A DNA stretch of 64,000 nt from Malachius bipustulatus (Eukaryota > Arthropoda > Insecta > Coleoptera > Melyridae), in the NCBI GenBank assembly GCA_910589415.1, contig OU342632.1:16061507-16125506 (forward strand). The letters run 5' to 3'. Shown here one piece after another: positions 1 to 64,000 of this stretch. Both the position numbers and the translations under genes were made by a program. Numbering within the stretch: the stretch's first letter is position 1; each line of letters starts with the position of its first letter. The notes below the pieces were generated by a model. That model did no database searches and was not told the origin of the DNA. It saw only the letters and a list, made by a program, of their open reading frames with translations.

Positions 1-640
1 ATTTTTTTCAGTTTATTAAGACGCGACCGACAGCGTTGCCGGCCAATATTAGTAATTTTTTGACTTTTCGAGCAATTATACAGCAAACATGAGATTTTTC
101 AGTTTATGAAGTAGCGGCCGAAAGCGTAGCTGCATTTATTATGAACTTTTGGGTCTTTTTTGAGCAAAATTACAGCAGAAATTACACTTTTCAGTTCATT
201 AAGTTGTGGCCGAAAGCGTGGCTGGACATTAATACGAATTTTTTGACTTTTTGAGCAAAATTACAGCAAAAATTACATTTTTCAGTTTATTAAGTCTTGG
301 CCGAAAGCGCGAGGTTGGCCATTATTATAAAATGTTGGACCTTTTCAACAAAACTTCAGCTTAAATTATTTTTTTTTTAGATTATTAAGTCCGTGGCTGG
401 TCATTATCATGAATTTTTGAGCCAAATTTAACAAAAATAATTTTTTCACTTTGTAAAGTTCGTGGCCGAAAGCGTGGCCGGCATTATTATAAACTTTCGG
501 ACTTTTTTTGCAGAATTTCAGTAAAAATGATTTTTTTCCAATTTACCAATTTCATAGCTGAAAGCGTCTTGTTAAAAAAAAAATTTCAGCAAAAATGATT
601 TTTCGAAAATGCATGGAAGAAAGTGGCTAGCTGTGGCGTT
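1..640. repeat. Degenerate 91-bp tandem repeat array
   Basis: A block with TTTTCAGTTTATTAAG followed by (G)GCCGAAAGCG(T)GGC recurs about every 91 bp; the CAG falls near 9, 100, 192 and 283, with decayed copies near 378, 447 and 538. The array runs off the left edge and fades by about 640, although one more GGCCGAAGCGTGGC sits at 736. It lies inside or upstream of the Smox gene. No coding potential is seen. Confidence 0.8.
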
Positions 641-784
641 TAAAAATCGATTTTTTTTCCAGTTTTATAGCAAATCAAATATTTTTCATTAAAACCGTAA
701 ATAACAAAAAAAAATCATTCGAAGTCCCTCTCCCTGGCCGAAGCGTGGCTAACTTGACTTCGGTACTATATGAGCTAGATCTCG

Positions 785-865
785 ATGCCAGTAATTACCA
801 GAGTGGAGCGACTGTATCTTATCTACATAGTTAAGACCCATGTTCCCTCTTTTCTTAAAGTTTTT
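785..865 (+). mobile_element. 5'-truncated copy of the tRNA-type SINE tail
   Basis: The stretch with ACCAGAGTGGAGCGACT, a TAAGACC block and TCCCTCTTTT matches the 3' half of the full SINE at 29510-29787. The tRNA-like head is missing here, as expected for a truncated retrotransposed copy. Confidence 0.6.
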
Positions 866-1504
866 TTCCACAAAACCTGGTGCAGAGAAATTGAAAATGT
901 TCAAAATTAACAACATACCTAAATATGAAATAAATGTGATGTTTGGCAACCGTGCAAGCTCGCCTTAGAATGACTATTGAAATAAAAAGGCCACTTGTAT
1001 TTGTATCTGTGGAAAAAAAGAACTTACAGCATTGCGGTAAGAAAATTTACTACTCTTAGAAAGTAAAGTTTATCACGGCATTCTCCGAGTGCGCGAGTTT
1101 CTGATTACCCTGTATAAATGGATCGTTGCTTAGAACTATTATGCTGCCGTGTATTAAGACCAAATGTCGTATCTACAATTTTGGTCGATTTAAAGATATT
1201 GGTATGTTAACAGTCAGGAGATAATTCTTTTTATCTTTCTGCTAAGCTAAATTGTTGTAATTCCCCTTAAAAGTGAAGAAAATTGAAGTTAAAAATTTAT
1301 CGTAATCGAAATTGTAGTTATATTGTTAGCTAAAAATGTTGTATCTAAGAATATTACTGGAAATTGTCATATATGTTCACAATATTAGAGCGAGTGGTCG
1401 TATCTACTATATCTCATTTAATAACTAGGAGGAGTAAACTGCAAAGTATCATTTACACCACTAATGTCCGTATTCATCAAACTTCAAAATATAATCCTGG
1501 GGTT

Positions 1505-1692
1505 AAATTTTGAATTTTCTGACAGCTGATTGGTCCAATGCTCAATCCCTACGAACGCTACGAATTTTGAACTAATGACATGTTCCAAAATATAACCCCA
1601 GGGGTTATATTTTGGAACATGTCATTGGTTTAAACATCGTAGCGTTCGTAGGCTTTGAGCATTAGACCAATCAGCTGTCAGAAAATTCAAAA
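1505..1692. repeat. Near-perfect palindrome (fold-back element)
   Basis: Two arms of about 93 bp face each other around position 1600 with no spacer; the core reads ATAACCCCAGGGGTTAT. The arms share the blocks TTTTCTGACAGCTGAT, CGAACGCTACG and GACATGTTCCAAAATA with their complements. Small differences in the outer arms show some age. It looks like a fold-back or MITE remnant. The remaining bases between 866 and 3138 show no gene and are taken as Smox intron. Confidence 0.8.
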
Positions 1693-3138
1693 TATAAGTA
1701 GGTGAAAGTCCAATCTATTGTTGCGGCGGTGTGAATAAAGGATTCTGGAATTCTCACTTGCAAATGGTTTTTTTAATTAATGCCGGGCTTCTCCGTAAGT
1801 TTCACTGATGAGGATTATTTTTCAGGAAAAACTGCAGCTTACTCTTGGGGTGGTATATTACAGAACAGCCATTGAGCGAGGATGAGTAAAAATTATTTGA
1901 TTCACTGATTACTTAATACAGATAGAATAAGAAAGATAATTTTTTTCTTATTATTGCCCTCTTTTGTTTATTTTACCTACTTTTTCATTAGAGAAATTGT
2001 TCTTGTATCTCCATGAAGATATTAAATTTGTTAGGTAAAAATGTCGTATCTATCAAAAGTCGTATTTTTGTTGTATATTTGCATAAATAATATTTCCATT
2101 GATGAAATTTAATCAATAATAGCAATTTATGTATGCCCTTGTTTTTTGGTAAGTCAACTGTTTTAGTAGCATAAGACGAAACTGCTAATATCTCAAAACA
2201 TAGTTTTCATCAGATACCTATGGTCTTAACAGAGCACTATGACTGAGCTGTTCAGGGCCAGATTATGAGTTTTTTCGCCCATAGGCAACTATTTTAAAGC
2301 CCCCTCCCCTTCATTAATTTTTGCACATGCGGTTCTGGGCAAATAAATTTACCAACTTCAAGAGACGCGGTTTCAATGGCTTTCAGCGCCGAATACGAAT
2401 TTTTTTTCAATGTTCAAGGTCACTCGATTTCCCAGTAGTTGAAAATACTCATAGGTAACTACTAGCTATATTGTAGTGTCTTTCAACCCTCTCACTTTAA
2501 TATTAATATTAAATATGCTAAATATTAAATTGATTCTTCAGAGTTACGCTCTATACGACTATGCATTCAGTGAAAGAAATGCGCACCGGGGCTTATGTCT
2601 TTGGTACTTTTCCAGAATAAAAGACTATAAATAGACCATCCCCCAACACACACACATACAAATCGTTAAATCCACCACTTTCTAGAGGATATTTTATGCA
2701 GTTCTTCAAGATTTAACAGTTCAAATCAATTATTTTACTTATCTTATGAATAATTAGCCCAGACGTCCAAATTATTCAGAACATATTTTAGCAGACTGCA
2801 GTTGATCGTCCATTAGCCTGGTTTTCGGGTCTTAACTCATGAACTGAGTGTATCTTGTACTTCATCAAAACTACTATTACCAGTTTATTCTGATAAATTT
2901 GATGTTGACCATTTGACATTTTGCTGTACCTATTCGTACATTTTTTAATAGTTTAAAGTGTCAACCTATTATTTATGCCTTTACTATTATTACTATTGAA
3001 CTTTTTTTATTTCACTAAAAACTGCTAAACGTAACAATAAGTTCATTGCCAAGCTTAGTAAAGCTCAGATTTTTTGCGTTCTTCATTTAGAATCCAAATT
3101 GAAGTAATTTAATGACTGAAGGGAAAATATTGTTTTAG

Positions 3139-7796
<4,658 letters not shown>

Positions 7797-7931
7797 GACA
7801 ATAATAATAATGATTGGCATCCTCTGCCCCACGTTTCCCAAAGAGCCAACCAGGGTCGCCGATGCGACCGACTATATTTATAGTTTTATTGCGTTTCGTG
7901 TGACTTTCCTTTTGTGTCAGGAAAATACAAT

Positions 7932-7937
7932 AATAAA
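7932..7937 (+). terminator. Polyadenylation signal of Smox
   Basis: AATAAA lies 136 nt after the Smox stop codon in a short 3' UTR. It is the first canonical hexamer downstream, so it is the likely cleavage signal. Confidence 0.5.
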
Positions 7938-9165
7938 CCTCTATGTTTTGGGTTAGACAAATCGTAATGTTATTGAGATGAACGCAGGTGATATTTTTAC
8001 ATTTTAAACTAAATTTTATACTTATAGTTACTATTCAGCTTTACACTTGGAATTTTTTATTTTTAAAATTACTGTAAAGTAAATTAGGTTTTGTTTTGTA
8101 TTTACCGAGTCTGAAATGTTGATGTTATTAGCGTTTAAAATTTTAGAGGTGTTAATTTGATTCTGTCTCAGATAACTAATAAGAAAGAAAAAGATTGAAA
8201 TCATTATTTAATAATTAATGATGACATAAAAAGCAATTCAGATTTTCATTTCTCATTATTTTTCTTCATTATTATAATAATTGTGTATTGTTTCGCATGT
8301 GATTGCAAGTGTATATTACAAGATAATTATTAACTATAAATATAGTTTATTATTATGAATTATACTGATGGTAAGTGTATAGAAAATATCTTAGTATATG
8401 GTCATATATTTTATCAAGAGTGTAGAATTTCAAGGTTTTACAAAGTTTAACATGCAATTAGTTTTCAGTTTAATTTAATGAACAACTGATTGTTGATACT
8501 AAATCTCTTTCTCTTGTAAAGCTTGTTATAATTTTATCAAATTTTATGTATTGATCAAAGAGTTAATTCAGAATAAATCTTGAGCTCAAATAATAATACA
8601 ACTACCTAAATACCTAAGCAATTAATTGGTAAATTTGAAAAAAAAAGATTAATATTTTACCTAGTTTTTATCCAAGAAGGACCACGTGGTTAATTATCAT
8701 TGAAGAAAGGATATTTTTATAAAACAGATAAATAAAATCAACTATATTAATCTCTGAAGTGCCCTCCTCCCTCCTGGCCACATTTTATTACATGCACTCC
8801 ACTAGAGGTACATTTCTAACAGTTAAGGTGTATCGTTTATCTCAATGAACTTCTCTTCCCAATTATTTGACGTTGATCAGTCTCACCAATATCTAGTCCT
8901 TGATAGTTGATGTAAATGCATAAAAAGAAACCACATTCAACCTTTCAGATCTGGCTAGTCACATTATGACTGTATTATGACTGATAAGTCGACCATGGCA
9001 AGGCTCCTACAGTAAATCGGATGCTTCAGAAGTTTTTCAACAAGCATAATCCTTTCTAAACCAACAAACGATATTTAAAATCATGCTAAATCTGCAAAAA
9101 AGCATTGCCGAAAACTGCTTCGTTATTTTGTAAATTTGGGGAAAAATATTGACAATAATTTTAAT
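7938..9165. other. AT-rich intergenic stretch, no feature seen
   Basis: Very AT-rich with stops in all frames. No gene, RNA or clear repeat was recognised. Confidence 0.6.
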
Positions 9166-9169
9166 GTCT

Positions 9170-9260
9170 ACTGGGCCCCGTGGTGCAGTGGATTGCGTTG
9201 ATCTGCCGTCCGATAGACCTTGGTTCCAAACTCACCAGCAGCCAACAACTATCTGTTGTG
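9170..9260 (+). mobile_element. tRNA-derived SINE head
   Basis: A pol III A box (TGGTGCAGTGG, 9181-9191) and a B-box-like stretch (GGTTCCAAACT, 9232-9242) sit 40 bp apart as in a tRNA gene, but the sequence does not fold as an intact tRNA and the flanks lack a matching acceptor stem. The 3' limit and target-site duplication were not found. Confidence 0.55.
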
Positions 9261-9449
9261 CTTCTCGAGCCAAGATCGGGATCCACCTTGCAGAAGGCAC
9301 TGGCAAACCACCGCATAGTATAATAATGCCCCTTTGTCGCTTATCTACTGAAAGATTTAGACTTATGGATGGAATACCGATAATTTGAGACTGACAATTT
9401 GCAGTCAAATCACAGTTCTTTTATAAACAAATAACAGTTTGTGTATCAA

Positions 9450-12400
9450 AGGTGGAATGAAGACTTTTTCAAGAAGTGGGAAGTTATCGGTTCAAGCTAA
9501 AGGGCAGCACCGATTACCATATGAGTTAAAGTGGTCTTCATCCACCTGTGTTACACGCAATGCTTTTTAGCAAGCGTTGACTTGCTAACTGACCTCCGAT
9601 TTTGTAGAAATACAAGTATTCTGGCAAATCGCTGAAGACCCAAATTTCATCGTACATACATGTGACTCATCAGTTCGATGTATCTGTCTATTAAATCTAA
9701 AGAAATAACAGAATTTCTGATGTTATTTTAGTTTACATTTTCTAACTAAGGACAATTTCTAACTTAAATATGTAAACTTTGATAAAATTTAACAAGCAAG
9801 TGCAAAAATGTTATTTTTCAAGCAAGCAGTATCGTATAATTGAAAAATGAAATGTATTATTATTTTTGTGCTTTGTAACTGAAATTTAGCTGTTTGTTTA
9901 TTATACGTACCATATACTGATATGTGTGAGGCAGGTCCTTGATAGCACTAAAAATAGTTATTTTTAAGAAATATACAGCTGGGGCATATCAAATGAAAAA
10001 TCAAATTGTTATTTGAAATAGCTTTAAGCATTTATGCTTTTCATAATTTTATGTTTGTTGACGTCAAACTTTTAAGGTGAAACCTTTTACTATTATTAAT
10101 CATGAAACGTTGCTGAATTTTAAGAAAAAATTAACTGTTGTGTTATTTGTCATTTTTTTAAATAAAAATTTCGAAGAACTGTGCAATTTTAACAAGAAAA
10201 AATTAATTGTTATTTAATCATAAACTGGAACTGCTCTTTTTGTACATGTAATTTTATCTTATCCTTTAGTTGACTATTGTATTTAATGTTACATCCATTG
10301 GACATGAACATCCATTAACATGAAATATTTAAAATGTTTTTGAATGAAAGAAGTATAAATTTGGATAATTATATTATATAATGTAGGTAGGTATGTACCA
10401 TCTCCTCTTCAAGAAAGTTTAATGAAATTCTTATATTTGCCATAATAGGTATATCCTTATACATATTACAAAAGTCAATACTGTCAAAATTCCATATTAA
10501 GACTGAAGCAAGCAAATTTGCAAAATTTTAGGAAACATTTTTGTTAGTTTTTTTTTTTTATTATACCTAGTTGAAGTTTACAATACTACTGATTATGGCA
10601 GATTTTTTTCTACATTTTAGAAACTATAGAGCTGAGATTGAAATCAGGTGTAACTTTCTTTGGTTCTTCATAAATTTTTAGGTACTCAAGAGCATTTGTA
10701 AGTAGGTAATTTAAAATATGAAAACCTGATAAATGGCAATGCTAAAACTATACAACAAGTGGCTGATACCTCAAATAACAGCCTGCTTGGTTACAAGTCT
10801 CGGCTTACAAACTTCAGTCAAGGCCATTAAATACCAAAATTTTTATTCATTATATTCAAAAATTTGGTTTCACAATTTTTGATGAAAAATTCTGGTATTC
10901 TAGTCTAAGTATACCACTGAGCTGAAAGGCAATAAAATTTTATTTTTGTGAACTTGAAATAAATTTTTTCTGGTAAATTGTAAAATTTCTTTTGAGAATA
11001 TATCGTAGAATTTATGAAGGTACCTACTTTGAAATAAATCATGGCTTGTCTGTGGATATATTCTGATTTATGCTTTCGAATGAATGTAGTTTAAGTTAAG
11101 AGTTGAAAATTTGAATACGTATCACCTACCTAATATGTTATTATTTTTTGTTTTCATGTATTCTCCTTGTTAATAATTGAAGGTGTAGATTTGTTTCTTA
11201 TAAGTATTTACCGACCTCATTCTTCATGCTGCTTCAAATAGCAAGACTTCATTTGTGAAATAAAAGAAATTTGAAAACATTCTATTATATCTGTGTAATA
11301 AAAATGATACTAGAATCAGAATAATCGTAAATTAATACACCAGTAACTGTAAAAAGAGGTTGTAACAGTCATTTCGGAAGTTTTAACCTCAAGTATTGTT
11401 CAGACTTGCCAGTGTGTTTTTTTTTGTTTTGCCAGTTTTTTTAAGTGTATATTTTCCTTCCAAGTTATAAAAAATAATTATTAAAGCAAATAATAATAAT
11501 TAAGAAAGGTTAGTTAGGTTGAAGATTCAGAGGTACATCTCTTATTTCAAGAGTGATGAAAAACATAACAAGAACAAGGAACAGTAATCAGACAAATAAA
11601 CTTATGACATCACATAAATTGAAATATCTTCAAAAGAAGCCTAATTACTTGTAGCATTTCTCTAAAACCACTGGTTTCCCAAGTAGTGTTTAATTATTTT
11701 TCTAAATGAAAAAATTTCTTTGATTATTTGATAATGAAATTCTGTTTCAATAAAATTTAGAACAGTGAGTACACAAACTAATTAAGAAAGGGAGCTTACA
11801 TTATTAAAGATGATCGGATATATTATAATTTATTATTTCCTTAGATATTTTTGCTGTATAACTTTATTTACCTACTTTTAAATACACATGATATCATTTT
11901 TACAGTGCACAGAGAATGTTTTAAAATAGTGTGGATAATTCATGTTAATATATTTGTAATCAGTGAGTTTGTAAAGACGTATGTAGTAAGTATATGATTT
12001 CATGCGAGAAATAAAGCATTGTATTTCGTAAGGTTTTTCACTCTTTAATTTTAATAAAATCATAAACTTAATTCCCTATTATAAAGGTCTTCATTATCAC
12101 TATGCTAACCTGGAATTAGTATTTATACTGTACCTCAGGCAAGACGATTAATGCACCTTGTTTGATGGTAACTGCAGATAACATGCAGAAATAAAAGTGC
12201 CTTCAGAAAACTGATTACCAACAAATCACTTCATATGCATTACCTACACTACCACCACCCTGACATCAATATTTACTTAATTACTGAGCTCAAATTAACT
12301 GACCATACTTTCATCGATTGGTCAATTGAGGTAGATGAAAACAAAATCAGTGGTCAAAAATATACTTTGTGAAGTGGCTTAGGGCCGTGCAAAAAAAATT
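9450..12400. other. AT-rich intergenic stretch, no gene seen
   Basis: No coding exon, RNA gene or repeat pair with confidence. It separates Smox from the HINT1/TMEM68 pair. Confidence 0.5.
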
Positions 12401-12462
12401 TTCTTGACCTGCCGTCTGCTAAGGATAGTACGGTCAACATGTTACAGATCTTTACAAAGCAA

Positions 12463-13062
12463 CTCCGTGGGGTCGGAGTATTCCTCCATCACCCTAACAT
12501 TTGTCATATTGGTAGTGACTGAAACTCAATCGAGAGAACTTTCATCAAAACAACAACAGAGCCACCAGAGTACCAGAACAAGCACAGACAGGTGTTTCGC
12601 CCTATTGAGGCTCATCAGTGTGCTGTATCCGGAGGATGTTGTCGAATTTCTGAAATTCCCCTAAGTCTTAAGCAATCCAGTTACACGGTTCTCCGTGTGG
12701 TTTAAGCAGAGCAACATCTAGCGATCAGTCCGACTCCGAAGAACTAATTGTGAGTTCACTTCAAGATTTATTGTAGTTTCTGACACCACCTAGATGTCGC
12801 TCTGCTAAACCACACGGAGAACTGTATACATAACTGGTTTGCTTAAGACTTAGGGGGGCTTCAGAAATTCAACAACATCCTCCGGATAATCCAGATGCAG
12901 CACACTGATGAGCCCCAATAGGGCAAACCACGTGTCTATGCTTGTTCTGGTACTCTGGTGGCTCTATTGTTGTTTAGATGAAAGCTCTCTCGATTGAGTT
13001 TAAATCACTGCCAATATGACAAATGTTAGGACGATGGAGGAATACTCCGACCCCACAGGCTA
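12463..13062. mobile_element. Fold-back element with about 260-bp arms
   Basis: The left arm (about 12463-12722) starts GGGTCGGAGTATTCCTCCAT; the right arm (about 12786-13062) is its inverted, slightly diverged copy ending GGAATACTCCGACCCC. The arms share CCACCAGAGTACCAG, CTCATCAGTGTGCTG and CACACGGAGAAC. A spacer of about 63 bp lies between. A solo arm occurs at 40975-41290, so this is a dispersed family. Open frames across it are not a gene. Confidence 0.8.
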
Positions 13063-13216
13063 GGTGCTTTATACTCATATGACCTGCATCAATTCCTTAT
13101 TTATGAATCGTTGAGTATACATGCCTATTCTCTCCAAGTGTAATGAGTGTTGATTATTTGAATAGTGAGGGGTTTTAAAATTCTAGCATTAATTCTATGA
13201 AATTTGTACATCATGG

Positions 13217-13514
13217 AATTGAAGGGTCCAATGCAATAACCAGTCAAGTCCATTTTTAAGGCAAAATTAGTTAGCAGTCGATTCTTATATAGTATAAAAT
13301 TCTCTTTCGTCCTGTGTAATAACCAGCTCTTGATCATAGAAAATAATAAGAATAGCAATATCATCAACTCTCTTTTTAATTTCCTTATTTTCTATGATCA
13401 AGAGCTGGTTATTACACAGGACGAAAGAGAATTTTATACTATGTAAGAATCGACTGCTAACTAATTTTGCCTTAAAAATGGACTTGACTGGTTATTGCAT
13501 TGGACCCTTCAATT
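13217..13514. repeat. Large, nearly identical hairpin
   Basis: The left arm 13217-13350 and right arm 13384-13514 are almost exact inverted copies (for example CCAGCTCTTGATCATAG versus CTATGATCAAGAGCTGG), apart from a 3-bp indel near the loop and a few changes. The loop is 33 bp. It directly follows the fold-back element and is probably a recent snap-back duplication. Confidence 0.85.
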
Positions 13515-14083
13515 GCTCGAGTTTTTATCTTTTTAATGCAATATTGCAACAATAGAAAAAACAAAAGATGATGGCGATATTTCAAAATCAAGAAGGCTAA
13601 AAAAATCGCAAATTATATGAAAATGTAAATAGTAGTACGGATGATAGCCACTAATTTTAAGTGAGCACTGCAGATATTCGTGTCACAAAAAAAAATGTTT
13701 TTATTAGAAGACTTAAAAATGCATATTTTTCAAATTGAACGCACCCAGACCGAGGGTATCGGCTTGTGAGGTCACTGATCTCTAGATCTAGATGCTCAGC
13801 ACTCTCAACTGTAGTATGTCAAGGTAATTTGCCTTTTGAATCAATTCATTATGCAAAACCGTAAAAGACCCAGATACATAGAACAATCAATTATTATTCA
13901 AGGTCACGGGTCTGCAGATTTACACAAAAAAAATATCAGATTTACCCAAATTTCGTTACCAGATAACAGAACAGATGTAAAATTGGTTTGGTACCTTAAA
14001 GCATCATTTATTAATAATTTCATATTGTATTTAAGAAAAATCATACACATTTTTCATGCTAGCATTATAAATATGAAAATCAA

Positions 14084-14557
<474 letters not shown>

Positions 14558-14840
14558 TCAAGAAGTTTACCAAAAGAATTTACTTAAATAGTGTAATTAG
14601 GGAAGGTAATTAGACATTCTTATTTTTTACTATTTCTAGTAAACTAATTTTATTTTATTCTTACTATTATTGACCTATAAGATGAAGAATGAACGAATGA
14701 AGATAAGATGATTTTCTGATTTTCAATTTATTTTTATTATAACCTTAAATAAAATTAAACGAAAATATTGACAAGGAAACGACAAGACAACAATAATAAT
14801 TGTCAGCAATATCAATGTAAGCACGTGTCGTATGTCAATG

Positions 14841-14944
14841 CTGCTTCACAGCAGTCGTTAAGTTACGTCAGAGGCCCTTGAGGCTACTTGAAAACTTCTG
14901 ACACTTGGGCTTTACCACAGCCATAAGATATTTATTTATTTATT
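14841..14944 (+). mobile_element. 5'-truncated 5S-type SINE with target-site duplication
   Basis: Matches the 3' half of the SINE at 31837-32104 (CACAGCAGTCGTTAAGTTAC, GTCAGAGGCCCTTGAGGC, ending in ATTTATTTATTTA). TATGTCAATG at 14831-14840 recurs at 14945-14954, a 10-bp target-site duplication. It lies in the HINT1/TMEM68 divergent interval. Confidence 0.8.
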
Positions 14945-15039
14945 TATGTCAATGTCTTGAAAGCATCTAGCCAAAGAATAACAATCAGAAGGCAAACTTG
15001 TCACTCTTGCCAGTGGCTCCTTTGATCATTTAGAGACAA

Positions 15040-15330
15040 GCCACACATCTGGCGGCCATTGTTCCGGCGAAGAGAAGAAGCGCAGTCTAGCATTCAAAAC
15101 AATCTTTTGATTTGACAAACATCTATTATGTGTGCTCGCGGTTATAGAGGAGCGCCACTCCGCCGTTTATTATACTGCAAGCAACAGGCAACGAGCGATA
15201 AGAGTAGCTGAAAGCTGACCCCGTTCACCGTTGCGCTCCGCCGCTGAGTTCCTCCCTGAACATGGCGGATCTCTATGCGCCGAGTGGATGCGCGAACTCG
15301 GTTTTTTAATTGAAGTTTGAAGTTTGCCTT
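15040..15330. promoter_or_regulatory. GC-richer island, likely TMEM68 promoter or 5' UTR
   Basis: Clearly richer in C, G and CpG than the surroundings, between the 5' ends of the divergent HINT1 and TMEM68 genes. No TATA box or transcription start could be assigned. The stretch 15331-16092 shows no gene and could be the first TMEM68 intron. Confidence 0.35.
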
Positions 15331-16216
15331 CTGCTTGTGTTACGTTCTGTGACCCTGTGACATTACATTTCCATTCCCACATTTCCAGTTCCATTTCATT
15401 CATTTCAACATAAACACATTAGGAATAAATAATGTTTGTACTTCTAGTTTCTTAATTTTTATAGCGATGTTTCCTAAAAGTATTAAAATTAACTATTCGC
15501 AAGTGTTCCTTCAGTTAATTTCCAAGTGCGTTCTTGTCCTTGTATAATTAGGCATACAATCTTTTATTTGTGGAAACAGTTTTTTAATGTTCATTCAGTT
15601 ATATAAAAATATTAAATGTCTTGTAATTAGGTAACTGTATGAAAAGAAATAGGTTGCAATTAGCGACTAATAAAGGTAAATGAGGCAATAATTATGCTTT
15701 ACCTAGGTAGGTACTTGTTTTTCTGCTCTAATTGAGTAAGGTATTGTTTTTCATACAGCAAGATCTTGGCATAACTATTTGCCACTATAGAGAGTTTTAA
15801 AGTAGGTATGATTATTTGCTAAATGTATGCCCCGATTTCATAATTTGGACCAACACGAGACATATGAACGGATTCAAGGTTGAACATGGGGATGTTTTTT
15901 GGAAATTCCTCAACACTCGTAAAAAATTTCATAGGTAAGCAAGAAATAATAAGTTCTACTACCGAGGTAACTGCTCATTTACTATTTACTTTTTGTCGAA
16001 GTAGCTCTCTTTTTACCATGTGAAAAAGAACTAAGGGTAAATTGGCCTTGAACTCTGGATTTTTAATTAATAAAAAAAGATGATTCTGACAGGCAAAAAA
16101 CTTCAAATGGCAGTAAATTTTATTTTTTTGACAAAGTGCTGGACATTATTGACACTCAGTTTCTGGTCGCTCCAAATGTGACAGCTCCGTTTATTATTAA
16201 ACCATTCATCCAAAAA

Positions 16217-19200
16217 ATGGCCCCCGTGATTGAAGAAAATATTTCCACAAAATGCAAAGTCAATTTCGAATTGAAAGCTGCAATGCAATCTGGTAATTAA
16301 CTTCAACAATTTTCATGTTTTCTTGCAATCCTATGGCTGGTTGCAACGATTTATTAAATTAAAAGCAAACAGAATAAGTATGAGAGAAGTATGCCTGTAT
16401 TCCCAAATAACTAGCCATGACATTTGACTTGTTAAAATTCCTTGAAAGTTTTACCTGAGTACAGATTTTACAGACAAGTGGAATGTTAGTGGAATAAAGT
16501 AATAACAAGCAGGACAAACACTGCCAAGAACTGTTAAATGATCGCTATTTTTCAAGAATACTCATTACATTATTTATAAGGGTTCATATTACTGGCTCAA
16601 TTTTCTTTTCCCTGGCCTTAATAAACAGACACTATTTTATATGTACAAATTTTATTTTTCAGTTAATTACATAGATATAGACTATTCATTATGGCTAACG
16701 TGGTGCCTAACTCCTTTATTAGTAACTTTTTTACTGCCAATGTTAATAGCGATGCTGTTGTATCTGACTGCTTTCATATTTTACGTTTACAAACTGCACT
16801 GGAGAACTATAAAGAAATCCTTGGAAACTGAGAATAAATGGGAAGCTGCAAGAAAAACTGCAGCCTGTATGTGGGATGCCCATGGTTGGATCTGGCATAG
16901 TGAGTTACAGTTACTGGTTCTTTGGTAGAATAGTCTGTATTTGAATATTCTTCAGGTTATGAAGTTGAAGGAATGGAAAACTTGCCAACCGAAGGCCCAG
17001 CGCTTATTATTTATTATCATGGTGCGATACCGATAGATATTTATTATTTTATTGCAAAAGTTGCACTGTATAGGGATAGAATTACCCAAACTGTTGCTGA
17101 TTATTTTTTATTTAAAATACCTGGTAAGTATCGTTTTTTTCTTTTTTTTATTAATGAATTATATTATATATAACGAGAGTTCTTTATTCTCATAGAATAT
17201 TTCAGTAAACAGAATGTTCATTTTTCCCGGTGGTGTCTTTAAACAAGTAAAAAACCATGAAAGATACAACTTCAATACAATGAAGTCATATAAATAAACA
17301 ACACAGTAAAGTCAGTAACAATTTCACTTGTCCCGGAAGCCTTTATGAGTTCCTTACTATACAGGCGGTCAGTGTAAATGAGAAAAAATTAATGCAGAAT
17401 TTAAATTTTAGAATTTAATGGAACTCCTTTTTCTTTAAAGAAATATCTGTCTATCCAACAAGCCAGATTACTCAGGCGAAAGCCAGAATAATCAATCAAA
17501 CATTTTTGTGTGTTCTATATTCAAATAACCGTTTGTAGGTTGGGTAAATAAATGTGTTAGGAGTTAAATAATATTCAACATATTATTGCGACGCAGATAA
17601 ATCTTCACTACCAGAGACCATTGATCCCAAATGCTTTAATTTGACAGTTAATGTAATCCATATAATTAAAGTAATGCAGTTTGATTCGAGACCCCCCCTT
17701 CTTGTTAACGTGGAAAAAATATTTTATGTACATATGACATCCAAGCATGAACTGGTTTAATGCCTGACTTTTGCCCCTGACTGTTGCCCGACCAGTTAAC
17801 CGGTTAAATTAAAAAAAAAACGCTATAAAAGAAGATGCTAATTATTATTTCAAGGGCAAGCATGGTGTAAAACAAGTTCGCGTAAAGAGTAGTATTTGCA
17901 TAATTGTTTATACCTTCATGAATAATTAAAAGTGTATCTAATTATTATGTTTTGATTCTTTTAAATTTCTTTCTATTAGTATTTCTTTCCATTTTCTGAG
18001 GCTTTTCTGTAATTCATGAGACTAATGGCCAATCTCAATAATTTCAAGTCAGAACTTTATGAAACCAATATCTATAGATATATGTATAAAATAGAACATT
18101 TAATTATTACTTATTATTACCAAGGACATTGTTATTATAGATAAATTTCTTGAAAACTTCCATGTTAAGCTTGGCAGTTGGTTAGTAAATATAAATTAAA
18201 AAAGTCACTTGAACTTTTTTATATTCATTTCTTTTTTAACTATGAACTTTAGTTATGAATTTATTACATTGGTTGAAGGTTGAGGAAAGAGGAAAGATCA
18301 CTTACTTATTCTTGCCTATAATTAAGATTTCAATTAACTATGGGTATGTTTTCCTATAGTGATTATTTATTGATTACTTTACTGTTATGTATTTTCTTGA
18401 TATTCCAGATAACCACTCATTTAAAAGTGTCCTGTATTATCAAAATATTGATCTGATATTGCAGGAAATAAATTCTACTCCCTTTTTTGGAAAAAAAAGC
18501 TGATGACTGTATTAACCATTTAAGGTCATTCCAATCTGTATGATTAAAACCTGATTTGATAAGATACTATTGTCTCCAATAACTGTGGTTAAAACTGATT
18601 GAGTCGTTAAAATAACATAACTTTGATTTATAAACACATAATCAGAACTCCTTTGCTTACAAGATAAGAGAGGGTTGACATCACCTAAGTGGGAAGAGCA
18701 AAGTCAGCAGAATAAAAAATTGATACCTGGACAATTAAAATTTCGTTAGATGCTATTGAAATCTCCTAATTTAAAATTTTCTTTCAAGAATAACTACTGT
18801 TCTGCTAGTTTAAATTCCAGTGAGCAGAACATGTGTGCTAAAATTACAATAATTTCATTTGCATAAAAATTAAAGTCTCATCAAAGATTTATTTAAATAT
18901 GTTATGGGATTAGCTTAGACAATATAAATACTAAGGGAATTCGGTTATTTAAACCTAATCTCAATTAATTAAACCTAAAAATAAATTAGGTTATTTAATA
19001 TTAGGATATAAACAGCTTTTAAAAACACAAGATATCTTCAGATAATAGTGATAATACTCAGACTGATGTCATAAAACAAAATGTACTTTATTTCGAAGTC
19101 ACATAATATGAAGGGGAGACAGACATATTATGTCTGTCTCCCCTTCAAAGTATTCTCCTCCCCAATGCACACACATATCCCAACGGTTTTTTACTTCTTG

Positions 19201-21448
19201 AAACAGTCCTGGAACGGTTCTTTTATATTGCTTAAGCTCCTTCATTATATTTGCCTTAATCTCAATGAGCAAGGGGTGGTGAGGAAGAATAGTGATCAAG
19301 TATTTGGCCAGAAACTCACGAGTTCGGAGAGCTGAATGATCCAGAGCGTTGTCGCGATGGAAAAAGCAGTTGTCACATCTCCACATTTCTCACCTTTCCC
19401 GACTAAAGATGTCTTAGAACTTCAGTGTAGTAACTCTGGTTCACCGTGGAGCCTTGGGGGAGGTACTCGTGGTGAACAACACCCTTGGCATAAAAAGATT
19501 TGTCAGCATCACCTTGACATTGGATCGAACTTGACGAACTTTTTTGGGGCTGGGGGACGTTTCACCCACCCACTGGGACGATTGGACCTTTGTTTCAATG
19601 TCATAATCGTAAAACCATGATTCTTCACCTGTTACGATTCGTAACAAGAAGTTTTCGTTTTCTTCTGAACGATCAAGTAGTTCCTGACAAACCTGGACAC
19701 AATTGACTTTTTTTTTGGTCGTCCATCATCAGGTATAGCACCAGAATCCGATAAATGAAAAATCACACTTCACTAAAAACTGCCTAGCTACCCTGCTAAT
19801 GAAGATATCTGTAATAGTAAAATGGCATTTTCATCGACTGATCTGTACAAATGTAGGGACACCAAGCGGATTCCGGATTTTTCTGGAGTCTAGAACCAAC
19901 TGGAGCCGGGCAATTCAAACAGGCCGTATTTTATGAACAGACCTCGTATTTTATATGAAATAGGTACTATTATACCACAGACCTATACTGTTTCCAAACT
20001 TTTTTCGGAACGCAGTTGGCCATGTAAAAATCAGCGGATTTTGCCTGGTATAATCTAGCAGTTTTTGTCAATAAATTCTGGAAATTAATTTTGACAGTGA
20101 ATGTCAGCCAGGCCACCTCTTTTTAATTTTCTTTTGATTGATTTGATCTGTGAAAATTGTCAAGTTTCCATAAATTTAATTACTCAAAATGTCATAAATA
20201 ATTATCATACACGAAAATGAATATTGACCAAAGAAACTGAAACTGGTTTAGAAAAATGTCTTCGTTGCTTAGTATAGCTACAATGCGGTTAATTATTTGC
20301 CTTCAGCAATAATTTCACATTTTTTGGAGACATTTATTGGGGTAAGTCCACAGAAATAAATTATAATCAGAGATATAAATTATTAGTTTGATGATTTTTA
20401 AGTACGTTTGGCAATATTGCTTTAATTTGAGAATGACATTACCACAAACACGTATACCTAGAACATTAACACTTGTCAGTGTGTTGTCAAATGCATGATT
20501 GTAGGGGTTGATCATTTTCAAAATCCATAGTAAACTTGATCCGAATAGAGTTGGAAAATACAATAGTAAATAACTTGACCCACTTTACATTGTACTGGTA
20601 AAGAAGCTATACGATAACAAAATTCTTCATTATATTGATAAAATTTGTGGAATCAAAAACTATAGTTTTATAATTTATACAGAGATATTCTATGAGAATG
20701 ATTAACAATAATGATTAGGACTCACTTATTTTAGTTTTAAGAGTTTATTTTTTTATGTTGAACGTTGTAGGTTTTAGTATAATAGCAGATTGTATGAAAG
20801 TCATTCCTGGTACAGTTCAGACTTGTTCGAATGTTTTAAAAGAAGGCAATTTGCTAGCAATTTCGCCTGGCGGTGTTTATGAGTCCCAGTTCAGTTACCA
20901 GTATGATTTATTGTGGAAAAAGCGACTTGGCTTTGCCAGAGTGGCTTTAGAAGCAAAAGCTGTACGTGTTTTAATTTACTTTTTCAAAACTATTTATTAA
21001 CATATTGAGCTATTCTTACAACGCATTTATATTTTTTTTAATTTTTTAGCCAATAGTACCAATGTTTACGGAAAATATTCGAGAAGCATTTCGAACTCTT
21101 AGCATAGGTAGAAGAATTTTTTTAAGACTATATGCTAGGTTTAAGTTTCCATTTGCTCCGGTATATGGAGGGTTTCCAGTGAAAATGATTACACATTTAG
21201 GAAAACCTATCCCTCATGATCCTAGTCTTACCCCAGAAGAACTTCAAGCTAAAGTAAGTGGAATTTTGTGCTGAATTTACCTTGCCGTTCAGTTAACTTG
21301 GAATGTTTTTTTTTAGGTGGCAGCAGCAATAAGTGACTTAATTCAAAAACACCAACGCATACCTGGGAGTATTACGTTGGGAATTTTGGACCGAATACCT
21401 TATTTAAGAAGAAAGTTCTCAAAGTTAACTCTTAAGCATGAAGATTAG
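16217..21448 (+). CDS. TMEM68: TMEM68/DIESL-like membrane acyltransferase
   Basis: Member of the PlsC/DGAT2-like acyltransferases; the vertebrate relative TMEM68 (DIESL) makes triacylglycerol in the ER independently of DGAT1/2. Exons: 16217-16292 (within an open block from 16093), 16663-16899, 16956-17123, 20771-20961, 21050-21253, 21317-21448; all phases join. Spliced length is 335 residues, close to the 329 of the human protein. Seen: a long hydrophobic segment at about residues 37-68 (two close membrane passes), the catalytic block YYHGAIPID (His126, Asp132), LLAISPGG at about 188-195, PIVPMFTENIRE and FAPVYGGFP. The ATG at 16217 (AAAATGG) was chosen for length and context; the frame stays open upstream to 16067. 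Intron 17124-20770 carries a mariner relic. Confidence 0.88.
19100..19750 (-). pseudogene. Mariner transposase relic
   Basis: On the minus strand, reading 19750 down to 19100, two frames give mariner (SETMAR-like) transposase pieces: IVTGEESWFYDYDIETK with QSSQW and KKVRQVRSNVK (about 19647-19441), then DNALDHSALRTREFLAK, a damaged catalytic region and a C-terminal stretch ending GGEYFEGE (about 19370-19130). The N-terminal HTH part is missing and there are frameshifts. It lies within the TMEM68 intron 17124-20770, whose other parts show nothing recognisable. Confidence 0.85.
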
Positions 21449-22179
21449 TCGAAATTTATTAATTAATTCCATTATTTTTAAATAATTTTTTATAAAAATT
21501 TTAAATCGTATCTATTTTGTACTTATCTATATTTGGTGAAAGTATTATATTTATTTATTATATCTATATAGATATTGTTATGTTTTTATCATAATTATAC
21601 TCTGTTTAAAAAACTCTAGTACTTAATTAAATTTTTTTCACTAGCTGGAGTCAATGCTGACTTATGCCATACCATAACAGAATCAAATGGGTAATAATAA
21701 TATGCAGCAATTTCCACTGTCAATGATTTTATCAATTTTTGTATTTACTACTAATGAGAAATTCAATGACAAGTCGATTTACTGGCATAGGAGAGGGGGC
21801 TCAAGATTGTGGTAGAAATAAATTATTTCTTAATCAGCAGATGGTTGAATACTATACAATTTTCTAATTAATTGAACATGTACTCAATACCCAATCAAGG
21901 GCGGATGGGGGCCATTGGGATACCAAGACCCTTTAGATTTATTCTTTTTATTTTTTACTTTTATGATAATGCCAATTTGAAGAAAGTAGGTATTTAATTG
22001 CACTCAATTTAAGCTGCTGTTGGAATTGAATTTTGTTAGTAATCTAACAATATCTTCTACCTCAAAAATTACAAATTTTTCATTTCATAAGACTATTTAT
22101 TGTTTTCATGGTTAGCACAGACAAAACCAATATAATTGTATTATTCATAAAACCTGATTTCACAATAATATAATAGGTT

Positions 22180-23830
22180 TATTCACGGTATCCGGGACGG
22201 ACGATTATGACTATTTCCCTTGATATTAAGAAAAATTGTTTCTGAAAAGGATACAGGCACAGGCCTGTTAGAGGGACATTTTTAAATTATATTCAGAATG
22301 TCCTAAAAATATGAAACATATCAAAGCTGTTTTTTTAAATGGCATTCTCCTATGTTGTTGCATTGTTAAATTGTCTGAGAAGAAAAAATAAGATTGGTTT
22401 TTACAGTTGGTGTTTAAATTGAGAAGTTTGTGAGTTTTAAACAAGTGAAAATAGCAATTTTTGAAGTTCAAGGCCTGTACAACGAAAACGGCTTACATGT
22501 CTCTATTTTAATTGTTTATGTTATATTCCATGGTACAGAAACATTTGTTCAACAATTATTTATGATTTCAAAATCTACCAATAATAAAAACTAACGTAAA
22601 AGTAATCGTGGATAACGGGTCTTAAAAACACTCGCCCTATGTGTTTTCAGTCTATGTGTAGTGTTTTAGTTAACTCTAAAACTCGCACGTGTTTTAAAGA
22701 CTTTAATAATAATTAACTCATACTTCAGTCCTTATAATAGGTCTGTATCATTTCTAAAAACAAAATTTTCTTGAAATAACAACTGGGGTAAACCTGGACC
22801 ACTAGGTCACTCCAGAATAGGTCATTTCATCAATGATCCATTGCTTGTGATGCACTCTGATGGGATGAGCCCTAAAATCACATTTGAGAAAAGCTTTCAA
22901 AGTCCTAATCGATTGGGAAGAATGGAAACAAATGGAAGGTATCATTGGGGAAGCACACCACAATCATGCAAGCTGAAATACATGCAATATAGCAATGTGT
23001 CGGAGAGTGTATGAAAGGGAACTATAAGAATAAGGAAATCTACATACTCTCCGATAGCCAGGCCAGTCTGAAAGCTCTTGCATGCAAAAATGCAAAACCA
23101 AATCAAAACTGGCATGGGAATGCATCAACGATCTGGCAAAACAAGGTAACACTTGTTTGGGTACCGGGTCACCAACGAGTAGCTGGTAACGAAATGGCGG
23201 ATGAATTGGCCAAAGAGGACACGGCAGCCGCCTTCACAGGACCAGAACCAATGTTTGGAACTACCAGGAACATGGTACATGGCGCGATAGCTAGTTGACA
23301 AGTAACCAACACAAAGCATATTGGAACCACATACCAGGCAACAAACATAGCAAGTTAATGGTAAAAGAACCACAACAGTGGTGGGACTTCTTACAGGACA
23401 CTGCCACCTGAGACAACACCTGAAGAAGCTGGGTATCTTCAATGGAGAAACAGCATGCAGACTATGCAATGACGAAGGCGAAACAGCTTTTCATGTAGGT
23501 AATCTTTCAATGCCCAGCACTCGATCGAACCCGACACACAATCATGGGGAACAATACCAATGACATGACGTCGGGGAAAGCCTTGGCAAGCAAACTTCTG
23601 AACCTTGTAAAGGGTACAGAGTTATTTGAATAGCCAAGAACCAACAGGTAGCTACAAAAAGTAAGATACAATAAGCCTAAATAATGGCTGCAACATCAGG
23701 GACCTAAAAACCGATTTCCGTATCTAGCAACAAACAACAACCCTATAATGGGTCAAAATTTTCTGAAAATCAAGGGACATAGCCATAATCGTCAGTCCCA
23801 TATACTGTGATTGTGAATAATCCTGTATTT
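22180..23830. mobile_element. Inverted-repeat pair flanking a LINE fragment
   Basis: About 55 bp at 22180-22240 (GACGATTATGACTATTTCCC) recurs inverted and diverged at 23760-23828 (GGGACATAGCCATAATCGTC). The 1.65-kb interval includes the LINE RNase H remnant. It could be a non-autonomous DNA element that received a LINE fragment. The stretch 21449-22179 downstream of TMEM68 shows nothing else. Confidence 0.45.
22800..23640 (+). pseudogene. Non-LTR retrotransposon fragment: RNase H and C-terminal zinc knuckle
   Basis: Broken frames give the 3' end of a LINE ORF2. RNase H pieces are a QAEIHA-like stretch just before 23000, YILSDSQASLKAL, then LVWVPGHQRVAGNEMADELA (23150-23215). They are followed by a C-terminal region with LLTGHCHLRQHLKKLG and a cysteine cluster (CRLCNDEGETAFHV, about 23455-23495). 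In-frame stops and frameshifts break it. Reverse transcriptase and endonuclease parts are absent. An R1/jockey/I-like origin is likely. Confidence 0.8.
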
Positions 23831-23944
23831 AAGATACAATAAATTTTTTCATGATTTATCTTAAAGGGAACCATGAAAGAAACTAAAGAGGAACCAATCA
23901 AAAGACATGAAGTTTTATCTTAAAATAACAAACTTTTACTTTAT

Positions 23945-23950
23945 TTTATT
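23945..23950 (-). terminator. Polyadenylation signal of PNKP
   Basis: AATAAA on the minus strand starts 11 nt beyond the PNKP stop codon, implying a very short 3' UTR. Confidence 0.4.
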
Positions 23951-23960
23951 GGTTTCAGTT

Positions 23961-25484
23961 TTAAGATTCCAATAAATACAATTTGTAAATCTTTTCTTTT
24001 TCAGAGCTTTCGAATTCGGGAACAAAAGGAATTTTTATTATCTCGCTGAATCCTTCATTTAAATTAGGTTCTTGAAATTTTCCCTTGTACATGTTGATGA
24101 CCATATCGTTTATTTGCACATGATCTTTATCTGTTAGTTCTCTAAACTTGTTGTTATGTTTAGCATTTTTATAGGAAGTTGTCATCAGAAAACATCTACA
24201 TTTGACTCCATACTTCTTTGCAACTTCTATGAATTTTTGTCTACTCTCTTTGTCAGGATTTGTGTTGTCTATGACTGCACTTTTCTTTTGGTTGAGACAT
24301 TCTTCTAATACTGCAACGCATTTCTGCCAGGAACCTAGTTGGTCTCTATTTATATGCATATATCCCTTTGGAACAATTTCTGTCTTACAAAAATAACTTT
24401 TACCCGATCCCTGCATACCGACCATCAGAATCACTTCTTGATCTTTATATTCGATTTCAGGATAATTCGCTTGTGGATCATTCTTTGGGTCAAATTCGGG
24501 TAAAATGTATTTCACTGGTGCAGCTTTTAGAAAATATTCTTCAGGAGTGTAAAATTTTATACCGATATTTAAAGCAAATAATCGGTCACATATCGAATGA
24601 TCTTTTTTCTTCTTTGGAGCCCAATTCTTATCTCTTCCGGCAGCATCTCCTACGTAGAAAGATTTGCTGAGATCTATTTCAATTCCGGAGTTCTTTTGAT
24701 TCTTTAACACATCCCACATACCAGGAACTGGTTTTCTGTATTTGGTCCTCCCAGTTGCCACATATATTTGCAATGGAATATCAAGTTCTTTAACCAGATT
24801 TTCAGCTTTTTTCTTGTAATCTTTGATAAGAGTTGTATTTTTACCTATACCGGCTTGATTGGTGAAGAATACAATTTTGTAGCCGTTTGCATGTTCCTGT
24901 TTCAGTTTCTTTTTCACATTATCAAAATTAAATATCCAGTCGTCTGCGTGTTGTGGAAACCTAGCACCAGATTTTGTTCGAATAATTGTTCCATCGACAT
25001 CAAAAGCGGCAATTTTTGACTGCGGTGCACAATTTTTTGTTGTGTAAATCAACAGGGACTTATTATCAATGTCTTCCCATTTATCTTCTCCGGAGGTTTT
25101 AAAACCACTGGTCGATGGCTCTGGTTGATCATGAACATCAAGCTTCGGTTTTTTTGGGTTCGGATGTAAATCTTCTTCCTCTTCAAATAAAATTTCAAAC
25201 TCATAGTTGCCCAAACAAAGCTCTAACCTGTCATTGCTTTTAAAGACGTACTCAACATTTTTTTCCAAAGCATAGCCATTGACTCCCGAGTAATTTTTGC
25301 CAACCACTGTGACAGACACCCTCTCATTTTTAGTGTCGGCTTCACAGATTATTTGTCTGCGTGAAACAATGTGGTCACTGATTCCAGTTTCAGGATTTCT
25401 GCCTAGAATTACCTTCACACCATCTGGCAAGGATATTTTCCTAGAATTTTTAATGGACTTTAAAAAACATATTTTAGAGCCCAT
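23961..25484 (-). CDS. PNKP: PNKP, polynucleotide phosphatase/kinase
   Basis: Bifunctional DNA end-repair enzyme that removes 3'-phosphate and phosphorylates 5'-OH ends during single- and double-strand break repair in nucleus and mitochondria. A single 507-codon ORF with all three parts: N-terminal FHA domain (about residues 1-105; LGRNPETGISDHIVSRRQ), a basic linker (KKPK 111-114), HAD phosphatase with AAFDVDGTIIRT (Asp162 and Asp164), YVATGRTKYRKPVPGMWDVL and FYVGDAAGRDKNW, and a C-terminal kinase with P-loop GMQGSGKS (356-363) and HINRDQLG. The length matches animal PNKP (about 520). No intron is present, unlike its intron-rich neighbours. Confidence 0.97.
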   Translation of the reverse strand: MGSKICFLKSIKNSRKISLPDGVKVILGRNPETGISDHIVSRRQIICEADTKNERVSVTVVGKNYSGVNGYALEKNVEYVFKSNDRLELCLGNYEFEILFEEEEDLHPNPKKPKLDVHDQPEPSTSGFKTSGEDKWEDIDNKSLLIYTTKNCAPQSKIAAFDVDGTIIRTKSGARFPQHADDWIFNFDNVKKKLKQEHANGYKIVFFTNQAGIGKNTTLIKDYKKKAENLVKELDIPLQIYVATGRTKYRKPVPGMWDVLKNQKNSGIEIDLSKSFYVGDAAGRDKNWAPKKKKDHSICDRLFALNIGIKFYTPEEYFLKAAPVKYILPEFDPKNDPQANYPEIEYKDQEVILMVGMQGSGKSYFCKTEIVPKGYMHINRDQLGSWQKCVAVLEECLNQKKSAVIDNTNPDKESRQKFIEVAKKYGVKCRCFLMTTSYKNAKHNNKFRELTDKDHVQINDMVINMYKGKFQEPNLNEGFSEIIKIPFVPEFESSEKEKIYKLYLLES

Positions 25485-26424
25485 TATATTATCACTGTGA
25501 TGATTCCAGTTTGGCAGAATGCAGAATGTATAAAATCAAGCTCATCTAGATATTCACCTTAATTTCAACTACTTCATTGTTTGAGTTTTCAGGTAAGTTG
25601 GAAATTTGAATTGAAGTGAAATTATTATTTTGATTAAAAATATTTGGAGGTTAGAAAAAAATGTGATTACTTTTTCTTTTTATCTTTGGCCTGCAAATGT
25701 TTTGCATTTAGGTATTACCATTTTGTGAATAATTTGTACAGAAATAATTTAAACAAAGTCTCTTTGTTAACAATAGTTTGAGGTAAATTTTACAAAAATT
25801 GTGAAAATACTTACCTGAACTGCACATAACCAGCCAAGGAGAATGTAAATTTGACAGTAGTAGCATATAACTTGCCCAGAATCCCACATCATTTCATCAT
25901 GAGAAGTTTTGAACCACTTCTGTGTATTAGGGAGCTAATTCTGTAAGGCTAAGGCATCATAGGAAAATAGTAACATTTTTATTTACAATGGTAGCGTTCA
26001 AAGCCGACAACTGCTGAAGTGAACCAGAAATAAACATCACTGAACGCTACGCTGTTTTGAAAAGCGTAAATTTTTTTTTATGAGGGTTGTTTTTGTAGGA
26101 CTACCTACACCCTACAGTTACCCAATAAAATTATATAAAAAGAAACTTTTCATTTTAATTACTGAGCTTCTCATGTTGTGTGACAAAAATGACAATTGAT
26201 TATTATAATTTTTATTTTTGCTGAATTTCTGAAGGCTTTGAACTCGATCAATCTGTCCAATCGATTGGTGATTGCCTCAACTTTCACACTTCATAGCATG
26301 TCACTTAAAGCGTGAATGCGTGTTAAATTGACAAAATGTGAGCTTCATCGACAATTTGGAACTTGGACAGCTCACTTTCCTAAAGGGTGTTTTTTTGATT
26401 TTCCGAACATACAGAATTCCTATA

Positions 26425-29195
26425 CAGGGTCCTGCAACAGTGCGTCCGTCTTTCCTAGCGCCTTTCCCGTGGTGGATAAAAAAAAATGTTTCCTACAAAA
26501 AAATATTGGTTTGGAAATCTTCATGCCATAACATTGTTTTACACTATAGGGTGTCCCATTTTTGAGGTATTCCAACAACAAACATTTTTTTAAATGGAAA
26601 GCCCTGTATTTATTCTATTTTTTCGATGTCCTTTTTTTACCATCTACATTGTTGTCTATTTATTATTTGATTATATTACAGTGTTGCCGACTTACAAATT
26701 TTTTCGCAAAATTCTTGTATAAAACAAGCTGAAATTTAAAAAATAGTAGCGACCCCGTTTTTCAGAAGGTAAAAATTATTCTTAGCAATAACTTCAGTGC
26801 GGTTACTAAGCAACATTGTGATAATGAGAAATATGAACTTTGTAAAATAGGATGTTCAGAAAAAAATGCCAAACTTTGCAAACTTCAAAGTAGTTCAACT
26901 ATTTTTTTTCAAATGGAATGCCCCTATTTTTATATCACCATTCGATAGGCCTCTTCTCTTCAATTTTATGGTGCATGTTGTATGTCTAAACCCCATAGTT
27001 ATTGACATGATCAATATTTTCCACAAAAGTTACCATTTAATTACATTTCTATGCACCGAAGTAGGCCGCAATGAAGCAAAACAACTGTCAAAATGTAAGT
27101 ATCCAAGTGTCAGTGTGAATTGAATTCTCTAAATTAATTGAATTTTTTCAAGCTGAAACTTGAAACGTTAAACACTTAAAAATAACTTCCGCTGTAAAAA
27201 ACTGTAAGAAAACTAGCAAGCTAAAAATTGTTCTACTCTTATCAGTGGCTGTTCCGTGAATGTCCGAGATTGAAATTTGCTGCAAAAGTCTCTCCGTTTC
27301 GTGGTATAAGTAGACTGCAACTTTTCATCATGAATTTCGAAAAAAACGAACTAGTAGATATGGTTTCTGTATTAGGCGAGGCTGATCAAAATTGTTTATT
27401 GGCGGAAAGGATTTACGCGATACGTTATCCAGAAAGAAGACACCCAAGTAAAAAAAGTTTCAGGAAGCTATTCGATAGATTTAATGAGACGGGAAGTGTG
27501 AAATACAAAAAACAAGAAAGAACAAAACTTATCACCAACGAGGAAAACGAATTGTCAGTGTTGTTAACAGCAACTGAGCATCCCAACATGAGCCAAAAAG
27601 ACATTGGTGAAGCAACCGGCATAACTGAGAGATCGGTACAACGCATTTTGAAGAAAAATCGATATCATGCGTACCATATTCAGTTGCATCAACAACTTAC
27701 CAATGCTGATTTTCAATTTCGTTCCAGATTTTGTGCCTGGGCAAGATTGAAAATACACCAAGATCCTGCATTTTTCAATTACGTTTTATTTACAGATGAG
27801 GCGACATTTAAAAACAGCGGATCAGTAAACAGGCACAATTTTCATGTCTATTCAACTGAAAATCCTCATGTTATGAGACAAATTGACAATCAGCATAGAT
27901 GAGATGGTCTTTGAATGTCTGGGGTGGAATTGTTGGAGGGTATGTGTTAGGTCCACATTTCTTCGATGGTCCTCTCAATGGGGCCATGTACTTGAACTTT
28001 TTGCAAAATGTTTTACCCGGACTATTAGTTAACGTGCCTCAACACATAAGAAACATAATGTGGTATCAACAAGACGGGGCACCTGCGCATTTTTCGCGAA
28101 ACGTCAGGGTATATCTTGATGGTATTTTCCCCAACCAGTGGATTGGTAGGAATGGACCCATCAGATGGCCTGCTAGATCTCCGGATCTGACAACAATGGA
28201 TTTTTTTTGTGGGGATACGTGAAGGGAATTGTTTTTAACGAACCGCCGACGACACTAATCAATATGCAACAAAGAATTGTGGAAGCTTTTGCAAGCATTT
28301 CACCTGAAATGCTAGGAAGAGTGCAAAGGTCTTTTCAGCAGAGAATTGATTTGTGCCTGAATGAAAATGGGAGACATTTTGAACATTTATTATAATAGTT
28401 TTTCATTTGTATGTTCAATTTTGTTACATTTGCATGTTTTTGAATGAAATAATTAATCATTTTTACATATTGTATTATCGGTTTTTATTCCTATCTTCAT
28501 TAGATGTCACATTGACACTTGGATACTTACATTTTGACAGTTGTTTTGCTATTGCGGCCTACTTCGGTGCATAGAAATGTAATTAAATGGTAACTTTTGT
28601 GGAAAATATTGATCATGTCAATAACTGTGGGGTTAGACATACAACATGCACCATAAAATTGAAGAGAAGAAAAAGGCCTATCGAATGGTGATATAAAAAT
28701 AGGGGCATTCCATTTGAAAAAAAATAGTTGAACTACTTAGAAGTTTGCAAAGTTTGGCATTTTTTTCTGAACACCCTATTTTACAAAGTTCATATTTCTC
28801 ATTATCACAATGTTGCTTAGTAACCGCACTGAAGTTATTGCTAAGAATAATTTTTACCTTCTGAAAAACGGGGTCGCTACTATTTTTTAAACTTCAGCTT
28901 GTTTTATACAAGAATTTTGGGAAAAAATTTGTAAGTCGGCAACACTGTAATATAATCAAATAATAAATAGACAACAATGTAGATGATAAAAAATGACATC
29001 GAAAAAATAGAATAAATACAGGGCATTTAAAAAAATGTTTGTTGTTGGAATACTCAAAAATGGGACACCTGTATAGTGTAAAACAATTTTATGGCATGAA
29101 GATTTCCAAACCAATAATTTTTTGTAGGAAACATTTTTTTTTATCCACCACGGGAAAGGCGCTAGGAAAGACGGACGCACTGTTGCAGGACCCTG
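26425..29195 (+). mobile_element. Tc1/mariner-superfamily transposon with about 690-bp inverted repeats
   Basis: The left end is TA-CAGGGTCCTGCAACAG (element start 26425) and the right end CTGTTGCAGGACCCTG-TA (ends 29195). The TIRs run inward to about 27118 and from about 28505, roughly 690 bp each and largely identical, with small indels. The TA target duplication and CAGGG ends fit the superfamily. The single transposase gene lies between the arms. The flanks 25500-26424 and 29196-29496 show no gene. Confidence 0.93.
27330..28395 (+). pseudogene. Decayed DDE transposase (HTH plus DDE_3 type)
   Basis: The ATG at 27330 lies between the TIRs. An N-terminal helix-turn-helix part (about 27340-27660; ERIYAIRYPERRHPSKKS, MSQKDIGEATGITERSVQRI) is followed by the catalytic core: FTDEATF (first Asp), IMWYQQDGAPAHFS (second Asp), RSPDLTTMDFF (third). 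Two breaks are visible: a 5-bp AGATG duplication at about 27897-27906 that ends the first frame at TGA 27900-27902, and one T missing from the T run at 28201-28208, where the frame then reads on as LWGYVKG. The element is therefore not autonomous in this copy. The family is common in insect genomes. Confidence 0.9.
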
Positions 29196-29509
29196 TATAT
29201 ATAAATATCGATTTCTGTAAATATTACCTCCTTGCAAAGTCTTCCCTGAATTGTTTTGGGAAGGAATGTTGAATTGGCAATTCTTTAAAATTGGAAAGCT
29301 GCTTTTGTTACTGTATTCACATGCTTCATTAGCTCCATGACTTAAAGAAGGAAAAATGACATGAAATTACCATAAACAATCACAGGGGAACAAAAATGAC
29401 ATCGAAAAATTGGAAATTTTTTCCTGATTTTTTTAATGGCTCGACAGACCTAAGCCTAAAATGGAACTATACCAAAAGAAGCGCCTTTTCATTATTAACA
29501 AATGATCAA

Positions 29510-29787
29510 AGTGACTTGCGTGGCCTAGTGGTACTCCGCTGGCTCACGAAGCCATAGATCGCGGGTTCGAACCTCACCTCGGCCCGCTTTACTTTTCGGA
29601 TTCATTTTCGAATGTTTGTGAAAAGTAAAACAAGCGATCGAATGTTTAAATGGCAAATATATTTAAAAAGTGTGTGTGGCTAAAGAGTTCGCGCTCAAAG
29701 CCAATTTACCAGAGTGGAGCGACTATGTCTTACCTACACAGTTAAGACCGATGCTCCCTCTTTTTCAACTAAAAAAAAAAAAAACTA
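29510..29787 (+). mobile_element. Full-length tRNA-derived SINE
   Basis: A tRNA-like head has A box TGGCCTAGTGG (29521-29531) and B box GGTTCGAACCT (29564-29574), followed by an unrelated body and an A-rich tail. A perfect 13-bp target-site duplication AACAAATGATCAA flanks it (29497-29509 and 29788-29800). The body matches the truncated copy near 785-865. It is not a functional tRNA gene. The stretch 29801-30325 contains only the ATAD2 3' UTR and AT-rich DNA. Confidence 0.88.
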
Positions 29788-30325
29788 AACAAATGATCAA
29801 TTGAACACTTCAAATTGTGACCTAATTGCCAGTATGTTAATTATTAATGGTAGACTTTGGGACATCTTTAAAAGAATATGCAAAATTTCATAATAATTTA
29901 ATCATGATTTATACAAAAAAATAATTTATAAAAATGTACAACGAAAATTGAAAAAATATACAAATAATTATATATTAAGAAGACCAGCAATTTTCAACAA
30001 ACATTATTGAAATAATTCTAATAAATACTGAAGGGAAGGCACATATTTACAACAACTTTAAAAATTAGAATAGCTATAGAAAAATTATTTATCTAGTTGA
30101 AGATCAGACTTGCGTCTGGCAGTGTACTTCTTCTTTGGTAATATGTAATTATTTAATTATAATAATCTATTTCAAAGTTAGAAGTAAATAAAGTTGTTGG
30201 GTAATAATTTAAGTACGCACCAAGAGAGCCTATTGTTTAAATAAATTAATTTACTCAGCATATTGTTAGGAAACGTTGAAAAATGTCTTTTATAATCGCC
30301 TATAAAACGATCACTGGGCAATATT

Positions 30326-42518
<12,193 letters not shown>

Positions 42519-42745
42519 TACACCGAAGCCTGTTATTACAATATAAGATATTTAATTCCTCATTGAATATTCTACATTATAATACATTTTCAGCATAATT
42601 CGAATATAAAAGCAAACAATGTTATTACAATATAAAACTACATTATATCCATAATATAATTTGTTGTTCAAAGTTCCTTGAAAAAATCTTTCCATTTCTT
42701 CCCCTTGTAGTGTCTCAGACCCAAAGATACTATACATATTGTATA

Positions 42746-43663
42746 CAGGGTGTCCGGAAATTATGAGCAAAAAATTAAGGGGAGATTCTACTTGATAAAA
42801 TATTGCCAAAAGTATCTATATTTTTTTTTCGAAAACTCAAAAATAAGAACGTTATAAGCCTCCAAAGTTGATTTTTTTTTAATCAATATTTTTTTATAAG
42901 TTTTTTCCTAGTGTACGGATTTTCTTAAAATTTGACACACTTGCCACTGATGTTGCTTTGCATCCTTGGTCCAAATTAGACTTGAATCCCTCGAAATAAA
43001 AAGGCCTTAACTGCCCTTGACCTTCAAAAAAGGCCTATAACTTTTTTTGTAATATTTTTTTCTGAGTTTTGAAGATGCACAATTAAAGAACATGAAGGAA
43101 AATCATTTCCAAGTCTATTTATACACGAATGTCTCTGTTTTGTACATAACTAGGCAACCTTGCAACTGTTTCCAAAGCATGCTTTGGTATTGTTGCAGAA
43201 TGATCATAATTTATGGTGATCAATTTTAGTGCAAGCAAATTTTTAAAACAGTTTTACTCGGAAACAGGTCATTTTATCGTGACAGACAAAGAGGACCTTT
43301 TCCGAATATTTCTTCATGTTCTTCAATTGTGCGTCTTCAAAACTCAGAAAAAAATATTACGAAAAAAGTTATAGGCCTTTTTTGAAGGTCAAGGGCAGTT
43401 AAGGCCTTTTGATTTCGAGGGATTCAAGTCTAATTTGGACCAAGGATGTAAAGCAACATCAGTGGCAAGTGTGTCAAATTTAAAGAAAATCCGTACACTA
43501 GAAAAAAACTTATAAAAAAATATTGATTTAAAAAAATCAACTTTGGAGGCTTATAACTTTCTTATTTTTGAGTTTTCGAAAAAAAATTATAGATACTTTT
43601 CGCAATAGTTCATCAAGAAGAATCACCCCCTTAATTTTTTGCTCATAATTTCCGGACATCCTG
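42746..43663. mobile_element. Non-autonomous Tc1/mariner-type element with about 355-bp arms
   Basis: Left end TA-CAGGGTGTCCGGAAATT; right end AATTTCCGGACATCCTG-TA. The arms run to about 43101 and from about 43312, sharing CCTCCAAAGTTGATT, GCCACTGATGTTGCTTTGC and AAGGTCAAGGGCAGTTAAGG in opposite orientation. There is no transposase. It lies just upstream of ATAD2. Confidence 0.9.
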
Positions 43664-44684
43664 TATAGTATACATCACCCTCACATACACATGAAATATT
43701 CCAGCGGTATTATATATATATTTTTTTAGTAGCTGTCTTGATAGAAGTTATTTTAATTCATTAGGAAATTTAAAAAAAACTCCTACCACTATAATAATAC
43801 ATACGTGTTGACTGATAAACGTGGCTATTTCCCATCAGAAATCAACGACTCAGAACAACCTGATTTTCTATAATGAACCGAAAGGGCTCATTAAATGTGC
43901 AATCAATATATGACGATATTTAAAAAATTCTCAATGTCTCGATTGTCGTATATCCAGGAAGTACCAACGATTCTATTCATTTCGAACAAATCACGAGTAA
44001 AGAGAACCTCAACTCATAACAAATCAGAAACACTACTTTTTGTTTGAATCCAAATACTTTTATTGGAAAATAAAATGTCAATTAGAATTCCAAATTAGGT
44101 AATGTAAGCTTTGTTCGGGTTTTATTTCTTGGACCGTTCAAGAACCGTCCTGGAAGTGCGCGAACTAGTTGCGTAATCGTGCAGTTGCCGGAAACATTTG
44201 CGGAATATCCTGGAATTGTCCACCGCTTCAAAAAACTCGAACATGTTTCATGCTTTGTAAACGTGAATTTTATAAAAAAAGAAATACAGGACCGAACCTT
44301 ACTTTTTTATATGAAAAAAAAAACTATTACGAAAAACACGATTTTGTGAAAACAAACTCTTTGTTTTTTCGACCTACGATAGGAAATTAGCCCCATCTAA
44401 TTAATTTCAATTTCTGTTATTATTTTCTGATAACAGCGATAAGTAATAGCAAGTGAAGATAGGTATCATAATTACATTTTTTTTGTGATTTCAATGACGA
44501 GAATACATGGACTTAATGAAAAAATAATAATAAAGAGGACTTTGCAGTGTTCAGGGAGAACGTTATTATTTTATTTTCAGTAGTTCCTTTAAGTTTTAAT
44601 TGTGATATAATGAGTATTAATTTATTTCCAATGTATATCCCTCGGTATATCCATTAAAGGTAATAAGGCGATAAATTATCCTGA

Positions 44685-47600
44685 ATCAATTATTTGCATA
44701 GACCTAGGAAATATAAATGGACTAACCCTTAAGACTGAAATTTGTTGCCAACCAAAGTTAGGCAACCATACATACAAGTAAGGGCAAAAAGAGGCGGGAA
44801 TTTAAAACATTTAAGCGGGAACTTGCATGACAGATACAAGAATTCCGCATTCTTGGTGTTTTTTGACGGTAGAACAAGGTGTATAACAAATTAAATCTGA
44901 ATTTAATATCCATACTGGTTAACAGAGCATTTATATTTACTTTAAATACCTTCTGTTGATTTAAAATTTAATATTAATGATGGTCCAGTCTTGTGAAACT
45001 TATAATTATTATTATTGTGTAAATCGTGTATTAAAATTAACAGATACATCTTTTCCTAGGTAAGTAAAACATTTTATCTCTGTAATTGTAATAAATAGTT
45101 ACTCTATATGTAATATTTTTGAATGATATTAGGAATTATTTGGAAATGCAGTCATTTTAGAAAATTTTTTGGACTAATATTAGAAAAAACTTATGAAAAT
45201 TTTCATCATTTTGGCCCAAATTACAATTAAAATTTCATTGCTATGATTTATTATACCGTTTTTAGTTCTGTTGAATTTACAAGTCTTATGATTAACAATT
45301 TACAAGAATTTAGATTTTAATCTCGACTTCTATAGCCCTGATGAATAAATAAAATAAAATTCGAAAGCAACATCATCTTTGGCTAATTGCACATCTCAAG
45401 AGCCTAAGCATTTTATCAGTGCCTAGCACAACTAAATGAAAAATAAATGATTTATTGTCAAATCAAGATGATATACATAATATTCAAATGCAGGATTTTT
45501 AAATAATTTAATTTTAAATTGATAACAAACACTTTAATTATATTAGTAATGTTGTAAGTTACACTTCGGAATTTGTAATGAAGAAGATACTTAGTGTTAT
45601 CCATTGCCAATCTTGCCGTAGCTGTTTTTGTTGTCAGTTGTTGAAATTATTAATAATTACAGGTCGACACATCTAAGGTGGCCGCTGAGAGGCGCAGATC
45701 GAGAAGCGAGAGGTTTTTAGAAAGAAAGCGACATATTCAAACCACGTCTGTGGTCGGTACACTGAGTATCAAAGTTTTTGACTAAAAATGAATTTCCTGT
45801 AATAATTAATGTTAAAATACGGAATTTTATTACTTGAGTAACGACTTTTGTATCATGACTTTGGCCAAAAAGTATTTTATTTTTAATATATGAAGATGCG
45901 GTCACCATAATTCACAACTCACAAGCACGAGGTTTAGCTCGATATTTTTGAACCACGCCGCACTATTTGAATAGAGAAATGCTGGGTTGTGAGTTGACAG
46001 TACGGTCCGATTTTACATTTAAATAAAACCAAAAAGATAACAAAATTATTATCGAATGCTCCCTTCGCTCTCTTCGCTAGTCCACATTGACTTGATGAGT
46101 ACTGACATACCTATTTAATTAATAAATAAGCGGATTGGAAAAGACGGCGATTTAAATTATTTGATTGACTTACCGAATTAATGACTCAAAAACACCTCTA
46201 TTAATGAATTTATAAACAATACGTTTTTTATGTGCTGATAAGATAAGACAGTACCGAAATTACTATTATCAGGTGCTTTTTAGTTTTTTTTGTAATTTCA
46301 ATTGACTTTGCATAAAGTCTTAACCTGTCTGCATGGATAGTAAAATTCGTTAAATCTGACAAACTTGAAAATTAAGCCACTCCCCAAAGGCTACTGCGCC
46401 ACAGGCCACCTTACCTGTGTCAAGCTGTACAATAGTCATCTGAGCACTAGGAAAAACCGAGGAGGATTGTATACAGGGTGATTCAAAATAGAGTGCAAAT
46501 ATTTTAAGGGCTTCTTTACCAGCCAAAAATAAGAAGTTTTTTTCATATAATCGTATGTCCTAACTTGCTTCGTTTTCTAGATACAGGGGGTAAAATTTTG
46601 AAAAAAAAAAATCGATTTTCTATTAATTACTCAAAAACCTTTCAGCCGATTTAAATAAAATTTGGTAGGGTTATTTGTCGTTATAAGGAACTTCCTTTGA
46701 TGGGAATAAAGGAAGAATAAATTTATTAATTCCAGTGGCGTCTCAGAGGGCTACCTACTTGATACTTATAGGTAAAAGTATGATACGCCACTGCTCTTTT
46801 GACAATTTATATTTTTTTTTTGGATTAAGCGGTCAATATTGTAACTTTCTTTCCTCCTGAGCTTTACTCGTATCTAGCTTTGTTTCCAAGAAAAAAATCA
46901 AAATCTGTGACAGGCCCTATTAAAACACAAGTATTTAGCAAAAAAGATGATTGATTCGACTAAACTTTTTCAGAGTTTAAATCTGCATATTTTAGACCAA
47001 GATTCCTTGAACAATCATTTGTGCAGTTAATTCATATAATGTTTAAAATATATTTTCCAATACGAATTCATTATTTAAATAAAAATAGAAATGAAGAAGA
47101 TGTACCTATGTATTCGTCACAAAATTAATTTCATTTAAAAATCAGTAAACAATTGTACATTTTTGTAGGCAGTGCGTTGTAATGAATATTATGTACTTAG
47201 GAATTTAATTTACCTTTTTTTGTTTTTGAAATCTCATAAAGAAAAATGTTTTGTTAGCAGAATAATGATAATAATTGGAGCCTTGGTCGGAGTAACGTTG
47301 TAATGTAACTTACATATTTTTTTGGAGTGATTTTTTCACTTCGGTAGGTTTAAATAGGCAGAATGCTTCCACCAAAAAGGTAAGTTTTGTATGATTTCCC
47401 TTTAACCATATTTAAATGATATTTTAAGAATCACCAAATGAAAACTATCCATTCAATTACCTTGCAAGGTTCATTTTTTGCACCTCCTGTAAAAATGTAA
47501 GTTACAACGTTACTCCGGCCACTGCTACAATTGTTACAGTAATAGATGTCATGATTGTATGAGGATTTCCCAATAAAAACAAATAATAGAGTGTTATTAC

Positions 47601-47850
47601 TGTTATTATTATTTTTTATGTATTTATTTTCTTATAATCTTTAAAAATAACCATGTTCTTCCTATAAAATATGTGTAATAAAAACAAAAAAATTTAATTT
47701 CGTATTATTTCTCCATATTTAGCAGTTTTTGCCCTTACAAGAAATGTTGGTTGCCTACCTTACACTGGCAACAAACTTGCTTGGTATAGTAAAGCATTGA
47801 CAACAATCAGTCCATTATATTTCCTAGGTCTATGATTATTTGAGTTACCT
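44685..47850. mobile_element. Diverged inverted repeats 3.1 kb apart
   Basis: About 110 bp at 44685-44800 (CATAGACCTAGGAAATATAA, TTTGTTGCCA, AGTAAGGGCAAAAA) recurs inverted at 47730-47850 (TTTTTGCCCTTAC, TATATTTCCTAGGTCTATG). The interior has no transposase but includes another inverted pair, near 47287 and 47520 (GGTCGGAGTAACGTTGTAA versus TTACAACGTTACTCCGGCC). It may be a decayed DNA element. The intergenic stretches 43664-44684 and 47851-50134 hold nothing else that could be supported. Confidence 0.5.
46473..46830. mobile_element. Partial MITE end
   Basis: TA-CAGGGTGATTCAAAATAG opens a block typical of Tc1/mariner-type MITEs, with CAGTGGCGT (near 46735) and ACGCCACTG (near 46785) inside. 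The matching right end was not found. Confidence 0.4.
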
Positions 47851-50134
47851 AACCTCAGCAAACAATAACAAATTACAACCATACACAAAAAGTACACAAC
47901 ATTAAACATCAAACGCCAACAAGTTATGAAAATGTAAATGAGCATGCGCGAATTAATAATTCAAAAACAGTTCTTACTCCAGACCAAGGACTAGATTTGA
48001 CGGTTCTCGAACGGTTCTAAAATAGTTCTAAGCTACACCAAAATAACGAACTCGGTCTCAGAAATAGTTCAAAATTAGTTCAACAAAACCGCATAGTTGT
48101 CAGGTTGCATTAGCAATCATTTGAATCGATTGGATTGTTGCGAACTGACTTGCCAATGACTGTTAAGAAGAATTTTGTAAAAAACAACCTCAAGAATATC
48201 ACCTCTGACTAGTCAGGTTCTGGTGGGTACCTCCTAGATCCTTTTTAACTGATGTAAGAACACAACCATAACCTTTATGGATTTAGAGATTAATTTCAAC
48301 TACTACTGTCAAATAAATTGTAATTGATTTATAGAAGACACACCTTATCCTCTGTCTCACCTCACGCGTCCAGTCGTTCATGGACTACCGTCATTATATT
48401 AAGTTTGTTTCTCACTCTTTGGAACACAAAAATTCAACCATATAAAGGTGTCACAAAAAAAGGTCATATAGGTACCAAAAAGTCATTGAGTTTATTTTAG
48501 ACTAGACACCCTGTGTAAATATAAAGCCTTCAATCAAAGAGGTCGTTGTTTACAGCAACCGGTAACTAAATCGGAATTATCCTGCATTGGTAATTTTCTG
48601 AGAAATAGATGAGCAGATTGGAAGGTAATTAATACAACCGACGACCCTATTTTTCATTTTCAAGAACTGATTTATTCAATATTTTGCTGTTAACTAATTA
48701 GGGGAGATTTACAAAATCAAATTACCCCTGTACCTACCTAGGTAGTTAGGTACTTAGGTATAGTTTAAAATATCCCTGTAGTTACCATCACAGGTATAAT
48801 AGCTAATTAGATGTAATCTAGACAAGGTTAATGAGTAATTTTCATAATTATTATTAGTAATTTAATGGGGAGACTTTCACATTGAATATGTTCTGCAATT
48901 ATTTTTATCCACATTTTTCTTGTATATTAAGGTGAGCAAGGTATTTAACAACTACAAAGAAATACATTTTTTGATGGGAGTGAAGTTATATCAACTTCAT
49001 ACCCTGTAAACTTCTCGTAAATTCTTCTCGCTTCACAAAATCACCCCATGTGCTCATTATATGGCGAATTATTGAAGAAAAACATCATTCCTCATGATGA
49101 AAGAGCAGTCTAACCGGCCAGGGTCATTATGTAAAGCTCAAGAATGAACGAATCTTACGGATAAAGTGAATAAAATTGCTCGATATTCCGTATGAAATAC
49201 ATAAAACTACAATTCCTACTTACAATTTAACAGGCTTAATCCAAAATAACTGCAATATTTGAATTATATTCGGTTTAAAACGTTTGGAATCACAACGGAC
49301 CACTGCAACTTCCAGTATCCACCATTACCACTATTCTACGAGAAGCCAGTACACATGCGCGTGTCATTCTAGACCGCAACCGTTGACAAATGACAATATT
49401 GAACTACTCGCAATGTTGCCATATTTAATCAAGGACGATAAATTATGCAATCGCGTCTCGAAAATCGGCCAAATGTAATCTTTTCCCAAATCTTTTCCCT
49501 CTTTTTAGATTTCTTCGTTTTTTCGTAAATATGAGAATATGACAATTAATTATTATTAATGTTTTATAATTTACTTTAACATTAACATACTAGTTTAATA
49601 CTTTATTATTAATGTTATAGGTAAAGTATATTAGACTTGATAACATTTTAAATATAAACCAAACAAAAAAATAAACAGTAAAAATTATTAAAAATATCAT
49701 TAATTTCAGCTTCATAATGATGTTTATATTGTACTTATTACAGATACATTACCTAATTTAAATTTATCATACCACATTGACATAATATTATGTTTTATTC
49801 ATCACTATCATTAAAAGCTTTCATGATTATTTTATGATAAAGCTAGTGGAATTATTTATGCATTAAATAAAGTTTCTAAAAATACAAATCAAACAATCCT
49901 AAGTAATGTGATGACTTAAGTTCAATGGAATAATAATAATACCAAAGCACACAATCTTATTATTTAACATTATATTATTTAGAAAATATATAGAACTGAA
50001 TTTTATACTTTCATTCAAAGTTCAAACTACAACCCTTTGCCTTTGAAGGTATCCTGTTGTCACAGAGTCAACCAATCACGGCCAACCAATAATATTTTCT
50101 AAGCCAATTAAGCAAGCAATAAAATATTTGAAAA

Positions 50135-53100
50135 ATGGTAAGTATAAAGAAAGTTGAAATAATATTGTATAATATTATGGTAATTTAGACTTTGGTGTAC
50201 TTACCTTAAGCATTTCTAAACAGGCGATTTAAACTATTATTAAGTAACTTTATTAAAACATTTAGGTTAATTTTTCATTTCGGGGTCTAATGGCGCCAAC
50301 TTTCACTGCATTCAATTCGGATTTGTAAGTATACCTACTTTATATTATTATTAATAGCAATAATTAAGAAAATTTCAGAATCAAATAGGGGTTTTTTTAC
50401 ATCCCAATTAATTCTTGTGATTATTTGATTATATTTTGCATGAACACAGATTTGATTTGTCCTATTATAAAGTATAAAAGATTCACCGCTGCGTGACTGA
50501 TGGGACACTGTTATTCCTAAGATCCTTTTCTACAAATTATTACTATATAGATCATTCAGAAAGTGTCATCAAGTGTTTATATCGTATATCAGACAAAGAT
50601 AGATATAAAAAGTCATGTGTGAGATTGATATGAGTTTTGCATAAAACCATAATTATTATTATTATTAGAAGTAAAGTGCTTGTGAACAAATCCAATTTTC
50701 GCGCCCACTGCCTACTTCGATTAATATCACCTATTAAAAGTAGTTATAGTAAAAAATGGCGCTCAAATCTTTCAAATTTTCCCGCAATAATATAGCTATA
50801 CATATATTATTATATCCTACTTCATGGTTTTTTTCTTAATAAATAAGTAATAAAAATAGAATGGTAGAGTAAAAAATTCAACAATAGAGTCGCAAAAAGT
50901 GACTATTATATGCGAGAAAATGGCGCCAATTTTTTAAATTTTCTCGGGATAATAATTCTCATACAGCAGGTGTCCCAGCTCACCCGAGTCGATTCTCTCT
51001 GTGTATCAAATAAAAACCTTCTTGCGCATCAATCGCAGAAATAGTGTATTTTTATGCGATTCAATTATGAATATTTTCACCGCTTTTTAAATTATTGGCT
51101 TTCTGAAATTTTCCATAGTCATGTCATGTTAGCGTAGTGCTTTAATGTGAAAAATTTTCTGTGATAATTTCATTTCATTTCGTTTCAACACGTGCCTTAG
51201 AATGGATTTTTAAATTTAAAAATCAAAAAAATTGGCGCAAAATTTTACAATTTTGTCCCTTTTCCTATGCCCGCCACTGGCTAACTTTACTTGAAAAATA
51301 CTATTTTTTACACTACCTTTAATAAATTCGGAAAAAACTGAAAGGAGAGTTTTGAAAACCGAAAGTTTGAAATTTTAGAGGAATAAACATCATTTAAAAA
51401 TATTAGAATATATCTCCGCCATTTTTATATTTGCTTCTTGAAATTTTTGAAGGTTAAATGCTATTAGTATAGTTGTCTACTATCAAAATTTCCGTTCTAT
51501 TCCTTCAAAAATAAGCTCATGAATGTTTATAGAAATGTAGACATTTTTACCCTTTTCCTACCCACGCCTCTGGCTTATTAATAGAAATGATGCAAATTGT
51601 ATTGCATTAGCTCAACTTTCAAATAAGTTTATTCCAATCTTGTTAATTTTGTTTAAAAGTTTTTGATCTTGCCTATTTAGGGGTTCAAAATCTAGCCATT
51701 TTCCAAAAATTGAAAAGGCCGCCATTTTGGAATGTCTTTACCTATTTTACTCAAATACAGTAGACGACTACTTGAGGGTATCTTACTACCAAAAAAATTT
51801 CAGCGCTCTAGATTGAAAACTTCGACCAGAAACCGTGCCTCACGGACGGTTTTTTTTTCTGAAATTCGGAGGGACATCCTGTAGAAGTAACACAACTCTA
51901 GGAAAATGTTTTTTACGAAAATCAAACGTCAGCCCTAAGGTTTATAAGAGTAAAAAATTTCGTTCATTAATCTTGAAAGATGAAGCTACAGGGCGTTTTT
52001 AAAAATTTAGAGAAATTAATTTAAAAAAAACATCATGTAAAAAAAATCGAATATCTCCGCCATTTTTCTTATTTACTTTTTGAAATTCTCAAGGGTTGAA
52101 GTCTATTAGTATAGTTGTCTACTGTAAAAATTTCAGTTTAATTACTTCAAAAATGTGCTCATAAATTGTTGGACAAATTTAGCCATTTTTACCCTTTTCC
52201 TACCCACGCCACTGGCTTATTAATAGAAAAAATGCAAATTTTGTTGCATGAAATTAAATTTCAAGTCATTTCTTCCAATATTGTGAATTTGATATAAAAC
52301 TCTTTTTCTATCTAGCTTATACAGGGGTTCAAAAAATAGTCCTTTTTCCAAAAATTAAAATGGCCGCCATTTTGAAACGGCTCGATCGATTTTGCTCAAG
52401 TACAATACCAGACCAGTTCTTATATATATCTTACTCCCACAAAAATTTCAGTCCCCTAGATTGAAAACTGCGACCTGAAATGAGATGACAAAAACGGGAT
52501 ATGGGGAATTTTGAAAGGACACCCTGTAGAAGTAACGCGACTTTAGGAATTTTTTTCAACGAAAATCTAACGTCGTTCTAAGGCTTTACAAGGATCCAAA
52601 ATTTCATTCACTAATCTTGAAAGATAAAGCTACAGGAGCGTTTTTAAAATCGAAATTTCGCGATTTTGGAGAAATATATATATATATAAATATATATATA
52701 AATATATATATATATAAATATATATATAAATATATATATATATAAATATATATATAAATATATATATATATATCGTGGGCAGGTGAATTTTGGAAAACCA
52801 CTTTTTCGTGATCTGGGGGTCATGATCGGTGGACATTTGATGAGTTTGGGTGATTTTCGAAAAGTGATGTCGTCCTCAATAGTGTATTTTTTTATTAAAA
52901 AATACACTAAAAACCTTCTTGCGCATCAATCGCAGAAATAGTGTATTTTTATGCGATTCAATTATGAATATTTTCACCGCTTTTTAAATTATTGGCTTTC
53001 TGAAATTTTCCACAGTCATGTCATGTTAGCGTAGTGCTTTAATGTGAAAAATTTTCTGTGATAATTTCATTTCATTTCGTTTCAACACGTGCCTTAGATC

Positions 53101-56100
53101 GGATTTTTAAATTTAAAAATCAAAAAAATTGGCAAAATTTTACAATTTTGTCCCTTTTCCTATGCCCGCCACTGGCTAACTTTACTTGAAAAATACTATT
53201 TTTTACACTACCTTTAATAAATTCGGAAAAAACTGAAAGGAGAGTTTTGAAAACCGAAAGTTTGAAATTTTAGAGGAATAAACATCATTTAAAAATATTC
53301 GAATATATCTCCGCCATTTTTATATTTGCTTCTTGAAATTTTTGAAGGTTAAATGCTATTAGTATAGTTGTCTACTATCAAAATTTCCGTTCTATTCCTT
53401 CAAAAATAAGCTCATGAATGTTTAGAAATGTAGACATTTTTACCCTTTTCCTACCCACGCCTCTGGCTTATTAATAGAAATGATGCAAATTGTATTGCAT
53501 TAGCTCAAATTTCAAATAAGTTTATTCCAATCTTGTTAATTTTGTTTAAAAGTTTTTGATCTTGCCTATTTAGGGGTTCAAAATCTAGCCATTTTCCAAA
53601 AATTGAAAAGGCCGCCATTTTGGAATGTCTTTACCTATTTTACTCAAATACAGTACCAGACGACTACTTGAGGGTATCTTACTACCAAAAAAATTTCAGC
53701 GCTCTAGATTGAAAACTTCGACCAGAAACCGTGCCTCACGGACGGTTTTTTTTCTGAAATTCGGAGGGACATCCTGTAGAAGTAACACAACTCTAGGAAA
53801 ATGTTTTTTACGAAAATCAAACGTCAGCCCTAAGGTTTATAAGAGTAAAAAATTTCGTTCATTAATCTTGAAAGATGAAGCTACAGGAGCGTTTTTAAAA
53901 ATTTAGAGAAATTAATTTAAAAAAAACATCATGTAAAAAAAAATCGAATATCTCCGCCATTTTTCTTATTTACTTTTTGAAATTCTCAAGGGTTGAAGTC
54001 TATTAGTATAGTTGTCTACTGTAAAAATTTCAGTTTAATTACTTCAAAAATGTGCTCATAAATTGTTGGAGAAATTTAGCCATTTTTACCCTTTTCCTAC
54101 CCACGCCACTGGCTTATTAATAGGAAAAATGCAAATTTTGTTGCATGAAATTAAATTTCAAGTCATTTACTTCCAATATTGTGAATTTGATATAAAACTC
54201 TTTTTCTATCTAGCTTATACAGGGGTTCAAAAAATAGTCCTTTTTCCAAAAATTAAAATGGCCGCCATTTTGAAACGGCTCGGCCGATTTTGCTCAAGTG
54301 CAATACCAGACCACTCCTTGTGGATATCTTACTCCCACAAAAATTTCAGCCTCCTAGATTCAAAACTGCGACCTGAAATGAGATGACAAAAACCGGATAC
54401 CTGGAATTTTGAAGGGACACCCTGTAGAAGTGATGGGACTTTTGGAAAGTTTTTCAACGAAAATCCAACGTCATTCCCAAATTTTACAAGGACCCAAAAT
54501 TTCGTTCACTAATCTTAAAAGATAAAGCCACAGGAGCGTTTTTAAAATCGAAATTTCGCGATTTTGGAGAAATATATATATAAATATATATATAAATATA
54601 TATATAAATATATATATAAATATATATATATATATCGTGGGCAGGTGAATTTTGGAAAACCACTTTTTCGTAATCTGGGGGTCATGATCGGTGGACATTT
54701 GATGAGTTTGGGTGATTTTTGGAAAGTGATGTCGTCCTCAATAGTGTATTTTTTTGTTAAAAAATACACTAAAAATTTATAAGAATTCAAGTAGGTACAG
54801 GATCGCCATTAATGGCCATAATTTAACATTGTTTTGGACTATTTCTTTAATGGAATGCTCTTTCTGAAGAAAAAAATACTCGGGTGAAGTTAGCAACGGG
54901 AGTGGCTAAGCATCCGGCTCCGGTACGATGATAATTTAATTACATTAATCTTGAACGACAATGAAATGCCATTTCATGAAGTTGCATGTAAAAATAAAAA
55001 ATCCTAGCAACTCATAATGGGCAGTTCTTGTAATCCAAGATCATTTTTACAGCTGGAAATCTGAAATTCCAAATTCATGATGGCGGTATTGTTCTGGGCC
55101 CGGAGAAAACAAGCTTTCACAACGGACGGACGGCGTTAATTTGTCTCCTTCGTTTGGAAAAATAAAAACTCCGCCAACGCATTAAGGGCAGTTTTTATAG
55201 CCGAAAATCGAAAATTACCACACCTGAATATGCGGATTCGGAATTTCCAAAAATCGTGGCGGCCGTTTTGGACCCGGACGAGTTTTCACGAAGGCATGAA
55301 GGGTTGATCTTTTTCCTTGGTTTTGAAAAATAAAAACCCCAGCAACGCATCAAGGGCAGTTTTTATAGCCGAAAATCGAAAATTACAACACCCTGCAATA
55401 TGCGGATTCGGAATTTCAAAAAATCATGGCGGCCGTTTTGGGCCCGCACAAGACGAGTTTTCACAAGGGTATGATATAGGGTTGATATATTTCCTTGATT
55501 TGGAAAAATAAAAACGCCAGCAACGCATCAAGGGCAGTTTTTATAGCCGAAAATCGAAAATTACAACACCTGCAATATGCGGATTCGGAATTTCAAAAAA
55601 TCATGGCGGCCGTTTTGGGCCCGGAAAAGAGGAGTTTTCACGCGGGTATGATAGGGTTGATCTTTATCTTTGGTTTAGAAAAATAAAAACCCCAGCAACG
55701 CATCAAGGGCAATTTTTATAGCCGAAAATCGAAAATTACAACACCTGAATATGCCGATTTGGAATTAAAAAAAATCATGGCGGCCGTTTTGGGCCCGCAC
55801 AAGACGAGTTTTCACAAGGGTATGATAGGGTTGATCTATTTCCTTGATTTGGAAAAATAAAAACCCCAGCAACGCATCAAGGGCAGAGTTTTTATAGCCG
55901 AAAGTCGAAAATTACAACACCTGAATATGCGGATTCGGAATTTTAAAAAATCATGGCGGCCGTTTTGGGCCCGGACAAGACGAGTTTTTCACGCGGGTAT
56001 GATAGGGTTGATCTTTATCCTTGCATGGTTTAGAAAAATTAAAACCCCAGCAATGCATCAAGGGCAGTTTTTATAGCCGAAAATCGAAAATTAAAACACC

Positions 56101-58227
56101 TGAATACTCGGATTCGGAATTTCAAAAAATCATGGCGGCCGTTTTGGGCCCGGAAAAGACGAGTTTTCACGTGGGTATGATGGGGTTGATCTTTATCTTT
56201 GGTCTAGAAAAATTAAAAAAAAATTTAGTGCCTTGAGAACTTCGAAATTAAACTTTGATATTTTAACTCTGTACAGTAAAAAATAATTATTAAATTATAG
56301 CCATTGTGACCCTGTACTTTAATTTGCATTTTTTTTATTCATCGTTTGGCCCACAGAGACCGACTCATCGAATGAGTTGGGACACCCTGCATCATCTTAA
56401 ATTTTTTAAAGAAATATTAATATAAGGAATTCCCCTTTATTCCTTAAAAAAGTTGAATATGAAATTTATACCTTATAATTATTATCGATCAACATAATTT
56501 ATAAAGGCAATTTTATGAAAATTAATTCAATTTTAAAATTTCACTGCAAAAACAAATATCAACAATATACTGCTGCATCCATTTCAATTTTTCAAGTTAA
56601 AACTATTAAAACTCTTTGCCAGAGTCTTTAACAATAGAAGGAAATAATTTATGGATTGTTGTTTTAACTTGTTTTTGAAGTACAAAGTCCTTTCTTAATT
56701 GGCCAATGAGGTAGGTAATTTCGAATATTCACACAGGCAAATTGTCTGTGTTCAACAGCTTTGGTAACTACTCTGAATTGCAAGGGATTTTTTTTAAAGC
56801 AGCAGACTGACAATTTTTTCGAAACCGCGATAACTTTTTCGAACTAAATAAACCTTTTTTATTCTAAAGACGCCGATTATTTTGTTCAAAATTATTAATA
56901 AAAAAGTATGGCGGTACTTTATAATTTTCTTAGTTCCCAAAAATTAACTGGATCGCTTTTGCATTGTTATACACAGTTTGTATGGTTCATCAAAAAATTT
57001 AAAAAATTCATATGTCTGTTTAATTTTTTTATCAAAAAGTTTTGTTATTGCTCTTAATACGTCGAATTTTTTAAGGTCTCCAAATATTAATATTATACCA
57101 CGATATGCAAAATATTTATCCGATAATGGTATCGAAGGAATTTTGGGTAAGATTGTTGAATTTATTTGAATCTCCTCTTTCCTCTTGTATTAATAATAAA
57201 TACAATGCACCCATCAGTAAATGGCACTTCTGGAGAAGGCATGTCTTTAAGTCTTTCTGAAAGAAAACAAACAGCAGAAACATGGGTCGAAGCGGTAAAA
57301 TCAACAAAGCAGCATTTAATGGTTCAGATTGGAGGTTGTCCCTTACCAGACGTTCTTGAACTGGTTTGTTTTAATAATAAATTGGATATTTTTCCTTTAA
57401 ATTAAGATTCTTTTAGGCAAAACATGCTGAAGATATCGGTGTTGCTTCACTTCTTTGCTTACCCGAGCTGTATTTTAAACCAGCAAATTCTGCGGAATTA
57501 ATAGAATATTTGAAATTAGTTGGATCTAAAGCTCCCAAGACTCCACTACTTTATTATCACATACCCAGCTTTACTAATGTGAACAGTGAGTTGCAATAAC
57601 TCTATCAAATAGAAATAATTTTATCTAATTTTTTTTTTAGTTCACATGGGTACATTTTTAAATGAAGCAATAGGAAAAATACCAACTTTTTGTGGTATAA
57701 AATTCACATCAACTTTGCTAGATGAAGGCGTTGAAGCGATTAGAGCAAATAATGGGAAATTTGCAGTTTTTCTTGGTGCGGATCAGGTACATATAAGTAT
57801 GTGAAAAATAAGTTTTTATTTTTTTCAACGGAATATCTCCGTAGATAATGGCCGGAGCTTATGCTCTTGGTTTTGACTCGGTGATAGCCACATCACTGAA
57901 CATATTTCCAAAGATTAATATTGAGATCAAAAAGTATGTTGAATCATGTGATTTGCAAAAAGCCAAAGAATCGCAGAACAAGTTGAATGACGCTATTTCG
58001 ATTATCACAAAAAATGGTAATAATGAGCTTTATTATATTTTGATGGGTCTGTTTTATTTGATATTTCAATTAATTATTTAGGTAAATGGGTTCCAACAAT
58101 GAAAACGGCTATGAATTTGCTAACACCATTGAATGTCGGAGTTGTTCGAAAACCGCTCACAGGACTCAAAGAAGATCAAATATCCGAAATGAAAAGTGGC
58201 CTGGAAAATTTGTACATGAGCATATGA
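50135..58227 (+). CDS. NPL: N-acetylneuraminate lyase (sialic acid aldolase)
   Basis: Class I aldolase of the DHDPS/NAL family: cleaves N-acetylneuraminate to N-acetylmannosamine and pyruvate in the cytosol. Eight exons join in phase: 50135-50137 (only the ATG), 50266-50324, 57076-57146, 57218-57363, 57417-57585, 57641-57786, 57845-58016, 58082-58227; 303 residues (human 320). Seen: FRGLMAPTFTAF at the N-terminus, VNGTSGEGMSLSLSER (carboxylate-binding GT.GE at 47-51), YYHIPSFTNVN (Tyr139/140), and GIKFT with the Schiff-base Lys170. The C-terminal helices are complete. Intron 2 is 6.75 kb and holds a large repeat complex; the other introns are 51-128 bp. AATAAA occurs at 58246-58251 and 58259-58264. 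Confidence 0.92.
52675..52772. repeat. TATATAAA microsatellite, unit 1
   Basis: About 100 bp of alternating TATATATA and TATAAATA. It sits near the end of the first 1.9-kb unit and explains the Tyr/Ile-rich false ORFs. Confidence 0.95.
54572..54634. repeat. TATATAAA microsatellite, unit 2
   Basis: Shorter version (about 63 bp) of the same microsatellite at the equivalent place in the second unit; the length difference reflects slippage. Confidence 0.95.
54985..56215. repeat. Tandem array, period 170-179 bp, seven copies
   Basis: The marker ATGGCGGCCGTTTTGGGCCC, or its variants, falls at 55080, 55258, 55428, 55605, 55779, 55955 and 56134. Each copy also has AGCAACGCATCAAGGGCAG and GCCGAAAATCGAAAATTA. 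The first copies are the most diverged. The open frames are repetitive and not a gene. Confidence 0.92.
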
Positions 58228-58371
58228 AAAGATCTGATTTATTATAATAAATATTTTAAATAAATTTGTTGATTATAATATTTTGCAATGAAGCACTAAT
58301 AAATTTCACTGATGAAGACAAAATAATTGAAAAAATATATGTAAATAAGAATGTAAATAAGAACAACTATA

Positions 58372-59273
58372 CAGGGTATCCGGGAAAATGTGAGAAATCT
58401 CTCGGAATCAGATAGAACTTTAAGAAGATGACAAGTTCCCATATTTTTTTTTCCTAGCGGCCCTCCCTAAGGAGATAATGCCTCCTAAAGGACGCCACTG
58501 GAAATCAATTTTTCTTGAATAACTTTTAAACTACTTGATTAAATTTAATGGAAATTTAAAATAATAAACATTAGTAAGGACCTCTCAAAATACTGCCCCT
58601 AAAACATAAATTAGCTTGTTTAGTTTACCAGGGGCGGACTAGGTTGTACATTTTAATGCTTACATTTTTAACACCCTGCATGATAAGGAGTTAAAAAAAA
58701 TTAGATACCTTGAACATTAAGCTACAGAAAAGGTACCTACTCTTGTTCCTTGTCGATAAAATGAACCGTTTTCGAGAAAAAAATAAATAAAAGAATTAAT
58801 GTTTTATTTCATAATCAATAAAAATTTCATAAGTGGGTTCAACAATCGTAGTTCTAGTACAATGTAATAGAAATGAAACATTAATTCTTTTATTATTTTT
58901 TCTCGAAAACGGTTCATTTTATCGACAAAGAACAAGAGTACCTTTTCTGTAGCTTAATGTTCAACGTATCCAAATTTGTTTTTTTTACTCCTTATCATAC
59001 AGGGTGTTAAAAATGTAAGCATTAAAATGTACAACCTAGTCCGCCCCTGGTAAACTATAAATAAGCTAATTTATGTTTTAGGGGCAGTATTTTAAGAGGT
59101 CCTTGCTAATGTTTAAATTTAAAATTTTCATTAAATTTAATCAAGTATGTAGTTTAAAAGTTATTCAAGAAAAATTGATTTCCAGTGGCGTCCTTTAGGA
59201 GGCCGTATCTCCGTAGGGAGGGCCGCTAGGAATCTGATTCCGAGAGATTTCCCACATTTTCCCGCACACCCTG
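58372..59273. mobile_element. Non-autonomous Tc1/mariner-type element with about 440-bp arms
   Basis: Left end TA-CAGGGTATCCGGGAAAATG; right end CATTTTCCCGCACACCCTG-TA. The arms reach about 58812 and start again at about 58872, so the element is nearly one hairpin. Shared inverted blocks include CGAAAACGGTTCATTTTATC, AGTCCGCCCCTGG and TCCAGTGGCGTCCTTTAGGA. There is no ORF. It lies 145 bp downstream of NPL. Confidence 0.92.
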
Positions 59274-61890
59274 TATACGGATGATTTAAAAATTGAATTA
59301 CATATTCAGCTATTGACAAAGAGGAGACTTTTTTTCAGTAAAGTGCAAGGATTTTTTAAATAAAATCACCAAAGCTAACAGGATAAAAGTTACTTCTAAA
59401 AGTCTTTAGAGCACTTATAGCTGGTTGACATTATGGCTCCAGATAAATTCCCAGAAACTGATGGGGCAGGTTTGTTTGATAAAGAATCCAAAAATGGTTA
59501 TGAATGAATCACACAAATTTCCAGGAAGAAATGATGAGCCATTTTCAAGAAGATTATAAAAAAATAGACAAAATAAACCGCAGCTTTGAAAGGTTCTCTT
59601 TAATTTAACGCAAAAATCTGGACAAAAAAATAAATTTCGAAATTTTTTCACAGCTAAGTCGGCTTTGAAAATTTTTAAATTAAATATCAGATTGATAGCT
59701 CATGACGACATATTATAGGTATGTAAAACAACAAAAAATTATTTATTTATTTTTGATAAAAAAAGAAATTATTAAAAAAGATACCTCGATTTTTCAGCAA
59801 ATTTCAGCAAAATGAGCAAAAAAATTATCCTAAATTTTGTAGGTATCAGATTCTTAATAAGTAGAAAATTGTGCACCTTCTCTCAAATTTAACCGAGTCT
59901 ATCTCTGCTAGTTTTATAAAGATTCCCATATCCAATGGTCAGAGAAAGAAAAAATAAAGACCTGTTGTAATAGATATAACAGGGTGGTCCAAATTTTATC
60001 TTTGAAAATGTTGATTTCTCTTGTAATTTCGGACAGAAAAATTATTAAAAATATGATCTAAGAATAATTCTAAGATGAGCTTCGAGAAATAAACAATAAG
60101 GTTTCAAATATTTTATTTTGAATTAAGAAATGAAATTTTCAATATTAGAAAAAAGAATAGTAAGTTTTAGAAGAAGAAGAAAGAATTATTATTATAAAGA
60201 CTTTACTGAAAATTTGGAAGATAATGAAATATTAAAATAATAAAATAAATAAAAGTAATGCAAATGTATGACAGCTGAGAGGAGACAGTGCCCTGAATAC
60301 AATAAATTGACCAATAATTTCACTTGAAACAAAGAATACTTCAAAAACAGCTCTTGCTAAAAAAAATAAGGTAGGCATGCACCACACCTGTTTTGAACAA
60401 AATTGTAGCATCAGAATAATCAGAATTTTATATTTTCAGTCAGTGGCGCGTAGTGATTTTTATTTAAAAAAAGCGTAATAAACACATACTTAAGGCATAA
60501 ATTTTCGTAACTCGTTTAAATACCTAACTCATCACTGGAAGTAATAAGAGAGCCCATTTAGCATTAATACTTTGAGATTTTTTGAATTTTAACCCGATTG
60601 GCCTATCACCGAATGTATATATAATAAAATAAACTGTATATTCTAAAAAAGGTTAACACACGAACACACCGCATGTTATCCCAAAAACCGAAGCTCTGAG
60701 AACATACTACTAATCTTCTAATCAAAAAGGTCTTCTATAAACTGGTAAAGTCCTGCTAGCAAAAAACTGATTTACCCTTTATAACGGAAATTTTGTTGCT
60801 GCCAATTTGAAAGCTTTAACATTCTGACAAGTTATGCTAATGTTTCGTTTACCTAGAGTTTCTCAGTTTCCTGCTCTGCTAAAGAATTTGTTAGACTTTC
60901 ATAGAGGAGAGATTATTAGAGTCTCAGATATGAGTGCTGTAAATTATACAGGAGATTTATTCCTGGACTAAAATAAAGTCAGAAACTCCTACTAACTATA
61001 TGTCCTTAAATGTATTGTTTTCAAGTTATAGAGGGTGTCACAATTTTATAAAAAAAATGTTTGTTTTGAATTTTGGAAACCGTTCAAGATATTTTGATGT
61101 CACTTGGTATAGTATATAGACACATGTAAAGTCGAGATACAGGGGCGTAAATACTGATGGGGAGTCGCCCCTTCTATCCCCCTTGTCTTCTACGCCACTT
61201 AATAAGTTTTCTAATTTGTAAGCGAAAAAACTTACTCTTGCAAAACTTTAGAAGCTGCGTTTTTGAGATATTGGGGTTAATATAATTGCCTTATGGATAA
61301 TCCGACCCTGATCACAAGTGTGGCCAAAACTAAATTTTATGTACACTAACAATAAAACATAGGTCATAATATAATATAGTAATAATAAGATAGAGGGATA
61401 AAATCATTATGCTCTCATATCATTCCTAGAATTCAATTAACACAAGCACGATAGCATGAACTTGTGTTTGTTGAATAATCCTAACATTATATTCTCTAAT
61501 AAGGTTTCTCATATAACATAATGTAATTTTATCAGTTGAACAGGAACTGCTAATATATTGAATTATGATTTATAATCTATAAATAAAACCTCTGTAACGG
61601 CATTTTTATATTTTACAGTGTTGAAAACATGAAACATGATATTACAATCTCAGTTCCTACATTTGTAATACATTAATAATAATAGGTATTAAGTATACCT
61701 ACATATTTTACTACTTTATTAAAAGTAGTGGCGTGTAAAACCCCGGTGAATCAACTTCAGCAAATTCATTTTTGTTCTGTAATTATGAATGTTAGGGCTC
61801 AATTTGATTAAAATATATTTCAAATAAAACATTCAAGAAAGCCAATTCAAATTTAATATCAATCGAACAAATAACATCTGTACGGTACAA
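59274..61890. other. Intergenic stretch, weak repeat traces only
   Basis: No gene was recognised. A CAGGGTGGTCC fragment near 59992 and CAGTGGCG/CGCCACT motifs near 60443 and 61190 suggest worn MITE ends. Confidence 0.4.
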
Positions 61891-61899
61891 CGTCCGTCA

Positions 61900-62370
61900 A
61901 TCAAGTCATCTCCTCTACGCATCTAGAGAATGGCCGACAGCCAAACTCGTATTGCACAATATTTCACAACAGTCCTAAAAATAACTCGACGAGTTCAGCC
62001 GCCGACGTGAAGTATAGGTGATTCCCCGTCCGCCAGGAAATCAACCAGCCAACGGCGTCATCTCCCCGCCTCAGCCATGATTTGCTTACGTATGAAGATT
62101 AGCAGTGGCGGTGTGAATTCAGAATTATTGTAATTTGTTTATTATTGTAGGTATTTTTATTTTTTATTGTATTTATATTAGTGTTACATATTGTCTTTGA
62201 TTTTGTCAGGAGCTGTTCTGACACGCCACTGACACCGGGTCGTCGACTCGCGTCGAGCCTACTTGGAAGTCTTGGGACACGATCCGGGCCGGGGAAAGCA
62301 GCACTAGCAGCAGGCAGAGCGAGCTCGACCGTGAAGCCGCGAAGTAGCAAAGTAGCCTGTGTCGTGTGTT
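61900..62370 (+). promoter_or_regulatory. GC-rich, CpG-containing island upstream of the viral-like ORF
   Basis: Two GC-richer blocks (about 61900-62095 and 62205-62370) stand out in an AT-rich region and end about 105 bp before the nucleocapsid-like ORF. They could be a promoter or 5' UTR. A pyrimidine-AG acceptor-like site (TTTGTTTAG, near 62445) lies between them and the ATG. No TATA box or start site could be assigned. Confidence 0.3.
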
Positions 62371-62475
62371 TCGCTTAACTTGGGATTCCCCGAATAACTA
62401 TTGTTTATTATTTATCCATTTATCAAATATAATAATTTGTTTAGTCAAGTGAAGTAATCTTGGTTTGGATCAACA

Positions 62476-63309
62476 ATGACTGAAAATTCTGATGAGATGC
62501 CAATAACAATGTCTGGTGAAGATATTCGAAGGTGGCTTTCAAATTTCCAAAGAGTGTGCATTGAAAACATGCCAGTGTTTCTTACTCCTGAATTCATAGC
62601 TACGCTCGCTTATCAAGGATTTGATCCAAAGAAGACCCTCTCAATTATAGAAGCTGTTGATGATCCCGAGAAAGATTCCAACATCCGCAAGATGATTGCC
62701 ACATTCTTAACTAAAGGAAACAAACTATCCTCTATAATGAAGAAGTCTTCTGCAGATGACAAAAATTTTCTAAAAAAGATGATCAATAAATACGGGCTGA
62801 TAGATAACACTGGACAGAAAGGACCCGACGCAGTGAGTTTGTCAAGAATTGCAGCTGCCTATCCTGCGTTAACGTTGCAACTAATTAATACAGACCCACA
62901 TATAAGAACCTCAAGACCAGTAAAAAGTACCGAGATGGAGACTTACTCTAAAAACTTTCCTCCTGTATTAATGACAACCATTGCAGCTTCGGTTATCCCC
63001 CAGAGTGACTGCTTAGCCGCAAGTGACAGAGAAGCGGTAATTAACACTATACTTTTGTACTGCATGCTTGAGACAAGAAAGCTTAATAAAACTAAGGCAA
63101 ATGATAACTGGCGTGAATTAAGTGCACACTGCTTGACATATGTTAATGCCTCTCATAATTCTTCTCTTCTAAATGAGACCCAAAGAAAGGAATTTTGCTC
63201 TTCTGAAACAATGGAGGATGTTTTCACTGCCACCCCTGAAAAATTAACTGTGAAGCCTGCTGTTCTCAATGCTTCCAAGGTTTATGAAAACTTGATCAAG
63301 TCTGTTTAA
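62476..63309 (+). CDS. Endogenous phenui-like bunyavirus nucleocapsid ORF (EVE)
   Basis: Uninterrupted ORF of 277 codons. It resembles the nucleocapsid (N) of phenui-like bunyaviruses, which coats viral RNA. Seen: LAYQGFDPKK at about residues 46-55, RKMIATFLTKGNK at about 75-87, MINKYGL, and LSRIAAAYPALTLQLI at about 121-136, in the order expected for the family, then a mostly helical C-terminal half. It is somewhat longer than typical phlebovirus N (about 245) and shorter than tenuivirus N. No stop or frameshift was seen. The ATG context (ATCAACAATGAC) is acceptable; an AATAAA follows at 63441-63446. It sits in host DNA beside transposons; no other viral gene is present. Whether it is expressed is unknown. 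Confidence 0.83.
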   Translation: MTENSDEMPITMSGEDIRRWLSNFQRVCIENMPVFLTPEFIATLAYQGFDPKKTLSIIEAVDDPEKDSNIRKMIATFLTKGNKLSSIMKKSSADDKNFLKKMINKYGLIDNTGQKGPDAVSLSRIAAAYPALTLQLINTDPHIRTSRPVKSTEMETYSKNFPPVLMTTIAASVIPQSDCLAASDREAVINTILLYCMLETRKLNKTKANDNWRELSAHCLTYVNASHNSSLLNETQRKEFCSSETMEDVFTATPEKLTVKPAVLNASKVYENLIKSV

Positions 63310-63440
63310 TGGATCCCAACTAGAATACTGGATGAAATGCCTGCTTTTATATTAAAATTAAGCTGCTTAATAATTAAAAATTATCATTATTAATAATTAT
63401 ATGCTTTTGAGTAATTTTATGTGTAATTTGTATTCTTTTA

Positions 63441-63446
63441 AATAAA
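63441..63446 (+). terminator. Polyadenylation signal after the viral-like ORF
   Basis: AATAAA 131 nt downstream of the stop codon; it would allow a host-type mRNA. The remaining bases to 64000 show no gene. Confidence 0.35.
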
Positions 63447-64000
63447 ATATTATATCTATACCTATAATAAGTATATCCCTTTTTATTGGCAAAGTAGGAG
63501 GCTATGTATGTTAGGGTAATGGAAATCACTCCGTATAAATAAATAATGTCATGCATTTATGGAAATTAGGTTAGGTCAAATTTCTCCTATCATGTCGATA
63601 AGCAGAACATAATATATAGTTGTCAGATCTTTTTTTGTTACTTTTGAACATATGTATTTGGCTTTCGATTTTGAAACATTTGGCCTCATATCTCATTTTA
63701 TGGTCGTTCAGTATTATGATATTAAAAATTTAATAATAAACATTATAATAAAGCAAACTAAAAAAAATAATAAGCACCTATAGAATAAGGGTTTTGATAA
63801 AAAGGATTAATTTATTTATTTATTAATGAAATATTAGAATAGTACAATATATGATATCATGGGCTAGCCAAGTTTGATGCAGGTTGTCGATTAAAAGAAG
63901 CAAGAAACTGATAACAATAATTATTTGGTTTGTATAAATATGTATAGGTATCACAAAAGCATCAAATTTCCCAGACACAGTCAATTCCACATTTTCGACT

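Follow-up and report, generated by a model that had tools for sequence, protein, structure and literature searches.

The locus described here raises the question of how an open reading frame resembling the nucleocapsid (N) gene of a phenui-like bunyavirus came to lie, uninterrupted, in chromosomal DNA, and of whether it could now do anything for the genome that carries it. Throughout, the window means the whole stretch of DNA that was analysed, 64,000 nucleotides (64 kb) in length. Two of its features, one nested within the other, define the problem:

62476..63309, + strand: nucleocapsid-like open reading frame (ORF) of 277 codons, Tenui_N family (phenui-like bunyavirus N)
62587..63201, + strand: Tenui_N domain, residues 38-242 of the ORF product, matching Pfam PF05733 over profile positions 20-220 of 224

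The answer we favour, with a probability of roughly 0.8 (a figure that excludes any antiviral function), is that the element is an intact and potentially translated viral insertion. The steps that lead to this reading, and the alternatives that compete with parts of it, are set out below.

The ORF opens with an ATG at 62476 and closes with a TAA at 63307-63309, there is no internal stop in the translated frame, and the stop-free frame around it extends over 62458-63309. Chance ORFs were simulated with first-order Markov sequences of 64 kb each, 80 in total, read in six frames. The longest stop-free run never exceeded 179 codons when the sequences had the dinucleotide composition of the window (n = 40), or 224 codons when they had that of the ORF itself (n = 40). 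Since the N ORF is longer than every run in the 80 simulated sequences, it is not a product of chance, and the uninterrupted 277-codon ORF claimed for this position in a preliminary description of the locus is indeed in place, stop-free and above the Markov maximum of 224.

The identity of its product is well marked. Tenui_N is the nucleocapsid family of tenuiviruses and phleboviruses; the ORF product scores 114.7 bits against it (gathering cut-off 25, E = 6.3e-33) and so belongs to the family, which is the sole Pfam family found for this ORF at E up to 1. When sequences of solved structures were searched with phmmer, all 13 of the 13 matches at E up to 1 carried the label nucleoprotein, nucleocapsid or NP protein. 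The top match, 3lyf, aligns with ORF residues 39-245 at E = 4.8e-18 and with 28% identity (56 of 200 aligned residues, by a hand count of the midline). We take 3lyf to be the N protein of Rift Valley fever virus (RVFV), and the residue numbers published for RVFV N agree with the letters of 3lyf; likewise, 3lyf, 4j4w, 4j4x and 4csf are nucleoproteins of RVFV and other phleboviruses. The phenui-like N origin put forward earlier is thus borne out both by the family profile and by the phlebovirus nucleoproteins, and the protein search for a host-family explanation returned viral matches and no host family. On the evidence of the sequence, a viral origin of the ORF is virtually certain.

Two broader searches returned nothing, and have to be read with the content of the collections in mind. 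In a large protein collection, which showed no sign of insect-gene or phenuivirus content, none of 433 candidates matched at E up to 1e-3, and a scan of viral contigs, in a collection with no sign of phenuivirus content, gave two pattern matches, neither of which was confirmed. For a family as well known as this one, empty searches indicate that the collections are poor in such proteins, not that the protein is unique. A single-sequence AlphaFold2 model of the ORF product had a mean pLDDT of 35.3, and the assignment of the fold is by sequence.

The DNA in which the ORF is embedded can be characterized from its other genes. A Pfam scan of all 24 window ORFs of at least 100 aa found Tenui_N as the only viral family; the other domains above the cut-off were HIT and DcpS_C (in one ORF), RNase H, PNKP, DUF4817, a bromodomain and Smad MH2, and the RNase H ORF is read as a putative piece of a retroelement. 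A host gene recognised upstream is spliced:

57205..58227, + strand: spliced N-acetylneuraminate-lyase/DHDPS-like host gene, from exon-sized pieces compared with PF00701

Of its five exon-sized pieces, three match PF00701 (one scores above the cut-off, two below it), and from these exons we read the spliced gene at about 57205-58227 as a probable N-acetylneuraminate lyase; the N ORF lies 4.2 kb downstream. Since MH2 domains are not known from outside animals, the DNA of the window is that of an animal, probably an insect to judge by its base composition and the types of element it contains. The host-chromosome setting proposed for the ORF is upheld by the HIT, PNKP, bromodomain, Smad MH2 and DHDPS-like genes, all of animal type, that share the 64-kb window with it. 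The lack of a companion L or glycoprotein gene, also remarked upon in the preliminary description, held throughout the Pfam scan of the 24 window ORFs that reach 100 aa. Because a Tenui_N ORF lies in animal DNA, and the scanned ORFs (100 aa or longer) contain no second viral domain, the ORF is an endogenous viral element (EVE) derived from a phenui-like N transcript. That a viral sequence was instead fused to host DNA by an artefact of assembly is very improbable, for the viral gene is contiguous with host DNA in a window that contains no N bases, and the genome of an RNA virus can enter a DNA assembly only after reverse transcription, following the reasoning of PMC4573495.

The neighbourhood holds several further elements. 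Two Smad MH2 pieces, at 3843-4157 and 7452-7793 on the + strand (the second below the cut-off), are probably exons of one Smad gene. A transposase-like gene at 27225-28222 (+) consists of two overlapping ORFs, the first with the DUF4817 helix-turn-helix, and appears Tc1/mariner-like by eye. On the - strand, 41139-41182 matches Hammerhead ribozyme type I with 35.6 bits (gathering score 34), and possibly derives from a repeat element. A 355-bp tandem repeat of about 3.1 copies (90% match) occupies 55146-56219, with the top CpG counts of the window in or beside this array, and a long foldback (inverted-repeat) element, recognised by eye, lies at 58370-59280, downstream of the lyase-like gene and upstream of the N ORF.

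As to how the element arrived, we envisage that the N mRNA of a phenui-like bunyavirus would have been reverse-transcribed and then integrated into the germline DNA of its animal host, probably an insect. A search of the window for the marks of LINE-mediated insertion, a target-site duplication and a poly(A) tail, gave no clear example. No target-site duplication was convincing among 20 of the 21 direct-repeat families in the window, repeat pairs that flank the ORF (e.g., 62408-62436/63812-63840, 79%) resemble AT-rich chance matches, and downstream of the ORF the window has no A run longer than 8 (at 63760). Since these traces tend to disappear as an insertion ages, they are not needed for membership among endogenous viral elements. 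The phlebovirus segment end ACACAAAG occurs twice in the window, which is the chance level, and neither occurrence is near the ORF; a search within the window for further copies of the 60-64 kb stretch returned only the match to itself at E up to 1e-3. Two ends around 61729 and 62233 that looked by eye like a hAT-like pair were dropped, as they have no target duplication.

The open frame itself says something about the age of the insertion. Between 3.1 and 4.3% of random substitutions in the N ORF create a stop, depending on transition bias, and stops alone would have disrupted half of all unconstrained copies at 0.019-0.027 substitutions per site; if 0.1 indels per substitution are assumed, of which 80% shift the frame, the same point would be reached at about 0.007 substitutions per site. 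With neutral decay this fast, an intact frame means that the N copy is either young or retained. A recent neutral insertion, that is, a young copy (about 0.02 substitutions per site or less) which has not yet decayed and has no function, would be expected, given these half-survival distances, to look as the N ORF does, and in our estimate has an even chance of being correct. The literature lends this alternative some weight, since most EVEs in one arthropod survey had disrupted frames (PMC4384744) and many EVEs of crustaceans are thought to be recent (PMC4573495). That the ORF has been kept by selection we consider somewhat short of an even chance.

The base composition of the ORF (62476-63306) is CpG-poor, with an observed/expected ratio of 0.48 compared to 0.67-0.71 in three host coding stretches, and its 15 CpG compare with 21.9 after synonymous shuffling, 9 of 1000 shuffles being equally low. 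Either host methylation or the virus's own composition may account for this depletion. It fits time spent in methylated host DNA, and to that extent speaks against a recent neutral insertion, but it fits the composition of a virus equally well, and because viral composition could explain it, we have set it aside as evidence of age.

More can be said about the sequences on either side of the ORF, three of which are candidates for the signals of a transcribed gene:

62095..62475, + strand: candidate 5' leader, a 381-nt ATG-free stretch up to the ORF's ATG, from a count of ATG intervals
61801..62400, no strand assigned: CpG-rich block, candidate promoter/first exon, with 37 CpG and an observed/expected ratio of 1.29
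63441..63446, + strand: candidate poly(A) signal, the first AATAAA 3' of the ORF, from a pattern scan

The 381-nt interval, in a test chosen after looking, is the longest of 1121 ATG-free intervals on the + strand, and 4 of 1088 on the - strand are equally long. On both strands together, a run of this length precedes 5 of 2211 ATGs. The ORFs that begin at the remaining four are 3 to 36 codons long, compared with 277 codons for the N ORF, whose start context is ATCAACAATGA. Markov sequences of the local composition contained a mean of 6.07 ATGs in 381 nt, and only 12 in 5000 contained none. The ATG-free stretch overlaps the CpG-rich block at 61801-62400, which is tied for second place in CpG among 634 windows of 600 bases (the top-ranking one and the one that ties with it are both in the tandem array at about 55 kb), and part of which may be transposon-derived. 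The 40 most CpG-rich of these 600-base windows merge into eight blocks, including one beside the 5' end of the HIT gene (14.7-15.7 kb), one at 37.3-38.9 kb, and others at 43.7-44.5, 45.6-46.2 and 49.0-49.6 kb that are at no recognised gene.

An ATG-free and CpG-rich stretch in this position fits a putative host promoter and the leader of an expressed mRNA. The host genes used as controls (HIT, PNKP and lyase-like) count against the leader reading, with ATG-free runs of only 58-76 nt before their starts. In CpG rank within 600 bases of the start, HIT comes 13th, PNKP 118th and the lyase-like gene 136th of 634, and the fact that the latter two have no strong CpG block near their starts counts against reading the block upstream of the N ORF as a promoter. 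As for the candidate poly(A) signal, AATAAA is common by chance in such AT-rich DNA, with two occurrences inside the N ORF. An intron in the 5' leader (donor 62090, acceptor 62210) is possible and found no support. Taking these features together, we put the expression of the N ORF as mRNA at slightly better than even odds. In that case, the CpG-rich, ATG-free stretch would serve as promoter and 5' leader, and the 277-residue protein would be translated from the first AUG.

Two of the alternatives are touched by this evidence. A recent neutral insertion does not readily account for a start codon that ends an unusually long ATG-free stretch, unless the copy happened to land in a host leader. Conversely, the putative 5' leader, the CpG-rich block and the AATAAA candidate would all suit an old domesticated gene, namely a Tenui_N-type protein long fixed in the lineage and by now part of the regular gene set of the host, under a promoter of its own. 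There is precedent for this in the work of Ballinger et al. (2013), reportedly on paleoviruses that selection has maintained in water fleas, and Ballinger and Taylor (2019) are said to have documented how a host acquired and expressed a bunyavirus N gene. Against long domestication, which we consider rather unlikely, no orthologue came from the protein and viral-contig searches, in collections without sign of insect genes or phenuiviruses.

If the intact viral insertion that we favour is indeed translated, the properties of its product depend on which functional residues it has retained. Residue correspondences were read by eye off the phmmer alignment with 3lyf, and most fall within one short segment:

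62611..62745, + strand: counterparts of the RNA-cleft residues (Y46, K80, K83 and K90) and D50, from the phmmer alignment by eye

RVFV residues Y30, R64, K67 and K74 correspond to Y46, K80, K83 and K90 of the ORF, three of them identical and R64 represented by K; in the same alignment by eye, RVFV D34 corresponds to D50, and an N occupies the position of RVFV N181. The roles of the RNA-cleft residues of RVFV N are those given in PMC5764413 and PMC4027202, the latter of which also names Y32 and K79 of Toscana virus as the counterparts of RVFV Y30 and K74. RVFV F149 is not kept, its place being taken by A170, with I169 adjoining. This residue was reported as essential for RNP function, and its alanine mutant had no minigenome activity (PMC5764413). 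F149 is a functional residue and does not define Pfam Tenui_N, membership of which rests on the profile score. Because F149 is replaced, full N function of the product appears doubtful, and because the cleft residues are kept, an RNA-binding or antiviral role appears plausible.

Were the protein expressed, its most likely action would be that of a counterfeit N which binds RNA non-specifically. Such a protein may join the RNP of related infecting viruses, or compete with it, and in this way damp their replication. A dominant-negative action would result from the loss of F149, which supports replication, in a protein that keeps its RNA-binding residues. Antiviral action through the protein is to be regarded as unlikely, and the complete scenario, in which a host gene with a captured promoter and leader encodes a translated, dominant-negative nucleocapsid that blocks the host's phenui-like viruses, as quite improbable. 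An effect on related viruses could also be exerted by RNA, if transcripts of the locus were the source of small RNAs (piRNAs) that lead Piwi proteins to the RNA of related viruses, the open frame being incidental. This too we would not expect to be the case: a small-RNA role leaves the long open frame unexplained (PMC6166632), and the window shows no sign of an EVE cluster, as none of the 24 ORFs scanned has another viral domain.

Among the antiviral defences of invertebrates, small RNAs draw most attention; endogenous N genes with an intact frame are candidates for an immunity that acts through protein. This locus offers concrete handles in that regard: a defined ORF, a candidate promoter, kept cleft residues and one RNP-supporting residue that is not kept. 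If the insertion is merely recent, it records the entry of a phenui-like virus into the host germline not long ago.

A theme-based literature search gave no recognised description of this locus. Captured bunyaviral N genes are already known from other arthropods, and stop-free ones have been reported in ants. With phlebovirus N (3lyf), the ORF shares the motifs AYQGFD, KMI, GNK, INKY and LSR-AAA in addition to the RNA-cleft residues (R64 as K); it differs in having 16 extra residues before the core, in not keeping F149, and in being a chromosomal gene unaccompanied by other parts of a virus. Some of the Bunya-Arena nucleoprotein EVEs of ants are stop-free and near full length, such as EVE17 (327/327) and EVE19 (326/327) of Vollenhovia emeryi and EVE45 (294/327) of Pseudomyrmex gracilis (PMC6540820). 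Like the ORF described here, these are bunyaviral N genes in insect genomes; however, compared by description, they are nearest to Wuhan insect virus 16, whose N has 327 residues, whereas our ORF has 277 and its closest solved relatives are phleboviruses (PMC6540820). Phlebovirus NP EVEs were reported from the tick Ixodes scapularis in 2010 (PMC2987831), phlebovirus-like N EVEs from Aedes aegypti, Anopheles and Lepeophtheirus salmonis in 2015 (PMC4384744), and bunyaviral nucleocapsid EVEs from isopods (PMC4573495); these tick, mosquito and crustacean elements are captured N genes of a similar sort. For the proposed action of the ORF product, the models are the counterfeit capsid of Debaryomyces hansenii and the EBLN of ground squirrels, endogenous coat or N copies that, according to PMC6166632 and PMC10636211, block related viruses by means of protein. 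The virus families and hosts differ from ours, and by analogy a captured phenui-like nucleocapsid may interfere with its relatives in the same manner.
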